A stretch of DNA of 64,000 nucleotides from Microbispora corallina (GTDB lineage Bacteria > Actinomycetota > Actinomycetes > Streptosporangiales > Streptosporangiaceae): positions 496,001 to 560,000 of the forward strand of contig NZ_BOOC01000003.1 in the NCBI RefSeq assembly GCF_016863035.1. The letters are read 5' to 3'. How positions within the stretch are numbered: the stretch's first letter is position 1; every line of letters starts with the position of its first letter. The notes beneath the pieces were generated by a model that had not been told where the DNA came from, ran no database searches, and saw only the letters and a list, made by a program, of their open reading frames with translations. A program made the translations under genes and the position numbers. This document shows, in pieces, positions 1-64,000 of this stretch.

Positions 1-2
1 AG

Positions 3-131
3 GCCGACCGGATGTACGGCCCGGACTCCCGCGACGTCGCGATGCGGTTCCAGGCCGAGAAGGGCCTCGACGTCGACGGCGTCGTCGGTGAGCACACCTG
101 GCGGGTCGCGTGGGAGGCCCCGATCACCTGA
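3..131 (+). CDS. C-terminal end of a peptidoglycan-binding (endolysin-type) protein, partial
   Basis: The window opens inside a reading frame whose last 42 residues are visible. They contain the motif DVAMRFQAEKGLDVDGVVGE followed by HTW, the typical repeat of the PG_binding_1 fold (alternating RFQ, GL, DG.VG..TW). Such a domain anchors a lytic enzyme to the cell wall. The catalytic part lies left of the window and cannot be judged. A holin-like gene starts 51 nt downstream on the same strand, which makes a phage endolysin or a domesticated lysis cassette the most likely identity. A host cell-wall hydrolase is the alternative. Confidence 0.7.
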   Translation, partial: ADRMYGPDSRDVAMRFQAEKGLDVDGVVGEHTWRVAWEAPIT

Positions 132-182
132 GACGTGGCCGCCGGTTGGATCGGCGGCCCTGCCCTCCAACGGAGGTAGCAC

Positions 183-383
183 ATGAAGATCGGTTCCTGC
201 GCGAAGGCCATCGTGTCCGCGGCGTCCGCGGGCCTCGCGGCGTTCGTCACCGCGATGGGCGACAACGTCGTCTCGCAGGGCGAGTGGGTCACGATCGGCC
301 TGGCCGTGCTCGGGGCGCTCGGCATCGCATACGTCGTGCCCAACGCCGCTCAGTCCGACCCGTCATCGCGCACGCGCCCGTAG
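183..383 (+). CDS. Holin-like small membrane protein of an actinophage lysis cassette
   Basis: This 66-residue protein has two hydrophobic stretches (about residues 8-25 and 35-53) around a short polar turn (GDNVVSQGEW) and a polar C-terminus. That layout is typical of the small putative holins found next to endolysins in actinobacteriophages and Streptomyces prophages. Holins permeabilise the membrane so that the lysin reaches the wall. The ATG is preceded by an AACGGAGG ribosome-binding site. The gene directly follows the peptidoglycan-binding protein, and a strong hairpin closes the pair. No capsid, tail, integrase or terminase gene is in the window, so this is either the edge of a prophage to the left or a remnant. 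Confidence 0.6.
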   Translation: MKIGSCAKAIVSAASAGLAAFVTAMGDNVVSQGEWVTIGLAVLGALGIAYVVPNAAQSDPSSRTRP

Positions 384-429
384 CCGCTGGGCGCTCCCCG
401 CCGTACCGTGAGAGCGCCCAGGGACACGC

Positions 430-462
430 ACGCCCCCGTCCTCCCCCGGGAGGGCGGGGGCG
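430..462 (+). terminator. Terminator hairpin after the lysis pair
   Basis: A GC-rich stem with arms of about 13 nt (ACGCCCCCGTCCT against AGGGCGGGGGCGT, one mismatch) sits 46 nt after the holin-like stop codon. There is no T-tract, as is usual in high-GC actinomycetes. Confidence 0.7.
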
Positions 463-630
463 TCGCTGTGCCCGGGGCCAGTTGGGCCTGTCGGGCTTTA
501 GGAGAGCAAATTCCGCCCAAACTCGCTGATGGGGAGCCCGCACGCTGAAATCCGAATTTTCCCTCTTGCGCCCAATGCCAGCGTGTCGCATGCTTGATCC
601 ACACGCGTTCCGCAGAGCAATGGGGGAAGA

Positions 631-1002
631 ATGAATAAACTATTCAAGACCCTGGTCCGAGGTGCAAGTGTCGCGGCATTGGTAGCGGGCGTAAGCACGG
701 TCGCTGCCTTACCGGCGAGCGCGGACAGCACGAGCTGCACCGTAACCACCAGCTACTGCAGCACGGCCATCATCCCCTCGTGGGTTGGGCGGAACTACAT
801 CAAATGGAATCTCGATTCCAGCGTCTCAGGAATAGGCTGTAGCTGGGAGGTATGGGACTATCAGACCGGCGTTCTCGTCGGGTCGGGGAGAATAGGCGCA
901 TTCCGGCACGGTAGCGGGCAGATTAACGGGCTCTACGGTCTTTACTGGATGCAACTGTACAATTGCGGGCCTTCAGCATTCGGCTGGATCAGCAACCAGT
1001 AA
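631..1002 (+). CDS. Small secreted protein of unknown function
   Basis: The 123-residue protein has a clear Sec signal peptide: KLFKTLVRG, a hydrophobic core, then ALPASA before DSTSC. Cleavage is likely after residue 31. The mature part of about 92 residues is rich in W, Y, G and S with four cysteines, consistent with a small disulfide-stabilised beta fold. I do not recognise the family. ATG has a GGGGGAAG ribosome-binding site. Residue 27 is a TTA leucine codon (709-711), which in actinomycetes needs the rare bldA-type tRNA and suggests late or developmental expression. Base composition is lower in GC than the core genes further right, suggesting horizontal acquisition. Confidence 0.8.
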   Translation: MNKLFKTLVRGASVAALVAGVSTVAALPASADSTSCTVTTSYCSTAIIPSWVGRNYIKWNLDSSVSGIGCSWEVWDYQTGVLVGSGRIGAFRHGSGQINGLYGLYWMQLYNCGPSAFGWISNQ

Positions 1003-1404
1003 CGAGCCGGCCGACAATTCCTGCCTGACCTGATTCTCCGGACTTCGAACAGGTGATGGGCGTTCCCTGGAGGCTCACCGTCGACGCGATCGCGGATCAC
1101 GCTCCGGGCGGCCGCGCGGTTGCGCCGCTAGCCTGGCCGCTGGCTTCGATCGCCCCGATCGAGCGCGCCCGTGGCGCATGAGCTCCGGCCTAAGGGGCAG
1201 CGCATGGCCCCGGTCCTCTTCAGAGGGCCGGGGCCGCTCTTCGCTTTGCGGCATCGGGTTGTTCAGGAGGGGCCTGAGCACTGTCAGCAAGCACGCCCCG
1301 CCTCCGAGTGGACCGCCCGGGGCGAGGATCCGGGCAATCTGGCATGGCGGTGACCCGCTCCCTTCTGCGCCCCGCTCCCCTGCAAACTAGAGGGGCGCTT
1401 CATC
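1003..1404. other. Intergenic region without a convincing gene
   Basis: About 400 nt. I see no reading frame with a convincing start site and protein-like composition on either strand. The only clear element is the hairpin at 1206-1235. Confidence 0.5.
1206..1235 (+). terminator. Strong hairpin, terminator-like (copy 1 of a repeated terminator)
   Basis: GGCCCCGGTCCTCT and AGAGGGCCGGGGCC form a stem with almost no loop. A near-identical hairpin, also preceded by CAT, occurs at 4339-4368. Confidence 0.6.
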
Positions 1405-1776
1405 GTGTTCCATCAGGTGTTCGATACCGGCCGATGCTCGCCCCCGCCCCCCGGCAGCCCATACCGGGTCGACACCTACACCCCGGTCCAGTCGCCGCGG
1501 CCGGTCGAGGTCCTCATGGACGACGACACCTGGGCGGCGGCGATGCTGTACTCCTGGTCCCCGGGTCGGCGATACCTGGCACACGATGATCTCTGGCGGT
1601 CGGCCGACCTGCTGCGTACGTACCACACCGCAGTCATCTACTCCCGGGCCGCGCTCCGGACTGTCTCGGACAAATGGTGGGAGGCGCAACAGCAACCGGC
1701 GGCAGACGCGACCGGAACGCAAAGGCCTCCCCGGCGGCGTGAGCAGCCGGGGGCCGACACCAGCCCCCTTGTGTGA
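1405..1776 (+). CDS. Hypothetical protein
   Basis: This 123-residue soluble protein starts at GTG, with AGAGGGGC about 8 nt upstream. The N-terminal half is compositionally normal (VEVLMDDDTWAAAMLYSWSP, then HDDLWRSADLLRTYHTAVIY). The last 30 residues are polar, proline- and arginine-rich and overlap a GC-rich hairpin, so the true end of the fold is probably near residue 95. I do not recognise a family. Proteins of this kind occur as lineage-specific genes in actinomycete accessory regions. It converges on the HicB-like gene, separated by 56 nt. Confidence 0.55.
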   Translation: MFHQVFDTGRCSPPPPGSPYRVDTYTPVQSPRPVEVLMDDDTWAAAMLYSWSPGRRYLAHDDLWRSADLLRTYHTAVIYSRAALRTVSDKWWEAQQQPAADATGTQRPPRRREQPGADTSPLV

Positions 1777-1832
1777 GGTAACCAGCCCGAGAGGTGCGGT
1801 GTGTCCACTCCGCACGGTAGAACGCTTGCAGT

Positions 1833-2297
1833 TCATGCAGTGGTGCGCGGAGCCAACTGAGAGATCCGCTGGTGCGACAGGCGGAGCGCACCGCCGGCGT
1901 CGCGGGTGGTCCACCCCTTATCGGTCAGGATGCGCGCGGCTTGGCGGACCGCGTCCCGCTCGGCCTGCTCGGCATAGGCGCGTGCGACGCGCGCTTCGGT
2001 CACGGCGGCCAGGGCGGCCGCGGCTTCCTCGTCATTGGGGGCGAGGTGGATGTTTACCGTGTGGGGCTCAGCCTGAAGCAGGTCGATGACGCAGGTGAGT
2101 GCGTTCTGTTCGGCGTCGGTCCAGGTGGCGCCTTGGGCCTGGACGGCGCGTCCCTCGGGGAGGTCGTTGACGGTGACGGTCCACTGCCTTCCGGTGCGGG
2201 TGGCGGTGGCGTGGTAGGTGGTGGACTCGACCTCGAGGTCGTCAAGGTTCTCGACGATGTCGGGTTGGTCGAGGATCGCTTCGAAGGGAGTTCGCAT
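1833..2297 (-). CDS. HicB-like antitoxin-type protein with C-terminal DNA-binding helices
   Basis: I place the start at ATG 2297 (MRTPFEAILDQPDI); an in-frame TTG lies 9 nt earlier. The first 85 residues form a beta-alpha-beta-beta module resembling the partial RNase-H fold of HicB (YHATATRTGRQWTVTVNDLP, then a DAEQNALTCVIDLL helix). The C-terminal part is helical and ends with a helix-turn-helix-like segment (WTTRDAGGALRLSHQRISQL). HicB proteins neutralise HicA mRNA interferases and repress their own operon. No HicA partner of about 60 residues is visible next to it, so it is an orphan or a general regulator. Perfect inverted repeats lie 43-70 nt upstream and may be its operator. Confidence 0.65.
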   Translation of the reverse strand: MRTPFEAILDQPDIVENLDDLEVESTTYHATATRTGRQWTVTVNDLPEGRAVQAQGATWTDAEQNALTCVIDLLQAEPHTVNIHLAPNDEEAAAALAAVTEARVARAYAEQAERDAVRQAARILTDKGWTTRDAGGALRLSHQRISQLAPRTTA

Positions 2298-2339
2298 AGC
2301 TCGCAACCTAGGCCCGTCGTTCGATGTCGTCTAAGACAT

Positions 2340-2367
2340 TAGCCAATTTTTGGCTAGCATCACTAGC
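2340..2367 (-). promoter_or_regulatory. Two overlapping inverted repeats upstream of the HicB-like gene (candidate operator)
   Basis: TAGCCAA-TTT-TTGGCTA (2340-2356) is a perfect 7-bp dyad. It is followed by GCTAG-5 nt-CTAGC (2353-2367). The position upstream of the minus-strand gene for a protein with DNA-binding helices suggests autoregulation. This is inferred from position and symmetry only. Confidence 0.45.
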
Positions 2368-2487
2368 AACCTGCTGGAGCCGGCCAGCCGGCCCCACGCG
2401 TCTCGACCACCACGTCGTACTGCGCCTCGGTCCGGGAGCTCAATCCCACCGCCGTACACCATTGGGGAGAGGGCTACAGATCAGGAA

Positions 2488-2545
2488 GGGTGCCACGGTC
2501 GTGGCACCCCTCCGTCGCACCCTGTGGCACCCACGCGTGGCACCC
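2488..2545. repeat. GTGGCACCC repeats: one inverted and three direct copies
   Basis: GGGTGCCAC (2488-2496) faces GTGGCACCC (2501-2509) over a 4-nt loop, and two more direct GTGGCACCC copies follow at 2524-2532 and 2537-2545. The block lies in the 368-nt gap (2298-2665) between two minus-strand genes. The first pair could form a terminator hairpin for the gene at 2666-2995, while the extra copies look like protein-binding repeats. The rest of the gap holds no recognisable gene. Confidence 0.5.
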
Positions 2546-2665
2546 GCAGGGGCATGGGACCCCAGGTGGCAGGCCCGAGCAGGATCGATAAGCGGGGTGC
2601 GCGCATCCATGTGCACCCGTACGCGCGACCATGTATGCGGCGTCGCCCGCGGCGGCCCCTCCGCC

Positions 2666-2995
2666 TCAGTAAAGGAAGTAGGAGCCACCGCTGTCCTCTT
2701 GGTACCCCGATCCCGTGGTACTTTCAGGGAGTTCAGACGAAACTACGCTTTGCCCGGTTTCGGTTATGTCGACTCCTCCTTGAGGGGGAGGTGCTTCCGG
2801 ATTTACCGTTAAGGGTTGATCCGAGACCGACGTGTAGGAATCATCGTCATCCTGCGGGACGAAAGTTCCTATATACGCGACATGAGACTGCGTGGCCATG
2901 ACGTTACCCTGCGCGAACGCGGGCGACGTTGCGAGCAGCGGAGCCGCTATCGCGGCGGTCGCCAGGCCGCAGGCGGCGATTGCCTTTCTCAGCAC
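2666..2995 (-). CDS. Small secreted acidic protein of unknown function
   Basis: The 109-residue protein starts at GTG with AAGGTGAG 8 nt upstream. Residues 1-29 are a Sec signal peptide (LRKAIAACGLATAAIAAP, cleavage after AFA). The mature part is acidic and low in complexity (DDDD, SDQPL, PPPQGG, TETGQS), has no cysteine and ends in SYFLY, so it is probably unstructured. Residue 62 is a TTA codon (2810-2812), again suggesting bldA dependence. GC is clearly lower than in the core genes. I do not recognise the family. Confidence 0.65.
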   Translation of the reverse strand: MLRKAIAACGLATAAIAAPLLATSPAFAQGNVMATQSHVAYIGTFVPQDDDDSYTSVSDQPLTVNPEAPPPQGGVDITETGQSVVSSELPESTTGSGYQEDSGGSYFLY

Positions 2996-3171
2996 TTCAG
3001 CTCACCTTCTTTGCCCGTCCGATCCTAGGACTTATACGTCATTATCTCTCGGCAAACAACCTATTCAACCACCATGTAGTAATATCGCCGCAAATCCGAT
3101 TGCATGGTGATTGAAATCTTCCCGCCGCCACTTCGGGTCAACAGCCACAACACTGTCGGCGCACGCGCTGA

Positions 3172-3919
<748 letters not shown>

Positions 3920-4207
3920 GTGCTCCGTCGTCTCCTCGTGTCGGGCGCGCTCGTCGCGTCCGCTCTCGTCGCCCCCGCCGTCGCCGCGACCCCGGCCGGC
4001 GCCGTCTCGCTCTCGGCCGCCCACTCGGCCAGCGCGGCGGCGAGCTGTTACACGCGGGTGGGCAACCACTGGAACTGCATCACCCCGGGCGCCTACTGCC
4101 CGGCGGCCGCGCATGGCAAGTACGGGTACGCCAAGGTCACCAAGCGGCGGTACAAGTGCAGCTACTACAGCAGCGACGGCCGCTGGCACTGGAAGCGCGC
4201 GTACTGA
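3920..4207 (+). CDS. Small secreted cysteine-containing protein
   Basis: The 95-residue protein starts at GTG with GGGAGAG just upstream. Residues 1-28 form a signal peptide (LRRLLVSGALVASALVAPAV, cleavage near AGA). The mature domain is short, basic and aromatic with four cysteines (SCYTRVGNHWNCITPGAYC, then KCSYYSSDGRWHWKRAY). The spacing is compatible with two disulfides. The GAYC-AHGKYGYA-YKC pattern recurs in small exported actinomycete proteins as far as I recall, but no activity is known to me. A terminator follows 16 nt after the stop, so it is monocistronic. Confidence 0.75.
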   Translation: MLRRLLVSGALVASALVAPAVAATPAGAVSLSAAHSASAAASCYTRVGNHWNCITPGAYCPAAAHGKYGYAKVTKRRYKCSYYSSDGRWHWKRAY

Positions 4208-4223
4208 TCTCGGAGCAGCACAG

Positions 4224-4260
4224 GACGCCCGCCCTCCCTCGCCCAGGGAAGGCGGGCGTC
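4224..4260 (+). terminator. Terminator of the small secreted protein gene
   Basis: GACGCCCGCC (4224-4233) and GGCGGGCGTC (4251-4260) form a 10-bp stem extended by CTCCCT/AGGGAA. Confidence 0.75.
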
Positions 4261-4338
4261 GCCGCATGCGCCTCGTCGAGGCACTACATCGGAATCAGCT
4301 GCATGGCGGCCTGGTCGACGTCGAGCTCGTTCTCACAT

Positions 4339-4368
4339 GGCCCCGGTCCTCTACGGAGGGCCGGGGCC
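4339..4368 (+). terminator. Second copy of the repeated terminator hairpin, with T-tract
   Basis: The arms GGCCCCGGTCCTC and GAGGGCCGGGGCC are nearly identical to the hairpin at 1206-1235, and here they are followed by GGTTTTGG. It lies in the 370-nt gap 4208-4577, which otherwise contains only the regulatory repeats at 4449-4476. On the minus strand, ENELDVDQAAMQLIPM before a stop near 4286 may be a residual C-terminus of a lost gene. Confidence 0.65.
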
Positions 4369-4448
4369 GGTTTTGGTGTTACGACTGTCCCCTCGCTGTC
4401 ATGATCTTGTGGACTTGCTGAAGATCCATTACCTTCGAATCTGCGCTT

Positions 4449-4476
4449 CTACCTGCGCCTATACCACGCCTATACC
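4449..4476 (+). promoter_or_regulatory. Direct repeats upstream of the ricin-lectin gene
   Basis: Three TACC-ending units occur at 12- and 11-bp spacing (TACC at 4450, 4462 and 4473), the last two within perfect CCTATACC copies. Direct repeats of about one helical turn are the usual layout for OmpR/PhoP-type response regulators. The same element, TTCTACCTGCG followed by two CCTATACC units 11 bp apart, precedes the lectin gene at 9258. It lies about 100 nt before the start codon. Confidence 0.55.
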
Positions 4477-4577
4477 AGCAAAGCCGATCCTCCATGTGAG
4501 CCAATGCCGGCTCAGTCCCCGCCCGCGTCGGCGAACGAACCGGGCGTTGTGGGACCGATACGGGAAGAAAGGCGATC

Positions 4578-5147
4578 ATGAAGCGTCGTACAAGGAAGTT
4601 CGCTGCGGCTGCGGTTGCGAGCCTCGTCGCGTTGGCGGCTATGTTCGTGGGCCCTGCACCCGCGAACGCCGCGCCTAATCCTGCTAGCTGGACCGTCCCG
4701 TACATCAGCAATCTGGGTCCGAATGGGAGCATCGGTCCGTATGTGATCGACATCAAGGACGGTTCCCAGGCGAACGGGGCTCGGGCTCAGCTGTGGCTAC
4801 GTAACGGCAACCTGCAGCAGGCCTGGGCGGTGTTGTGGGACGGCACGTACTACGGGTATGACTACTTCCATCTCATCAACAAGAATTCCTTTAAGTGCCT
4901 CGACATGGCGGCCGACGGGGCGATAGGAGACGGTACCCGCGTCCAGCAATGGGACTGCAACGGCGGTGCCAATCAGCACTGGATCGCAAAACCGGTCGTG
5001 AATGGGAACAAGTGGGTCACGCTAAGGAGTCTGCAGAACCCGAATCTCTGTCTTGACCTCTCGAACTTCAACTACTCCAACGGCGCGCTGCTGTGGGTCT
5101 GGACCTGCACCGATGACTGGAACCAGCGCTGGAACATCTACCCCTAA
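4578..5147 (+). CDS. Secreted ricin B-type lectin (RICIN domain, CBM13-like)
   Basis: The 189-residue protein has a signal peptide ending at about residue 32 (ANAA). A beta-trefoil lectin domain follows, with three Q/N-x-x-W signatures: QQAW at 80-83, NQHW at 132-135 and NQRW at 182-185. Cysteine pairs lie at 107/127 and 158/177, each in the CLD-x(n)-C spacing of RICIN repeats. Such domains bind galactose- or xylose-containing polysaccharides. There is no catalytic domain, so it is a stand-alone lectin. The first repeat is degenerate and lacks its cysteines. ATG is preceded by GAAAGGCG. The upstream direct repeats suggest control by a response regulator. Confidence 0.85.
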   Translation: MKRRTRKFAAAAVASLVALAAMFVGPAPANAAPNPASWTVPYISNLGPNGSIGPYVIDIKDGSQANGARAQLWLRNGNLQQAWAVLWDGTYYGYDYFHLINKNSFKCLDMAADGAIGDGTRVQQWDCNGGANQHWIAKPVVNGNKWVTLRSLQNPNLCLDLSNFNYSNGALLWVWTCTDDWNQRWNIYP

Positions 5148-5206
5148 CCATAACGAGTCGCTCGTTTCGCGGTCATTCCGCATGGCGGCGAGCACCGTCC
5201 GCAGAC

Positions 5207-5494
5207 ATGGACGACCCGCTGCCGGATATCGGCCCCCGCCTCCTGGGGGCTGGCGAGAGGCTGGCCGAGCGGATCGGTCGTGAGCAGGTCGCATCCATCG
5301 TCAAGCAGTTCGTCGAGGGCGTTACTTGGCAGACCTGGCTCAAGGAGAGCGGCGTCGAGCTGCTGGAGATGGCGCGGGGCCGGATCGACCTCGGGCACGA
5401 GCCGGACCCGGAGACAGCGGCGCTGATCGCGGACCTGCTGGGTGTCCTGATGGCCGTCTCCATGGAGGTGGGCTTCGGCCCGTCCCCTTCCTGA
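5207..5494 (+). CDS. Hypothetical small helical protein
   Basis: The 95-residue product is predicted mainly helical (RLLGAGERLAERIGREQVAS, then TWQTWLKESGVELLEMARG). It ends in a more hydrophobic helix (ALIADLLGVLMAVSM) but has no clear membrane span or signal peptide. Composition and codon use look like a real gene. The ribosome-binding site is poor, so the start is uncertain. No family is recognised. Confidence 0.5.
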   Translation: MDDPLPDIGPRLLGAGERLAERIGREQVASIVKQFVEGVTWQTWLKESGVELLEMARGRIDLGHEPDPETAALIADLLGVLMAVSMEVGFGPSPS

Positions 5495-5647
5495 CGGGCC
5501 GAGGTGGTGATCAGGCTCGCACGAGCACGGCTGCCGTACTGCGTGATCTACGCGCTGGAGCGCCAGGGATACGCATTGTGCACCGAATCCTTTGCGTGGG
5601 CGTCGAACGGTGGGACCGTGAGGCGACGACCCACGAGGAGGTAGAGG

Positions 5648-5824
5648 ATGTTCCGCAGAATCGAAGATCTCGAAGGCGGCGACGGCGACCCGCGCAACTT
5701 CGACGAGTGGGCGTCGAACTTCAAGGGCTTAAGCAAGAACGTGCTGATCCCGATCGTGATCACCGTCGGGGTGATCCTGCTGCTCTGCGTCGTGTTCGGC
5801 GCGATCCTGTCCGGGCTGAGCTGA
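5648..5824 (+). CDS. 58-residue single-span membrane protein
   Basis: A short frame with an excellent ribosome-binding site (GAGGAGGTAGAGG directly before ATG) encodes an acidic N-terminus (RIEDLEGGDGDPRNFDEWAS) and one membrane span at residues 32-55 (VLIPIVITVGVILLLCVVFG). The likely topology is N-terminus inside. Residue 28 is a TTA codon (5729-5731), the third such gene in this region. Its 3' end overlaps the 3' end of the minus-strand gene 5729-6175 by 96 nt. Function unknown; small regulatory or phage-type membrane peptides look like this. Confidence 0.65.
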   Translation: MFRRIEDLEGGDGDPRNFDEWASNFKGLSKNVLIPIVITVGVILLLCVVFGAILSGLS

Positions 5825-6175
5825 CCCGGTTCCGGCAAGAGGCCGGTCCCGGCTGATCACAAGATCGCCTGTGTCGCGGCGAACAGCCACGGTGTACCCA
5901 AGCTCGGTGAGCCTGGTCGCAAGCGCCAGCCGTACGGCATCCTGCAGGGCGAAGTCTCCGACGCGCTCTTTGGCTACCGGCCCCGGCGGCTCGCACGCGA
6001 GCGCGGCGAATCCGTCGGAGGGCTGCCACCTGATCGACACGCCGTCGTCGATCTCCCGCACGTGCAGACCGTCCCACCCCCCTTCTGGGTCCGGTGAATC
6101 GCCGAGGAGGTGGAATCCTGCCCGTGTGAGGTCAGCCCGGACCTGTTCCATCAACGCGGGCACGCTATCGGGCAT
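5729..6175 (-). CDS. Hypothetical protein
   Basis: This is a 148-residue soluble protein. Residues 1-110 look like a compact alpha/beta domain (PALMEQVRADLTRAGFHLL, VSIRWQP, DAVRLALATRLTELGYTVAV). The last 30 residues (HDAEQQDHPDGDHDRD) are highly polar and are encoded antisense to the 58-residue membrane protein, so they may be an unselected extension. No family is recognised, but proteins of this style are often found beside XRE regulators in actinomycetes. The next gene upstream on this strand is the truncated XRE gene, 181 nt away. Confidence 0.55.
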   Translation of the reverse strand: MPDSVPALMEQVRADLTRAGFHLLGDSPDPEGGWDGLHVREIDDGVSIRWQPSDGFAALACEPPGPVAKERVGDFALQDAVRLALATRLTELGYTVAVRRDTGDLVISRDRPLAGTGSAQPGQDRAEHDAEQQDHPDGDHDRDQHVLA

Positions 6176-6356
6176 AAGGCTAGATCACCTACAGGGTCAA
6201 GGTAGGGATACAAACGGCACATTCGTGCGCACATGCTGCCCCAGGGGACGCACGTTATGCCTCTGACCTTAACTGTCTTTACTTCGATGCCGGAAAGGGA
6301 TCACGGTCGACGCTACGACGCCAGGCCGCACGAGGGTGGCCCCGAGGTGAGCGCCG

Positions 6357-6959
6357 TCAGACCTCGGGGCCAGCTCCGGAAGGCGGCCCCTCCCCAGCTC
6401 TACGGGAGAGGGGCCGCGCCGCGATGGCCGCGGCGTCGTCGCGGCCGGTGTGCACGAGCACGGACCCGGCGAGCTGCCAGGCGTGCGACAGCGGCCCGGC
6501 GGCGGCGCCCGGGTCGACGGTCTGCAGGAGCCGGCACTCGTTGATGAGGTTCGGCAGGTCGGCGGCCAGGACCCCGAATTCGCCGTCGAAGTACGCGCCG
6601 TACGCCCGCTCGACCAGCCGCCACACGTCCTCGGAGGAAGCGGGTTCGCCGTCGTGGTCCGGGTGAAGGCCCGGCAACAGGTCAGGGCTGATGACGGCGT
6701 CCCGCACGGTGAGCACCGCGGCGCCGGGCACGGGGTCGAGCTGCGGCGACTTCCCGGCGATGACACCGGGGTCGACGTCGAGCGCGCGGGCCAGCTTGAC
6801 CATGGACGCCCACGACATCGACTCGCGGACGTCCCGCTCGAGGAGCGAGACGAGGTCGACGCTGACGCCGGCCCGGTGGGCGAGCTCGGCCTGGCTGTAG
6901 CCGCGCTCGTTGCGGAGTGATCGGAGACGTTGTCCGACGGTCGTGCTAGCGTCTTTCAC
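6357..6959 (-). CDS. XRE-family regulator, C-terminally truncated
   Basis: Residues 8-65 form a Cro/CI-type helix-turn-helix (GQRLRSLRNERGYSQAELAH, then AGVSVDLVSLLERD). Residues 105-175 match the start of the TPR-like region usual in Streptomyces-type regulators (WRLVERAYGAYFDGEFGVLA, then LAGSVLVHTGRDDAA). Full-length relatives have about 400 residues. This one ends at 200 with an unrelated tail encoded inside a GC-rich hairpin (6383-6417). The DNA-binding half is intact, so it may still repress, but the sensing half is lost. GTG start, with GGGCGGGG upstream. It follows the small gene 6993-7322 by 33 nt and is probably co-transcribed with it. Confidence 0.7.
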   Translation of the reverse strand: MKDASTTVGQRLRSLRNERGYSQAELAHRAGVSVDLVSLLERDVRESMSWASMVKLARALDVDPGVIAGKSPQLDPVPGAAVLTVRDAVISPDLLPGLHPDHDGEPASSEDVWRLVERAYGAYFDGEFGVLAADLPNLINECRLLQTVDPGAAAGPLSHAWQLAGSVLVHTGRDDAAAIAARPLSRRAGEGPPSGAGPEV

Positions 6960-6992
6960 AGGCCCCGCCCTTTCGCAGGAAGCGTCGCAACT

Positions 6993-7322
6993 TCAGGCCC
7001 GCGCGGCGCGGGCGATCGCGCGGAGCTTGCAGTCGCGGAGGTAGGCCTGCAGCTCGTCGAACAGGACGAGGTTCGCGGGGTCGGAGGCGGCGTGGTCCTC
7101 CAGCCGGTTGAAGAACCGGGCGAGGTTCGCGGCGAGCTCGGCAGGCTCGGTCACGCGCTTGTCGCGCTGGCGGGGGGCCTGGGCGGGGGCGGTGGTCGCT
7201 GGGGCGCTGTTCGTGGTTTCGGGGTCAGGCTGAACCTGACCCGGGCGGAGGTCAGGCCGGACCTGACCCGGGCGGAGGTCAGGCCGGACCTGACCGGAGG
7301 CGTAGGGTGCGGGGGCGGACAT
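6993..7322 (-). CDS. Small hypothetical protein with N-terminal nonapeptide repeats
   Basis: The 109-residue protein has an N-terminus with three near-identical nonapeptides (GQVRPDLRP, GQVRPDLRP, GQVQPDPET). A linker rich in A, P and T follows, then a charged helical C-terminal domain (AELAANLARFFNRLEDHAAS, then LVLFDELQAYLRDCKLRAIA). ATG has GAGAGGA upstream. It heads a two-gene unit with the XRE regulator. The 27-bp DNA repeats beneath the nonapeptides are each palindromic, so they may be under DNA-level rather than protein-level selection. No family is recognised. Confidence 0.6.
   Translation of the reverse strand: MSAPAPYASGQVRPDLRPGQVRPDLRPGQVQPDPETTNSAPATTAPAQAPRQRDKRVTEPAELAANLARFFNRLEDHAASDPANLVLFDELQAYLRDCKLRAIARAARA
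7223..7295. repeat. Three 27-bp tandem repeats, each with a 19-bp dyad
   Basis: GGTCAGG-5 nt-CCTGACC occurs at 7223-7241, 7250-7268 and 7277-7295, an exact 27-bp period. The copies sit near the 5' end of the minus-strand gene 6993-7322. The arms are perfectly conserved while the centre of the first copy differs, as expected for binding sites of a dimeric regulator, perhaps the downstream XRE protein. Confidence 0.7.
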
Positions 7323-7393
7323 CGGGGGGTCCTCTCGGAGGCGGCGTGATACTCACCAGATAGCGATTGCCGCTGCGAGGTGACCTGCCTTTT

Positions 7394-7462
7394 CCTGGGG
7401 CGGCACAGCGCTCATACCGTAGGCATCCCGAAGATGCCCGGCGAGCCGATGCGCGTGCAGCC
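7394..7462. repeat. 69-nt direct repeat, left copy
   Basis: It aligns without gaps to 9860-9928 with about 6 mismatches in 69 positions. The pair brackets the histidine kinase and the propeller-lectin gene. It lies in the 391-nt stretch 7323-7713, which otherwise contains only the doubtful small frame 7480-7653. Confidence 0.75.
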
Positions 7463-7479
7463 CAGCAGGGCGAGGCCCT

Positions 7480-7653
7480 CTAGCGGGGGAAATGATGTCG
7501 GAGAAGGTGTAGCTCCTCCGTGAGCGCGATCGATGTCGTGATCTTCCCGCCAATTCCGGCTTTCCGTAACGAGTGACGGGCGTCGGCGAGGAGGCCGCGG
7601 ACGGTCCGGTCAGTATGCGGGCTTTCAGTGCCAGCGGCGGTTGATGTCCCCAT
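7480..7653 (-). CDS. Possible small protein (57 residues), doubtful
   Basis: An ATG-initiated frame has plausible composition (TVRGLLADARHSLRKAGIGG, then ALTEELHLLRHHFPR) and a TTA codon in the segment SLRK. The ribosome-binding site is weak and no family is recognised. It is divergent from the kinase gene. It could equally be a remnant, given the repeat copy just downstream. Confidence 0.25.
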   Translation of the reverse strand: MGTSTAAGTESPHTDRTVRGLLADARHSLRKAGIGGKITTSIALTEELHLLRHHFPR

Positions 7654-7713
7654 TAGGACCCGATCCACGTCGTTTCGCGGGTCATGTGGTCCACTGTGTT
7701 CAGGGGCCATGAG

Positions 7714-9117
7714 ATGGGCGCGAGGCAGTTGTCGATCAAGCGGCGAAGCACTCTGTTCGCCGCTGGGGTGGCCACATTGCTGTCGACGTTGCTGGCTGCG
7801 CTGCTCATGATCGCCGTCCAGCGTCTTGCCACGCGATGGCTCACCGAGGAACTCGTGGTCGCGGGTGGCCGTGTGGCGATGCAGGTGGAGCGGGGCCAGA
7901 TCGTGGGGTACCCCCTGGCGTTGCACCCGTCTCGCAATGTGCAAGTGGTCGACGCACGGAGCCGTGTCGTCGCCTCGACCCCCCAAATGAAGGGGCAGCC
8001 GGCCATGGCGCGGTTTACCCCCCACGATCAGCGTGTCGCCACCTCGATCGTCTGTAACGGTGTCTTCAACGGCCAGTGCAACATCGTGGCGGCGCAGTGG
8101 GCCCATCACGGCCAGGACACCTTCGTCGTCTACAGTGCCTCTCCGGTGATCCCTCCATGGGTCGATCCGCAACTCGCCGCGGTAGTGGGCGGGGGCGCGG
8201 TCCTGCTCACCGCGGGCATCACCTTGCTCGGCCGACGGCTCACCGCCGTCTCGCTCCGACCGGTGATCGCCATCAGAGCAGAACTGGATGAGATCAACGC
8301 GACCAGTCCCGGCCGAAGGGTGCCGGTGCCGCGCACCGATGACGAGATTCAGGATCTGGCCGACAGCGTGAATCGCACGCTGAGCCAACTGGAGGCGGCG
8401 CTGCAACGCGAGCGCCAGATGGTGTCCGACGTCTCTCACGATCTGCGCACTCCGATCACCGCCATGCGCACTCAGGTAGAGGTCGCACTGGCCGCTCCCA
8501 GGGAGACCAGCGTGACCGCGTTGGGATCGACCCTCCTGGGCAGCCTGGACCGGATCTGGGACATTCTGAACGACCTGCTGACGCTGGCGGCGTTGGATGC
8601 AGGAGCGGAACTTTCTCAGAAACGCCTCGATCTAGCCCAATTCACCGAGCGAGAATGCCGGATTCGGCATGCGGCGAAGACGATCGAGTGCATGCTCGAA
8701 CCGGGAGTCATGGTGATCGGGGACCAGTCCCGGCTGTGTCGGCTCCTCACCAACCTCGTCGACAATGCTTTCCGGCACGCGGAATCGGTTGTCACGATCA
8801 GCGTGCGGCGTGAGTCGAGCGGCGACTCCTTCGATCAACGGTTCCGGCATGGTGTCGCCGTGCTCGAGGTGCTCGACGACGGCGCCGGTATTGATCCGAC
8901 CCAGCGTGAGAAAGTGTTCCACCGCTTCACCAGGCTCGACGCTGCCCGCGCCCGGGACCTCGCCGGCAGCGGACTGGGCCTGGCAATCGCCCGGCAGATC
9001 GCCGAGATGCACGGGGGAAGCCTGGGGATCGAGGACAGCCCGCGAGGTGCCCGGTTCGTCCTGCGACTCCCGCTTGCCGAGACCGCTTCAACGCCTGCGA
9101 CGGACGCACACCAATAG
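7714..9117 (+). CDS. Orphan sensor histidine kinase
   Basis: A class I kinase of 467 residues counted from ATG 7714, which has AGGGG upstream; another ATG lies 30 nt earlier. It has TM1 at about 12-36, an extracytoplasmic sensor of about 115 residues with C114 and C122, TM2 at about 153-175, then HAMP. The HisKA box is VSDVSHDLRTP (H242). The ATPase domain shows the N box (LLTNLVDNAFRHA), G1 (LDDGAGID) and G2 (GSGLGLAIARQIAEMHGG), so all catalytic motifs are intact. It would phosphorylate a response regulator, but none is encoded nearby. The next gene is a secreted lectin with OmpR-type repeats in front, which suggests a target. Confidence 0.9.
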   Translation: MGARQLSIKRRSTLFAAGVATLLSTLLAALLMIAVQRLATRWLTEELVVAGGRVAMQVERGQIVGYPLALHPSRNVQVVDARSRVVASTPQMKGQPAMARFTPHDQRVATSIVCNGVFNGQCNIVAAQWAHHGQDTFVVYSASPVIPPWVDPQLAAVVGGGAVLLTAGITLLGRRLTAVSLRPVIAIRAELDEINATSPGRRVPVPRTDDEIQDLADSVNRTLSQLEAALQRERQMVSDVSHDLRTPITAMRTQVEVALAAPRETSVTALGSTLLGSLDRIWDILNDLLTLAALDAGAELSQKRLDLAQFTERECRIRHAAKTIECMLEPGVMVIGDQSRLCRLLTNLVDNAFRHAESVVTISVRRESSGDSFDQRFRHGVAVLEVLDDGAGIDPTQREKVFHRFTRLDAARARDLAGSGLGLAIARQIAEMHGGSLGIEDSPRGARFVLRLPLAETASTPATDAHQ

Positions 9118-9158
9118 GTCGGGCTCTCGCTGCTGGCGCAACCACTCGTGACAGCGGT

Positions 9159-9198
9159 TCTACCTGCGCATATGGCTGGCCTATACCTGCCCTATACC
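9159..9198 (+). promoter_or_regulatory. Direct repeats upstream of the propeller-lectin gene
   Basis: TCTACCTGC (9159-9167) and two CTATACC units (9181-9187 and 9192-9198) exactly 11 bp apart repeat the element found at 4449-4476 before the ricin-lectin gene. It lies 60 nt upstream of the start codon, right after the histidine kinase. It is probably a binding site for an OmpR-type response regulator. Confidence 0.55.
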
Positions 9199-9257
9199 GA
9201 CGTCCGCGATGCTCTGCCCGAGCCGTTCCCGGCTCCATGCCAACGAATGGAGTGGAG

Positions 9258-9806
9258 ATGCTTCGCAGACGTGTGGCGGTCGCGGTCACCGCTGTCCTGC
9301 TCTGTTGCCTGGTGCAGGCGACACCGGCAACTGCGGACAATTACTGTAGCGGTTCCTGGTGCACCACGTCCGGGCAGGACCTGACCCTGGACAACATATT
9401 CTGGGCGGGCGGGCCGGAGATCTTCCGTGTCGGCACGGCGACCACGTACTCCACCAACCCCGGCGCACTCTGGCACCGGTGGGAGAACACCGACGGATCC
9501 TGGTCCCCGTGGCAGAGCCTCGGCGGAGAGATCCACGACGGCTGGTGCGGCAACCGGAACAAGGACGGCCGGTTGGAGATCTTCGTCAAGGCCCGCGGCG
9601 GGGATGTCAACCACATATGGCAGTTGAAGCCGGCCGGCTCCTGGAGTGGCTGGGCCAGCCTGGGTGGCCTCATCGCTTCCGGCAATGGGGTCTGGTGTTC
9701 CACGAGCGGCAACGGGGAGCTGGGAATCGCCGTCTACGGTCCCGACAACATGTGGCACTACAAGTGGCAGACAAGCCCCGGGGGCGGCTGGACGGGTTGG
9801 CAGTAG
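9258..9806 (+). CDS. Secreted PLL-type beta-propeller lectin, few blades
   Basis: The 182-residue protein starts at ATG 9258 with GGAGTGGAG upstream. The signal peptide is residues 1-27 (LRRRVAVAVTAVLLCCLVQA, cleavage after ATA). The mature part consists of repeated blades of about 45-50 residues ending in W-S-x-W-x-S/G-L-G-G: HRWENTDGSWSPWQSLGG, then WQLKPAGSWSGWASLGG, then WQTSPGGGWTGW. This is the pattern of PLL/PHL-type seven-bladed lectins, which bind fucosylated or methylated sugars. Only about three blades are present, so it may oligomerise to complete a propeller. A terminator follows the gene. Confidence 0.75.
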   Translation: MLRRRVAVAVTAVLLCCLVQATPATADNYCSGSWCTTSGQDLTLDNIFWAGGPEIFRVGTATTYSTNPGALWHRWENTDGSWSPWQSLGGEIHDGWCGNRNKDGRLEIFVKARGGDVNHIWQLKPAGSWSGWASLGGLIASGNGVWCSTSGNGELGIAVYGPDNMWHYKWQTSPGGGWTGWQ

Positions 9807-9829
9807 TCCCGCCTTGTCGAGCCAGGAAA

Positions 9830-9856
9830 GTGGGACCCCGCTCTGCGGGGCCCCAC
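9830..9856 (+). terminator. Terminator after the propeller-lectin gene
   Basis: GTGGGACCCCG and CGGGGCCCCAC (one mismatch) surround a 5-nt loop, 24 nt after the stop. Confidence 0.75.
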
Positions 9857-9859
9857 GCT

Positions 9860-9928
9860 CCTAGGGCAGCACAGCGCTCATGCCGTAGGCATCCCGAAGA
9901 TGTCCGGCGAGCCGATGCGGGTCCAGCC
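9860..9928. repeat. 69-nt direct repeat, right copy
   Basis: Matches 7394-7462 with about 6 mismatches. Further right, up to 10,041, are two more short hairpins (CACCC/GGGTG near 9980 and a GCGGGG/CCCCGC pair near 10,015-10,040) but no gene. Confidence 0.75.
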
Positions 9929-10074
9929 GTCGAGGGCGCGGCCGTCGTCGGACTGAAGCCGCGTATAAGGATCTTCCACCCGAGTGGGGTGAATGATCTC
10001 CCGGAAGGCCGCGTCGCGGGGGAGAAACCACTCCCCGCGTTGCGGCCGTGATCATTACCGGATGCAATTGTCCC

Positions 10075-10302
10075 GTGAGGGCAGTATCCGACTCCGTCCC
10101 GCCTCACGGCTGGCGGATCCTGCGCAGCGACGCCGGACGCCTGTGGGCGACCCGCGAGCGCCCCTTCGGGCACGCCGCCGAGACCGCCGGCGCCGCGCGA
10201 ACCGTCGACGGCGACGACCTGGCGGAGCTGCGGGCCGTCATCGAGGAGCAGGAGCGCATCGCCAGGTCCGCCGCGGACGAGTGGAGCCGCCGCCGGGCCT
10301 GA
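10075..10302 (+). CDS. Hypothetical protein
   Basis: A 75-residue soluble protein from GTG 10075; a GTG at 10048 would add nine residues. It has a basic N-terminal half (HGWRILRSDAGRLWATRERP) and an amphipathic C-terminal helix (DDLAELRAVIEEQERIARSA). The ribosome-binding site is weak for either start. It sits 45 nt before the reductase gene on the same strand. No family is recognised. Confidence 0.5.
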   Translation: MRAVSDSVPPHGWRILRSDAGRLWATRERPFGHAAETAGAARTVDGDDLAELRAVIEEQERIARSAADEWSRRRA

Positions 10303-10347
10303 CAGGCCTGCGACGGTCTGTCGGGGGCGTGTGCCAATGTAGAGAGC

Positions 10348-11085
10348 GTGCGCCGCATACACCCCGACGTCGAGGACGAGCCCGATCTCGCCGCCGCCTA
10401 CGCCTATCCCCGGGACGCCTGGCTCCGGCTCAACATGGTGGCGAGCACCGACGGCGCCGCCTGGCTGAAGGGCCGCTCCGAGGGCCTGTCGAGCCAGGGG
10501 GACAAGCGGATCTTCGGGCTGTTGCGCGGCCTCTCCGACGTGGTGATGGCCGGCGCCGCGACCGTCCGCACCGAGGGGTACGGCCCGGCCCGGCCGCGCG
10601 AGTCGTGGCGGGCCCTGCGGGAGGGCCGGCCGCCCGCCCCGCCGATCGCCGTCGTCACCCGGCGGCTCGACCTCGACCTCGGCGGCCCCCTGTTCACCGA
10701 GACCGAGCCGTACGCCCGGACGATCGTCGTCACCACGGAGTCGGCGCCCAAGGACCGCCGCGACGAGGCGGGCAGGAGGGCGGAGGTGATCGTGGCGGGC
10801 GACGACCGCGTCGACCTGGCACTGGCGGTCCGTGAGCTTCGCGAGCGCGGGCTCGGCAGGATCCTGTGCGAGGGCGGCCCCCGGGTCAACGCCCAGCTCG
10901 CCGCCGCCGGGCTGGTCGACGAGCTCGCCCTGACGGTCAGCCCGCTGCTCGTGGGCGGCGACGCCGCCCGCATCCTGAACGGCGTGGCCTCTCTCACTCC
11001 GATGGCGCTCGCCCAGGTCATCGAGGAGGATGGCTTCCTGTTCTGCCGTTACGTCAGGGAGACGCGCGATGACCACACCGCCTGA
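10348..11085 (+). CDS. RibD C-terminal-like pyrimidine reductase family protein
   Basis: This 245-residue protein has the dihydrofolate-reductase fold of the RibD reductase domain. Residues 25-60 (WLRLNMVASTDGAAWLKGRS) and VVMAGAATVRTEGYGP are the substrate/NADPH signatures, and ILCEGGPRVNAQLAAAGLVD with LVGG near the C-terminus completes the NADPH site. In riboflavin synthesis this domain reduces the ribosylamino-pyrimidine using NADPH. Stand-alone actinomycete copies may act on related substrates, so the exact reaction is uncertain. There is no deaminase domain. The GTG start is used. The ligase gene starts inside its 3' end (17-nt overlap), indicating co-transcription. Confidence 0.85.
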   Translation: MRRIHPDVEDEPDLAAAYAYPRDAWLRLNMVASTDGAAWLKGRSEGLSSQGDKRIFGLLRGLSDVVMAGAATVRTEGYGPARPRESWRALREGRPPAPPIAVVTRRLDLDLGGPLFTETEPYARTIVVTTESAPKDRRDEAGRRAEVIVAGDDRVDLALAVRELRERGLGRILCEGGPRVNAQLAAAGLVDELALTVSPLLVGGDAARILNGVASLTPMALAQVIEEDGFLFCRYVRETRDDHTA

Positions 11086-12181
11086 GACCGCCCCAGAGGA
11101 GGCGCTCGACCTCCCGGTCGTGCCGCCGGTCGCGCCCATGCTCGCCAAGGCGGTCAAGGCGATGCCCCGGCAGGACGGCTCGCTCTACTACGAGCCCAAG
11201 TGGGACGGCTTTCGCTGCATCGTGTTCCGCGACGGCGACGAGGTCTACCTGGGCAGCCGCAACGAGCGGCCGTTCACGCGCTACTTCCCCGAGCTGGTCG
11301 AGGCGGTCAAGGCCGAGCTGCCCCCGAAGTGCGTCGTGGACGGCGAGATCGTGCTGATCCGCGGCCAGTCGCTCGACTTCGACGCGCTGCAGCAGCGCAT
11401 CCACCCCGCCGCGTCCCGGGTGCGGATGCTGGCCGAGACGACGCCGGCGTCGTTCGTGGCCTTCGACCTGCTGGCGATCGGCGACGAGGACCTGATGGAG
11501 GCGCCGTTCTCGGCCCGCCGCGCCCGGCTGGAGGAGGTCATGGCGGGGGCCGGGCGGTCGGTGCGGCTCACCCCGATCACGCGGGACGAGGGCCGGGCGG
11601 GCGAGTGGTTCGACATGTTCGAGGGCGCCGGCCTCGACGGGATCGTGGTCAAGCCGGGCGACCTGCCGTACACGCCGGACAAGCGGGTGATGTTCAAGGT
11701 CAAGCACGAGCGCACGGCCGACTGCGTGGTGGCCGGCTACCGCGAGCACAAGACCGGCCCGATCGTCGGATCGCTGCTGCTCGGCCTCTACTCGCCGGAC
11801 GGCCGCCTCCACCACGTGGGCGTGGCCGCCTCGTTCCCGATGAAGCGGCGCGAGGAGCTGGTGGAGGAGCTCGCGCCCTACCGGCTGGAGAACCTGGGCG
11901 ACCACCCCTGGGGCCACTGGGCCGAGGTGGCCGGGGGCGGCGCGCAGGGCCAGCGGCTGCCCGGCGCCGTGTCCCGGTGGAACGCCAAGAAGGACCTGTC
12001 GTTCATCCCCTTGCGGCCCGAGCTCGTGATCGAGGTCGCCTACGACCACATGGAGGGGGACCGGTTCCGCCACACCGCCCAGTTCCGCCGCTGGCGGCCC
12101 GACCGCGAGCCGTCCTCGTGCACGTACGAGCAGCTGGAACGGCCGGTCGTCTACGAGCTCGACGACATCCTGGCGAAGTAG
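11069..12181 (+). CDS. ligC: ATP-dependent DNA ligase, LigC type
   Basis: This 370-residue ligase has the catalytic lysine in motif I (EPKWDGFR, about residue 37), then VDGEIV, FVAFDLL, DGIVVKP (motif IV) and MFKVKHERTADCVV (motif V). A C-terminal OB-fold follows (HHVGVAASF, LVIEVAYDHMEGDRFRHT). It seals nicks with ATP through a lysyl-AMP intermediate. In actinobacteria LigC enzymes are accessory repair ligases, used for example in base-excision or stationary-phase repair, beside the essential NAD-dependent LigA. ATG 11069 overlaps the reductase stop and has AGGGAG upstream. Confidence 0.9.
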   Translation: MTTPPETAPEEALDLPVVPPVAPMLAKAVKAMPRQDGSLYYEPKWDGFRCIVFRDGDEVYLGSRNERPFTRYFPELVEAVKAELPPKCVVDGEIVLIRGQSLDFDALQQRIHPAASRVRMLAETTPASFVAFDLLAIGDEDLMEAPFSARRARLEEVMAGAGRSVRLTPITRDEGRAGEWFDMFEGAGLDGIVVKPGDLPYTPDKRVMFKVKHERTADCVVAGYREHKTGPIVGSLLLGLYSPDGRLHHVGVAASFPMKRREELVEELAPYRLENLGDHPWGHWAEVAGGGAQGQRLPGAVSRWNAKKDLSFIPLRPELVIEVAYDHMEGDRFRHTAQFRRWRPDREPSSCTYEQLERPVVYELDDILAK

Positions 12182-12194
12182 GGCCGGGCGGCGG

Positions 12195-12503
12195 TCAGCC
12201 CGCCAGGGCGCGCACGGCGGCCGTCACGGCGACGGCCACCGCGATCACCACGAGGAAGGGCGCGCGCAGCAGCAGCGCCACGGCGGCCGCGGCGAGACCG
12301 GCGGCCCGGGCGTCGACGGTCAGCGAGCGCCCGTGGGCGAAGGCCTGCAGCGCGACGAGCGCCGCCAGGGCGGCGACGGGCACGAGCGCGGCCATCCGGC
12401 GCACCAGCGGCCGTTCCAGCGCGGCCGCCGGGACCGACAGGCCGAGCAGCTTGAACCCGTAGCACCCCGCCGCTGTCACGGCGATCGCGATCCAGACGCT
12501 CAC
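12195..12503 (-). CDS. azlD: AzlD-family branched-chain amino acid export subunit
   Basis: A 102-residue protein with three or four membrane spans (WIAIAVTAAGCYGFKLLG, MAALVPVAALAALVALQAF, a C-terminal hydrophobic run), of the size and layout of AzlD. AzlC and AzlD together export branched-chain amino acids or their analogues. Its GTG start overlaps the azlC stop as GTGA, so translation is coupled. Confidence 0.85.
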   Translation of the reverse strand: MSVWIAIAVTAAGCYGFKLLGLSVPAAALERPLVRRMAALVPVAALAALVALQAFAHGRSLTVDARAAGLAAAAVALLLRAPFLVVIAVAVAVTAAVRALAG

Positions 12504-13303
12504 GACGCCTCCTCTCCCGAATCCCGGGAATCTGGCGAATTCCGCGAATCTCGCGGATCTCCCGCATCCGGGCCGGCGCGGCGCTCACCGGCGCGGCGGG
12601 CGCGCAGGTGGGAGACGACCAGGACGGCGGGGGCCGCGAGCACGGCCACCAGCACCGGCGCCCCGGGCGGCAGGAGCGGCACGCAGACGAGCGCCGCCGG
12701 CACGGCGAGGGCGGCCGCGGCCCGCTCGCGCCCCCGGTCCGCGCCGCGGAGCATCGGGCCGAGCAGCGCCAGGAACGCGGCCGGCCCGGCGGCGTCGAGC
12801 CCCCACGCCGCCGGGTCGCCGAGGGCGGAGGCGCCCAGCGCGCCGAGGAGCGTCGAGAGGTTCCAGACGGCGAACAGGCTCACGCCCGTCACCGTGAACC
12901 CCAGCCGGGCGGCGTCCCGGCCCGGCTGCGCCAGTGCGACGGCGGTCGTCTCGTCGATCACCCAGTGCGCCGCCAGCGGACGGACGGCGCCCGGCAGGCG
13001 CAGGAGCCCGGCCAGCCGCAGGCCGTAGAGGGCGTTGCGCGCGCCCAGGAGCAGCGCGCCGGCGACGGCCGCGGCGGGGCTCCCGCCTCCGGCCAGCGCG
13101 CCGACCAGGGCGAACTGCGACGCCCCCGTGAACACCAGCAGCGACAGCGCGCACGTCTGCGCGAGGGCGAGGCCCGATCCCGCCGAGGTCACGCCGAACG
13201 CGAACCCGGACAGGCCGACCGCCACCCCCACTCCCAGGGCGTCGCGCACGACCGCCGCGCGGGGCCGTCCCGCACGGCCCGTCTCCACCGGTGCCGTCGT
13301 CAC
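12500..13303 (-). CDS. azlC: AzlC-family transporter subunit
   Basis: A 267-residue membrane protein with about seven spans. The AzlC hallmarks are near the N-terminus: GLSGFAFGVTSAGSGLALAQ and SLLVFTGASQFALVGALAGG, then GARNALYGL. The last 45 residues are a cytoplasmic charged tail with serine-aspartate-arginine repeats (DPRDSRNSPDSRDSGE) derived from a degenerate short DNA repeat at about 12,515-12,570, unusual for the family. GTG start. It is followed by azlD with a 4-nt overlap. The AraC regulator lies 10 nt upstream on the same strand, which suggests it may control the exporter. Confidence 0.85.
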   Translation of the reverse strand: MTTAPVETGRAGRPRAAVVRDALGVGVAVGLSGFAFGVTSAGSGLALAQTCALSLLVFTGASQFALVGALAGGGSPAAAVAGALLLGARNALYGLRLAGLLRLPGAVRPLAAHWVIDETTAVALAQPGRDAARLGFTVTGVSLFAVWNLSTLLGALGASALGDPAAWGLDAAGPAAFLALLGPMLRGADRGRERAAAALAVPAALVCVPLLPPGAPVLVAVLAAPAVLVVSHLRARRAGERRAGPDAGDPRDSRNSPDSRDSGEEAS

Positions 13304-13313
13304 CCGGCCGAGG

Positions 13314-14164
13314 CTAGGCCCCCGCCGCGGGCCCGTCTTGTACGGAATTGCGCTCCCGCCTGTACGCCCCCGGGGTCACCCCGACGATCCGGGTGAAGTG
13401 CCGGTTCAGGTGCGGCTGGTCGGTGAAGCCCACGGCCGCGGCGGCGTCGGCGGGCGTCGTCCCCTCCGCCAGGAGCCGGCAGGCCCGGTGGACCCGGGCG
13501 TCGATCAGCCACGTGTGCGGCGGCATGCCGTACGCCTGCTTGAAGGCGCGGATCAGGGCGAAGGGGCCGGTGCCGAGGGCGGCTGCGAGTTCCTCCAGGG
13601 ACGGCGGGTCCGCGAGGCGCGCCTCCAGGACGGCCCTGGCCCGCTCGGCCGTCCGGGCGCCGGCGCCGCGCACGGCCCTGGCGGGAAGCGGCGCTCCGTG
13701 GGCGCGCAGCAGGCGGGTGACGGCGAGCCGCATCAGCGTGTCGGCCGCGAGCGGGTTGCGGGCCTCGACCGCCGCCAGGACGCGCGTGATGAGGCGCACG
13801 GCCTGCGGGTCGTCGGCCACCGGGACGGCGAAGCCGGGCGTCCCCCGGACGCGGGTCGTCTCGGCGGCGATCGCGGCGACCAGATCCGGTGACGGGTACA
13901 GCACGCTGTAACGCCAGCCGCCGGGGACCCCGGCGTGACCGGTGTGGGGGGTGTCCGGGTTGACCAGCGCGACCTGTCCGGGCCCTGCGCGTTCGAGCGA
14001 GCCCCGGTGGAGGAACTCGTCGACCCCCTCCGCGACCCCGGCGATGACGAACGTGTCGTGGGTGTGCCGGGCGAACGTCTTGTGCACGTAGGTCGCCCGG
14101 AGCAGGTCCACGTCCGGCAGCCGCGGGTCCCGCCAGTGCCGGGCCCGTTCGCGCGGGGGCCCGC

Positions 14165-14168
<4 letters not shown>
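13314..14168 (-). CDS. AraC-family transcriptional regulator
   Basis: A 284-residue regulator. The N-terminal cupin-like sensing domain (ATYVHKTFARHTHDTFVIAG, then GQVALVNPDTPHTGHAG, then WRYSVLYPS) is followed by two helix-turn-helix motifs (LEELAAALGTGPFALIRAFK and DAAAAVGFTDQPHLNRHFTR, ending GVTPGAYRR). This is the AraC type that often sits beside LysE or AzlC exporters. I set the start at GTG 14168, which overlaps the glgX stop as GTGA; the frame stays open far upstream, but that part is antisense-like noise through glgX. The likely target is azlCD directly downstream. Confidence 0.85.
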
Positions 14169-16279
<2,111 letters not shown>

Positions 16280-16355
16280 GTGACATCATTCTCCACCCCC
16301 CGGGCCATTCGCGCACCTGGGAGGATGCCGGGTCGTACCGGGCGAGCACGTCGAA

Positions 16356-16386
16356 GCCCCCGCCGGAACCGCGTCCCGGCGGGGGC
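16356..16386 (-). terminator. Terminator downstream of the OsmC gene
   Basis: GCCCCCGCCGG and CCGGCGGGGGC form a perfect 11-bp stem, 11 nt past the osmC-type gene's stop on the minus strand and upstream of glgX. Confidence 0.75.
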
Positions 16387-16397
16387 CCGTGCGCCGA

Positions 16398-16826
16398 TCA
16401 GCCGATCAGTTCGGCGTTCAGCGAGATCGTGGTGCCGGCGAGCGCCTTGCTGACCGGGCAGTTGGCCTTGGCCGTCTCGGCCGCCTGCTGGAAGTCCTCA
16501 GCGGAGATCCCGGGCACCTGGGCGCGGACCGTGAGGACGATCCCCGTGATCCCCTCGCCGGGCTGGAAGGTCACGTCGGCCCGGGTCTCGACCGACTGCG
16601 GCGGCGTGCCCGCCTGGGCGAGGCCGTGCGACAGCGCCATCGAGAAGCACGACGAGTGGGCCGCGGCGATCAGCTCCTCGGGGCTGGTCTTCCCGTTGGC
16701 CTGCTCCGCACGCGACGCCCAGGAGACGTCGAAGGTGCCGACGCCGGAGGTGTCGAGCGACACGACGCCCGAGCCGTCGAGCAGCGCGCCCTTCCACTGC
16801 GTCGTCGCGGTACGAGTGGTCGCCAT
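16398..16826 (-). CDS. osmC: OsmC-family peroxiredoxin (organic hydroperoxide/osmotic stress protein)
   Basis: A 142-residue protein with the two catalytic cysteines in the expected contexts: AAHSSCFSMAL (about residue 60) and AKANCPVSKAL (about 124). This thiol pair reduces organic hydroperoxides in the cytoplasm. The motif TSPEELIAAAHSSCFSMALS is typical of OsmC rather than Ohr. I chose ATG 16826 (MATTRTATTQWKG) because AAGGGAA lies 6 nt upstream and the N-terminus aligns with the family; the open frame upstream is not protein-like. Monocistronic, with its own terminator. Confidence 0.92.
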   Translation of the reverse strand: MATTRTATTQWKGALLDGSGVVSLDTSGVGTFDVSWASRAEQANGKTSPEELIAAAHSSCFSMALSHGLAQAGTPPQSVETRADVTFQPGEGITGIVLTVRAQVPGISAEDFQQAAETAKANCPVSKALAGTTISLNAELIG

Positions 16827-16959
16827 GGCGATTCCCTTCACTAGTGAGCCATATCCACCGACGACCCTAGCGCCGTCCGGAGGAGGCACGGTGAACGACG
16901 CCCCCCGACGCCCCCCCGACGCCATTCAGACCCCCGCGCGCCCTCTGAGGCCCTCCATA

Positions 16960-16992
16960 CGCCCGCGAGCGGCCCCGGGCCGCTCGCGGGCG
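16960..16992 (-). terminator. Terminator of the guanidine operon
   Basis: CGCCCGCGAGCGGCC pairs with GGCCGCTCGCGGGCG (15-bp perfect stem) just after the ATP-binding gene. Confidence 0.85.
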
Positions 16993-16996
16993 CCGG

Positions 16997-17815
16997 TCAC
17001 GGGGACAGGCGGGCCTGGTGGGCGCGGTGCTCGGCCCTGACCAGGTCCTCCACCGCGGCCTTGATCTTCAGGAACTCCGGGGTCCGCTTGACCTCCAGCG
17101 AGCGCGGCTCCGGCAGGTCGATGGCGATGTCCTGGCTGATCCGCCCGGGGTCGCTCGACAGCACGAGCACCCGCTGACCGAGGAAGACGGCCTCCTCGAC
17201 GTCGTGGGTGACCATGACCACCGTGGAGCGCCGGGCCGGGCCGGTGGCGGCGCCGTCGGCCGCGCTCGGCACGTCCTGCCACACCTGGCGGATGAACAGC
17301 TGCATGTCCTCCTTGGTCTGCACGTCGAGCGCGCCGAACGGCTCGTCGAGCAGCAGTACCCGCGGCGCGCAGGCCAGCGCGCGGGCGATCGACACGCGCT
17401 GCTGCTGCCCGCCGGACAGGCGGCCGGGCAGGGCCCCCGCGAGGTGCGCGAGGCCCACCTCGTCGAGCAGCCACCGCACCCGCTCCTGCCGGGCGGCCCT
17501 GGGCACGCCAAGCGCCTCCAGCCCGAACGCGACGTTGCGGGCCACGTCCCGCCAGGGGAACAGGGACGCGGTCTGGAACACCAGACCCCGGTCGGGTCCG
17601 GGCCCCAGCACCTCGTGGCCGTCGAGGAGCACCCGCCCGGTCGAGGGCCGCGACAGCCCGGCGATCAGGCACAGCAGCGTCGACTTGCCGGAGCCGCTGG
17701 CGCCGACCACGCAGACGAACTCGCCGGGCGCCACCGAGACGTCCACGTCCTGGAGGACCGGCCGCCCGGGGACGAACTCCTTGCCGAGCGCCTCGACGCG
17801 CAGCCCGGCCGTCAC
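16997..17815 (-). CDS. ABC transporter ATP-binding protein (NitT/TauT family), probable guanidine uptake
   Basis: A 272-residue ATPase with Walker A GASGSGKST (about residue 42), Q-loop LVFQTASLFPW, signature LSGGQQQRVSIARAL, Walker B RVLLLDEPFGALD and switch VMVTHDVEEAVFLG. It matches TauB/SsuB/NrtD-type subunits. It energises uptake with the adjacent permease and binding protein. The last gene of the riboswitch-led operon, its GTG start overlaps the permease stop (GTGA). The frame is open further upstream, but that sequence is antisense to nothing useful and not protein-like. The substrate is inferred as guanidine from the riboswitch. Confidence 0.88.
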   Translation of the reverse strand: MTAGLRVEALGKEFVPGRPVLQDVDVSVAPGEFVCVVGASGSGKSTLLCLIAGLSRPSTGRVLLDGHEVLGPGPDRGLVFQTASLFPWRDVARNVAFGLEALGVPRAARQERVRWLLDEVGLAHLAGALPGRLSGGQQQRVSIARALACAPRVLLLDEPFGALDVQTKEDMQLFIRQVWQDVPSAADGAATGPARRSTVVMVTHDVEEAVFLGQRVLVLSSDPGRISQDIAIDLPEPRSLEVKRTPEFLKIKAAVEDLVRAEHRAHQARLSP

Positions 17816-18687
17816 CGCGTCCACCTCCCCACGCGGGTGCGCAGCAGCCGCAGCGCGACGTCGATCGTGAGCCCGATCAGCCCGATGACGACGAGGATCG
17901 CGAAGATCCGGTCGGTCTGCAGGAACCGCTGGGCCCGGGTGATCCGGTAGCCGAGCCCGGACGTGGCGGCCACCAGCTCGGCGACCACCACGAAGTTCCA
18001 GGCCGCGGCTGCGTTCACCCGCATCGCGTCGATGATCCCCGGCAGCGCGTGGGGGAGCACGACCCGCGACGCCACCCGCAGCCGCGACGCGCCGAGGGTC
18101 GCCGAGACCTCCAGCAGCCGGTGCGGCACCTGCCGCACCACGTCGGCGGTCATCAGCGTGTTGAAGAACACCACGCCCAGCACGAGCAGGGCGATCTTGG
18201 ACGGCTCCCCGATGCCCAGCCAGATGATCAGCAGCGGGATGAACGCCGAGGCGGGCAGGTAGCGCAGGATGCCGATGACGGGTTCGAGCAGCGGCTGCGC
18301 CCACCCGAGCGTCCCCATCGCGAACCCGACCGGCACGGAGATCAGCACGGCCAGGCCGAAGCCGGCCCCGATCCGGCCCAGGCTCGCCAGCAGGTCGGAC
18401 GGCAGGTCGCCGGTGCCCGCCATGTCCACCGCGGCCGACCAGACGGCCGAGGGGGACGGCAGGAACGTCGGGTCGACCATCCCGGTCGCGCTCAGCGCCC
18501 ACCACGCCGTCACCGGGCCGAGGATCGACACGGCCCGCAGGATCCAGGCCGTACGGGGGGAGACCGAGGTGGTGAGCAGCCGGATCCGGGCGGGCGGGGG
18601 GAGCGGCGGCTCGGGCGGCCCGCCCTGGACCCCGGTCTCGGCGGCCTGACGGCCCTCCTCGGCGACCATCGGCTCGGCCCGGCTCAC
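17812..18687 (-). CDS. ABC transporter permease (NitT/TauT family), probable guanidine uptake
   Basis: A 291-residue inner-membrane permease with a cytoplasmic proline-rich N-terminus of about 45 residues and about six spans. The EAA-loop region reads LEVSATLGASRLRVASRVVL followed by PHALPGIIDAMRVN, typical of BPD_transp_1 permeases of the taurine/nitrate class. GTG 18687 overlaps the binding-protein stop as GTGA, so the three transporter genes are translationally chained. Confidence 0.88.
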   Translation of the reverse strand: MSRAEPMVAEEGRQAAETGVQGGPPEPPLPPPARIRLLTTSVSPRTAWILRAVSILGPVTAWWALSATGMVDPTFLPSPSAVWSAAVDMAGTGDLPSDLLASLGRIGAGFGLAVLISVPVGFAMGTLGWAQPLLEPVIGILRYLPASAFIPLLIIWLGIGEPSKIALLVLGVVFFNTLMTADVVRQVPHRLLEVSATLGASRLRVASRVVLPHALPGIIDAMRVNAAAAWNFVVVAELVAATSGLGYRITRAQRFLQTDRIFAILVVIGLIGLTIDVALRLLRTRVGRWTR

Positions 18688-19676
18688 GGCTGCACCGCCT
18701 GGACGAACTGGGGGGCGAACAGGCCGTCGAGCGGCGGCGGCGCGTCCACCAGCTCGGACGCCACCAGGAAGTCCGAGATCTGCCGCGCGCTTGCCGTCAG
18801 GTCGCCGCCGAACGCCGCCCGGTTCTGGTCGAGCGTGAAGATCGTCGTCCCCTTGTCGTACGACTCGTAGTCGGGCACGCCCACGCCGGCCCGCTTGGCC
18901 ATGATCTCCATGGCCTCGGCCCGGTGGTCCCTGATCCACGCGATCGTGTCGAACCAGGTGTTCACCAGCCCCTGGACGGCCTTGGGGTCACGGCCGAGCA
19001 GGTCCCGCGTGACCACGAGGTGGTCGGGGATCGCGCCGGGGAAGTCGGCCGAGGTCGCGATCGCCCTGCTGCCGGGCCGCTTCAGCGCCGTCGTGGTGAA
19101 CGGCGCGAACACGCCCACGGCGTCCACCTGGCCGGCGACGAAGGCGGCCGCGGCCGCGTCGGTCGCCAGCGGCTGGAACTTCACGTCGGCCTCGGTGAGC
19201 CCGGCCTTCTTCAGCGCCAGCAGGAGCAGGTAGTGGTCGACCGTGCCCTGCTCGGCCGCCACCGTCTTGCCCTTCAGGTCGGCGAGCGAGGAGATCCCGG
19301 ACCTGGCGATGATCTGGTCGTTGCCGGTCGAGTTGTCGTTGACCAGCACGATGCTCTGCTTGGCGCCCCCGGCGACCGAGGCGAGCGTGTCGTTCAGCGT
19401 CTGGCTGTTGGCGTCGATCTTCCCGGTGGCCAGGGCGTTGAGCGAGTCGGTGTAGCTGTCGAAGTACTTGAGCTCGACGTTCACCCCGTTCGCGCGGAAC
19501 AGGCCCCGCTCCTCGGCCACCTGCCAGGGGAACCAGCCGGGCCAGGCGCTGAAGCCCAGCGTGATCGCGCCTCCGGGCGAGGCGGCCGGCGTTCTCGCCG
19601 GTGAGGCGCACCCCGCGCCCAGGGCGAGCGCGAGGACGAGCGTGAGGACGGCGGTGAGGCGACGGCGGGGCGTCAT
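18684..19676 (-). CDS. ABC transporter substrate-binding lipoprotein, probable guanidine binding
   Basis: A 330-residue lipoprotein: signal sequence RLTAVLTLVLALALGAGC with the lipobox cysteine at about residue 24. The type-2 periplasmic-binding fold of the NMT1/SsuA/TauA class follows (GFSAWPGWFPWQVAEERGLF, LATGKIDANSQTLNDTLA, then GKTVAAEQGTVDHYLLLLAL). Related binding proteins under guanidine-I riboswitches belong to this class. ATG 19676 overlaps the ureohydrolase stop (ATGA). Confidence 0.88.
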   Translation of the reverse strand: MTPRRRLTAVLTLVLALALGAGCASPARTPAASPGGAITLGFSAWPGWFPWQVAEERGLFRANGVNVELKYFDSYTDSLNALATGKIDANSQTLNDTLASVAGGAKQSIVLVNDNSTGNDQIIARSGISSLADLKGKTVAAEQGTVDHYLLLLALKKAGLTEADVKFQPLATDAAAAAFVAGQVDAVGVFAPFTTTALKRPGSRAIATSADFPGAIPDHLVVTRDLLGRDPKAVQGLVNTWFDTIAWIRDHRAEAMEIMAKRAGVGVPDYESYDKGTTIFTLDQNRAAFGGDLTASARQISDFLVASELVDAPPPLDGLFAPQFVQAVQP

Positions 19677-20797
19677 GAGGCGGCCCCCTTCTTCTTGGGG
19701 AGATGGCCCGCGCGGACCAGGCACCCGAGGGTGTCGCAGATCACGCGGGTGGCGATGAGCGAGGTGATCTCCGCGTTGTCGTACGGCGGGGAGCACTCGA
19801 CCACCTCGATCCCGGCGAGCGGCCGGGCGTCGGCGATGAGCTGGATGAACTTGAGCACCTCGCGGGGGAGGAACCCGCCGGGCTCGGGCCAGCCGGTTCC
19901 GGGGACGAAGGCCGCGTCGAGGCAGTCGACGTCGAAGGAGAGCCAGACGGCGTCGGCGCCGTCCCAGGCCACGTCGAGGGCCCGCTCGGCGGCCGTCTCG
20001 ATGCCCATCTCGACGCAGTCGGTCACCGTCATGATCGTGGTGCCGCGCTCCCTGCCGACCTTGACGCCGGGGCGGGGGGCCTGCCAGCCGCCGATGCCGA
20101 TCTGGACGAGGTTCTTGGGCGGCACGTTCGGGATGTCCGTGGCGTGGAACCACGGCGTGGTGTGCATCCGCTCGTCGAGGTCGGTCTCCTGGGTGTCGAC
20201 GTGCCGGTCGAAGTGGATGATCCCGACGTTGCCCTGCACGTGCTGGGCCACGCCGCGGACGGTCGGGTACCCGATCGAGTGGTCCCCGCCGAGCACCACG
20301 GGGAAGGCGCCGCTCTCGAAGACGTGCGCGACGCCCTTGCTGATCTGGTCGAAGGTCTTCTCGATGTTCCCGGGGATGGTGAAGATGTCGCCGAGGTCGC
20401 AGATCGTGATCGACTCCCGCAGGTCGACGCCCAGCTCGAAGCTGTAGGGGCCGTACAGCGCGGAGATCTTGCGGATGCCCTGCGGGCCGAACCGGGTGCC
20501 GGAGCGGTAGGTGGTGCCGCCGTCGAACGGCGCGCCCAGCACGGCCACGTCGTATTCCCCGCAGCGCCGCACGTCCTCGACGTACGGCGCTTTGAGGAAG
20601 GTGTTGATCCCGGCGAAGTGCGGCAGCTCGCCGCGGGAGAACGTCGGGATGCTCCGGTCGACGATCGAGTCGGCCCCCTGGAGGCCGAGCTCGAGACCCC
20701 GCCGGATCTCGCGCTCGTGCATCGTGGTGGGGAGCTCGGCCTCGCGCTCGACGGCGTAGCGGGCTTCGGGACCGTAGTTGCTGTGGAGGTGTCCCAC
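19673..20797 (-). CDS. Ureohydrolase family enzyme, probable guanidine hydrolase (annotated as agmatinase by similarity)
   Basis: A 374-residue arginase/agmatinase-fold metalloenzyme. Metal ligands are visible in GGDHS (170-174, H173), FDRHVD (D197, H199, D201) and SFDVDCLD (D289, D291). Agmatinases usually have DAHxD; the DRHVD variant, the extended N-terminus and the DGGTTYRSGTRFGPQ segment fit what I recall of the nickel-dependent guanidine hydrolase branch (Sll1077/GdmH type), which cleaves guanidine to ammonia and urea. The strongest support is context: a guanidine-I riboswitch directly upstream and a transporter downstream. Nickel chaperones usual for this branch are not in the window. 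GTG start with CAGGAG upstream. A strict agmatinase is the alternative. Confidence 0.85.
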   Translation of the reverse strand: MGHLHSNYGPEARYAVEREAELPTTMHEREIRRGLELGLQGADSIVDRSIPTFSRGELPHFAGINTFLKAPYVEDVRRCGEYDVAVLGAPFDGGTTYRSGTRFGPQGIRKISALYGPYSFELGVDLRESITICDLGDIFTIPGNIEKTFDQISKGVAHVFESGAFPVVLGGDHSIGYPTVRGVAQHVQGNVGIIHFDRHVDTQETDLDERMHTTPWFHATDIPNVPPKNLVQIGIGGWQAPRPGVKVGRERGTTIMTVTDCVEMGIETAAERALDVAWDGADAVWLSFDVDCLDAAFVPGTGWPEPGGFLPREVLKFIQLIADARPLAGIEVVECSPPYDNAEITSLIATRVICDTLGCLVRAGHLPKKKGAAS

Positions 20798-20841
20798 GGC
20801 ACTCCTGTAGGGAAGGCCTCAGCCAGGGAGGCGTGCGGTCT

Positions 20842-20865
20842 CCCGCCGCCCGTGCGGGCGGCGGC
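20842..20865 (-). terminator. Hairpin between riboswitch and ureohydrolase (likely expression platform)
   Basis: A GC-only stem (CCGCCGCCCG against CGGGCGGCGG) lies between the aptamer and the start codon. It could be the intrinsic terminator released when guanidine binds, though it lacks a U-tract. Confidence 0.5.
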
Positions 20866-20944
20866 TCTTCGACTGCGTGCGATCCCATGCCCGTGAACGC
20901 GTCCGCGGACTGTCCGCGTACGGTCGCCGGGTCCAGGGACCGCG

Positions 20945-21026
20945 GCCTCCCGGGCTTTTGTCCCGCCGTGGAGCGGCCGTCGCCGGCCGCCTGCACCTCT
21001 CGGACCAGCCGAACGGAACCCTAGGT
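20945..21026 (-). promoter_or_regulatory. Guanidine-I (ykkC) riboswitch
   Basis: Read on the minus strand, all consensus blocks of the ykkC class appear in order: CCTAGGGTTCCG (from 21025), GGCTGGTCCGAGAGGTGCAG, a variable GC-rich stem, then ACGGCGGGACAAAAGC continuing as CCGGGAG (to about 20,947). These are the nearly invariant positions that bind guanidinium. It lies about 150 nt upstream of the ureohydrolase start and in the same direction. Binding is expected to switch the operon on. Confidence 0.95.
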
Positions 21027-21032
21027 GCGCCC

Positions 21033-21047
21033 CACCGCCGGGCGGTG
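21033..21047 (-). terminator. Short hairpin after the AidB-like gene
   Basis: CACCGCC-G-GGCGGTG lies between the end of the acyl-CoA dehydrogenase gene and the riboswitch. The tiny loop makes termination uncertain. Confidence 0.35.
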
Positions 21048-21143
21048 AGTCCCCTTCATGACAGCGCTGGGCTGTTTCCTCCGGATGTCGCGGGTGTAGC
21101 CGTCCGGTGACCGCCTATTCACCGCGCCGTCGCCCGCCGGCCC

Positions 21144-22760
21144 TCATACGCCGGGCCGCCCGGCGCGCTCGATCACGGCCTCCAGGTCGAGCCCGGCGGG
21201 CAGCGTGCCGAACGCCCGCCCCCAGTCGCCCGACAGGCGGGAGGCGCAGAACGCGTCGGACACGGCGGCGGGCGCGTGCCGCACCAGCAGGGACGCCTGG
21301 AGGACCAGGGTCATCTCCTCGGCCACCCGGCGGGCGTCGGCCTCGCCCGCCGACGCGAGCCGCTTGAGCAGGCGCTCGGAGGCGTCCGCCACCCGGCGGT
21401 CGCCGGCGAGGGCCACCTCGGCGAAGAAGGCGTCCACCGCCTCCGGCTCGCGCGCCATCACCCGCATGAGGTCGAGCGCCGCCACGTTGCCCGAGCCCTC
21501 CCAGACGCCGTTCAGCGGCGACTCCCGGAACAGCCGCGGCATCTGCGACTCCTCGACGTACCCGTTGCCGCCGAGGCACTCCAGCGCCTCGGCCGCGTGG
21601 ACCGGCGCCCGCTTGCAGATCCAGTACTTGGCGGCGGCGAGCGCGGACCGCCGGAACAGGCCCTCGCCCGCGTCCCCGCGGACCGCCCGGTCGGTCGCCC
21701 CGGCCAGCCGCGTCATCAGCGCGGTCGCGGCCTCCGACTCCAGCGCGAGGTCGGCCAGCACGGCCCGCATGAGCGGCTGGTCGGCCAGCTCCCTGCCGAA
21801 TACCCTGCGGTGCCGGGCGTGGTGGAGGGCCTGGGTGAGGCCGTACCGCATGCCGGCGGCCGAGCCGATCACGCAGTCGAGCCGGGTCATGTTGACCATC
21901 TCGATGATCGTGCGGACGCCGCGGCCCTCCTCGCCGACGAGGTGGGCGACCGCGCCCTCGTACTCGACCTCGGCGGAGGCGTTCGACCTGTTGCCCAGCT
22001 TGTCCTTCAGCCGCATCAGCCGCATCGCGTTGCGGGTGCCGTCCGGCAGCACGCGGGGGAGCAGGAAGCACGACAGCCCGCCGGGGGCCTGGGCCAGCAC
22101 CAGGAACGCGTCGCACATCGGGGCCGAGTTGAACCACTTGTGCCCGGTCAGAGCGAAGGTGCCGTCCGCCAGCGGCTCGGCCCGGGTCGTGTTGGCCCGC
22201 ACGTCGGAGCCGCCCTGCTTCTCCGTCATCGCCATGCCGGCCAGCACGCCGCGCTTGTCCAGCGGCGGCCGCAGCCCGAAGTCGTACGTCCGGGAGGCCA
22301 GCAGCGGCTCCCACTCGGCCCGCAGCGCGGGGGAGTGCCGCAGCGCCGCGACGGCCGCGTACGTCATGGAGATCGGGCAGCCGTGCCCCGCCTCCACCTG
22401 TGACCAGACGTGGAACTTGGCCGCCCGGGCGACGTGCGCGCCGGGCCTGGCGGACGTCCAGGGGGCCGCGTGCAGGCCGTTCTCGACGGCGACCGACATC
22501 AGCTCGTGCCAGGCCGGGTGGAACTCGACCTCGTCGATCCGGTGGCCGTACCGGTCGTGCGTGCGCAGCACCGGCGGGTGCTCGTTGGCCAGCCGGCCCC
22601 ACTCCTGCGCCCGCGCCGAGCCCGCCAGCAGGCCGAGCTGGCGCAGCTCCCCCACGGCCCAGTCGGCGCCCTCCCTGGCCAGGCCCTCCAGCAGCGCGGG
22701 GTCGGCGGCCACGTCGTGGCCGGTCAGCGGGGGCACCTGGTTGGTCACGTCGTGGGTCAC
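21144..22760 (-). CDS. AidB-like acyl-CoA dehydrogenase family flavoprotein
   Basis: This 538-residue protein matches AidB rather than fatty-acid ACADs by its length, its N-terminal tetramer region (HDVAADPALLEGLAREGADW) and the motif GMAMTEKQGGSDVRANTTRA with GHKWFNSAPMCDAFLVLAQA. FAD contacts and the C-terminal ALECLGGNGYVEESQMPRLF block are conserved, as is the AidB-type tail (RHAPAAVSDAFCASRLSGDW). E. coli AidB is induced by alkylation and binds DNA; the reaction of most homologues is unknown. GTG start with AGGAGGA upstream. It is transcribed toward but separate from the guanidine operon. Confidence 0.9.
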   Translation of the reverse strand: MTHDVTNQVPPLTGHDVAADPALLEGLAREGADWAVGELRQLGLLAGSARAQEWGRLANEHPPVLRTHDRYGHRIDEVEFHPAWHELMSVAVENGLHAAPWTSARPGAHVARAAKFHVWSQVEAGHGCPISMTYAAVAALRHSPALRAEWEPLLASRTYDFGLRPPLDKRGVLAGMAMTEKQGGSDVRANTTRAEPLADGTFALTGHKWFNSAPMCDAFLVLAQAPGGLSCFLLPRVLPDGTRNAMRLMRLKDKLGNRSNASAEVEYEGAVAHLVGEEGRGVRTIIEMVNMTRLDCVIGSAAGMRYGLTQALHHARHRRVFGRELADQPLMRAVLADLALESEAATALMTRLAGATDRAVRGDAGEGLFRRSALAAAKYWICKRAPVHAAEALECLGGNGYVEESQMPRLFRESPLNGVWEGSGNVAALDLMRVMAREPEAVDAFFAEVALAGDRRVADASERLLKRLASAGEADARRVAEEMTLVLQASLLVRHAPAAVSDAFCASRLSGDWGRAFGTLPAGLDLEAVIERAGRPGV

Positions 22761-22836
22761 GGGGGGTCCTCCTGTCGCCGTCCGGACTCCATCTCAGCAC
22801 TCCCCGCGCACGGCTGGAACACCCGGGTCGCGGCGG

Positions 22837-24318
22837 TCACGAGCCGGAGATCTCCAGCCCGAGCTCCTGGGCCGCCTCCAGGGCCAGCTCCCGCGCGTAC
22901 GACTGGTCGCCGGGCAGGCGGCGCGTCTCGCACAGCACCCGGTGGATGCCCTCGATGGCCCGCCTGTCCCCCCGGGCCGCGAGCCCGTGCGCCGCCTCCG
23001 CCGCCGTGGCCGGGTCGGGGTCGCCGAGCCGGGCGGCCAGCGCCTCCCGGATCCGGGGCGTGTCGGCGGCCAGCCCGGCGACGGCCATGGTGGCCCAGTC
23101 GCGCACCTCGTCGTCCGGGCACTCGCTCAGCCGCACCAGCGCGGCCAGCCCCTCGTCGTCGTCCGGCGGCAGGACGGCCGCGAGCGCCATGGCGTCGCTC
23201 ACGGTCGGCCGGCGGCCGGGCCGCTCCACGACCGCCAGCACCTCGGGCAGCGCCCGTTCGTCGGCGTGGTGGCCCAGGGCGTGCAGGACCGCGTCGAGGA
23301 CCTGCGGGTCGTCCTCGCGCCGGGCCATCTCCCGCAGCAGCGGCAGCGTGCGCTCGTGGTAGGAGCCGCGTCCCTCCTGGCCGAACTCGGCCAGCACGTC
23401 GGCGCCGAACTCGCGGCCCACGGGGTCGTCGCCCTCGCACAGCCGGGCCGCCGCGGCGAACGTCTCGTCGTCGTGCCGCTGCCGCAGCGCGTACACGGCG
23501 GCCCACCAGGTCTCGTCCTCCCCGTCCAGCTCCCGGTACGGCAGCACCCGCCGCAGCAGCTCCCCGGCGGACGGCCGGACGCCCAGCGCCGTCTCCAGCA
23601 CGGTGGCCACGGCGGCGTGGCCCAGCTGCCGGGTCAGGCCGTACCCTGACCCGTCGGGCCGCCTGGCCTCGACCGTGACGAGCTGGGTGCCGTCCGCGGC
23701 CCTGCTCCTCCCGACGAGCAGCGTGCACTCGCCCTCCACCTGCGCGGCCGCCTCGGCGCGCAGGGCCGCCTCCAGGTCGGCCGCCGCCCACCGGCGGGCG
23801 ATCTCGAGCGGGGCCGCGCCGTCCGTCCCCGGCAGGGAGGGGTCCGCCCCGTGCTCCAGCAGCGACCACACGATGCCGTACGCGCCGTAACGGGCGGCCA
23901 GCGTCAGCGGGGTGTCGCCCTCGTCGTCCGCCAGGTCCGGCGTGGCTCCCGCGTCGAGCAGGATGTCGGCGGACGCCAGGTTGCCGTTCGCGGCCGCCCA
24001 CAGCAGGGCCGTCCAGCCCCCGGCCTCCCGGGCGTCGGGGTCGGCGCCGCCGTCGAGCAGCGCCTGGACGGTCTCGGCGTGGTTCCAGCAGGCCGCCGCG
24101 CACAGCGGCAGCCCCTCCTCGTCGCCGCCGCTCGGCTGGTCGGGGTCCGCGCCGTACTCCAGCAGCAGCCGCACGATCTCCTGGTCGCCGCGCATCGCCG
24201 CCCGGTACAGCGGCGTGCTGCCCTGGGCGGGGTTCAGGGCCGTGTCCGGGTGCAGCAGGGCCGCCACCCGCGACAGGTCCCCTCCCGCGATCGCCTCCAG
24301 AAGCTTGCTGCGGGTCAC
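22837..24318 (-). CDS. Ankyrin-repeat and HEAT-repeat protein
   Basis: This 493-residue soluble protein has about five ankyrin repeats in residues 1-185 (GSTPLYRAAMRGDQEIVRLL, GWTALLWAAANGNLASADIL and GDTPLTLAARYGAYGIVWSL, each with the LLxxGADPD turn). A beta-rich middle follows (CTLLVGRSRAADGTQLVTVE), then HEAT/PBS-lyase-like helical repeats to the end (PQVLDAVLHALGHHADERAL, then DDEVRDWATMAVAGL and DPATAAEAAHGLAARGDRRA). Both repeat types mediate protein contacts. No catalytic motif is seen. GTG start. It is divergent from the DUF1707 gene. Confidence 0.85.
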   Translation of the reverse strand: MTRSKLLEAIAGGDLSRVAALLHPDTALNPAQGSTPLYRAAMRGDQEIVRLLLEYGADPDQPSGGDEEGLPLCAAACWNHAETVQALLDGGADPDAREAGGWTALLWAAANGNLASADILLDAGATPDLADDEGDTPLTLAARYGAYGIVWSLLEHGADPSLPGTDGAAPLEIARRWAAADLEAALRAEAAAQVEGECTLLVGRSRAADGTQLVTVEARRPDGSGYGLTRQLGHAAVATVLETALGVRPSAGELLRRVLPYRELDGEDETWWAAVYALRQRHDDETFAAAARLCEGDDPVGREFGADVLAEFGQEGRGSYHERTLPLLREMARREDDPQVLDAVLHALGHHADERALPEVLAVVERPGRRPTVSDAMALAAVLPPDDDEGLAALVRLSECPDDEVRDWATMAVAGLAADTPRIREALAARLGDPDPATAAEAAHGLAARGDRRAIEGIHRVLCETRRLPGDQSYARELALEAAQELGLEISGS

Positions 24319-24421
24319 TTCTCCATGCTCACACAGCGGTCAGGGAAGCCCGTCCGGGGGAGAGGGGATTCGTTCCCAGGGAGGATGGGTCGGGCGCCGA
24401 TCACGCGTTACGGTAGACGTC

Positions 24422-25102
24422 GTGAATGATCCGGGTGGTATGCGTGCTTCCGACGCCGAGCGGGAGACCGTCGTGGAGCGGCTCCGCGAGGCGTCCGTCG
24501 AGGGACGGCTGACGCTCGCCGAGCTCACCGAGCGCACCGAGGCGGCCTACCTGGCCCAGACCCACGCCGAGCTCGCCCAGCTCACGTCCGACCTGCCGGG
24601 CGCCGCCCCCGTCGCGCCGCCGGCGCCGCAGCCCTCCTCGGCCCTGCCGCAGCGTCAGCCGGGCAAGGTGCGGACCTGGATCGTCGCGGTCATGGGCGAC
24701 GCGAAGCGCCACGGCAAGTGGCGGATCGACCAGGAGATCGCCGCCGTGTCCGTGATGGGCGACGTCACGCTCGACCTGCGCCAGGCCGAGGTGCGCACGC
24801 CCGAGGTGGACATCCTCGCCACCTGCGTGATGGGTGACATCAAGGTCATCGTCCCGGACGGCGTCGACGTCGAGCTGTCCGGCGTGACGATCATGGGGGA
24901 CAAGAAGGTCAGGGTCGTCGAGGCGCCGCCCGGCCACAACGCCCCGGTCGTCCGGGTCAAGGCGTTCGTCCTCATGGGCGACGTGAAGATCATCGGCGAC
25001 TCGCAGGCCGGGCCGATCAAGCGGGACTGGTTCGCCTGGAGCGAGTGGTGGCGCGAGCGCCGCCACGGCCTCGGCCACGAGCGCGGCCGCTACCTCCCCT
25101 GA
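24422..25102 (+). CDS. DUF1707 domain protein with LiaF/DUF2154-like C-terminus
   Basis: A 226-residue protein. Residues 7-58 are the DUF1707 SHOCT-like domain (MRASDAERETVVERLREASV, then GRLTLAELTERTEAAYLAQT). A proline-rich linker follows, then a beta-helix-like region with repeated VMGDVTLDL, VMGDIKVIV, IMGDKKVRV and LMGDVKIIG units, resembling the C-terminal domain of LiaF-type cell-envelope stress proteins. No membrane span is seen. GTG 24422 lies 7 nt after a TACGGT -10-like box, so the mRNA may be leaderless; ATG 24440 is an alternative start. Confidence 0.85.
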   Translation: MNDPGGMRASDAERETVVERLREASVEGRLTLAELTERTEAAYLAQTHAELAQLTSDLPGAAPVAPPAPQPSSALPQRQPGKVRTWIVAVMGDAKRHGKWRIDQEIAAVSVMGDVTLDLRQAEVRTPEVDILATCVMGDIKVIVPDGVDVELSGVTIMGDKKVRVVEAPPGHNAPVVRVKAFVLMGDVKIIGDSQAGPIKRDWFAWSEWWRERRHGLGHERGRYLP

Positions 25103-25160
25103 CGTCTTCCCGGCGAATCCCCTCCGCGCGGCAACACGGGCGCGGGCCCGAAGAGTAGTC

Positions 25161-25180
25161 ATCGGTGACCGTTCACCGAT
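25161..25180 (+). promoter_or_regulatory. Palindrome before the ECF sigma factor gene
   Basis: ATCGGTGA-CCGT-TCACCGAT is a perfect 8-bp dyad ending 15 nt before the start codon. It could be an operator or a hairpin near the ribosome-binding site. Confidence 0.45.
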
Positions 25181-25195
25181 CGACGAGGGGCTCCC

Positions 25196-25693
25196 ATGCG
25201 CGACCGGGCCGACTTCGAACGCTACGTCGAGCAGCGCTCGGACCGCCTGCTCCGGACGGCTTACCTGCTGTGCCGCAACTGGGCCACCGCCGAGGACCTG
25301 GTGCAGACCGCCCTGGCCAAGGCGTGGACGGCCTGGCGCAGGGTCGGCGACGACCCCGACCCGTACGTCTACCGCATCCTGGCCAACACCCACGCCACCT
25401 GGTGGCGCAGACGCTGGCGCGGCGAGCAGCCGACGGCCTCGCCGCCAGAGCCCGCCGTCGCCGACGCCGCCGACGCGCTCGGCTCCCGGGCCGCCGTACG
25501 GCAGGCCCTCGCCTGCCTGCCGCCGCGTCAGCGAGCGGTGATCGTTCTGCGCTACTTCGCCGATCTCGGGGATCCCGAGATCGCCGAGATCCTCGGCTGC
25601 ACGCCCGCGACCGTCCGCAGCCAGGCCAGCAGGGCGCTGGCGCGGCTCCGCGTCGATCCCGCCGCCCGCTCCGCCATGAGCCTGGAGGGCTGA
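25196..25693 (+). CDS. ECF sigma factor, SigE-family (SigE50-like)
   Basis: A 165-residue sigma factor. Region 2 (FERYVEQRSDRLLRTAYLLC, then TAEDLVQTALAKAWTAWRRV) and region 4 (LACLPPRQRAVIVLRYFADL, then EIAEILGCTPATVRSQASRA) are complete. This is the actinobacterial SigE-family subgroup that is usually encoded with a membrane-anchored partner without a classic anti-sigma zinc domain. ATG has GAGGGG upstream. The next gene starts 1 nt after its stop, so they form an operon. Confidence 0.9.
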   Translation: MRDRADFERYVEQRSDRLLRTAYLLCRNWATAEDLVQTALAKAWTAWRRVGDDPDPYVYRILANTHATWWRRRWRGEQPTASPPEPAVADAADALGSRAAVRQALACLPPRQRAVIVLRYFADLGDPEIAEILGCTPATVRSQASRALARLRVDPAARSAMSLEG

Positions 25694-25694
25694 C

Positions 25695-26468
25695 ATGACG
25701 ATGACCGAGACCGAGCTGCGCGACCTGCTGGCGGGGGACTCCGCCGGACCGCCGGGGCGGGTGACCGTGGCGGACGTCGGCCGCCGTGTCCGCCGGATGC
25801 GCCGCCGCCGCGCGGCCGCGGGCGTCGCGCTCGCCGCGGGGGTGGCCGCGGTGGCGCTCGCCCCGAGGACGATCCCGGTGGCCGCGGACGACACCTGGAT
25901 CGCCACCCCGGCCTCGCCGGCGCCCACCCCCTCGGTGATGTACATACCGGACGGCAGGGTGGTGCTGGACGAGGAGATCGGGACCGGGGGGCTCGTGCGG
26001 ACGTACCCGTACACGGGCGGCAGCGGGCCGGCGACCGTCCAGGTCGCCTGCCGCGTGCCGTCCTACGTGTTCCTGTGGCTGGACGGCGACCTGATCGACC
26101 AGGGCCCGTGCGGCATCCAGAGCGATCACGTGGACCGCCTCCGTTCCTGGACGGACCACTCGGGCCGGGATCTGAAGGGCCGCCACGAGGTGGGCGTGGC
26201 CGTGGTGCCGGCGGAGCGGGTGGGGCAGGACCGGCAGGCGGCGCTCACCAGGGACCAGGTCGCCGCCCTGCTCGGCGCGACCGGCCGGTACCCGGTCTCC
26301 GCCCGGCTCACCGTACGGGAGGCGTGGCCCGTGACCGGTGTGGGCATGCCTCAGAACTGCCGCGGAGACGTGGTGATCCGTAACGGCAACGGCCAGGAGG
26401 TGCACTCGTCGTGGTGCGACCTCCAGCCGGGGATCCCGTTCCCGGGGGACGGCCCGTCCCCCTCGTGA
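25695..26468 (+). CDS. Membrane-anchored partner of the ECF sigma factor, hypothetical
   Basis: A 257-residue protein with a cytoplasmic N-terminus of about 45 residues rich in arginine (VGRRVRRMRRRRAAAG), one membrane span at about 46-62 and an extracellular domain of about 190 residues with several cysteines (VQVACRVP, GPCGIQ, PQNCRGDV, WCDLQPG). It lacks the HxxxCxxC zinc anti-sigma motif. Position directly after the sigma gene suggests a regulator or sensor of that sigma factor. Confidence 0.75.
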   Translation: MTMTETELRDLLAGDSAGPPGRVTVADVGRRVRRMRRRRAAAGVALAAGVAAVALAPRTIPVAADDTWIATPASPAPTPSVMYIPDGRVVLDEEIGTGGLVRTYPYTGGSGPATVQVACRVPSYVFLWLDGDLIDQGPCGIQSDHVDRLRSWTDHSGRDLKGRHEVGVAVVPAERVGQDRQAALTRDQVAALLGATGRYPVSARLTVREAWPVTGVGMPQNCRGDVVIRNGNGQEVHSSWCDLQPGIPFPGDGPSPS

Positions 26469-26541
26469 CGGCGGCGTCGCGGCCGTGCCCTCTCGGCGAC
26501 GGCCTCGGCCGGGCGTGCCGTCCCGGGCCGCGTGGCGCCGG

Positions 26542-27309
26542 TCAGGCGGTGGCGACGGCCTCCGGTCGGTGGAGGGCCTGGTCATAGCGCTCCAGGAGGA
26601 TGCGGGCGATCTCGGGGGCCGGCCCGAGGACGTCGGCGACCACCTCGGCGCCCGCCTCGCGGGCGTCGCCCGCCACCCGGTCCGCGAACAGGCCCGGCGC
26701 CAGCAGGTACGGCGCGACCACGACGCGGGGGGCTCCGGCGCGCGTGAGCCGTACGACCTCGTCCCTGGGGGTGGGGGCGGCGGCCGAGGCGTAGGCGGGC
26801 GTCACCGACCACCAGGGACGCCGCCGGGCCCACGTCCGGGCGACGCCGCCGACGGTGGCGTTGGCCCGGCGGTCGCTCGACCCCGCGGACACCAGCACCA
26901 CGGCCGTGTCCGGGTCGCCGAGCGGGACCCCGGCCTCGGCCAGGCGCCGTTCCAGGGCGTCGACCAGCAGCGGGTGCGGCCCGAGCGTCGCGCCGAGCGC
27001 CACCCGCAGCCTCGGGCGCCGGGCGGCCGACTCCCGCAGCGCCGCGGGGATGTCCACCCGGCTGTGGTAGGCCGCCGTGAGCAGCAGCGGCAGGACGACG
27101 GCCTCGTCCAGCCCCGACAGCGCCTGCGGCAGCGCCGGCGCCGCGTGGTCGAGGTAGGCCGTGCGGACGTCGAGGCCGGGCCGCGCCCGCCGGACACCCT
27201 CCAGCAGCGCCTCCACCGCGACGGCGGCGCGCGGGTCGCGGGACCCGTGCGCCACCGCGATGAGCGGCGGGGCGCCGTGCGGGCGGATGCGCGGACGGGC
27301 GGTGGTCAC
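26542..27309 (-). CDS. Sirohydrochlorin chelatase (CbiX/SirB-like)
   Basis: A 255-residue protein with the duplicated CbiX fold. The first half begins PPLIAVAHGSRDPRAAVAVE with the metal-site histidine. The pattern AVVLPLLLTAAYHSRVDIP carries the second ligand region, and the second half (TAVVLVSAGSSDRRANATVG, then RVVVAPYLLAPGLFADRVAG) repeats it. It would insert iron or cobalt into sirohydrochlorin; iron insertion gives siroheme, the cofactor of the sulfite reductase encoded upstream in the same operon. GTG 27309 lies 23 nt after the cysH stop. Confidence 0.85.
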   Translation of the reverse strand: MTTARPRIRPHGAPPLIAVAHGSRDPRAAVAVEALLEGVRRARPGLDVRTAYLDHAAPALPQALSGLDEAVVLPLLLTAAYHSRVDIPAALRESAARRPRLRVALGATLGPHPLLVDALERRLAEAGVPLGDPDTAVVLVSAGSSDRRANATVGGVARTWARRRPWWSVTPAYASAAAPTPRDEVVRLTRAGAPRVVVAPYLLAPGLFADRVAGDAREAGAEVVADVLGPAPEIARILLERYDQALHRPEAVATA

Positions 27310-27332
27310 GGCGGACGGTCCGATGGGCGGGT

Positions 27333-28061
27333 TCAGAGGTGGATGCCGCACTCGATCTTGCCGAGCCCGGCCCAGCGGCCGCTGCGTGGGTCCTCGCCCG
27401 GCGCCACGCGGCGGGTGCAGGGGGCGCAGCCGATCGACGGGTAGTCGTCGTAGTGCAGCGGGTTGATCAGCACGCCGTTGTCGGCGATGTAGTTGTCGAC
27501 CTCCTCCTGCGTCCACCGGGCGATGGGGTTGACCTTCACCATCTGCCGCTTGGCGTCCCACTCCACGACCTTCGTGCCGGCCCGGGTGGGCGACTCGTCG
27601 CGGCGGATGCCGGAGATCCAGGCGAGGTACGGCTCGAGGGCCCGGTTGAGCGGCTCCACCTTGCGCAGGTAGCAGCACAGGTCGGGGTTGCGCCCGTGCA
27701 GCCGCGGCCCGAGGTCGCGGTCCTGCTCCTCGACGGTACGGGACGGGGTGATGTTGATGAGGTTCACCTTGTAGACGGCCTCGACCGCGTCCCGGGTGCC
27801 GATCGTCTCGGCGAAGTGGTAGCCGGTGTCGATGAACAGCACGTCCACGCCGGGCTTCACCCGGCTGACCAGGTCGATCAGCAGGGCGTCGCTCATCGAG
27901 GAGGTGAGACAGAGGCGGTCGCCGAACGTGGCCGCGGCCCAGCGGATGATCTCGCGGGCGGGCGCGTCCTCAAGGAACTCGGCGGCGGACTCGACGATCC
28001 CCTGCAGGTCGAGCGTCACTCGCTGGCGCTCCAGTCCTGCCTCTATCTCCACCAATGACAT
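27333..28061 (-). CDS. cysH: Adenylylsulfate (APS) reductase CysH
   Basis: This 242-residue enzyme has the PP-loop-like start (LCLTSSMSDALLIDLVSRVK) and the four cysteines that bind a [4Fe-4S] cluster (NPDLCCYLRKVEPL and SIGCAPCTRRV), which mark APS rather than PAPS reductases. The C-terminal catalytic motif is IECGIHL. It reduces APS to sulfite and AMP with thioredoxin as donor in assimilatory sulfate reduction. ATG with TGAGGAGT upstream. It follows the zinc-ribbon gene and precedes the chelatase. Confidence 0.95.
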   Translation of the reverse strand: MSLVEIEAGLERQRVTLDLQGIVESAAEFLEDAPAREIIRWAAATFGDRLCLTSSMSDALLIDLVSRVKPGVDVLFIDTGYHFAETIGTRDAVEAVYKVNLINITPSRTVEEQDRDLGPRLHGRNPDLCCYLRKVEPLNRALEPYLAWISGIRRDESPTRAGTKVVEWDAKRQMVKVNPIARWTQEEVDNYIADNGVLINPLHYDDYPSIGCAPCTRRVAPGEDPRSGRWAGLGKIECGIHL

Positions 28062-28126
28062 CGTTACTCCTCAGGCATCGTTCGTCTGGTTCTTCGGGGT
28101 TGTGGGATCGGAGGCGGGCGGGGGGC

Positions 28127-28279
28127 TCAGGAGCGGACGCCGAGGCCGAGGAACTTCACCCGGAAGGCGCGGGCGCAGGACCGGCAGTACCATCCGTGGC
28201 TCTCCTCCTCCGTGACGTACGGCTCCAGGTCCTCCTCGCCGCAGTACGGGCAGTAGAAGGGCGCCGCCCGCTCGGTCAT
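28127..28279 (-). CDS. Small zinc-ribbon protein of the sulfur operon
   Basis: This 50-residue protein has two CxxC knuckles (FYCPYCGEEDLEPYV and WYCRSCARAFRVKF), a rubredoxin/zinc-ribbon layout. Its ATG overlaps the sulfite reductase stop as ATGA, and cysH follows. Small proteins at this position recur in actinomycete sulfate-assimilation operons as far as I recall; an electron-transfer or assembly role is possible but unproven. Confidence 0.8.
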   Translation of the reverse strand: MTERAAPFYCPYCGEEDLEPYVTEEESHGWYCRSCARAFRVKFLGLGVRS

Positions 28280-29958
28280 TTGAGGTCGGCCTCGTCGGCG
28301 CGCTGGACCCACTCGGAGAACGTCTCGCCGTTGTTGCGCTGCTTCTCGAAGTTGCGCACGACCCGCTCCACGTAGTCGGGCAGCTCCTCCGCCGTGGCCT
28401 TGAGCCCGCGGACCTTGCGGCCGAAGCTCGGGTTCAGGCCGACCGAGCCGCCCAGGTGGATCTGGTAGCCCTCCACCTGCTCGCCCTTGTCGTTCACGAC
28501 GAGCTGGCCCTTGAGCCCGATGTCGGCCACCTGGATGCGGGCGCAGGAGTTGGGACAGCCGTTGACGTTGATGGTGAGCGGCTCCGCGAAGTCGGGCAGG
28601 CGCCGCTCCAGCTCCTCGATCAGGCCGGAGGCCGTCCCCTTGGTCTCGACGATCGCCAGCTTGCAGAACTCGATGCCGGTGCACGCCATCGTCTGCCGGC
28701 GGAACGTGGACGGCGTCACCCGCAGGTCAGCCGCCTCGAGGTCGCGGACGATCGAGTCCACCTGGTCCGGCGCGACGTCGAGGACGACCATCTTCTGCTC
28801 GACCGTCGTGCGGACCCGGGTGGAGCCGTGCCGCTCGGCGATGTCGGCGATCCGGTGGAGCGTGTCGCCGTCCACCCGGCCCACCCTGGGGGCGAAGCCG
28901 ACGTAGAAGTTGCCGTCCCGCTGGGGGTGGACCCCGACGTGGTCGCGGCGGCCGCCGCGCGGCGTCTCGGGGGCCGGGCCGTCCGGGAGGGCGTACTTCA
29001 GGTACTCGGTCTCCAGGACCTGCCGGAACTTCTCGGCTCCCCAGTCGTTGACCAGGAACTTGATGCGGGCGCGGTGGCGCAGCCGCCGGTAGCCGTAGTC
29101 GCGGAAGATCCCGCAGACGCCCGCCCACACCTCGTGGACCTGCTCGGGACGGACGAACGCGCCGAGGCGCTTGGCGAACATCGGGTTGGTCGACAGGCCG
29201 CCGCCGACCCAGACGTCGAAGCCCGGCTCGCCGCGCTCGTTCACGACACCCACGAAAGCCACGTCGTTGATCTCGTGGACGGTGCAGTGGGCCGGGCAGC
29301 CGCCGATGGCGGTCTTGAACTTGCGCGGCAGGTTCGAGAACGCCTGGTCGCCGATGTAGCGCTCGTTGACCTCGCGGATCTGCGGCGTGCCGTCGATCAC
29401 CTCGTCGGCGTCGATGCCCGCGAGCGGGCACCCGAGGATGACGCGCGGGGTGTCGCCGCAGGCCTCGGTCGTCGACAGGCCGACCGCCTCGAGGCGGGCC
29501 CAGATGTGCGGGACGGCCTCGATCTCGATCCAGTGGAGCTGGATGTTCTGCCGGTCGGTGATGTCGGCCGTGCCCCGGGCGTACGTGTTCGAGATGTCGG
29601 CGATGACCCGCAGCTGCTCCAGGCTGAGCTGCCCGCCGTCGATCCGGACGCGGAGCATGAAGTAGCGGTCGTCGAGCTCCTCCGGCTCCAGGATCGCGGT
29701 CTTGCCCCCGTCGATCCCGGGCTTGCGCTGCGTGTACAGCCCGAACCAGCGGAACCTGCCGCGCAGGTCGGCGGGGTCGATCGAGTCGAAGCCCCGCTTG
29801 GAGTAGACGTCGATGATCCGCTGACGGACGTTGAGCCCGTCGTCGTTCTTCTTGTTCTCCTCGTTCTTGTTCAGCGGCTCACGGTAACCGAGAGCCCACT
29901 GGCCTTCGCCGCGCGGGCGTTTGTGGTGGCGGTTCGCCGGGCGGGCCGGGGTGCTCAT
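28276..29958 (-). CDS. sir: Sulfite reductase, siroheme/[4Fe-4S] type (ferredoxin-dependent)
   Basis: A 561-residue enzyme with duplicated ferredoxin-like half domains. The siroheme/cluster cysteines are in MACTGIEFCKLAIVETK and NVNGCPNSCARIQ, the C-x5-C and C-x3-C pattern of sulfite/nitrite reductases. It catalyses the six-electron reduction of sulfite to sulfide. The context with cysH and a leader peptide indicates sulfite rather than nitrite. ATG 29958 has GAAGGAC upstream; an earlier in-frame start would be in the leader and is not supported. First enzyme gene of the operon. Confidence 0.95.
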   Translation of the reverse strand: MSTPARPANRHHKRPRGEGQWALGYREPLNKNEENKKNDDGLNVRQRIIDVYSKRGFDSIDPADLRGRFRWFGLYTQRKPGIDGGKTAILEPEELDDRYFMLRVRIDGGQLSLEQLRVIADISNTYARGTADITDRQNIQLHWIEIEAVPHIWARLEAVGLSTTEACGDTPRVILGCPLAGIDADEVIDGTPQIREVNERYIGDQAFSNLPRKFKTAIGGCPAHCTVHEINDVAFVGVVNERGEPGFDVWVGGGLSTNPMFAKRLGAFVRPEQVHEVWAGVCGIFRDYGYRRLRHRARIKFLVNDWGAEKFRQVLETEYLKYALPDGPAPETPRGGRRDHVGVHPQRDGNFYVGFAPRVGRVDGDTLHRIADIAERHGSTRVRTTVEQKMVVLDVAPDQVDSIVRDLEAADLRVTPSTFRRQTMACTGIEFCKLAIVETKGTASGLIEELERRLPDFAEPLTINVNGCPNSCARIQVADIGLKGQLVVNDKGEQVEGYQIHLGGSVGLNPSFGRKVRGLKATAEELPDYVERVVRNFEKQRNNGETFSEWVQRADEADLK

Positions 29959-30099
29959 GGGCACGTCCTTCTCCGAGGATCGGTCTGAGGATCGGTCGTC
30001 GGGCGCCCGGCGCAGGCGGCCTCTCACCTCGCCGTCGAGTGTGAGGGCACAAAAAAGACGCCAGGCCGCGCGCCCGAGTTGAACAGCGGAGGGCGACGG

Positions 30100-30183
30100 T
30101 CAGCCGGCGTCAGTACAGATCGCGCTGCGGACACGCAGGAGATCGACGTGGCGTCGCACGACGAGCAACGGGTCCGCTGGCAT
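30100..30183 (-). CDS. Leader peptide of the sulfate-assimilation operon
   Basis: A 27-residue frame on the minus strand ends in RRHVDLLRVRSAICTDAG. The core R-R-H-V-D-L-x-R-V-x-S-A-I-C is the widely conserved signature of short actinobacterial leader peptides upstream of sulfur genes. A cysteine codon lies near the end, as expected for ribosome stalling when cysteinyl-tRNA is scarce. It starts at or within a nucleotide of the predicted transcription start, so it is probably leaderless. It ends 141 nt before the sulfite reductase start, leaving room for an attenuator. Confidence 0.85.
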   Translation of the reverse strand: MPADPLLVVRRHVDLLRVRSAICTDAG

Positions 30184-30190
30184 GTCCCAA

Positions 30191-30219
30191 ACGATACCCC
30201 GGAGATCCTGGATGTCCAA
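30191..30219 (-). promoter_or_regulatory. Promoter of the sulfate-assimilation operon
   Basis: On the minus strand, TTGGAC (30219-30214) and TATCGT (30196-30191) are separated by 17 nt, a good housekeeping promoter. The start point predicted about 7 nt downstream coincides with the leader-peptide ATG. Confidence 0.65.
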
Positions 30220-30277
30220 GTTCGTGTCCACGATGCGGGACTGTAACGAGGCTTTAACCGGACAAATCCTCTTTACG

Positions 30278-30409
30278 TCATCCTTGCCTGACCCAGTTCT
30301 CCGGAGGTTCGGCCTCGCCCGTCTCCCACGGTTCCTGGTGCTGGCAGTCGCACCAGGAGCCGCCGCGGCACTCCTCGTGCCGGCGGCCGGCGCACGCTTC
30401 GCAGATCAT
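30278..30409 (-). CDS. Small cysteine-rich protein
   Basis: A 43-residue frame with MICEACAGRRHEECRGGSWC then DCQHQEP, six cysteines within 22 residues, suggesting a metal-binding knuckle. Proteins with this CEAC, HEECRGGSWCDCQH pattern recur in actinomycetes as far as I recall and have no assigned function. GGAG lies just before the ATG. It is transcribed toward the sulfur leader, ending 58 nt before the -35 box of that promoter. Confidence 0.7.
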   Translation of the reverse strand: MICEACAGRRHEECRGGSWCDCQHQEPWETGEAEPPENWVRQG

Positions 30410-30649
30410 GTCTCCATGCTCCCCCCGGTCACGGCCGGATGAGTGGCGCGTCACCCGGAGATGTCACCGGCGTTACGTTCTCCGGACCCGCCGGCGACAT
30501 CCGGTTTGACGGCTTCCGACAGCTTGGCGCGGGACCTCGCGAGCACGCTCCGCACACCCCTATCCTGGGCAGCGACGATCCGCCCCGCAGGTCCGTACTA
30601 TCCGCCGCGGCAGCGGGTAGTGCACTGTTCTCATGACCGGTTGGGTGCC

Positions 30650-31615
30650 ATGACCTCCACGGACGCGCCGACGCGCCGATCGCGGCACATCTCGCGCCGT
30701 GGGATGGAGCTTGCCCGCGCGCGCCTGAACCGCATCGGCGAGACCGGCCTGTGGGCGCTGGCGAAGGCCACCACGATGGCGGGGATCAACTACCGCGTGA
30801 CGGGCCTCGCGGGCGAGGCCGCGTTCTTCGCGCTGCTGTCGCTGCCGCCGTTCGTGCTCGGGCTCCTCGGCGTCATGGGCCACCTCAGCGGGCTGCTGGG
30901 GCAGAGCACGGTCGGCGAGATCAAGCAGTGGGTCATCGAGCAGTCGGAGTTGCTGTTCACCGACAACACGGTCGAGCGGGTGGTCAGGCCGCTGCTGGCC
31001 GACGTCCTGAGCGGCGGCCAGGTGTCGCTGATCTCCGTCGGCTTCCTGCTGTCGCTGTGGTCAGGCTCGCGCGCCCTGTTCGTGTACGTCGACCTGATCT
31101 CCATCGCGTACGGCCTGGGGGAGACCCGGGGGATCATCCGCACCCGCGTGCTGTCGTTCGCGCTCTACGTGGCCGCCCTGCTGAGCGGCCTGGTGGTCAT
31201 GCCGATCCTGGTCGTCGGGCCCACCCTGCTGTCGAACGCGCTGCCGCGCTACGCCGTGTTCGTGACCGTCTTCTACTGGCCGGTGGTCGTGGTGGGCTCG
31301 GTGCTGATGCTCACGCTGCTGTACCACGTCAGCGTGCCGCGCCGCACCCGCTGGTGGCGGGAGATCCCCGGCGCCGCGCTGGCGCTGGTCATCTGGATCC
31401 TGTGCGCCGCCGTGCTGCGCGAGGTGCTGGCCGCCTGGTTCACGCCGCTGTCGATCTACGGCTCGCTCGCCGCCCCGATCGCCGTGCTGCTGTGGCTGTA
31501 CATCACCGCCCTCGCCGTGCTCATCGGGGCGACGCTGAACGCCGAGATCGACCGGCTGTGGCCGCTGAACGGCGTCGGCCGCCACCACCATCGGCACCCG
31601 CACGGCGGATCGTGA
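30650..31615 (+). CDS. YihY/BrkB-family membrane protein
   Basis: This 321-residue protein has about six membrane spans and the YihY hallmarks: LAGEAAFFALLSLPPFVLG, then VGFLLSLWSGSRALFVYVDL, then LLYHVSVPRRTRWWREIPGA and LYITALAVLIGATLNAEIDR. The family was misnamed RNase BN; function is unresolved, possibly envelope-related. I chose ATG 30650; the frame is open for another 69 codons upstream, but that stretch has promoter-like rather than protein-like composition. The C-terminus is histidine-rich (RHHHRHPHGG). Confidence 0.88.
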   Translation: MTSTDAPTRRSRHISRRGMELARARLNRIGETGLWALAKATTMAGINYRVTGLAGEAAFFALLSLPPFVLGLLGVMGHLSGLLGQSTVGEIKQWVIEQSELLFTDNTVERVVRPLLADVLSGGQVSLISVGFLLSLWSGSRALFVYVDLISIAYGLGETRGIIRTRVLSFALYVAALLSGLVVMPILVVGPTLLSNALPRYAVFVTVFYWPVVVVGSVLMLTLLYHVSVPRRTRWWREIPGAALALVIWILCAAVLREVLAAWFTPLSIYGSLAAPIAVLLWLYITALAVLIGATLNAEIDRLWPLNGVGRHHHRHPHGGS

Positions 31616-31654
31616 TCCAAGCCCCCCGGGGAGCGGCGCCGCTCGGATAAAGTG

Positions 31655-31746
31655 AGACGTCGCGACTGGCGCTGACGTGCTCTCGGGCGCGTCGCTAGGT
31701 GGGGCACCACCGGGGAGCGAAAACGCGGAGGCCGTGCGCCTGGGTC
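31655..31746 (+). promoter_or_regulatory. ZTP riboswitch (pfl motif) upstream of glyA
   Basis: The conserved blocks appear in order: GCGACTGGCG (from 31,662), a variable stem, GGTGGGGCACCACCGGGGAG (pseudoknot-forming core), then GCCGTGCGCCTGGGTC. This is the pfl/ZTP consensus that senses ZTP or ZMP, signalling shortage of 10-formyl-tetrahydrofolate. A TAAAGT -10-like box at 31,648-31,653 would start the RNA here. The ribosome-binding site of glyA follows within 20 nt, which favours translational control. Confidence 0.92.
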
Positions 31747-31777
31747 GCCGCCGCCGTCGATGGAGAAGGAAGGCGCC

Positions 31778-33037
31778 ATGACCGAGAAATCGCTGACCGA
31801 CGTCGATCCCCAGATCGCCGCGCTGATCAGGGCGGAGGAGCGGCGCCAGGCCGACACCGTCAAGCTGATCGCCTCGGAGAACTACGTCTCCCGCGCCGTC
31901 CTGGAGGCGACCGGGACGGTCCTGACGAACAAGTACTCCGAGGGCTACCCGGGCAAGCGGTACTACGAGGGCCAGCAGGTCATCGACCAGATCGAGACCC
32001 TCGCGATCGAGCGGGCCAAGTCCGTGTTCGGGGTGGGCCACGCCAACGTCCAGCCGTACTCGGGCTCGCCCGCGAACCTCGCCGTCTACCTGGCGTTCCT
32101 CAGCCCGGGCGACACCGTGCTCGGCATGGGCCTGCCGTTCGGCGGCCACCTCACCCACGGCTGGTCGGTCTCGGCCACCGGCAAGTGGTTCAACGCCGTC
32201 CGGTACGGCGTGCGCAAGGACACCGGCCGCATCGACATGGACGAGGTCCGTTCGCTCGCCCTGGAGCACCGGCCCAAGCTGATCTTCTGCGGCGGCACGG
32301 CGATCCCGCGGACCATCGACTTCCCGGCGTTCGCGGAGATCGCCCGGGAGGTCGGGGCCGTGCTCGCGGCCGACATCGCCCACATCGCCGGCCTCGTGGC
32401 GGGCGGCGCGCACCCGTCGCCCGTGGGCCACGCCGACGTGATCTCCACGACGACCCACAAGACGCTGCGCGGTCCTCGCGGCGCCATGCTCATGGCCACG
32501 TCGGACGAGCACGCGACGGCGCTCAACAAGGCGGTCTTCCCGGGCCTGCAGGGCGGGCCGCACAACCACACCACGGCCGCGATCGCGGTGGCGCTGCACG
32601 AGGCCGCCCAGCCGGAGTTCCGGGAGTACGCCGCCCAGATCGTGAAGAACGCCCGGGCGCTCGCCGAGGAGCTGCTGGCCCGCGGCTTCGACCTGGTCTC
32701 CGGCGGCACCGACAACCACCTGATCCTGATGGACCTGACGTCCAAGGGCGTCGGGGGCAAGCCGGCCGCCCAGGCACTCGACCGGGCGGGGCTGGAGACC
32801 AACTACAACGCCGTGCCGTTCGACCCGCGCAAGCCGTTCGACCCCTCCGGCATCCGGATCGGCACGCCGTCGGTCACCTCGCGCGGGATGGGCGAGGCCG
32901 AGATGCGGCAGATCGGCGCCTGGATCGACGAGGTCGTCACCGCGGTCGCGAAGGGCGACGCGGAGGACGTGATCGGCCGCGTGCACCAGGAGGTCACCGA
33001 GCTGACCGGGAAGTTCCCGGCGCCCGGCCTGTCCTGA
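31778..33037 (+). CDS. glyA: Serine hydroxymethyltransferase
   Basis: A 419-residue PLP enzyme. Family marks are LIASENYVSRAVLEATGTVL, NKYSEGYPGKRYYEG, and the PLP lysine in STTTHKTLRGPRGAM (near residue 228), then GGPHNHTTAAIAVALHEA. It converts serine and tetrahydrofolate to glycine and 5,10-methylene-tetrahydrofolate, the main one-carbon source. The upstream riboswitch ties it to folate/purine status. ATG 31778 is preceded by AGAAGGAAGG. Confidence 0.96.
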   Translation: MTEKSLTDVDPQIAALIRAEERRQADTVKLIASENYVSRAVLEATGTVLTNKYSEGYPGKRYYEGQQVIDQIETLAIERAKSVFGVGHANVQPYSGSPANLAVYLAFLSPGDTVLGMGLPFGGHLTHGWSVSATGKWFNAVRYGVRKDTGRIDMDEVRSLALEHRPKLIFCGGTAIPRTIDFPAFAEIAREVGAVLAADIAHIAGLVAGGAHPSPVGHADVISTTTHKTLRGPRGAMLMATSDEHATALNKAVFPGLQGGPHNHTTAAIAVALHEAAQPEFREYAAQIVKNARALAEELLARGFDLVSGGTDNHLILMDLTSKGVGGKPAAQALDRAGLETNYNAVPFDPRKPFDPSGIRIGTPSVTSRGMGEAEMRQIGAWIDEVVTAVAKGDAEDVIGRVHQEVTELTGKFPAPGLS

Positions 33038-33048
33038 CCCGGCTCACA

Positions 33049-33084
33049 CCGGCCCCGCGGCGGACGTCTCCGCCGCGGGGCCGG
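33049..33084 (+). terminator. Terminator of glyA
   Basis: CCGGCCCCGCGGCGGA and TCCGCCGCGGGGCCGG form a perfect 16-bp stem, 12 nt after the stop. Confidence 0.9.
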
Positions 33085-33234
33085 CGCGCGTCACGGGCAC
33101 ACCGCCGGAAGCCGGCCGTCGACCGGGTTCCGTCGATCGGGCCGCTAATCGGGTTGCGCGGACCGGCCCCGGGCGCGGTACGGTTTCGCCATCGCCGCCG
33201 CGAGGGCGGCTCACGGGATGGGGAGGTGACGACT

Positions 33235-33288
33235 ATGCGGGTCTTTCTGACGACCGTGCCGTCCGTCCACTTCCGGGTGCCCGCCTAG
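33235..33288 (+). CDS. 17-residue upstream ORF (possible leader peptide)
   Basis: ATG 33235 has a very strong ribosome-binding site (GGGGAGGTGA, 7-nt spacer) and opens a 17-codon frame, MRVFLTTVPSVHFRVPA, then stop. A TACGGT -10-like box lies at 33,179-33,184. The start of rsgA follows 47 nt later, with a hairpin between them. No run of one amino acid is present, so a classic amino-acid attenuator is not obvious. Function is inferred from layout only. Confidence 0.55.
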   Translation: MRVFLTTVPSVHFRVPA

Positions 33289-33299
33289 ACGATCTCGCG

Positions 33300-33325
33300 G
33301 GACACCCGGTCTCCGAAGGGTGTCC
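33300..33325 (+). promoter_or_regulatory. Hairpin between the mini-ORF and rsgA
   Basis: GGACACCC (33300-33307) pairs perfectly with GGGTGTCC (33318-33325). The 3' arm overlaps the purine-rich GAAGGG and a possible GTG start of rsgA, so folding could mask initiation. Confidence 0.5.
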
Positions 33326-33334
33326 GACTCAGCG

Positions 33335-34444
33335 ATGTATCCGTCAAACGATCTTTCTCTTCTCGGCTGGAACGACGGCCTCGCCGCCGCGCTCCCCGGC
33401 GGCACGGTCCCCGCCCGCGTGGCGCGGGTCGACAGGGGCGCCGCCGAGGTGGTCGCCGCCGACGGCCGCCACCAGGCGAGGTACGGCGCGCGCGTCCGGC
33501 GGGCCGCCGCGTCCGACCCCGTGGCGCTGCCCTGCGTGGGCGACTGGGCGGCGCTCGCCCCGCTCGACGAGGGGCGCTACGAACTGGCCGAGGTCCTGCC
33601 GCGCCGTACGGCGTTCGTCCGGGGCGGTGTCAGCCGCGACTCCCGCGGCGGCCTGTCGGGCGACGGCCAGGGCCAGGTCCTCGCGGCCAACGTCGACGTC
33701 GTGTTCGTCGCCGAGCCGTCCATGCACGCCACGGACTTCGCCGACCTCGGCAGGATCGAGCGGCTCGTGGCGCTGGCCTGGGAGAGCGGCGCGACGCCCG
33801 TCGTCCTCGTCACGAAGGCCGACCTGTTCGAGGCGTCCGCGGGCGCCGCCCTGGCCGACCTGCTGGCCGACGTCGCGGACGCGGTGCCGGGGGTCGACGT
33901 GCACCCGGTGTCCGCGGCCGCGGGGGAGGGGGTGGACCTCGTCCGCTCCTACCTCGACGGCGCGAGGACCGCCGTCGTCCTCGGCCCGTCCGGCGCCGGC
34001 AAGTCCACGCTCGTCAACGCCCTCGCCGGCGCGGAGGTCATGGAGACCCAGCAGGTGCGGGCGGCCGACGGGCGCGGCCGGCACACCACGGTCCACCGGC
34101 AGCTCATCCCGCTCCCCGGCGGCGGCATCGTCATCGACACCCCCGGCATCCGCCGGGTCGGGCTGTACGACATGAGCGACGGCGTGGACCTGGTCTTCGC
34201 CGACATCGAGGAACTGGCCGCGGACTGCCGGTTCTCCGACTGCGGCCACGCCGACGAGCCCGGGTGTGCCGTGCTCGCCGCGGTCGCGTCCGGCGACCTG
34301 CCCGAACGGCGGCTGGAGAGCTGGAACCGCCTCCAGCGGGAGGCCGCCTGGATGGCCCGGCGGAGCGACGCGCGCCTGCGCAGCGAGGAACGGCGCAAGT
34401 GGAAGGTCATCCACAAGGAGATGCGCGGCCGGTCCCGCCCGTGA
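33335..34444 (+). CDS. rsgA: Ribosome small-subunit-dependent GTPase A
   Basis: A circularly permuted GTPase of 369 residues. An OB-fold N-terminus is followed by G4 (VVLVTKADLF), then G1 (LGPSGAGKSTLVNALAG), then G3 (VIDTPGIRRVG). A C-terminal zinc finger (ADCRFSDCGHADEPGC) completes the family pattern. It acts late in 30S maturation and is stimulated by the ribosome. ATG 33335 is used here; GTG 33320 in the hairpin would add five residues. The upstream mini-ORF suggests translational regulation. Confidence 0.92.
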   Translation: MYPSNDLSLLGWNDGLAAALPGGTVPARVARVDRGAAEVVAADGRHQARYGARVRRAAASDPVALPCVGDWAALAPLDEGRYELAEVLPRRTAFVRGGVSRDSRGGLSGDGQGQVLAANVDVVFVAEPSMHATDFADLGRIERLVALAWESGATPVVLVTKADLFEASAGAALADLLADVADAVPGVDVHPVSAAAGEGVDLVRSYLDGARTAVVLGPSGAGKSTLVNALAGAEVMETQQVRAADGRGRHTTVHRQLIPLPGGGIVIDTPGIRRVGLYDMSDGVDLVFADIEELAADCRFSDCGHADEPGCAVLAAVASGDLPERRLESWNRLQREAAWMARRSDARLRSEERRKWKVIHKEMRGRSRP

Positions 34445-34489
34445 CCGGGGGAAGGCTAGAAGGCGAATGATGCCGGGTATGCCGGGTTC

Positions 34490-35158
34490 ATGAGCCCCAC
34501 CCGGGTGCGGCTGCCGTTCCTCGACCGCGCGGAGGCGGGGGCGCTGCTCGCCGAGGCCCTCCGGGAGACGAACCCGGAGGACCCGGTGGTGCTGGCGCTC
34601 CCGCGCGGCGGGGTGGCGGTGGCCGCCCCGGTGGCCGATCTGCTCGGCGCCCCCCTCGACGTCCTGGTCACCCGGAAGATCGGGTTCCCCGGGCAGCCGG
34701 AGCTCGGGGTGGGGGCGATCGCCGAGGGCGGCGAGCCGGTGTTCGACACGAGGATGCTCGGCCGGCTCCACATGGGGCCGGAGGACCTGGAGACCGTCGT
34801 CCGGCGGGAGCGGCGCGAGCTCGCCCGGCGGGTGCGGGTGTACCGGGGGGAGCGGCCGCTGCCAGACCTCGCCGGCCGCACGGTGATCGTCGTGGACGAC
34901 GGCCTCGCGACGGGCGGGACCGCCCGCGCCGCGCTGCGGGCCGTACGGGCCCTGCAGGGCGGGCGTGGCCGGGTCACGCTGGCCGTGCCGGTGGCCGCCG
35001 CGGACACGGCCGAGGACATGCGTGACGAGGCCGACGAGGTCGTGGTGCTGGCGACGCCCGGAGGCTTCCGGGCGGTGGGCCAGTGGTACGAGCTGTTCGA
35101 CCAGCTCACGGATGCGGACGTGCTCGCCCTGCTGGCCGCGCCGCCTCCCGGGGGCTGA
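34490..35158 (+). CDS. Phosphoribosyltransferase-domain protein
   Basis: A 222-residue type I PRTase fold. LALPRGGVAVAAPVADLLGA and VLVTRKIGFPGQPELGVGAI form the N-terminal part, and VIVVDDGLATGGTARAALRA is the PRPP-binding loop. It belongs to the stand-alone group often annotated as hypothetical phosphoribosyltransferases, sometimes fused to dienelactone hydrolases; the substrate base is unknown. It starts 45 nt after rsgA and may share its transcript. Confidence 0.85.
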   Translation: MSPTRVRLPFLDRAEAGALLAEALRETNPEDPVVLALPRGGVAVAAPVADLLGAPLDVLVTRKIGFPGQPELGVGAIAEGGEPVFDTRMLGRLHMGPEDLETVVRRERRELARRVRVYRGERPLPDLAGRTVIVVDDGLATGGTARAALRAVRALQGGRGRVTLAVPVAAADTAEDMRDEADEVVVLATPGGFRAVGQWYELFDQLTDADVLALLAAPPPGG

Positions 35159-35236
35159 CGGGACGGCCGCGGGCCTGGGGAACGCCGGGCAGGGGCGGGC
35201 GAAGGGGGCGCGGGCGCCGGCCCGGGGACGCCGAAA

Positions 35237-35263
35237 AGGGTGCCCCGCTGAGCGGGACACCCT
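35237..35263. terminator. Bidirectional terminator between convergent genes
   Basis: AGGGTGCCCCGCT and AGCGGGACACCCT (one mismatch) with AAA on the left flank separate the phosphoribosyltransferase and WhiB genes. Confidence 0.8.
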
Positions 35264-35299
35264 CGGCTGAAGCGCGTGTCGGGGGAAGGGGGAAGCGGC

Positions 35300-35614
35300 T
35301 CAGGCGACGGCGCTGATGCCGGCGCTCGCCGCGCGGCGCATGCGGCGACGACGCTCGGAGGCGCGCTCGTCCTCGTTCAGACCACCCCAGGTGCCGTACT
35401 TCTCCGGCCGCGAGAGGGCGTAGTCGAGGCATTCGGCGCGCACGGGACACTGAGCGCAGATGGCCTTGGCCTTGCGCTCGCGGATGTCCCGCTCCGGCTG
35501 ACGCTCACCGTCAGGACCGAAGAACAGCACAAGGTCCTCTCCCCGGCACGCGGCATCATCCTGCCATCCCCAACTGGGGCGCGGGCGGGCGAGCTGCCGA
35601 CGTACCTGAGACAT
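35300..35614 (-). CDS. WhiB-family iron-sulfur regulator
   Basis: A 104-residue Wbl protein. Four cluster cysteines are visible (DDAACRGEDLVLFF, then KAICAQCPVRAECLDYAL), followed by the GTWGGLNEDER turn and a basic DNA-binding tail (SERRRRMRRAAS). Wbl proteins bind a [4Fe-4S] cluster and the principal sigma factor to control development or redox and antibiotic responses. I cannot assign it to a named WhiB paralogue. The start is ATG 35614 with AAAGGTGG upstream. Confidence 0.92.
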   Translation of the reverse strand: MSQVRRQLARPRPSWGWQDDAACRGEDLVLFFGPDGERQPERDIRERKAKAICAQCPVRAECLDYALSRPEKYGTWGGLNEDERASERRRRMRRAASAGISAVA

Positions 35615-35723
35615 GAGAAACCACCTTTGGTGAGAGGTATTTCGTGTTTGTGCCGCTTTGGACGCTTGTGGCGTCCCTTGTGCCAACGCAGGGAAGGGCC
35701 GTGGTGTTCCCGTCCCGGACGGC

Positions 35724-36632
35724 TCAGGTCAACGCCGGCGTGAGCTGCCTCAGCTCGGCCAACCTGTAGGTCGTGATCTCGTCGGCGCAGACCGTTCCGC
35801 ACGGTGCCGTGACCACCGCGGGTTCGACCACGACCCGAAATCGCGACGTCCCACGCCGCGTCGTGCAGCGCACGACGCAAACCGTGGCGTCGCCTTCCGA
35901 CCGGGAGGATTCCACGGCCACCCCGCCGACCGAGAGCTCCCCGGTCTGGGACCGGACGAAGTGCTCGGCGGCTTGCAGTGGCTCAGGGATGCCCGCGCGT
36001 CCCCGGAAACGGTCGAGGACGACCTCGCCGTGCCGGTACGCGTTTGCCGCCGCGATCGCAGCAGCCTGAGACATGCTGCCGTAGTAAAGCCCGTGTGGCA
36101 AGCACACGAGGTTGGCGGCGTATCGATCGCCGCCGACATGTGTGGTCTCCCACACCTCGCCGGGCAGGTTCTCACCAAGGAACCGGGCCAGCGGAAGGCC
36201 GATCCGGGCGCAGCACGCGTTGCGCTTGCCGTGCGTGCAGACCAGGAACATCGGCTCCGTCACCAGTATGCAGGACTCCGGAACCACTCCGTCCACGAGA
36301 GAGCCCAGGTCAAGATCGTCGGGGTGCCCGACGACAGCCTCTGCCAGCCACGGCGCGTCCCCTGTGGAGGAGGCCACGAAGACGTGCAGCGCCTGCGCCC
36401 CTCCCGCCCTGCGGCTGCCGGGGCGGCGGATCAGCTGCGGCCTGATCCCGAGCGAGGCGGCCCGGTCGACGAGCGCGCGGATCCCGTCCGGCAGGCGGGA
36501 CTCGCCGACGGACGCGGCCCAGGGCCCGTCGTGCTCGACGAGCAGCCAGAAGCGCGCGCCGACGGTCGCGCTCGCCAGGATCGGCGCCTCGCCGCTATGG
36601 CAGGAGCGCGGATGCTCGCAGCCGTTGGCCAT
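35724..36632 (-). CDS. Sucrase/ferredoxin-like protein (thioredoxin-fold [2Fe-2S] ferredoxin)
   Basis: This 302-residue protein matches the sucrase-ferredoxin-like family: FLVCTHGKRNACCARIGLPL (cluster cysteines), VWETTHVGGDRYAANLVCLP with HGLYYG, and a beta-rich C-terminus. Members carry a [2Fe-2S] cluster on a thioredoxin fold and serve electron transfer; the sucrase label is historical. In actinomycetes they are often iron-regulated and linked to siderophore use. A near-perfect iron box lies 24 nt upstream of ATG 36632, consistent with de-repression in iron starvation. Confidence 0.85.
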   Translation of the reverse strand: MANGCEHPRSCHSGEAPILASATVGARFWLLVEHDGPWAASVGESRLPDGIRALVDRAASLGIRPQLIRRPGSRRAGGAQALHVFVASSTGDAPWLAEAVVGHPDDLDLGSLVDGVVPESCILVTEPMFLVCTHGKRNACCARIGLPLARFLGENLPGEVWETTHVGGDRYAANLVCLPHGLYYGSMSQAAAIAAANAYRHGEVVLDRFRGRAGIPEPLQAAEHFVRSQTGELSVGGVAVESSRSEGDATVCVVRCTTRRGTSRFRVVVEPAVVTAPCGTVCADEITTYRLAELRQLTPALT

Positions 36633-36655
36633 CCGGTCCCGCCCTCCCTGTGCCG

Positions 36656-36674
36656 TTAGGTAAGTCTTACCTTA
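36656..36674 (-). promoter_or_regulatory. Iron box (IdeR/DmdR1-type operator)
   Basis: TTAGGTAAGTCTTACCTTA matches 15 of 19 positions of the consensus TTAGGTTAGGCTAACCTAA and is itself nearly palindromic. It overlaps the promoter of the sucrase-ferredoxin-like gene. Confidence 0.8.
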
Positions 36675-36701
36675 GCAACTACGTCAAGCGCCCCGCAGGG
36701 A

Positions 36702-38210
36702 TCACGCGTCCCGATGCCCCCGGGAGGCCGCCTCGAACGCCTCCCGTGCGGCGGGCAGGGCCCTTTCGCGGTCCTCGGGCACCAGGCCGACGCGGGTCCT
36801 GCGGTCGAGCAGGTCGTCCGCGTCGAGGGCGCCCTCGTGCAGCACCCCCCAGACCAGCTCGGCCCTGGTCACCCCGAGGACGACCGGCTCTGCCAGGGCC
36901 GGGTCCTCCCGGGCCAGCGCCTGGACGGCCGCCGCCTCGGCGCCGTACCGCTCCAGGAGACGCCTGGGCGCCCCGTCGGCGGTCCCCGCGCCGACCAGCG
37001 GGAGCCGGGCCGTACGGCTCGCCGGGGCGCCGGGGCACGCGGCGTCGACGGCGTCCTCGGCCATCCGCCGGTAGGTGGTGAGCTTGCCGCCCACGACGGT
37101 GACGACCCCGTCGGGGGAGCGGAGCACGGAGTGGCGGCGCGAGAGATCGGCTGTACGGCCCCCAGGGGCGTCGATCAGGGGTCGCAGGCCCGCGAACGCC
37201 CCGGCGACCTCCGCGCGCTCCAGGGGCCGTTCCAGGACCGTCCCGAGCACCTCCAGGAGGAACGCCACGTCGCTCTCCGGCGCCTCGGGGACGTCGGGGA
37301 CGGGACCGTCCACGGGCTCGTCGGTCAGCCCGACGTAGACCCGCCCGTCGGCCTGCGGGAGCACGAGGGCGTAGCGGTTGCGCTCGCCGGGGATCGGCAC
37401 GTGCAGCCCGGCCCGCAGCCCGCCCAGGGCGCCCGGCCGCAGCACCAGGTGGGTGCCGCGGGAGGGCCGCAGCGCCACGGACGGCACCAGCCCCCCGGCC
37501 CACACCCCGGTCGCGTTGACCACCGCCCGCGCCCGCAGGCCGAACTCCTCCCCGGTCAGCTCGTCGCGCACCTGGGCGCCGTCCCCCGACAGCGCGAGCG
37601 CCCGGCAGCGGGTGAGGATCCGCGCGCCGTGGCCTGCGGCCGTGCGGGCGAGCGCGACCACGAGCCGGGCGTCGTCCACCACTCGCCCGTCCCACGACAG
37701 CAGCGCGCCGCGCAGGCCCTCCGCCCGCAGGGCGGGGGCCAGCGCGAGGGCGCGCGCGGCGGGCACCCGCGCCGGGCCCGGCAGCGTCCGCCGCGGCGTC
37801 CCGGACGCGGCGCGGAGTGCGTCGCCGAGCCGGTAGCCGGCCATGACGGTGGCCGCCTGCGCCCGGCCCACCCCGGGCGTGAGCGGCAGCAGGTACGGCT
37901 GGGCCGTGACGAGATGGGGGGCGGTGCGGCCGAGCAGCAGGCCCCGTTCGGCCGCGCTCTCGCGGGCCACGCCGACCTGGCCCTTGGCGAGGTAGCGCAG
38001 CCCGCCGTGGATGAGCTTCGAGCTCCACCGGGACGTGCCGAAGGCCAGGTCGTGGGCGTCGATCGCGGCCACCGACAGACCGCGGGAGGCCGCGTCGAGC
38101 GCGGCGCCGGCGCCGGTCGCCCCCAGTCCGACCACCAGGACGTCCAGGACGGCGTCGCGCGCCTCCTGGAGCTCACGGGCGCGCCGCGCCGCGTTGAGGG
38201 AGGAGTTCAT
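36702..38210 (-). CDS. glpD: Glycerol-3-phosphate dehydrogenase, FAD-dependent
   Basis: A 502-residue flavoprotein with the FAD-binding GxGxxG start (VLVVGLGATGAGAALDAASR), FGTSRWSSKLIHGGLRYLAK, ARAVVNATGVWAG and VVTVVGGKLTTYRRMAEDAV. It oxidises glycerol-3-phosphate to DHAP at the membrane, passing electrons to quinone. ATG 38210 has TGGAGAGGG upstream, better than the in-frame ATG 21 nt earlier. It is divergent from a DHAP-synthase-like flavoprotein. Confidence 0.93.
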   Translation of the reverse strand: MNSSLNAARRARELQEARDAVLDVLVVGLGATGAGAALDAASRGLSVAAIDAHDLAFGTSRWSSKLIHGGLRYLAKGQVGVARESAAERGLLLGRTAPHLVTAQPYLLPLTPGVGRAQAATVMAGYRLGDALRAASGTPRRTLPGPARVPAARALALAPALRAEGLRGALLSWDGRVVDDARLVVALARTAAGHGARILTRCRALALSGDGAQVRDELTGEEFGLRARAVVNATGVWAGGLVPSVALRPSRGTHLVLRPGALGGLRAGLHVPIPGERNRYALVLPQADGRVYVGLTDEPVDGPVPDVPEAPESDVAFLLEVLGTVLERPLERAEVAGAFAGLRPLIDAPGGRTADLSRRHSVLRSPDGVVTVVGGKLTTYRRMAEDAVDAACPGAPASRTARLPLVGAGTADGAPRRLLERYGAEAAAVQALAREDPALAEPVVLGVTRAELVWGVLHEGALDADDLLDRRTRVGLVPEDRERALPAAREAFEAASRGHRDA

Positions 38211-38230
38211 GCCCTCTCCAGACTTCCGCA

Positions 38231-38244
38231 TTACTCTTGGGTAA
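38231..38244. promoter_or_regulatory. Imperfect dyad between divergent glpD and flavoprotein genes
   Basis: TTACTC-TT-GGGTAA (one mismatch) lies in the 56-nt divergent spacer and could be a shared operator. Confidence 0.35.
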
Positions 38245-38266
38245 CCTATCTGGAGGCGTGCACGAC

Positions 38267-39868
38267 GTGGAAACCCCGTTGACCCCCGCGGAACCCATGC
38301 TCTGGTCCGGCTGGGGAGACCCGGCCAAGGCCGTGGACCTGCCCGACCCGGTGCGCAAGCTGCTGCACGAGCTGCTCGGCGTACGGGAGCCCGCCGCGCC
38401 GGCCGCCACCTTCGGCGAGGTGCGCCTGCCGGCGTCCGCGCTGCCGCCCCCTGTGCTGTCCGCCCTGGCCGGCGTCGTCGGCGCCCCGCACGTGCGGTCC
38501 GACGACGACGCCCGCATCCGGCACACCCGCGGCAAGTCCACCCCCGACCTGCTGCTCATGCGGGCGGGCGACGGCTCGGACGCGCCCGACGCCGTCGTGC
38601 TCCCCGGGTCGCACGAGGAGGTGGCCGAGGTGCTGCGGCTCTGCGCGGCGCACCGGGTGGCCGTCGTGCCGTTCGGCGGGGGGACCTCCGTGGTCGGCGG
38701 GCTCGTCGCTTCCCGGCGGGGCTTCTCCGGGGTCGTGGCCCTGGACCTCGCCCGGCTGAACCGCCTGGTGTCGGTCGACCGCGTGTCGATGGTGGCCGAG
38801 TTCGAGCCCGGGCTGCGCGCCCCCCAGGCCGAGCAGCTCCTCACCGGGCACGGGCTGACCCTCGGCCACTTCCCGCAGTCCTTCGAGTACGCGACGCTCG
38901 GGGGGTTCGCCGCGGCCAGGTCGAGCGGCCAGGCGTCGGCCGGGTACGGCCGCTTCGACGACATGGTGGTCGGGATGACGGTCGCCACCCCCCGGGGGAC
39001 GCTCGACCTCGGCCGGGCGCCCAAGTCCGCCGCCGGCCCCGACCTGCGGCAGGTGATCCTGGGCTCGGAGGGCGCCTTCGGCGTGATCACGTCGCTGCGG
39101 CTGCGCGTTCGCGAGGCCCCGGCCGTCCGCGTGCACGAGGGCTGGCGGTTCGACGGCTTCGCCGCGGGGGTGGACGCCGTGCGGAGGCTCGCCCAGGAGG
39201 GTCCGCCGCCGACCGTCCTGCGGCTGTCGGACGAGGCCGAGACGATGGTGGGCCTGGCCAGGCCCACCGAGCTGGGCGGCGGCCTGTCGTCCGACTCCGG
39301 CTGCCTGCTCGTGGCGGGCTACGAGGGCGGGCCCGGGGACGTCGCCCACCGCCGCGACCGGGCCGCCGCCGTGCTGGCCGCGGCCGGCGGCGTCTTCCTC
39401 GGCCCGGAGCCGGGCGAGGCCTGGGCCTACGGCCGCTACTCCGCGCCCTACCTGCGCGACGCGCTGCTGGCCGCCGGGGCCACGGTGGAGACGCTGGAGA
39501 CCGCCTGCTTCTGGTCGGGTCTGCCGCGCCTCTACGACGCCGTACGGCTGGCCCTCGCGGGCGCGCTCGGGTCGCCGCTGGTCATGTGCCACGTCTCCCA
39601 CGTGTACGCCACGGGGGCCTCGCTGTACTTCACCGTCGTCACCGCCCAGACCGGCGACCCGATCGGGCAGTGGGCGGCCGCCAAGCGGGCCGCGACCCAG
39701 GCGATCGTGCGGGCGGGCGGGACCGTCTCCCACCACCACGGGGTGGGCCGCGACCACCGGCCGGCGTACGCGCTGGAGATCGGCGAGTTGGGCGGCGAGA
39801 TCCTGCGGGGGATCAAGGAGCGGCTCGACCCGGCCGGGATCCTCAACCCGGGTGTGCTGATCCCCTAG
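38267..39868 (+). CDS. FAD-binding oxidase, alkyl-DHAP synthase-like
   Basis: This flavoprotein of about 533 residues belongs to the PCMH/VAO family. The FAD-binding part shows VPFGGGTSVVGGLVASRRGF, HFPQSFEYATLGGFAAARSS and ILGSEGAFGVITSLRLRV, and the C-terminus has the His-rich SHHHGVGRDHRPAY found in alkyldihydroxyacetonephosphate synthases. Bacterial relatives are often linked to glycerol or lipid metabolism; neighbouring glpD produces DHAP, which fits. The start is uncertain: GTG 38267 has GGAGG at a 10-nt spacing; GTG 38258 and TTG 38237 are alternatives. Confidence 0.85.
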   Translation: METPLTPAEPMLWSGWGDPAKAVDLPDPVRKLLHELLGVREPAAPAATFGEVRLPASALPPPVLSALAGVVGAPHVRSDDDARIRHTRGKSTPDLLLMRAGDGSDAPDAVVLPGSHEEVAEVLRLCAAHRVAVVPFGGGTSVVGGLVASRRGFSGVVALDLARLNRLVSVDRVSMVAEFEPGLRAPQAEQLLTGHGLTLGHFPQSFEYATLGGFAAARSSGQASAGYGRFDDMVVGMTVATPRGTLDLGRAPKSAAGPDLRQVILGSEGAFGVITSLRLRVREAPAVRVHEGWRFDGFAAGVDAVRRLAQEGPPPTVLRLSDEAETMVGLARPTELGGGLSSDSGCLLVAGYEGGPGDVAHRRDRAAAVLAAAGGVFLGPEPGEAWAYGRYSAPYLRDALLAAGATVETLETACFWSGLPRLYDAVRLALAGALGSPLVMCHVSHVYATGASLYFTVVTAQTGDPIGQWAAAKRAATQAIVRAGGTVSHHHGVGRDHRPAYALEIGELGGEILRGIKERLDPAGILNPGVLIP

Positions 39869-39887
39869 AAACGTCAAGATTGTCCCC

Positions 39888-41393
39888 ATGGTCGATGTGG
39901 GCGCGGCGGCCGCGCGGGGGAAGCAGGTCTCGTCCCGGGTCTCGGAGGAGGGCGCGGGGTGGAACTGCCAGGAGATCGGGACGTTCGAACGCCTCCGGCC
40001 CAACCGCGACTCCTTCACCTGGCTGTCGCCCCGGACGCTGTGGCGCTCCCGCAACGAGATCCTCTCCCAGCTGTTCGGCGACCCGTCCAAGGAGGTGCGC
40101 CGCCGGTGGGTGGCGGCCCAGCGGGAGCACGGCGCCGACCCCGACCTCCGCATCCGGATCGAGCCCGGGGACGACTTCTCGTTCCTCGTCCTCGGCGACA
40201 CCGGCGAGGGCGACGCCTCGCAGTACGCGGTGGTGCCCGGCCTGCTCAAGATCGGTGAGGGGACGGCGTTCGCGGTCGTCGCCAGCGACGTGATCTACCC
40301 GACCGGGTCGGGCAACGAGTACGGCGACAAGTTCTTCCGCCCCTACAAGGACTACCGGGCGCCCATCTACGCCGTCCCCGGCAACCACGACTGGTACGAC
40401 GGCCTGGGCGGCTTCATGCGCGTCTTCTGCGAGGCCCACGCGCTCAAGATCGAGCGGCAGGGGTTCCGGCTGTCGCCGTCCGGGCTGCGCGGCCTGCTGT
40501 GGAAGAAGCCCGACGTCGTGGACGAGGCGGCGCTCGCCGAGGCGCGCACGCTCAGGTCGCTGCCCGAGCAGCAGGCGATGCTGCCCGCGCCGTACTGGGT
40601 GATCGACGCCGGACGGCTGCTGCTGGTCGGCATCGACACCGGCATCGCGGGCGACATCGACCGCGAGCAGGGCGAGTGGCTGCGCCGCGTGTCCGCCGAC
40701 CCCCGGCCCAAGATCCTCATCACCGGGAAGCCGATCTACGTGCGCAACGAGTACCACCCGTGCGCCATCGAGGGCGGCGGGACGGTCGACGAGATCGTCC
40801 GCGACCCGGCGAACAACTACGTGGCCGCGATCGGCGGCGACGTGCACAACTACGAGCGCTACCCGGTCCGGGTGGACGGCCGGGTGATCCAGTACATCGT
40901 GTCGGGCGGGGGCGGCGCGTTCATGCACGCCACCCACACGATCCCCCGGGTGGACGTGGCCGGGGTGCGGGAGGACGACTTCCGCTGCTACCCGCTGCGC
41001 GGCGACTCGCTGTCTTTCTACAGCCTGCTCTACAGCCGCCGGCTGCGCATGCGGTGGCTCTACATCACGCCCGAGGAGGGCCTGGAGCTGATGTCGCGGC
41101 AGATCGGCAACACCCCGCCGCGGCCCACGCCCGGCGCGCCGGTCACGGCCAGGACCAAGTGGGCCGCCCGGCTGCTCGGCGGCTGGCCCATGCCGTTCCA
41201 CCTGCCGGTCGGGCGGACCTTCCACAGGTGGATCTCGGAGCTGTCCGACTGGGACACCCCGCCGTTCTTCAAGAGCTTCCTCCACCTGTCGGTCACCGGC
41301 GGCCTGCTCAAGGTGCGGTGCTTCGCGGCCACCGGCTGCCTGCCGCAGGAGATCGACCCGCCGCTGGAGGACGAGGTCGAGATCCCGCTCTGA
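39888..41393 (+). CDS. Metallophosphoesterase
   Basis: A 501-residue calcineurin-like phosphoesterase. Metal motifs are VLGDTGEGDASQ, SDVIYP (variant of GD), VPGNHDWYDG and, near residue 320, GGDVHNYERYPV. A C-terminal part of about 130 residues with hydrophobic segments (HTIPRVDVAG, LSFYSLLYSRRLRMRWLYIT) is not part of the core. It could act on nucleotides, phospholipids or proteins; the substrate cannot be told. It begins 19 nt after the flavoprotein gene and is probably co-transcribed. Confidence 0.85.
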   Translation: MVDVGAAAARGKQVSSRVSEEGAGWNCQEIGTFERLRPNRDSFTWLSPRTLWRSRNEILSQLFGDPSKEVRRRWVAAQREHGADPDLRIRIEPGDDFSFLVLGDTGEGDASQYAVVPGLLKIGEGTAFAVVASDVIYPTGSGNEYGDKFFRPYKDYRAPIYAVPGNHDWYDGLGGFMRVFCEAHALKIERQGFRLSPSGLRGLLWKKPDVVDEAALAEARTLRSLPEQQAMLPAPYWVIDAGRLLLVGIDTGIAGDIDREQGEWLRRVSADPRPKILITGKPIYVRNEYHPCAIEGGGTVDEIVRDPANNYVAAIGGDVHNYERYPVRVDGRVIQYIVSGGGGAFMHATHTIPRVDVAGVREDDFRCYPLRGDSLSFYSLLYSRRLRMRWLYITPEEGLELMSRQIGNTPPRPTPGAPVTARTKWAARLLGGWPMPFHLPVGRTFHRWISELSDWDTPPFFKSFLHLSVTGGLLKVRCFAATGCLPQEIDPPLEDEVEIPL

Positions 41394-41409
41394 CTCGGCC
41401 CGCTCGGCC

Positions 41410-41427
41410 GGCCCGCGCCGGCGGGCC
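41410..41427 (+). terminator. Terminator after the metallophosphoesterase gene
   Basis: GGCCCGC-GCCG-GCGGGCC is a perfect 7-bp stem, 17 nt after the stop. Confidence 0.6.
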
Positions 41428-41475
41428 TGCTCGGCGGGGCGCGGTGTTGTCGGTGCGGACTGGCAGGCTGGGGGC

Positions 41476-43113
41476 GTGCACGTTGTGGTGGCGGCCGATC
41501 CGGAGGGGGGCGGGACGATCCGCCCCCTCGGCGGCCGCGCGACCCGGGTGCCCGACCTCGCGGCCGCCGTGCGGGACCTGGAGGCCGGGCACGTCCCCGA
41601 CCGGTGGCCGGACGCCGGGCGGCCGCGGTGGGTGTGGGCCGACGCGCGGCGCGTCTACCCCTCGCTCCTCGCCCGGGGGGTCCGGGTGTCGCGCTGCCAC
41701 GACCTCGCGCTCACCGAGGGGCTGCTGCTGGCCGCTGAGGGCCGCTACGGCGAGCCCAGACAGGCCGGAGCGGCCTACGCCCGCCTCCACGGCCTCCCGG
41801 TGCCCGAGGACGCGCAGGAGCGCCCTCAGGGCGCCCAGGAGAGTCTCTTCGAGCCCGTGCGGCCCGGCCCGGACGTGCCGGAGGCCGACCTCGTGGCCGA
41901 GGTCTTCGAGGACCAGCGGCGCCGGATCGCCCGCACGGCCGACCCGGCGCGGTTCCGGCTCCTGGTGGCCGCCGAGTCGGCCGGGGCGCTCATCGCCGGC
42001 GAGATGGGCCACGACGGCATGCCCTGGCGGGAGGACGTGCACGACGCGCTGCTGACCGAGCTGCTCGGGCCGCGCCCGGCCCACGGCCTGCGGCCGGCCC
42101 GGCTCCAGGCGCTGGCCGACGAGGTCTCCGCCGCCCTCGGCCAGGCGGTGAACCCCGACTCCCCGCAGCAGATCGTGCGGGCGTTCAAGGCGGTGGGCAT
42201 CGAGATCCCGTCCACCCGGTCCCACGTCGTCAAGACGGTCGAGCACCCGGCGGCGGCGCCGCTGCTCGCGTACAAGGAGCTGGCCCGCCTGTACAGCTTC
42301 CACGGCTGGGCCTGGGCCGACCAGTGGGTCAGCGGCCACCGCCTCCGGCCGGAGTACGTCGTGGGCGGCGTGGTGAGCGGCCGGTGGGCCACGAGCGGCG
42401 GGGGAGCGCTGCAGATCCCGAAGGTCATGCGCAGGGTCGTGGTCGCCGACGACGGCTGGACGCTGGTCGTGGCCGACGCCGCCCAGCTGGAGCCGCGCGT
42501 GCTGGCCGCCATGTCCGGCGACCGCGGGCTCGCGCGGGCCGCCGGGGAGATCGACCTGTACGCCGCCCTCGCCCAGGCGTTCGGCGGCGCCAGGGACGCC
42601 GCCAAGATCGCCATGCTCTCCGCCATGTACGGCGGCACCAGCGGCGACGCCCCACGGCTGCTGGCCGTGATGCGGCAGCGCTTCCCGCAGGCGTACGCGT
42701 TCGTGGAGGACGCGGCCCGGGCGGGGGAGGAGGGGCGGCTGGTCAGATCGTGGCTGGGCCGCACGAGCCCGCCGCCGTCGGAGCGCTGGCGGCGGCTGGT
42801 GTCGGGGCCGGAGGGGGCGCGGGCGGCCCGCGACCGCGGCCGGTTCACCCGCAACTTCGTGGTGCAGGCGACCGCCGCGGAGTGGGCGACGACGCTGATG
42901 GCCGTGCTGCGCGGCCTGCTGCCCGACCCGGCGCGGCTGGTGTTCTTCCAGCACGACGAGGTGATGGTGCACTGCCCGCTCGACCTGGCCGGGCAGGTGC
43001 GGGCGGACGTCGCCCGGGCGGCCGAGGAGGCCACCCGGCTGCTGTTCGGCGCGACCCCGGTCCGGTTCCCGATGGAGGCGGTCGCCGTCCGCTGCTACGC
43101 CGACGCCAAGTGA
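41476..43113 (+). CDS. PolA-like bifunctional 3'-5' exonuclease/DNA polymerase
   Basis: A 545-residue family A polymerase without the 5' nuclease domain. Polymerase motif A (LVVADAAQLEPRVLAAMSGD), the O-helix region (DAAKIAMLSAMYGGTSGDAP) and motif C (LVFFQHDEVMVHCP, catalytic HDE) are present, so synthesis looks possible. The N-terminal region (about 1-200) resembles a degenerate exonuclease domain; I do not see all DEDD acidic residues. Homologues are widespread in actinomycetes next to the normal PolA and have no defined role. GTG start. Confidence 0.85.
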   Translation: MHVVVAADPEGGGTIRPLGGRATRVPDLAAAVRDLEAGHVPDRWPDAGRPRWVWADARRVYPSLLARGVRVSRCHDLALTEGLLLAAEGRYGEPRQAGAAYARLHGLPVPEDAQERPQGAQESLFEPVRPGPDVPEADLVAEVFEDQRRRIARTADPARFRLLVAAESAGALIAGEMGHDGMPWREDVHDALLTELLGPRPAHGLRPARLQALADEVSAALGQAVNPDSPQQIVRAFKAVGIEIPSTRSHVVKTVEHPAAAPLLAYKELARLYSFHGWAWADQWVSGHRLRPEYVVGGVVSGRWATSGGGALQIPKVMRRVVVADDGWTLVVADAAQLEPRVLAAMSGDRGLARAAGEIDLYAALAQAFGGARDAAKIAMLSAMYGGTSGDAPRLLAVMRQRFPQAYAFVEDAARAGEEGRLVRSWLGRTSPPPSERWRRLVSGPEGARAARDRGRFTRNFVVQATAAEWATTLMAVLRGLLPDPARLVFFQHDEVMVHCPLDLAGQVRADVARAAEEATRLLFGATPVRFPMEAVAVRCYADAK

Positions 43114-43119
43114 CCGTCT

Positions 43120-43249
43120 CCAGGTGAGCATGGCCAGGTGACCGCCGCCTGGTGACTGGAGCCAGGTGACGCTCCACGGCCCACGCGAGCCGGCCGGGGT
43201 TCAGCCGGGGGTCAGACCGGGTTTCAGGCCGGGATTCAGACGGGTTCAG
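43120..43249. repeat. Two short periodic repeat arrays between polymerase and kinase genes
   Basis: CC(A/T)GGTGA occurs four times at exact 14-bp intervals (43120, 43134, 43148, 43162). Then TCAG-purine/C-GGG units of 10-12 bp occur five times (TCAG at 43201, 43212, 43224, 43236, 43246), the last covering the kinase stop codon. Confidence 0.6.
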
Positions 43250-45303
43250 GCGGGGGCGAACGTGGCGAACAGGGTCTGCCGCACCGCCGCGGCCGACTCG
43301 CTCCAGTCGTAGTCGGGGGAGGTGAACGTGACGGCGTAGGCCTGGCCGTCCGCCTCGACGTACCGGGTCACGCTGTGGATCGTGACCTGGCTGGAGTTGG
43401 TGTAGGTGTACTCCCAGTCGGCCGCGGGCCACTTGTAGCTCGCCTGGCGCAGCTGGATCTGGGTGTAGTCCGGGTAGTCCTTGATGTTCAGGCTCTGCTC
43501 GGCCGCCTGGAGCGCCGAGAGGCTGCCGTCGGCGATCTTCTCGATCTTGATGTGCTGGGCGCTGTCCTTGGGCCCGGAGTAGAGCACGGCGCCGTTCTGG
43601 CTCGAGACCGTCCACTCCTTGGGCACGGCGATCGACACGCCGCCCTCGGACCGTACGCGGTAGCCGCGGGGGGCCTCCGCGGCGGCCAGCGGCTGCGCGG
43701 ACGGCGCGGCGACCTTGGGCGTGGTGGTCACCGGACGGCCCGAGGCCGCCACCGGCTCCTGGGACTCGTCCCCGCCGCCGGGCAGCAGCACGAGCAGGAC
43801 CGTCACGAGCACGCCGATGACGCCGACGGCCGCGACGGCCAGGAGGATCGTCGACCGGGAGTCCCGCTCGCGCGGCGGGTCGTGGTGCGCCCGCCGGCTC
43901 CGCCCGCCCAGCCGCGCCGCCTCCGGCGGCTCGGGGGTCGAGTGCCGCGACGGGCGGGGCCGCGGGCGGCCACCCACGGTGTGCTCGCCGGTGTCGCGCG
44001 CGCCGTCGCCCCACTCGGCGCCCGGCGCGCCGGCGCCGAGGTCGCCGGGCAGGTCGCCGGGCGCGGGGGCCGGCCACATGCCGTCGCGGCGCTCCGGCGC
44101 GTGCGACGAGCCGGAGGGCGAGGCGAGGGCGTCGAAGGCGGCCGGCACGGCCTGGGGCCCGGTGACGGCGGACGGCGCCGCCAGCGGGTGCGGGCCGGAG
44201 ACGGTCTGCGGACCGGCGAGGGGGTGCGCCGCGGCCCGGCCGTCCGGCGCGTACGGCACCCGGACCGGCCCCGAGGGCGTCTCGATGATGCGCGAGGGCA
44301 GCGGCCCCGAGGGGATGTCCAGGGGCGGGAGCAGCCCGGCCGGGGTCGAGTCGTGCGGCGTGGGCATCGAGGAGGGCGCGCCGCGGCCCGGCACGCCGGC
44401 GCCGTGGGTGTGCAGGAGCCGCTCCAGCATGTCGGCCACCTGGGCGGCCGGGAGCCGGTCCGCCGGGTTCTTGCGGAGCAGGCCCTCGATGACCGGCAGC
44501 AGGGCGCCGGCCCGCTGCGGCCGGTTGGGCTCCTGCGTGAGCACCGCGCCCAGCACGGCCACGGCGTCCGGCCCCTCGTACGGCGGGCGGCCCTCCACGG
44601 CGGCGTACAGGGTCGCCCCGAAGGACCACAGGTCGGCCGCGTGTGTGATCGGGCGGCCCTGCAGCCGCTCCGGCGGGATGTACGCCGGGGAGCCCATCAG
44701 CAGCCCGGTCTGGGTGATCGTGACGTCGCCCTCGATGGCGGCGATGCCGAAGTCGGTGAGCACGACCCGGTCGGCCGTGAGCAGCACGTTGCCGGGCTTC
44801 ACGTCGCGGTGCAGGATGCCGGCGGCGTGGGCGTGGCGCAGCGCGTCGAGCACCCGGATGCCGATCTCGGCGGCCTGCACGACGGGCAGCGGCCCGCTCT
44901 GCCGCACGGCCTGCTCCAGCGACCAGGCGCGGACGAGCTCCATGACGATCCAGGGACGGCCGTCCTCCTCGACCACGTCGTGGACGGTCACGATGCCCGG
45001 GTGGCTGAGCCTGGCCGCCGAGCGCGCCTCGCGGAGCATCCGCCGGTGCGCCGCCTGGGCGCCGGCGTTGTCGAGGCCGAACGGCAGCAGCAGTTCCTTG
45101 ACCGCGACGTCCCGGTCGAGCAGCACGTCGTGCGCGTGCCAGACCATCCCCATGCCCCCGCGGCCGACGGGCGACAGCAGCCGGTACCGGCGGCCCACCA
45201 GCCGTCCCTGCCCCTCGGGAGCCGCTCCGCCCGGTACGCCTCCCATGTGGCCCTGACCCTCCGGCATAGGGGGGACCATACCGAGCAGGCGATCGGTCGT
45301 CAT
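43246..45303 (-). CDS. Membrane-anchored serine/threonine protein kinase (PknB-like)
   Basis: A 685-residue Hanks-type kinase: glycine loop VGRGGMGMVWHAHD, ATP lysine in DVAVKELLLP, catalytic loop ILHRDVKPGNVLL, DFG in LTDFGIAAIEG, and GSPAYIPPERL with DLWSFGATLY. The kinase domain spans about residues 38-300. A proline/alanine-rich juxtamembrane linker of about 200 residues follows, then one membrane span (TILLAVAAVGVIGVLVTVLL) and an extracellular beta domain of about 150 residues (VSIAVPKEWTVSSQNGAVLY, then YPDYTQIQLRQASYKWPAAD) with no PASTA repeats. It probably senses an envelope signal. ATG 45303. Confidence 0.93.
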   Translation of the reverse strand: MTTDRLLGMVPPMPEGQGHMGGVPGGAAPEGQGRLVGRRYRLLSPVGRGGMGMVWHAHDVLLDRDVAVKELLLPFGLDNAGAQAAHRRMLREARSAARLSHPGIVTVHDVVEEDGRPWIVMELVRAWSLEQAVRQSGPLPVVQAAEIGIRVLDALRHAHAAGILHRDVKPGNVLLTADRVVLTDFGIAAIEGDVTITQTGLLMGSPAYIPPERLQGRPITHAADLWSFGATLYAAVEGRPPYEGPDAVAVLGAVLTQEPNRPQRAGALLPVIEGLLRKNPADRLPAAQVADMLERLLHTHGAGVPGRGAPSSMPTPHDSTPAGLLPPLDIPSGPLPSRIIETPSGPVRVPYAPDGRAAAHPLAGPQTVSGPHPLAAPSAVTGPQAVPAAFDALASPSGSSHAPERRDGMWPAPAPGDLPGDLGAGAPGAEWGDGARDTGEHTVGGRPRPRPSRHSTPEPPEAARLGGRSRRAHHDPPRERDSRSTILLAVAAVGVIGVLVTVLLVLLPGGGDESQEPVAASGRPVTTTPKVAAPSAQPLAAAEAPRGYRVRSEGGVSIAVPKEWTVSSQNGAVLYSGPKDSAQHIKIEKIADGSLSALQAAEQSLNIKDYPDYTQIQLRQASYKWPAADWEYTYTNSSQVTIHSVTRYVEADGQAYAVTFTSPDYDWSESAAAVRQTLFATFAPA

Positions 45304-45419
45304 AGAAAGGTCCCCAATTCGCGCGCGATCCGCAAGATCCCCCGAACGGATCGTGCGAATTCCATCGGATATCTGAGGTCGGCCACCGATATTAGGGTCA
45401 AACGGCGGTCAAAGGGAAT

Positions 45420-46805
45420 TCATCCTGCAGCCAAGGCCTCCAGCGCGGCGGTGAACGCCTCGGCCGGCGGGCTCACCAGACCCGCTCCGACCTGGCCGGT
45501 TCCGGCGACGCGGCCGGCGATGCCGGTGTTGACGACCGGCAGCAGCCCGGTGCGCGCCACGAGCGTCACGTCGATCCCCACGGGCGTGCCGCGGAACCCG
45601 AGACCCGGGATCTGGTACGCCGGGTGCTCGGCCAGCGTGATCTCGTACATCGAGGTGGTGGCCGCCACGGCGTCCGACACGTCGCCGCCGACGAACCGCA
45701 CGATGGCCGGCGAGGCCGCCATGGCGAAGCCGCCGAGCCCCGTCGTCTCGGTGATCGTGGAGTCCCCGATGTCCGGATTGGCGTCGTCCGGGCCGTACCC
45801 CCCGAGGTAGAGGCCGTCGGGCACCCCGGCGGGCCCGGTGAACCAGCGGTCCCCCAGGCCGGACACCTGGATTCCGAATTCCGTTCCATTGCGCGCCATC
45901 GCCACCACGAGGCTCGATCCCGGAACGTTCCGCGCGGCGTCGGCGCTGACTTTCGCCGCCGCCATTCCCGCGTTCAGGAAGAAATGATCATTTCCGTTGA
46001 CGAAACGCAGGACCTCGGCCGCCCGGTCCGGCGCGGCCTCGACCACGGCCGGGGCGATCTCGCGCAGCAGCAGCGAGGTGGCCGCCCGGTTCCGGTTGTG
46101 CAGCTCGTCGCCCATCTGCAGGGCCTGGGCGATCAGGTTGCGCAGGTCGACCGGCCCGGTGCGCTCCAGCGCCGCCGCCAGGACCGGCCCCAGCACCTCG
46201 CCCATCCAGCGCAGGCGGTCGACCACCTCGGGGCCGTACGCGCCGTACCGCAGGACCTTGCCGAGGCCCTCGTTCAGCGAGCAGTACGCGGTGCCGCCGT
46301 GCTCGGCGTCGGCGACCTCAAGCATCCACATGGACGGGCTCACCACGCCCGCCATCGGCCCGACCGTCCGGTGGTGGTGGCACGGGTCGAGCGTGATGCC
46401 GTCCCCGGACGCGAGCCGGGCCTCCGCCTCCTCGGGGGTGGTCGCCAGGCCCTCGAACAGCATGGCCCCGATGAGCGCCCCCCGCATCGGGCCGGACGCC
46501 CGCTCCCAGTCGATCGGCGGCCCCGCGTGGAAGAACGTGCCCTTCTCCAGGCCGAGGGCCTCACTGGCCGGCCGTACGCCGACGAGCCGGGGGCGGGCGG
46601 AGGTGAGCCGTCCCACGGCGACCTCGTTGGCCCGCGCGCGGCGCGGGTCGGCCAGCACGGCCGCGAGGGCCGTGGAGGCGCCGGGAAGCGGCGGGCGCCA
46701 GTCGACGGCCCGGCGCGGCACGGCCTGGTGGTCCAGGGCCTCGCCGAGGAGCTCGGCGCCGACCGTGATCACGCGTGGCTCGCCGTTCAGCATCGAGAGG
46801 GTCAT
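45420..46805 (-). CDS. allG: DUF1116 protein, AllG-like oxamate carbamoyltransferase subunit
   Basis: This 461-residue protein matches YlbE/AllG: WERASGPMRGALIGAMLFEG, LDPCHHHRTVGPMAGVVSPS, NEGLGKVLRYGAYGPEVVDR, GDELHNRNRAATSLLLREIA and VNGNDHFFLNAGMAAAKVSA are hallmark blocks of DUF1116. In E. coli AllF, AllG and AllH together form the oxamate carbamoyltransferase that converts oxalurate and phosphate to oxamate and carbamoyl phosphate in allantoin breakdown. All three partners are here in one direction. ATG with AAGGAG upstream. It lies 178 nt after the FdrA gene. Confidence 0.85.
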   Translation of the reverse strand: MTLSMLNGEPRVITVGAELLGEALDHQAVPRRAVDWRPPLPGASTALAAVLADPRRARANEVAVGRLTSARPRLVGVRPASEALGLEKGTFFHAGPPIDWERASGPMRGALIGAMLFEGLATTPEEAEARLASGDGITLDPCHHHRTVGPMAGVVSPSMWMLEVADAEHGGTAYCSLNEGLGKVLRYGAYGPEVVDRLRWMGEVLGPVLAAALERTGPVDLRNLIAQALQMGDELHNRNRAATSLLLREIAPAVVEAAPDRAAEVLRFVNGNDHFFLNAGMAAAKVSADAARNVPGSSLVVAMARNGTEFGIQVSGLGDRWFTGPAGVPDGLYLGGYGPDDANPDIGDSTITETTGLGGFAMAASPAIVRFVGGDVSDAVAATTSMYEITLAEHPAYQIPGLGFRGTPVGIDVTLVARTGLLPVVNTGIAGRVAGTGQVGAGLVSPPAEAFTAALEALAAG

Positions 46806-46890
46806 CGGGCTCCTTGGGTCGGACGGTGGGCCGGCAGGGGACCGATCGGCGGCGGTCCCCGCCGGCCCCGCGAACGGGCCGCTCGTGGTC

Positions 46891-46957
46891 GGCGGCGGTG
46901 CGGGTGTGGGCGGCGGTGCGGGTGTGGGCGGCGGTTCGGCTGGGGGCGGCGGTTCGG
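46891..46957. repeat. 18-bp tandem repeat, about 3.7 copies
   Basis: GGCGGCGGTGCGGGTGTG repeats at 46891, 46909, 46927 (diverged: GGCGGCGGTTCGGCTGGG) and partially at 46945. It lies between the FdrA and DUF1116 genes. Confidence 0.75.
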
Positions 46958-46983
46958 TGACGGCGCCGGGTGGCCGGCGGGGG

Positions 46984-48348
46984 TCAGCCCGTGGCGAGCG
47001 AGCGTGCGTGGCGGGCGGCCGCCGCGTTCGAGGTGAACACGGCCGCCCCGGCGGCGCCGAGCCGCTCCGCCTGGCCGCGCAGGCCCTGCGGGTCGCCCTC
47101 GGTCCCGATGAGCGCGACGACCACCGCCACCCCGCGGGCGCGGGCCTCCTCGACGGCGGGCGCGAGCCTGGCCGCCGGGTCCGGGTCGGCGCCGTGGCCG
47201 AGGACGACGTCGAGCAGCGCGACCCCCTCGCGGACCCCCGCCAGCGCCTCCAGGCGCAGGGCGGGATCGATCATCGGGTGCGCCCGGCCGCGGGTGTACT
47301 CGTCGTCGCCGTAGTCGGTGAACTCGCCCGTGCCGGCGATCAGCGCGGCCTCGGTGCACAGGGTGCCGCCGGAGTAGAGCCCGCGCAGCGGGCCGCCGCC
47401 GGGTTCCCGGCCGCCCCCGGCCGGCCATGAGGGCCACTCGGGCACGTCGCGGCCGAGCGCGCGCAGCGTCTTCTCCGCGGCCGCCGTCAGGTCGTCCTCG
47501 CCGGGGCCGAGGAGCGCGGCGACGACCGGCGTGCCGAGGTCCAGAGCCTGGACGGCCCGGGCCACCTCGGGCGCGGGCGGCTTGGAGACCAGCACGATCA
47601 GCTCGGTGGCCGGGTCGGCGTCGAGGGCCCGCAGCGCCTGGACGGCGGAGCGGCCGCCCACGGCGGCCGACAGGTCCCGCCCGCCGACGCCGAGCAGATG
47701 GCTGACGCCCACCCCGGCGAGGTCGAGCAGGCTCGTCACCTGCTGGGCGCCGGTGCCGGACGCGGCGACCACGCCGACCGGGCCGGGCCGCAGCACATTG
47801 GCGAAGCCGAGCCCCGCCCCGCCGACCACGGCCGTGCCGCAGTCGGGGCCCATCACGAGCACGCCCTTCTCCAGCGCCCGGTCCTTCAGCAGGATCTCCT
47901 GCTCGACCGGCACGTTGTCGCTGAAGACCATGACCGAGAGCCCGGCCTCCACGGCGTCCATCGCCTCGGCGAAGGCGTGCTCGCCCGGCACGCTGACGAG
48001 CACCACGTCGGCGTCCCAGCCGCGGGCCGCGGACCTCGTGGTGCGCGGGGCCGCCTCGCGCGTCCCGGAGCCGCCCGCCGGCTCGCGCGCCGCGAGCTGC
48101 CGTTCCAGCTCGGCGAGCGCCTCGGCGAGCTCGGCCTCCGACGACGCCCGGACCGCCACGAGCAGGTCGCCCGGGGTGGCCGCCGGGACGTCGAAGCCGA
48201 GGTCGCGCGCCAGCCCGACGTTGAGCTCGGTCGCCATGGCGACGACGGCGACGGCCACGCCCGGCCGGGCGGCGAGCGACTGGCTCACCCGCATCAGGCT
48301 CACCGAGTCGCGGTAGACCCCGGCGCGTACGTCGACCAGATCGTTCAC
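46984..48348 (-). CDS. fdrA: FdrA, AllF-like acyl-CoA synthetase-family subunit of oxamate carbamoyltransferase
   Basis: A 454-residue protein with the succinyl-CoA-synthetase-like folds of FdrA: VRAGVYRDSVSLMRVSQSLA at the start, VMVFSDNVPVEQEILLKDRA, LVMGPDCGTAVVGGAGLGFA, VGVVAASGTGAQQVTSLLDL and LRGLYSGGTLCTEAALI. The start GTG 48348 overlaps the DUF2877 stop (GTGA). The frame is open far upstream through the neighbouring gene, but this is not a fusion. With DUF2877 and DUF1116 it should make the carbamoyl-transfer complex. Confidence 0.88.
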   Translation of the reverse strand: MNDLVDVRAGVYRDSVSLMRVSQSLAARPGVAVAVVAMATELNVGLARDLGFDVPAATPGDLLVAVRASSEAELAEALAELERQLAAREPAGGSGTREAAPRTTRSAARGWDADVVLVSVPGEHAFAEAMDAVEAGLSVMVFSDNVPVEQEILLKDRALEKGVLVMGPDCGTAVVGGAGLGFANVLRPGPVGVVAASGTGAQQVTSLLDLAGVGVSHLLGVGGRDLSAAVGGRSAVQALRALDADPATELIVLVSKPPAPEVARAVQALDLGTPVVAALLGPGEDDLTAAAEKTLRALGRDVPEWPSWPAGGGREPGGGPLRGLYSGGTLCTEAALIAGTGEFTDYGDDEYTRGRAHPMIDPALRLEALAGVREGVALLDVVLGHGADPDPAARLAPAVEEARARGVAVVVALIGTEGDPQGLRGQAERLGAAGAAVFTSNAAAARHARSLATG

Positions 48349-49253
48349 GGGCGCTCCCTCAGGGACAGGACGGCGGACAGGCCGATGTGGACGCCCCACA
48401 CCATGTCGGCGCCCGACGTGTGGCCGAGGTGGAGCAGCCGGGTGACGGCCGCCTCCAGCGGCTGGTGCCCGGCGACGCCCCTCAGGACGCCGGTCACCTC
48501 GGGGCTGGCCTCGCCCCGGGCCGCGCAGTGCAGCAGGGTCGCCGAGATCGGCGTGGTGCGGGTGCGGGCGTCGTACGTCACGGTGGCGGCCAGCCAGTCG
48601 GCCAGCCACACGGCGCGGGGGGCGCCGGCCGCCCGCCCGAGGTGCCGCAGCGCGACGAGCAGGCCCGCCAGCATGTCGTCCCCGCTGGGAGTCAGCCCGG
48701 GCCCGAGCCCGATCAGCCGTTCCGCCGCGGTGACGGCGTCGACCAGACGGCCCGACAGGCAGCCCTGCGCGAGCAGCGCCGGGGCGCCCCCGGGGACGAG
48801 GCCGGGCTGCCGCGGCGACGCCTCGCGGAGCGCGGCGAGCCGGTCGGCGGCCTCGGCCGTGCGGTCCGGGTCGGCGGGCGCGAGCGGCGGCGCCGGGTCC
48901 CACCAGCGCCGGACGGTGATGCCGAGCCCGCCGATCTCGATCCCGCCGTCGCCCACCCAGCCGTCGTCGCCGGCCGAGAAGCCGTCCAGCGGCTCGCCCA
49001 GCACGACGGCGTTGGGCAGCCGGGTGCCCTCGCCGGTCACCAGCGCGATGACGTGGGGCTCGGTCTCGCTCCTGACCTCCAGGTAGACGGCGAGCGGGAA
49101 GGCCGCCAGCACGCGGGCCGGGCGGCGGGGCGACTCCAGCGCGGGGCGCAGCGCGACGCTGGCGGCGCCGCTGACGAACGCGGGGCTCGGCGGGACCCGG
49201 GACGCCGGCTCCCGCCGTGCTCTGGGGGCTCTCGGACGCGTGCCAACAGTCAC
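48345..49253 (-). CDS. allH: DUF2877 protein, AllH-like oxamate carbamoyltransferase subunit
   Basis: A 302-residue protein with the DUF2877 core LIGLGPGLTPSGDDMLAGLL, preceded by beta-rich sequence (ALVTGEGTRLPNAVVLGEPL) and followed by TPISATLLHCAARGEASPEV and LLHLGHTSGADMVWGVHIGL. GTG 49253 is preceded by an excellent CAGGAGGT site. It is the first gene of the minus-strand operon, facing pucR across a 166-nt divergent spacer. Confidence 0.85.
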   Translation of the reverse strand: MTVGTRPRAPRARREPASRVPPSPAFVSGAASVALRPALESPRRPARVLAAFPLAVYLEVRSETEPHVIALVTGEGTRLPNAVVLGEPLDGFSAGDDGWVGDGGIEIGGLGITVRRWWDPAPPLAPADPDRTAEAADRLAALREASPRQPGLVPGGAPALLAQGCLSGRLVDAVTAAERLIGLGPGLTPSGDDMLAGLLVALRHLGRAAGAPRAVWLADWLAATVTYDARTRTTPISATLLHCAARGEASPEVTGVLRGVAGHQPLEAAVTRLLHLGHTSGADMVWGVHIGLSAVLSLRERP

Positions 49254-49346
49254 CGGACCTCCTGAAGCCAGTCCTTGCCGACGGTAGAGCGCGGCCCTGA
49301 CCCTCCGTACGGAGAAAGCTGCCAACAGTCGGCCCAAAGCTTGGCT

Positions 49347-49394
49347 CTTCCTGACAGGAAGGTCGTTCAGGCACAATCTTCCTGATACGTCCTG
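49347..49394. promoter_or_regulatory. Candidate PucR operator in the divergent spacer
   Basis: CTTCCTG-A-CAGGAAG (49347-49361) is a perfect 7-bp dyad. Further TTCAGG (49365) and CTTCCTGA (49379) half-sites and a CCTGAAC follow. The site lies between the DUF2877 and pucR genes. Confidence 0.5.
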
Positions 49395-49419
49395 AACCTC
49401 GGGACCACCGGAGCACATC

Positions 49420-51033
49420 ATGACGAACGACCCGGCACCCCCGGCCATGCGGCTGGCCAGCACTGGAACGATCCTCCACGGGGTGTCGGTCGGCGAGGTG
49501 CTGGGCGTGTCGACGCTGGCCGACGCCCGGCTCATCGCCGGCAAGAGCGGCCTCGACCGCATCGTCCAACGGCTCAACGTCATGGAGGTGCCGGACATCC
49601 TGGCGTGGGTCAAGCCCCACGAGCTGCTGCTGACCACGGGCTACCCGCTGCGCAACACGCCGCAGTCGCTCGACCGGCTGGTGGCCGACCTCGACGAGCG
49701 CGGCCTGGCCGCCCTGGCGATCAAGCTCGGGCGCTACCTGGACGAGCTGCCGGGGGAGATGGTCGAGCAGGCCGACCGGCTGGGGTTCCCGCTGATCCTG
49801 CTCCCGAACGACGTCGGCTTCGACGACATCCTCAACCAGGTGCTCACCGACATCCTGAACCGGCAGGCCGCCATCCTCGCCCGTACGGAGGAGGCCCACC
49901 GGGCGCTGGTGCAGATCGTGCTCGCCGGGGGAGGGATGCGGGAGGTGACGGCCGAGGTCGCCGGGCTGCTCCACGTCGCGGTCGCCGCGGTCGACGCCTC
50001 AGGGGCGGTGCTGGCCACGGCCGGCGAGGCCGAGCAGGTCGCCATGCTCCGCGAGGTCCACACCACGGCGGGCCGGACGCCGGCCACCTCCCTCACCCCG
50101 GTGACCGGCGCGGACGGGCACTACGTCGCCGTCCCGGTCGTCGCGGGCGGCCACCACCACGGCAGGATCGTCGCGTTCGGCGCCCACGCCACCCTCAACC
50201 CCAGCGACGTGGGCATCCTGGAGCGCGCCGCCACGGTGGCGGCCCTGGTCATCACCCGCCAGGAGGCCGTCACCGCCGTCGAGAGCAAGTACCGCGCCGA
50301 CTTCCTGCGCGACGTCCTCACCGGCCGGGGCGGGCTGCGGGTCGCCGAGCGCGCCCGGGCCTTCGGCTGGGACCTCGAACGGCCGGTCGCCGTGCTGGTC
50401 GCCGAGATCGACCCCGACGTCGAGGAGCGGTCGGTCCAGGACCGCATGCTCGCCGCGTGGCAGGCGTCGGTGCGCAAGCACGACCCGAAGGGCGCGGTGG
50501 CCGGGTTCTCCCACGAGGTGGTCGCCGTCGTGGGGGCCGGCGCCGACGCCCCACGGGTGGCCAGGGACGCGCTGGCCGCGATCTCCGACGGCTCGTTCTC
50601 CACGGGCCTCAGCCGGGTCGCCACCGGCGTCGACGCGCTCCCCGGCGCGTACGGCCAAGCCCTGAAGGCCGCCCGGGTGGGGCGGCAGCTCCACGGCGCT
50701 GGGGCCGTCGCCCACTTCGACGAACTGGGGGTCTACCGGCTGCTGTCGCTCGTCAACGACACCGACGAGCTGCACGCGTTCGTCCGGGAGACGCTCGGCT
50801 CGCTGGCGGGCGACGACGACGCCGAGAACGCCGACCTGCGGCGCACCCTCCAGGTGCTGCTGGAGACCAACCTCAACGTGGCGGAGACGGCCCGGCGCCT
50901 GCACTTCCACTACAACACCCTGCGCTACCGCATCGGGAAGCTCGAGCGCCTGCTCGGCAACTTCACGGAGGACGCGCACCTGCGGCTGAACCTCACGCTC
51001 GCGCTGCATGTACTGCGGATGCGGGGCATCTGA
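49420..51033 (+). CDS. pucR: PucR-family transcriptional regulator
   Basis: This 537-residue regulator has the N-terminal PucR domain (GVSVGEVLGVSTLADARLIA, then LNVMEVPDILAWVKPHELLL and PLRNTPQSLDRLVADLDERG), a middle GGDEF-like/GAF-like region, and the C-terminal PucR-type helix-turn-helix (LRRTLQVLLETNLNVAETAR, then LHFHYNTLRYRIGKLERLLG). Such proteins regulate purine-catabolism genes, usually sensing a degradation intermediate. Position divergent from allHFG-like genes and upstream of the permease and hydroxylase genes makes both sets likely targets. Confidence 0.92.
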   Translation: MTNDPAPPAMRLASTGTILHGVSVGEVLGVSTLADARLIAGKSGLDRIVQRLNVMEVPDILAWVKPHELLLTTGYPLRNTPQSLDRLVADLDERGLAALAIKLGRYLDELPGEMVEQADRLGFPLILLPNDVGFDDILNQVLTDILNRQAAILARTEEAHRALVQIVLAGGGMREVTAEVAGLLHVAVAAVDASGAVLATAGEAEQVAMLREVHTTAGRTPATSLTPVTGADGHYVAVPVVAGGHHHGRIVAFGAHATLNPSDVGILERAATVAALVITRQEAVTAVESKYRADFLRDVLTGRGGLRVAERARAFGWDLERPVAVLVAEIDPDVEERSVQDRMLAAWQASVRKHDPKGAVAGFSHEVVAVVGAGADAPRVARDALAAISDGSFSTGLSRVATGVDALPGAYGQALKAARVGRQLHGAGAVAHFDELGVYRLLSLVNDTDELHAFVRETLGSLAGDDDAENADLRRTLQVLLETNLNVAETARRLHFHYNTLRYRIGKLERLLGNFTEDAHLRLNLTLALHVLRMRGI

Positions 51034-51056
51034 CCCCGCGTGCCTATGCTGGCGCG

Positions 51057-51266
51057 GTGAAGGAAGAGTTCGAGCTGGAGAGCGAGCACATCCCCTTGTG
51101 CGACCTGCTCAAGTACTGCCAGATAGCCGAGAGCGGCGGCGCCGCCAAGCACTTCATCGCCGAGGGCAACGTGCGGGTGGACGGCGAGGTGGAGCTGCGC
51201 AAGGCCCGGAAGATACGCGCCGGGCAGGTCGTCAGCGGAGACGGGTTCGAGATCCACGTGGTCTGA
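51057..51266 (+). CDS. S4-domain RNA-binding protein
   Basis: A 69-residue S4 domain (HIPLCDLLKYCQIAESGGAA, then KHFIAEGNVRVDGEVELRKA and RKIRAGQVV), like E. coli YbcJ. It probably binds structured RNA; the cellular role is unclear. GTG 51057 is 6 nt after a TATGCT box, so it may be leaderless. It seems unrelated to the neighbouring catabolic genes. The 161 nt that follow before the permease hold no element I recognise. Confidence 0.88.
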   Translation: MKEEFELESEHIPLCDLLKYCQIAESGGAAKHFIAEGNVRVDGEVELRKARKIRAGQVVSGDGFEIHVV

Positions 51267-51427
51267 CGCCCCGGCCCGCGCCGCTTTGGCAGATCATGCC
51301 CATGTCTCGCGGCGGCGCCAGTCCTAAAGTGCCCCAAACGGTCAGGCTCGACCGCTTGAGGAAGCGCCGCGGAGGGACGCCTGCGGGGTGGCTACCGGCC
51401 CACGGCCCGTTAGCAAAAGGGGCTCAA

Positions 51428-52810
51428 ATGGCTTTCAGATGGACGGTGCACGGCGACGGCGCGGGTCTGGCGCCCGGCGAGGTGGTGAAGCCGGACGAGC
51501 GGCTGAGCTGGCCGCGGACGATCGGGATCGGCGCCCAGCACGTGATCGCCATGTTCGGGGCCACGTTCGTGTTCCCCCTGGTGATGGGGCTCGACCCGAA
51601 CACGGCCGTGATGATGTCCGGCGTGGCGACCATCCTGTTCCTGCTGATCACACAGGGCCGCATCCCGAGCTACCTCGGCACCAGCGCCTCGTTCGTGGGC
51701 GGCGTCGTCGCGATCCGGGCGGCGTTCGGCGGTGACACCCCGGCCGCCGACAAGGTGGTCACCGGCGCCATCCTCGTCGCCGGCCTGGTGCTCGCCCTGT
51801 GCGGCGTGGCCGTCCACGTGCTCGGCGTGCAGATCATCCACCGGATCTTCCCGCCGGTGGTGACGGGCGCGGTCGTGATGCTGATCGGCTTCGGCCTCGC
51901 CTACGTGGTGGCCGACGTGTACTGGCCGCAGGACCCGTGGATCGCCCTGATCACGATGGTCGCGACGTTCGTGTTCATCGTGCTGTTCCGCGGCTTCCTC
52001 GGCCGCATCGGCATCCTCCTGGGGCTGATCTTCGGGTTCGTCGTGTCCTGGCTGGCCGACAAGGTCTTCGGGAACATCACGGCCTTCAACGCGGCCACCT
52101 CGAAGATCGACACCCATCCCCGCGTGAGCTTCCAGAGCGTGGGGGACGCCGCCTGGATCGGGCTTCCCCACTTCCACGCGCCGTCCTTCCAGGCGTCGGC
52201 GGTCGTGCTCGTGCTGCCCGCCGTGATCGCCCTCATCGCGGAGAACGTCGGCCACGTCAAGGCGGTCGGCCAGATGACCGGCGCCGACGTCGACCCGCTG
52301 ATCGGCCGCGCCGTCCTGGCCGACGGCGTGGGCACCGCGGTCGCCACGGCCGTCGGCGGCTCGCCCACCACGACGTACGCCGAGAACATCGGCGTCATGG
52401 CGGCGACCCGCGTGTACTCGACCGCCGCCTACTACGTCGCCGCCGTCATCGCGATCCTGTTCGGGCTGTGCCCGAAGTTCGGCGCGCTCGTCGCCGCCAC
52501 GCCCGGCGGCGTCCTCGGCGGCGTGACGGTCATCCTGTACGGCATGATCGGTCTGCTCGGCGCGAAGATCTGGGTGGAGAGCCGGGTGGACTTCTCCGAC
52601 CCGGTCAACATGGTGCCGATCGGGGCCGGGATCATCCTGGCCATCGGCCCGGTGACCCACCAGATCACCCACGACTTCTCGCTCGCGGGCATCGCGCTCG
52701 GCACGATCGTGGTACTTGCTGGATATCACCTGCTCCGCGCGATCGCGGGCAGATCCGCGAAGGAGGTCTCCGGTGGCGAGATCGGATACGAGCGCGACGC
52801 GACGGGCTGA
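51428..52810 (+). CDS. NCS2-family xanthine/uracil permease
   Basis: A 460-residue permease with about 12-14 spans. NCS2 marks: RTIGIGAQHVIAMFGATFVF, IPSYLGTSASFVGGVVAIRA, the binding region ALIAENVGHVKAVGQMTGAD and GGSPTTTYAENIGVMAATRV. The SPTTTYAENIG segment is closer to uracil-type carriers than to XanQ, but specificity cannot be fixed. Proton-coupled uptake of a nucleobase fits the PucR and molybdenum-hydroxylase neighbours. ATG 51428. The hydroxylase operon starts 18 nt downstream. Confidence 0.9.
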   Translation: MAFRWTVHGDGAGLAPGEVVKPDERLSWPRTIGIGAQHVIAMFGATFVFPLVMGLDPNTAVMMSGVATILFLLITQGRIPSYLGTSASFVGGVVAIRAAFGGDTPAADKVVTGAILVAGLVLALCGVAVHVLGVQIIHRIFPPVVTGAVVMLIGFGLAYVVADVYWPQDPWIALITMVATFVFIVLFRGFLGRIGILLGLIFGFVVSWLADKVFGNITAFNAATSKIDTHPRVSFQSVGDAAWIGLPHFHAPSFQASAVVLVLPAVIALIAENVGHVKAVGQMTGADVDPLIGRAVLADGVGTAVATAVGGSPTTTYAENIGVMAATRVYSTAAYYVAAVIAILFGLCPKFGALVAATPGGVLGGVTVILYGMIGLLGAKIWVESRVDFSDPVNMVPIGAGIILAIGPVTHQITHDFSLAGIALGTIVVLAGYHLLRAIAGRSAKEVSGGEIGYERDATG

Positions 52811-52828
52811 CCGGCGGGTCCCGCGCTC

Positions 52829-53764
52829 GTGAAACCGCCCCCGTTCGACTACCACGGCCCGGTCACCCTGGACGAGGCGCTCGGCGTCCTCGCCGAGACC
52901 GGGCCCGACGGCAAGGTGCTGGCGGGCGGGCAGAGCCTCATCCCCCTGCTCAACATGCGGCTGGCGGCTCCCGCCCACCTCGTCGACATCAACCGTCTGC
53001 CCGGCCTCGACACGATCGAGGCCGGGCCCGGCGGCGTGCGGGTGGGCGCGCTCGCCCGGCACGCCGCCGTGGAGCGCTCCGCGGCGGCGGCCGCCGTCCA
53101 GCCCCTGCTCGGGCAGGCGCTGCGGCTCGTCGCCCACCCGGTCATCCGCAACCGGGGCACGGTGGTCGGCAGCCTCGTGCACGCCGACCCCTCGGCCGAG
53201 ATGCCGGCCGTCCTCGCCCTCCTCGGCGGGTCCGTACGACTCGCGCGACGAGGCGGCGAGCGCGAGGTGCCGGCGGAGGAGTTCTTCACCGGGCCCATGG
53301 AGTCGGCGCTGCTGCCGGGGGAGATGGCGGTGTCCGCGTTCTTCCCCGCCCTGCCCGGGCGGTCGGGCACGGCGTTCCGCGAGCTGGCCCGGCGGCACGG
53401 CGACTACGCGATGGCCGGGGTGGCCGCCGCGGTCACCCTCGACGACGACTTCCGCATCGCGGCGGCCAGGGTCGCGTGCGTCAGCGTGGGCCCGGTTCCC
53501 GTGGTGGTGGACGTGACCGCCGCCTGCGGGCCCCGCCCGGCCGCCTCGGTCGACTGGGACGCGGTCGCCGCCGCCGTCCTCGACCGGATCGAGCCCGAGG
53601 CGGACATCCACGCGACGGCGGAGTACCGGCGGCACCTCACCGGCGTCCTCGCCGTGCGGGCGCTGCGCGACGCGGCGCGCGAGGCGTCCGAGGACCCCGA
53701 GGCGTCCGACGCGTCCGACGCGTCCGAGGCCTCCGAGGCGTCCGAGGGAGAGGAGGGGGCGTGA
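52829..53764 (+). CDS. Molybdenum hydroxylase, FAD-binding medium subunit
   Basis: A 311-residue subunit of the xanthine/CO dehydrogenase family: FAD motifs KVLAGGQSLIPLLNMRLA and HPVIRNRGTVVGSLVHADPS are clear. The last about 25 residues are a low-complexity acidic tail (DASDASEASEASEGEEGA) encoded by tandem 9-bp-like units, absent from usual homologues. GTG 52829 is the start. The small subunit gene overlaps its stop. It transfers electrons from the iron-sulfur centres to NAD or another acceptor. Confidence 0.92.
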   Translation: MKPPPFDYHGPVTLDEALGVLAETGPDGKVLAGGQSLIPLLNMRLAAPAHLVDINRLPGLDTIEAGPGGVRVGALARHAAVERSAAAAAVQPLLGQALRLVAHPVIRNRGTVVGSLVHADPSAEMPAVLALLGGSVRLARRGGEREVPAEEFFTGPMESALLPGEMAVSAFFPALPGRSGTAFRELARRHGDYAMAGVAAAVTLDDDFRIAAARVACVSVGPVPVVVDVTAACGPRPAASVDWDAVAAAVLDRIEPEADIHATAEYRRHLTGVLAVRALRDAAREASEDPEASDASDASEASEASEGEEGA

Positions 53765-54240
53765 ACCACGCCATCACGCTCACGGTCAACGGGGTGGTCC
53801 GGGAGGTGACGGTCCCGGGGCGGCGGCTGCTGTCCGACTGCCTGCGTCACGACCTCGGCCTCACCGGCACCCACGTGGGCTGCGAGCACGGCGTCTGCGG
53901 GGCCTGCACCGTGCTGCTCGACGGCGAGCCGGTCCGCTCGTGCCTGACGTTCGCGGTCACCGTCGACGGCCACGAGATCACCACGGTCGAGGGGCTGGCG
54001 TCCGGCGGCGGGCTGTCGCCCGTCCAGCGGGCCTTCTCCGAGTGCCACGGCCTGCAGTGCGGCTTCTGCACCCCCGGCTTCCTGTGCACGGTCACCGCGT
54101 TCCTCCGGGAGAACCCGGCGCCGGACCACGAGGAGGTCGTGGAGGCGATCTCGGGAAACCTCTGCCGGTGCACGGGGTACCAGAACATCGTCAAGGCGGT
54201 CCACCGCGCCGCCGAGATCCAGGCGGAAGAGGCCGGGTGA
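53761..54240 (+). CDS. Molybdenum hydroxylase, [2Fe-2S] small subunit
   Basis: A 159-residue protein with the plant-type cluster motif CEHGVCGACTVLLDG plus C at VRSC, and the second cluster motif CGFCTPGFLC with NLCRCTGYQNIV. It carries electrons between the molybdenum site and FAD. GTG 53761 overlaps the preceding stop as GTGA, and the frame upstream of it is not coding. Confidence 0.95.
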   Translation: MNHAITLTVNGVVREVTVPGRRLLSDCLRHDLGLTGTHVGCEHGVCGACTVLLDGEPVRSCLTFAVTVDGHEITTVEGLASGGGLSPVQRAFSECHGLQCGFCTPGFLCTVTAFLRENPAPDHEEVVEAISGNLCRCTGYQNIVKAVHRAAEIQAEEAG

Positions 54241-54244
54241 GCGC

Positions 54245-56656
54245 ATGACGACCAAGCTCTTCGGGGAGCCCGTCCGGCGGAGGGAGGACGCCAGGCTCGT
54301 CACCGGCCAGGGCCGCTACCTCGACGACCACGGACGCGACGCCCTGGCCGCCGCGTTCGTCCGGTCCCCGCACGCCCACGCCCGGATCCTCGACGTCGAC
54401 GTCTCCGACGCCGTCGACGTGGACGGCCTGGTCGCGATCTACACCTGGGAGGACCTGCCGGGCGCCCTCGCCGAGCCGCTGCCGCTGCTGATCCCCCACC
54501 CCGCGCTCACCCACGGCCGCACGGCGTACCCGCTCGCCCGGGAGGTCGTGCGCCACGTCGGCGAGCCGGTCGTCATGGTCGTGGCCCGCGACCGCTACCT
54601 GGCCGAGGACGCCTGCGCGCTCATCCGCGTCGACTACGAGATCCTCAAGCCGGTCGTGGGGGTGGAGGAGGCCGCCCAGGGCGTCCACCTGGTCCACGAC
54701 GACGTGCCGGGCAACGTCGGCGCCAACCTCGTGCAGGAGGTGCCCTCGCCGTCCGGCCTGTCGGCCCGGGAGGCCATCGAGGCGGCGCCGCACACGCTCG
54801 CGTTCCGGCTCGACATCGAGCGCAGCGCCAGCACGCCCCTGGAGGGGAGGGGCGTGTACGCGCGCTGGGACGCCGACGACGAATCGCTGCGGGTGTACTC
54901 CTCCACGCAGACCTCGACCAGCGTGCGGATGGCCATCGCGACCAAGCTGGGCCTGCCGCTGCCGAAGGTCGAGGTGATCGCTCCCGACGTGGGCGGCGGG
55001 TTCGGCGTGAAGATCGTGCACCCGTGGCCGGAGGAGGTCCTCGTGCCGTGGGCCGCCCGCCTGCTCGGCCGCGAGGTCAAGTGGACCGAGGACCGGCGCG
55101 AGCACTTCGTCTCCTCGGCCCACGAGCGCGGCCAGGTGCAGTACGTGCGGGTCGGCTTCGACGACGACGGCCGCCTCCTCGGCCTCGACGTGACGATCCT
55201 GCACGACCACGGCGCCTACACGCCGTACGGGATCATCGTGCCGATCATCACCTCGACCCAGCTCCTCGGGCCGTACAAGGTGGGCGCCTACCGGGTGGAG
55301 TTCTCCTCCATCTACACCAACACCGTGCAGGTCACGCCGTACCGGGGGGCCGGGCGGCCGCAGGGCGTGTTCTGCATGGAGCGCACGATCGACCGGATCG
55401 CGGCCTTCCTGGGCAGGGACCGCACCGAGGTCAGGGCACTCAACTTCATCCAGCCCGGCGAGTTCCCCTACGACCAGGGGCTGACGTTCCAGGACGGCCG
55501 GCCGCTGATCTACGACAGCGGGGACTACCCCGAGTCGCTGCGGATGCTCAAGGAGCTGATCGGCTGGGACGCCTTCCCCGAGGCCAGGGCGCGGGCGGCG
55601 GCCGAGGGCCGCAGGATCGGCATCGGCATCGGCTGCTACGTCGAGGGCACGGGAGTCGGGCCGTACGAGGGCGGCCACGTGCAGATCACCTCGGACGGCC
55701 GGGTGCACGTGTCCACCGGCCTCACCTCGCAGGGGCAGGGCCACGAGACCGTATTCGCCCAGATCGCGGCCACCGAGTTGGGCGTGCCGATCGAGAAGGT
55801 GTCCGTCGTCACCGGCGACACCCGCCGGTTCGGGTACGCCGTGGGCACGTTCGCCTCGCGGGCGGCCGTCATGAGCGGCAGCGCCATCGCCCTGGCCTGC
55901 CGCAAGGTCAGGGAGAAGGCCCTCAGGATCGCCGCGGACGCCCTGGAGGCCGACCCGCGCGACCTGGAGATCAGCGACGGCCTCGTCCACGTCGTCGGGA
56001 CGCCCTCGGCCTCGATCCCGCTGGCCACGGTCGCCGTCCTGTCGAACCCGCTGCGGTACGCCTTCGACGAGGAGACGCAGCGGGCCACCCAGTTCGCCGG
56101 GTCGTCCTCCCCGGACCGGCCGCCGGTGAGCGAGGGGGACGAGCCCGGCCTGGAGGGCAGGGACTACTACTCGCCCGTCCGGTCGACGTTCGCCTCCGGC
56201 ATGCACGCCGCCGTCGTCGAGACCGACCCCGAGACGGCCGAGATCAAGATCCTGAGGTACGCCGTCGTCCACGACTGCGGGCGCCTGATCAACCCCATGA
56301 TCGTCGAGGGGCAGATCCACGGCGGGGTGGCGCAGGGCGTCGGCGGCGCGCTCTACGAGAAGATGGTCTACGACGAGCACGGCCAGCTGCTCAACGCCTC
56401 GTTCATGGACTTCCTGATGCCCTACGCGACCGAGGTCCCCCGGATCGAGACGGCCCACCTGGAGACGCCCTCGCCGCTGAACCCCCTCGGCATCAAGGGC
56501 GCGGGCGAGGCCGGCGTGATCCCCGTCTCCGCCGTCATCGCCGCCGCCGTGGAGGACGCCGAGGGCATCGTCGTCGACCGGATGCCCATCTCGCCGTCCG
56601 ACCTCCACGCCCTGCGCCAGGCCCGCGACGCCGGGATCACGCCTGGCGCCCCGTGA
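54245..56656 (+). CDS. Molybdenum hydroxylase, molybdopterin-binding large subunit (xanthine/CO-dehydrogenase family, form II-like)
   Basis: An 803-residue catalytic subunit. VGGGFGVKI, VTPYRGAGRPQGVFCMERTI, GTGVGPYEGGHVQI, TSQGQGHETVFAQIAATELG and KGAGEAGVIPVSAVIAAAVE (catalytic Glu) are conserved. The active-site loop reads PYRGAGR, as in form II CoxL-like enzymes, not the AYxCSFR of true CO dehydrogenase, so CO oxidation is unlikely. It hydroxylates an N-heterocycle or aldehyde; purine context suggests a xanthine/hypoxanthine-like ring. It converges on cydB with a 20-nt overlap. Confidence 0.92.
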   Translation: MTTKLFGEPVRRREDARLVTGQGRYLDDHGRDALAAAFVRSPHAHARILDVDVSDAVDVDGLVAIYTWEDLPGALAEPLPLLIPHPALTHGRTAYPLAREVVRHVGEPVVMVVARDRYLAEDACALIRVDYEILKPVVGVEEAAQGVHLVHDDVPGNVGANLVQEVPSPSGLSAREAIEAAPHTLAFRLDIERSASTPLEGRGVYARWDADDESLRVYSSTQTSTSVRMAIATKLGLPLPKVEVIAPDVGGGFGVKIVHPWPEEVLVPWAARLLGREVKWTEDRREHFVSSAHERGQVQYVRVGFDDDGRLLGLDVTILHDHGAYTPYGIIVPIITSTQLLGPYKVGAYRVEFSSIYTNTVQVTPYRGAGRPQGVFCMERTIDRIAAFLGRDRTEVRALNFIQPGEFPYDQGLTFQDGRPLIYDSGDYPESLRMLKELIGWDAFPEARARAAAEGRRIGIGIGCYVEGTGVGPYEGGHVQITSDGRVHVSTGLTSQGQGHETVFAQIAATELGVPIEKVSVVTGDTRRFGYAVGTFASRAAVMSGSAIALACRKVREKALRIAADALEADPRDLEISDGLVHVVGTPSASIPLATVAVLSNPLRYAFDEETQRATQFAGSSSPDRPPVSEGDEPGLEGRDYYSPVRSTFASGMHAAVVETDPETAEIKILRYAVVHDCGRLINPMIVEGQIHGGVAQGVGGALYEKMVYDEHGQLLNASFMDFLMPYATEVPRIETAHLETPSPLNPLGIKGAGEAGVIPVSAVIAAAVEDAEGIVVDRMPISPSDLHALRQARDAGITPGAP

Positions 56657-57596
56657 GGACCTGCCCCGGGCTCTCGGGCGCGGGCTGCGCCGGCGCGGAG
56701 ACGCGCCGGCGGAAGACCCAGTAGGTCCAGGCCTGGTAGGCGATCACGCCGGGCAGCGCGACCAGGCCGATCCAGGTGAGCACCCGCAGCGTGTACGGCG
56801 CGGAGGCCGCCTCGGCGAGCGTCAGCCCGGGGAGCGGCGCCGCCCACAGCGCGCCGAACAGGGCGGCCGTGGTCGCCGCGATCGCCGTGGCGGTCGCGAC
56901 GAAGGCCCAGCCCTCGCGGCGCCGCCAGGACAGGGCCGCCCCGGCCGACAGTGCGGCCATGGCGAGCAGGGCCACCCCCCACGTCCAGGCCCGGCCGTGG
57001 TCGCCCGCGATCGACGGCAGCGCGACGACCGCGGCGGGGACCGCGCCGGCCGCGGCCAGTGCGGCGGCCCGGCGCGCCCGGTCCCGGACCGGTCCGGTCG
57101 TCTTGAGCGCGACGAACACCGCGCCGTGCAGGACGGCGACCGACAGCGAGAGCGCGCCGCCGAGCACGGTGGCCAGAGGCGTGCCGTACAGGAGGTTCCC
57201 GAAGACGGCTCCCCACAGGAACGCGGGGAGCACGCTGCCGGTCACGATGCCGGCGTCGCACAGGGCGACCTCCCGGCGGGAGCGGACCTTGCCCCGCCAC
57301 TCCAGGCCGACGCCGCGCACCACGAGGCCGGCGATGACGAGGAAGAGGGGCAGGTAGTAGCCGCTCAGCAGGCCCGAGTACCACGCCGGGAAGGCGGCGA
57401 ACATCGCGCCGATCGCCGTGATCAGCCAGACCTCGTTGCCGTCCCACACGGGCCCGATCGTGCCGAGCACCTGCCTGCGGTCGGCCTGCGACCGCGACAG
57501 CAGCGGCAGCAGGGCGCCAACCCCGAAGTCGAAGCCCTCCAGCACGAAGTAGCCCGTCCAGAGGAAGGCGATCACCAGGAACCAGAACGTCGTCAT
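56637..57596 (-). CDS. cydB: Cytochrome bd oxidase subunit II
   Basis: A 319-residue membrane protein with about eight spans: FWFLVIAFLWTGYFVLEGFD at the N-terminus, GTIGPVWDGNEVWLITAIGA, FPAWYSGLLSGYYLPLFLVI and LRVLTWIGLVALPGVIAYQA. It partners CydA in the high-affinity quinol oxidase. ATG 57596, 11 nt after cydA. Its last codons overlap the end of the hydroxylase gene on the other strand. Confidence 0.95.
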   Translation of the reverse strand: MTTFWFLVIAFLWTGYFVLEGFDFGVGALLPLLSRSQADRRQVLGTIGPVWDGNEVWLITAIGAMFAAFPAWYSGLLSGYYLPLFLVIAGLVVRGVGLEWRGKVRSRREVALCDAGIVTGSVLPAFLWGAVFGNLLYGTPLATVLGGALSLSVAVLHGAVFVALKTTGPVRDRARRAAALAAAGAVPAAVVALPSIAGDHGRAWTWGVALLAMAALSAGAALSWRRREGWAFVATATAIAATTAALFGALWAAPLPGLTLAEAASAPYTLRVLTWIGLVALPGVIAYQAWTYWVFRRRVSAPAQPAPESPGQVLTGRQA

Positions 57597-57607
57597 CGCG
57601 AAGCTCC

Positions 57608-59083
57608 TCAGTACATGAGGGTGGGGGCGAGCCGGGCCTCGTCCGGCTCGGCGGGGGCGGGTCCGGCCGGGGCGGGCGCCTCGGGACCGGCCTTGACGTG
57701 GCGCAGCAGCAGCGCGCCCTCGGCCAGGGCCAGCACGCCGTACAGGACGGTGAAGACGGCCAGGGTGATTCCCACCTCGGCGAGGCTCACGCCGGGGGAG
57801 ACGCTCGCGGCCGTCATGAGCTCGCCCTGCACGGTCCACGGCTGGCGGCCGATCTCGCTGAGCAGCCACCCCGCCACGATCGCCGCGGTCGGCAGCGGCA
57901 GCGCCAGCACGCAGGCCCGCGCGAACCACGCCGGCACTGGACGTCCGGCGCGGGCGCCGCGACGGCCTCCGCGGCGGCTCCCGCGGCGGCTCGCGCCACC
58001 CCGGGTCAGCCAGAGGCCGAGCACCGACAGCCCGACCGTCGCCATCCCGAAAGTGATCATCACGCGGAACGACCAGAAGACCACGGGCAGGTCAGGCCGG
58101 TAGTCCGCCGGCCCGAACGTCTTCTCGTACCGCGCCTGGATGTCGTCGATGCCCTGGACGGTCGCGCCCGGGTCGTGCGCCGACAGGAGGCTGAGCAGGC
58201 GGGGCACCTCGACGCCGGGGACGATCGAGAACGACGCGCCCGCCGTGTCGTGGCGCAGGCCCTCGGCCGCGGCCAGCTTCATCGGCTGCTGCTCGGCGAG
58301 GAGCCGGCCCGACGTGTCGCCGGTCCCCGCGACGACGACGCCCGCGAGCGCGGTCATGACGAGCGCCGCCCGCAGGCTGGTGCGCCACATGCCGGTCCGC
58401 TGCGGCGTCGGCGTCGCGGTGTCCGGGCCGGGCCCCCGGCCGGGGACCAGGGCGAGACCGCGCTCGCGCAGGATCCGGTAGCCGCTGACGGCGATCACGA
58501 AACCGCCCGCGACCACGAACGCCCCGGCCACGACGTGGGGCACCTGGGCGAGCGCGGTGGAGTTGGTCAGGACGGCCCACAGGTCGGTCATCCGGGCCCG
58601 GCCGTCCACCACCTCGTACCCGACCGGGTGCTTCATCCAGGCGTTGGCCGCGAGGATGAAGTACGCCGACAGGTTCGAGCCGATGACGGCGGCCCACAGG
58701 CAGGCGAGATGGAGCCGCTTCGGCAGCCGGTCCCAGCCGAAGATCCACAGGCCGAGGAAGGTGGACTCCAGGAAGAACGCGAGCAGCGCCTCCAACGCCA
58801 GCGGCGCCCCGAAGACGTCGCCGACGAAGGTCGAGTACTGGCTCCAGTTCATCCCGAACTGGAACTCCTGCACGAGACCGGTCACCACGCCCATCGCGAA
58901 GTTGATCAGGAAGAGCTTCCCGAAGAACTTCGTGAGCGTGAGGTAGTGCTCCTTGCCGGTCCGGTTCCAGGCGGTTTGGAGCCCGGCCACGAAGACGCCG
59001 AGCCCGATCGTCAGGGGTACGAAGAGAAAGTGGTAAACGGTGGTGACCCCGAACTGCCACCGTGCCAGGTCCAGCGCGTCCAT
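57608..59083 (-). CDS. cydA: Cytochrome bd oxidase subunit I
   Basis: A 491-residue subunit with RWQFGVTTVYHFLFVPLTIG (heme ligand His), FAMGVVTGLVQEFQFGMNWS, NAWMKHPVGYEV, the quinol-binding loop region and EIGRQPWTVQGELMTAASVS. The quinol loop is of the short type usual in actinobacteria. A basic, arginine/glycine-rich insert (ASRRGSRRGGRRGARAGRP) follows a membrane span at about residue 360. Terminal oxidase for low oxygen or stress. ATG 59083 has GAGGGGGA upstream. Two palindromes lie just upstream. Confidence 0.95.
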   Translation of the reverse strand: MDALDLARWQFGVTTVYHFLFVPLTIGLGVFVAGLQTAWNRTGKEHYLTLTKFFGKLFLINFAMGVVTGLVQEFQFGMNWSQYSTFVGDVFGAPLALEALLAFFLESTFLGLWIFGWDRLPKRLHLACLWAAVIGSNLSAYFILAANAWMKHPVGYEVVDGRARMTDLWAVLTNSTALAQVPHVVAGAFVVAGGFVIAVSGYRILRERGLALVPGRGPGPDTATPTPQRTGMWRTSLRAALVMTALAGVVVAGTGDTSGRLLAEQQPMKLAAAEGLRHDTAGASFSIVPGVEVPRLLSLLSAHDPGATVQGIDDIQARYEKTFGPADYRPDLPVVFWSFRVMITFGMATVGLSVLGLWLTRGGASRRGSRRGGRRGARAGRPVPAWFARACVLALPLPTAAIVAGWLLSEIGRQPWTVQGELMTAASVSPGVSLAEVGITLAVFTVLYGVLALAEGALLLRHVKAGPEAPAPAGPAPAEPDEARLAPTLMY

Positions 59084-59107
59084 GTCCCCCTCGCGGGTGC
59101 CGGAGCT

Positions 59108-59150
59108 CTACAGCCTGTAGTTCTATCTCCAGTAGTACTACGGCTTGTAG
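59108..59150 (-). promoter_or_regulatory. Pair of 13-bp palindromes in the cydA promoter region
   Basis: CTACAGCCTGTAG (59108-59120, perfect 5-bp arms) and CTACGGCTTGTAG (59138-59150, one mismatch) have centres 30 bp apart, about three helical turns. Their location 25 nt upstream of the cydA start suggests a repressor site; CTACA/TGTAG half-sites resemble BlaI-type operators. Confidence 0.6.
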
Positions 59151-59523
59151 AGCAATGGGAGCGTGCGGAGCCGCGACGAGGTGCGATCTTCGTCACACCG
59201 GGACGAGGCCCCCCGATCCCGGTTCGCGGCGCCCTTTCCGAGCGTCGTCCTGCCGTTGACTGCCGTGACGCCGCCCGGGCGGGATTCCCGCGCCGTGCGG
59301 CGCCGCCCTCCTCGGCGGCATGACACCAATGGTGGGCGAAACGGGGTCAAAGGGCGTCCGCCGCGCGGCTGATCCGGCCGTACGCCGCCGGGGTGACGCC
59401 GGCCGCCCCCAAGGGGGCGCCGCCGATGTAACTTGTGCACCATCACCGGCATGCCGAAGGGCACATGTTGCCGTTCTCCCCGCCGCGGTGATTCTCTAAG
59501 GTGCTCGGCATCGGAGGTGGCCC
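59151..59523. other. Divergent intergenic region between cydA and the CoxG-like gene
   Basis: No gene is supported. It holds a GCCCCC-AA-GGGGGC hairpin (59405-59418), a CGGCATGCCG palindrome near 59,449 and a TAAGGT -10-like box near 59,500 that could drive the CoxG-like gene. Confidence 0.45.
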
Positions 59524-60210
59524 ATGAAGGTCGTCGGGAACGCGCTGGTGGCAGCGGAGCGCAAGCGGGTGTGGGACGCCCTGCAGGACCCGGCCGTCCT
59601 GGTGCGCACGATCCCCGGATGCGAGCGCCTGGAAGCGGTCGGCCCTGACGTCTACAAGATGACGGTGACCGCCGGGGTGGCCTCGATCAAGGGCCTCTAC
59701 CTGGGCGAGGTCGCCCTCTCCGACCCGGAGGAGCCGGATCGGTTCGTGCTCAAAGCGAGCGGCCAGGGCGCTCCCGGAACGGTCGACGCGACCGTGCGGG
59801 TGCGCCTCAGCGACGCCGAGGGCGGCACCCGCGTCGACTACGACGCCGAGGCCGTCGTGGGCGGCATGATCGGCGGCGTGGGCCAGCGGATGCTCGGCTC
59901 GGTCGCCAAGAAGACGGCGGGAGAGTTCTTCGCGGCGGTCGAGCGGCACCTGCTGTCCGCCCCCGCCGCGGCGGCCGCTCAGGGCCAGGCCGCAGAGGGT
60001 CAGCCGGCGCAGGCCCAGGGCGTACCCGGTCAGGCGGCGCAGGGGCCCGTCGCGCCCGCGATCTACACCCGCGGTCCCGAGCCGGCCGCCGCCGCCCGCC
60101 AGGGCGTGCCCGCGTGGACCATGCTCGCGGCCTTCGGCATGGGCTCCGCCGTCGCCCTCGGCAGCGCGGCCATCGGCTGGCTCCTCGGCCGCGCCTCCCG
60201 CCGGCGCTGA
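59524..60210 (+). CDS. CoxG-like SRPBCC-domain protein with C-terminal membrane anchor
   Basis: A 228-residue protein. Residues 1-145 form the CoxG/SRPBCC fold (VVGNALVAAERKRVWDALQD, IPGCERLEAVGPDVYKMTVT, GGTRVDYDAEAVVGGMIGGV, MLGSVAKKTAGEFF). An alanine/glutamine-rich linker (QGQAAEGQPAQAQGVPGQAA) leads to one membrane span at about 203-222. CoxG recruits CO dehydrogenase or related molybdenum hydroxylases to the membrane and may bind quinone; the hydroxylase encoded 2.9 kb to the left is the natural partner. ATG with GGAGG upstream. Confidence 0.88.
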   Translation: MKVVGNALVAAERKRVWDALQDPAVLVRTIPGCERLEAVGPDVYKMTVTAGVASIKGLYLGEVALSDPEEPDRFVLKASGQGAPGTVDATVRVRLSDAEGGTRVDYDAEAVVGGMIGGVGQRMLGSVAKKTAGEFFAAVERHLLSAPAAAAAQGQAAEGQPAQAQGVPGQAAQGPVAPAIYTRGPEPAAAARQGVPAWTMLAAFGMGSAVALGSAAIGWLLGRASRRR

Positions 60211-60319
60211 CCCGGCCCGCCGTGCGGTCGCCACTGTGGGCAGGGTCTGACGACGGCATGGCGATTCTTCGGCAGAGTGCGCCGGTTCGGCCCCTCGGCC
60301 GGCCTCGGTAAACAGGAGC

Positions 60320-62362
60320 ATGCCTAGCGTCCGCATCGGGGTCGACACGGGGGGCACGTTCACCGACGTCGTCCTCGTCGACGAGGAGACCGGTCAGATC
60401 GTCACGACCAAGACCCCCTCGACTCCTGCCAACCCGGCAGACGGGTTCATGGCAGGCGTTCACAAGGTGCTGGAGGCCCACGGCGGCTCGCTCGGCGTGG
60501 ACGCGGTGTCCGCGATCGTTCACGGCACCACGGTCGCGACCAACCAGCTGCTGGAGGACCGGCCCGGCGGCACCTCCCATCTCGGGTTCGTCACGACCGA
60601 GGGCTTCGAGTTCGTGCTCGAGATCGCCCGGCAGAGCGTGCCCGACGGGTACGGCAACTCGTACTTCTGGGTGAAGCCGCCGCGGATCGTGCCGGTCGGC
60701 AGGGTGCGGACCGTGGGCGGGCGCCTCGACCACCTGGGCCGCGAGGTCCGGCCGTTCGACGAGGAGGGAGCCGTGGAGGTGGCCCGCTGGTTCGCCGAAC
60801 GCGGGATCACCGCCGTCGGCGTCTGCTTCCTCCACTCCTACGCCAACCCCGAGCACGAGCGGCGCATGCGCGACGTGCTGGCCCGTGAGCACCCCGGCGC
60901 CGTCGTCTCGCTGTCGAGCGACGTCCTGCGGGAGTACCGGGAGTACGAGCGGTCGGTCACCACCCTCGTCGACGCCGCGGTCAAGCCGGTCATGCGCCGT
61001 TACATCGCCAACCTGTCGGAGCGGCTCGGCCGCGGGTTCTCGGTCATGAAGAGCAACGGCGGCGTGCTGTCGGCCGCCGAGGTGGTCAACCAGCCGATCA
61101 CCACCGTGCTGTCCGGCCCGGCGGCGGGCGCCCTGGGCGCCGCCATGATCGCCGGTACGGCCGGACGGCCGAGCGCGATCACGCTCGACGGCGGCGGCAC
61201 CTCGACCGACGTGGCCGTGGTGGTGGACGGCGAGCCGTCCCTGACCACCGAGGGCAGCATCGGCCGCTATCCGTGCAAGATCCCCATGATCGACATTGTG
61301 ACCGTGGGGGCCGGCGGCGGGTCGGTCGCCTGGATCTCCCCGGAGGGGACGCTCAAGGTCGGCCCCCGCTCGGCCGGCGCCGACCCCGGCCCGATCTGCT
61401 ACGCCAGGGGCGGCACCGAGGTCACGGTGACCGACGCCCACGTCTTCCTCGGCCGGGTGCCCCCGCACCTGCTGGGCGGCGAGATCCCCCTCGACGTCGC
61501 CGCGGCCCGGGCCGGCGTCGAGGCGCTGGCCGGCAAGCTCGGCCTCACGCCCGAGCGGTGCGCGACCGGCATCCTGGAGATCAGCGCGTTCAACCAGTCG
61601 AACGCGATCCGCCAGATCACGGTCAAGCGCGGCCTCGACGTGCGGGACTTCCCGCTCGTCGCGTTCGGCGGATCGGGGCCGCTGCTCGCCTGCCGGCTCA
61701 TCGACATCCTCGGGCTGCCGGCGGCGATCGTGCCGCCCGACCCCGGCAACGTCTCGGCGTTCGGCCTGCTCACGGTCGACGTCAAGAACGACTACGTGCG
61801 CACGCACGTCTCCCGGGACCCCTTGCCCGGCCTGCTGGCCGAAATCTTCGCCGACCTGGAGGCCCAGGCCGCCGCGGCTCTCGACCGTGAGGGCTTCGCC
61901 CGCCACGTGTACGTCCGCAGCGCCGACCTGCGCTACTACGGCCAGGCGTACGAGGTGCGGGTCCCCGCCCCGGAAGGCCCCCTGGACACGGAGTGGCGCG
62001 GCGTCGTGGAGGAGCGCTTCCACCGGGAGCACGAGCGGCTCTACGGGTACGGCTACCGCGGCGACCCCCGGCACGCCGTCGAGTGGGTCAACCTCCGGGT
62101 GTCGGGCGTCGGGCCCATCAGCCGGCCGAAGATCGCGCGGAGGACGCCGCAGGCGGACGAGCCCAGCCCCGTCGCCACCCGCGACGTGTACTACGAGCAG
62201 TGGGGCCGCACCGTCGTCTACCGCCGGGGCGACCTCGGCGCGGGCGCCGTCGTCCGCGGCCCGGCGGTCGTCGAGGAGTACGGCTCCACCCTCCCCGTCC
62301 ATCCCGGCTTCACCGCGACCATGGACGACTACGGCAACCTCGTGGTGGTGAGCGACCGATGA
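60320..62362 (+). CDS. hyuA: Hydantoinase/oxoprolinase A subunit (ATP-dependent)
   Basis: A 680-residue HyuA-type ATPase: phosphate-binding VRIGVDTGGTFTDVVLVDEE, AIVHGTTVATNQLLE, VLSGPAAGALGAAMIAGTAG, ITLDGGGTSTDVAVVVDGEP and GPRSAGADPGPICYARGG. HyuA/HyuB enzymes hydrolyse cyclic amides such as hydantoins, 5-oxoproline or N-methylhydantoin with ATP; acetone carboxylases are distant relatives. The precise ring is unknown. ATG with CAGGAG upstream; hyuB overlaps its stop (ATGA). Confidence 0.92.
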   Translation: MPSVRIGVDTGGTFTDVVLVDEETGQIVTTKTPSTPANPADGFMAGVHKVLEAHGGSLGVDAVSAIVHGTTVATNQLLEDRPGGTSHLGFVTTEGFEFVLEIARQSVPDGYGNSYFWVKPPRIVPVGRVRTVGGRLDHLGREVRPFDEEGAVEVARWFAERGITAVGVCFLHSYANPEHERRMRDVLAREHPGAVVSLSSDVLREYREYERSVTTLVDAAVKPVMRRYIANLSERLGRGFSVMKSNGGVLSAAEVVNQPITTVLSGPAAGALGAAMIAGTAGRPSAITLDGGGTSTDVAVVVDGEPSLTTEGSIGRYPCKIPMIDIVTVGAGGGSVAWISPEGTLKVGPRSAGADPGPICYARGGTEVTVTDAHVFLGRVPPHLLGGEIPLDVAAARAGVEALAGKLGLTPERCATGILEISAFNQSNAIRQITVKRGLDVRDFPLVAFGGSGPLLACRLIDILGLPAAIVPPDPGNVSAFGLLTVDVKNDYVRTHVSRDPLPGLLAEIFADLEAQAAAALDREGFARHVYVRSADLRYYGQAYEVRVPAPEGPLDTEWRGVVEERFHREHERLYGYGYRGDPRHAVEWVNLRVSGVGPISRPKIARRTPQADEPSPVATRDVYYEQWGRTVVYRRGDLGAGAVVRGPAVVEEYGSTLPVHPGFTATMDDYGNLVVVSDR

Positions 62363-64000
62363 GCACCGTCGACCCGATCCTGGTGGAGATCGTCGAGGGC
62401 ACCCTCGCCTCCGTCGAGATGGAGGTGGAGACCGCCATCGCCCGCACCGCCCGATCGCCCATGATCCGGGACGCGCACGACTTCCGCGCGGGCATCCACG
62501 ACGTCCGGCTGCGCAAGCTGACCGGCCGGTCGTACTCGGCCCTGGTGCAGCCCGTCGTCCGCGACTTCCCGATCGGCACGATGCGGCCCGGCGACGTCTT
62601 CTTCCACAACGACGTCTACCTGTCGGAGGGCGGCATCGGGCACCTGCCCGACCTGTGCGTCACCGTGCCCGTGTTCCACGACGGGCAGGTCGTGGCGTTC
62701 GTGCAGGCGTTCGGCCACCACGACGACATCGGCGGCGCCGTCCCCGGGTCGATGCCGTCCCACGCGCGCAGCGCGTTCGAGGAGGGCCTCATGGTCCCCC
62801 CGATCAGGCTGTGGGACCAGGGCGTGCCCAACCGGGCCGCCTTGACGATCATGACGCGCAACTCCCGGATGCCCGACTCGCTCGCCGGCGACCTCGACGC
62901 CGAGTGCTCGGCCTGCCTGATGGGGGCCCGCAGGCTGGGCGAGCTCTTCGACCGGTACGGCCGCGAGGCCGTCGAGTCCTGCTTCGACGCGATCATCGCC
63001 AAGACCACCGAGACGTTCCGCCGGGAGCTGCTGTCGAAGATCCCCGAGGGGGTGCACGTCTGGGAGGACTACGCCGAGCACGACGGCGTCGACGATCCCC
63101 GCCTGCACGCCCAGCGGATCACCCTCACGGTCGACCACGCGGCCGACCCGCCGCTGACCATCGACTTCACCGGCACCTCGCCGCAGGCCAAGGGGCCCAT
63201 CAACCACGCGGGCGACTACGCCGACGGGGTCTTCCTGAAGAAGTGGCTCGCCCCGATCCTGCGCAACCTGGCCGACACTCCGGCTCGGATGGCGGAGCTC
63301 GACGTCAACGAGGGCGTCGTGCCGCTGATCACGACGGTGTTCCCGGAGAAGGGCACGCTGCTCACCCCGATCTTCCCGGCCCCCACCAACGCCCGGACGT
63401 TCGTGATCCTCCGCCTCCTCGGCGTCCTGGCCGGGGTACTGGCCAAGGCCACCGGCGGCCGCATGCCCGCCGACCAGGAGACGATCCGCTACACCGGCGT
63501 GTACGGCGAGTCGGACGACGGCCCGTACCTCATGCGGGAGGTCCTCGGCGGCGGCTCCGGCGGCCGCTGGTACGCCGACGGCGAGGACACCATCCACATC
63601 GTCCCCGACTCCCGCAACATCCCGGTCGAGTTCGCCGAGGCCCGCTGGCCGTTCCGGGTCGAGCGGCTCGGACTCGCCGTCGACAGCGGCGGGCCGGGGG
63701 AGTTCCGCGGCGGGCTCGGGTACGACAAGCACATCCGCATGCTGCGGGACGCGTCCTTCATGTCCATCGCCGACCGGTCGATCCTGTCGTGCTGGGGCGT
63801 TAACGGTGGCCGAGCCGGGCGCCCCTTCCAGGTGACCGTGAACGGCGAGGAGATGGAGGGCCTGGTCGACGACTTCCCGGTGCGGGCAGGCGAGATCATC
63901 CGGGTCCGGACGACCGGGGGCGGCGGCTGGGGCTCCCCGTACGACCGGCCGGCCGAGAAGGTCGCCGCCGACGTCCGGGACGGCAAGGTCTCACCCGAGG
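62359..64000 (+). CDS. hyuB: Hydantoinase/oxoprolinase B subunit, partial (runs off the right edge)
   Basis: The first 547 codons are visible. HyuB signatures: VEIVEGTLASVEMEVETAIA near the start, RDAHDFRAGI, PVVRDFPIGTMRPGDVFFHN, DVYLSEGGIGHLPDLCVTVP, FTGTSPQAKGPINHAGDYA and GGPGEFRGGLGYDKHIRML, then VRTTGGGGWGSPYDRPAEKV. Only a short C-terminus is missing. It forms the amide-hydrolysing complex with HyuA. ATG overlaps the hyuA stop as ATGA, so the two are coupled. Confidence 0.92.
   Translation, partial: MSTVDPILVEIVEGTLASVEMEVETAIARTARSPMIRDAHDFRAGIHDVRLRKLTGRSYSALVQPVVRDFPIGTMRPGDVFFHNDVYLSEGGIGHLPDLCVTVPVFHDGQVVAFVQAFGHHDDIGGAVPGSMPSHARSAFEEGLMVPPIRLWDQGVPNRAALTIMTRNSRMPDSLAGDLDAECSACLMGARRLGELFDRYGREAVESCFDAIIAKTTETFRRELLSKIPEGVHVWEDYAEHDGVDDPRLHAQRITLTVDHAADPPLTIDFTGTSPQAKGPINHAGDYADGVFLKKWLAPILRNLADTPARMAELDVNEGVVPLITTVFPEKGTLLTPIFPAPTNARTFVILRLLGVLAGVLAKATGGRMPADQETIRYTGVYGESDDGPYLMREVLGGGSGGRWYADGEDTIHIVPDSRNIPVEFAEARWPFRVERLGLAVDSGGPGEFRGGLGYDKHIRMLRDASFMSIADRSILSCWGVNGGRAGRPFQVTVNGEEMEGLVDDFPVRAGEIIRVRTTGGGGWGSPYDRPAEKVAADVRDGKVSPE

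Follow-up and report, generated by a model that had tools for sequence, protein, structure and literature searches.

The stretch of DNA analysed here, 64,000 nucleotides from Microbispora corallina (the window), carries on its minus strand, in this order, a guanidine-I aptamer, a spacer, a ureohydrolase gene, and genes for an SsuA-type substrate-binding protein, a permease and an ATPase. The features are as follows, in the order in which the minus strand is read:

20945..21035 (-): guanidine-I (ykkC subtype 1) aptamer; RF00442, 72.3 bits, E 6.8e-11; 91.6 bits with R1, a model built for this analysis
20945..20956 (-): helix A, left arm (AGCCCGGGAGGC), made up of the P3 3′ strand and the conserved GGGAG; partner in the leader's minimum-energy fold: 20832-20821
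20843..20864 (-): within the long spacer, a strong GC hairpin
20821..20832 (-): helix A, right arm (GCCTCCCTGGCT), whose GCCTC (20832-20828) also serves as left arm in helix B
20816..20820 (-): helix B, right arm (GAGGC), which shares positions with the left arm of helix C; assignment based on resemblance to the sister genera's helix B
20798..20818 (-): helix C hairpin, GGCCTTCC / GGAGTGCC, which holds the Shine-Dalgarno; from predicted folds, arms 20818-20811 with 20805-20798
20802..20806 (-): Shine-Dalgarno AGGAG of the guanidinase gene
19673..20797 (-): gene of a putative GdmH-type guanidinase, 374 aa, GTG start; from identity, residues and tree
18684..19676 (-): ABC substrate-binding protein of the SsuA family; TIGR01728, 216.3 bits (cut-off 163.5); PF13379/PF09084
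17812..18939 (-): ABC transporter permease ORF; PF00528; coordinates are those of the ORF
16997..17824 (-): ABC transporter ATPase of the TauB/NrtD type; PF00005; an open frame within ORF 16997-18505

Between the end of the aptamer at 20945 and the start codon at 20797 lie 147 nt, close to the distance of about 150 nt that an earlier note on this DNA had estimated. Of the bounds given there for riboswitch and gene, the lower one at 19673 stands, but the upper one at 21026 falls short, as the aptamer begins 9 nt further 5′, at 21035. The likely ATG of the SsuA-type gene (19676-19674) and the guanidinase stop codon share letters (ATGA). Elsewhere in the window, a ZMP/ZTP riboswitch at 31652-31752 on the plus strand (41.0 bits, cut-off 39) lies directly 5′ of a serine hydroxymethyltransferase gene (31760-33037, plus strand, 583 bits), an ordinary pair.

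The earlier note had recognized the conserved ykkC blocks on the minus strand as a guanidine-I riboswitch, and the covariance search agrees. A cmscan run over the whole window matched RF00442 at 21035-20945 (-), across the full length of the model (1-107), with 72.3 bits (E 6.8e-11; gathering score 63). With the stricter filters of an Infernal search, this class has one match in the 8.36-Mb genome, and Guanidine-III has no match genome-wide; the searches for Guanidine-II and -IV covered the window. Model R1 was built from 37 aligned aptamers chosen by a tolerant pattern of conserved blocks and includes the window aptamer, so its score of 91.6 bits is not independent. In the window aptamer, only a short CCG-UUC-GG loop (within 21016-21005) is left of P1b. 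Most conserved nucleotides are common to the ykkC subtypes, according to the accessible text of PMC7266159 and PMC5912903, and one could therefore imagine that this RNA is a subtype 2 variant with another ligand. We give this next to no weight, as the window RNA has CACGG and CCCGGGAG, both invariant in the 37 pattern-picked aptamers, and as six subtype-2d-like RNAs from related bacteria reach only 33-45 bits, below the cut-off of 63. Judged against the 37 aligned aptamers and the subtype-2d-like kin rather than against published consensus drawings, the conserved letters are those of subtype 1 rather than subtype 2. By analogy with characterized relatives, the guanidine-I aptamer would bind guanidine and turn the operon on.

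The six subtype-2d-like RNAs (L094, L095, L096, L097, L098 and L101, position ~1501-1643) are sub-threshold Guanidine-I relatives with altered pocket letters. By eye, the ORFs 3′ of L094, L095, L097 and L101 are EamA-like and that of L096 is TauE-like; RNAs and ORFs of these five loci appear to agree with the orphan ykkC subtype 2d. L094-L096 each carry a UCAGG in the P1b loop and, before P3, a complementary CCUGA, which may point to a loop contact. More leaders of this kind (GCCCGGAGG), from another family (f38) of the same class, lie 5′ of ORFs that look EamA-like by eye (L125, L126, L131, L133 and L135). The subtype 2d riboswitch, as far as the available portions of PMC7266159 and PMC5912903 describe it, shares its scaffold with the window RNA and has probable examples in the same family and order; however, its pocket letters differ, and its EamA/TauE genes are absent from the window arrangement. 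At yet another locus (L108, in genome G125), a strong Guanidine-I match of 84.4 bits (~1987-2088, minus strand) precedes a small unknown ORF and, by eye, a 2-oxoglutarate/Fe(II) dioxygenase-like ORF, for which the methylguanidine dioxygenase operon described in the accessible part of PMC12508155 offers a comparison.

The ureohydrolase is almost certainly a guanidine-splitting enzyme of the GdmH type, to judge from its sequence. The ORF matches the Pfam Arginase family at 270.6 bits, and the earlier note had expected general annotation to call it an agmatinase. This was partly right: NF002564 and TIGR01230 are its best NCBIfam matches, but both fall under their curated cut-offs (212/302 and 167.4/174.3 bits). 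In a phmmer search against solved structures, the best scores went to the Nitrospira inopinata guanidinase (9fek, 734.9 bits) and Synechocystis GdmH (7esr/7oi1, 574.3 bits), the next being proclavaminate amidinohydrolase (185.8 bits). Identity is 84% (309/367) to 9FEK and 68% (242/358) to 7ESR, as against 32-39% to six other ureohydrolases (three solved, three paralogues from the same genome); the closest named relatives are from three Microbispora species (96-98%). In the N. inopinata enzyme, the metal ligands are H182, D207, H209, D211, D299 and D301 and the substrate residues Thr105, His222, Trp313 and Glu344, the Thr and Trp fixing guanidine specificity, as stated in the accessible text of PMC11410670. 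The window enzyme keeps all six ligands and all four substrate residues (T96, H212, W303 and E334). Its DRHVD motif (residues 197-201), in which the earlier note saw weak support, carries more weight than that: 79 of the 80 relatives' translations and both solved guanidinases have it; the six comparators all lack it and carry DAH[ASL]D instead. The frame of the one relative without it (L014) stops before the motif position. An exact TGWPEPGG occurs in 78/80 relatives and GTTYRxGTRFGP in 80/80.

The earlier note had also proposed placing the enzyme in a tree with GdmH-type enzymes. The resulting 89-row tree has a branch with 100/100 support: on one side are the window enzyme, the 80 relatives and the two characterized guanidinases, on the other guanidinobutyrase, guanidinopropionase, proclavaminate amidinohydrolase and the three own-genome paralogues. 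The rows include no true agmatinase of known activity, and the length of the outgroup branches drew a warning from the program. It is conceivable that the riboswitch is real and that an agmatinase, or a hydrolase of some other guanidino compound, chances to sit in its operon. The NCBIfam matches lean that way, as does the very minor agmatine activity reported for the N. inopinata guanidinase in the accessible text of PMC11410670. However, the sub-cut-off scores of both agmatinase models, the four guanidinase-type substrate residues, the gap in identity and the fully supported clade make this highly unlikely. Clade, ten residues and identity thus favour guanidine as the likely substrate, as the earlier note had suggested, and the window enzyme would hydrolyse it in a nickel-dependent manner, as its characterized relatives do.

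Two further observations concern the enzyme family. The GdmH frame has an internal stop, from a broken gene or a sequencing error, in L014 (Sphaerisporangium album) and in G143:C60:100766-101881, which perhaps come from one and the same genome. Comammox-type guanidinases (the Nitrospirota rows among L058-L085) form one group (100/100) and share 83-85% identity with the Microbispora enzyme. This is closer than the phyla suggest, and gene transfer is likely, although support for the deep branching is weak.

Riboswitch and gene also occur together in relatives. Model R1 gave 62 matches in the 80 relatives' loci, 61 of them upstream on the strand of the gene and one (L080) on the opposite strand. 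The aptamer lies at most 250 nt from the gene in 50/80 relatives; in the Nitrospira loci with a match on the gene's strand, it lies ~1.7 kb upstream. Eighteen of the 80 loci, including three of Lentzea and several of Nitrospira, have no aptamer match with R1, and the eight of these also searched with Rfam gave none either. An enzyme match at E <= 1e-150 was found in 29 of 150 genomes of the family. An RF00442 match adjoins the gene in all 25 family genomes with a gene at least 85% identical, three of these matches (G064, G065 and G069) being below the Rfam cut-off, and in none of the four with a gene at 63-67% identity. These four (L104-L107) represent a second GdmH group, with no Guanidine-I match alongside and with all ten metal and substrate residues kept.

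The SsuA-family protein is probably a component of a guanidine importer, a substrate suggested by its context; its best solved relative is a sulphonate-binding protein (68 bits). A tblastn survey of the 80 loci with six query proteins, some loci being cut by contig ends, found a substrate-binding gene of the window type near GdmH in 40/80 (38 downstream, 2 upstream), an APC-permease match in 23/80 (five on the opposite strand, some weak) and neither transporter type in 17/80. Urease is encoded elsewhere in the Microbispora genome, and the genome's hypA belongs to a hydrogenase-type hyp set away from the guanidinase locus. No nickel chaperone gene was found among the eight proteins scanned (the enzyme and seven neighbours), and the genome's own HypA, used as query, had no match in the 80 relatives' loci, although a single query can miss such genes.

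Operons of this kind have precedents. One is the sll1077 (GdmH) operon of Synechocystis PCC 6803 with its guanidine-I riboswitch, treated by Wang 2021 (PMC8390497) and reportedly by Funck 2022. Wang 2021 showed that Sll1077 degrades guanidine; according to its accessible text, guanidine riboswitches widely control Sll1077 and analogous enzymes, whose operons often include hypA, hypB, SsuA, TM_PBP2 and NrtD/SsuB genes. The sll1077 operon shares with the window the riboswitch class, the enzyme clade (68% identity) and the SsuA/TM_PBP2/NrtD-type genes. However, it contains nickel accessory genes, whereas neither hypA nor hypB was found among the neighbours scanned at the window locus. We do not count hypA/hypB as defining the enzyme, because the comammox loci also lack them in the available portion of PMC11410670. 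That source (Palatinszky 2024) describes the N. inopinata guanidinase (9FEK), which has, besides its 84% identity, the same metal and substrate residues and the same riboswitch class as the window; in both organisms, as far as the accessible text goes, no chaperone genes adjoin the guanidinase. The arrangements differ: in N. inopinata the riboswitch precedes an APC permease, whereas in the window it lies directly before the enzyme and an ABC transporter follows. As such operons have already been described by Wang 2021 and Palatinszky 2024, within what could be consulted of both, the system is a known one.

Taken together, the locus is very probably a Microbispora operon for guanidine use, combining a guanidine-I riboswitch with a nickel-dependent guanidinase of the GdmH type and an ABC importer. 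The aptamer match, the clade and residues of the enzyme, the transporter genes, the urease gene and the co-occurrence in relatives support it directly; guanidine as ligand and substrate, nickel, the ON direction and the substrate of the importer are taken from characterized relatives. Guanidine would be imported, bind the aptamer and stabilize P3, which would turn the operon on; the guanidinase would convert guanidine into urea and ammonium, and the urease encoded elsewhere would complete the pathway.

How the aptamer acts on the gene is less clear. We defined three helices in the leaders of 46 relatives whose spacers measure 44-61 nt from GGGAG, leaving aside the window, three other Microbispora and L040, with spacers of 114-149 nt. 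Helix A runs from the aptamer's GGGAG, or from just past it, into the spacer; helix B uses the right arm of A; and helix C uses the right arm of B and covers the Shine-Dalgarno region. The stem scores of A, B and C were 19.3, 16.8 and 12.8, against 15.3, 8.4 and 6.5 in dinucleotide shuffles, under a geometry set after inspection of the same, related leaders. The z values of the means were 9.0, 10.3 and 7.9 with relatedness ignored, and the summed score reached p <= 0.05 in 30/46 leaders. In the distant leaders L057, L061 and L082, A and B are built from different letters, as selection on pairing predicts. The outcome was mixed in a held-out set of 23 leaders read, 16 of them with spacers of at most 75 nt: 5/16 reached p <= 0.05 (z 3.5, 3.0 and 1.9), and among the five are a leader with a U-run terminator (L086) and a subtype-2d-like RNA (L126). 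A MAFFT alignment of the leaders puts the helices of different families out of register, making it unsuitable for column-wise covariation counts.

The four Microbispora leaders examined have changes of their own. The spacer from GGGAG measures 149 nt in the window, 147 nt in M. oryzae and 117-118 nt in two other Microbispora species; in the sister genera Acrocarpospora, Herbidospora and Sphaerisporangium it measures 50-54 nt, ~95 nt less than in the window. In all four, P1b consists of just a few nucleotides. The minimum-energy fold of the window leader contains A and C and is more stable than 200/200 shuffles (z -4.93); helix B is absent from its predicted folds and was assigned by likeness, the leaders of the three sister genera having a module like the window's A/B. 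Helix A is paired across the insert in the window and in L006; it is not folded in the other two (L007 and L008), in which the sequence 5′ of the gene also differs.

Three mutually exclusive helices that exceed shuffles in short-spacer leaders, the last over the Shine-Dalgarno, suggest a translational relay. An alternation of A and B is likely in several families; we are less sure of helix C there. Without guanidine, helix A would capture the P3 strand and leave C free to hide the Shine-Dalgarno; with guanidine, helix B would form and open C. Such a relay of helices, in place of a classical terminator, is tentative and lies outside our confidence in the operon. In its full form, the proposal is that the actinomycete guanidine-I riboswitch before guanidinase is a translational switch, in which a three-helix relay, preserved in several families by compensating changes, transmits P3 folding to the Shine-Dalgarno, and that Microbispora keeps this relay despite an insert of ~95 nt between aptamer and relay and a P1b shrunk to a short loop. 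We consider this doubtful. Helix A includes at least three letters of GGGAG in 24/46 leaders, one or two in 3 and none in 19, so its coupling to P3 and the aptamer is not universal; this count, together with the two of four Microbispora without a folded A, keeps our estimate low.

It is also possible, with a chance not far from even, that transcription ends prematurely at helix A, through a GC-rich terminator without a U-tract or with the help of Rho, so that the switch follows the classical guanidine-I design and does not act on translation. Helix A occupies the place of the classical terminator, and L066 and L086 have a U-run there. The Shine-Dalgarno access test was flat as well, which also counts against the relay: under equilibrium folding, mean access with and without the P3 strand was 0.34 and 0.33 (n=51), with shifts above 0.2 upward in five leaders and downward in four of the 51, and values of 0.32 and 0.33 in the window. 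Duplexes between the P3 strand and the spacer gave a mean z of -0.36 in 51 leaders, a weak result that we do not use as support, GC-rich shuffles pairing equally well. The leaders in this duplex test and in the first folds (including L066) comprised some whose spacers extended into coding sequence or ended too early, those of Microbispora being correct; corrected start codons were used for Shine-Dalgarno access, shuffle scores and the GGGAG count. The accessible text of PMC11410670 and PMC12186494 presents guanidine-I as an ON switch of transcription. A translational guanidine-I platform was not reported in the literature searched, which included the available part of PMC3766115 and left subscription papers largely outside, so the absence of such a report is unproven. 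On the other side, no U-tract terminator was found in the window leader (20780-21200), a weak test as 0.1 is expected in shuffles, and helix C over the Shine-Dalgarno exceeds shuffles. A promoter scan for sigma-70-like sites found none.

From a biological perspective, should the translational relay be true, high-GC bacteria, in which U-tract terminators are rare, would possess a second mode of guanidine-I action. The operon reading corrects an agmatinase annotation to guanidinase at this locus and, by sequence identity and riboswitch, probably in many actinomycetes. Soil bacteria of these genera would then be likely to use free guanidine as a nitrogen source.
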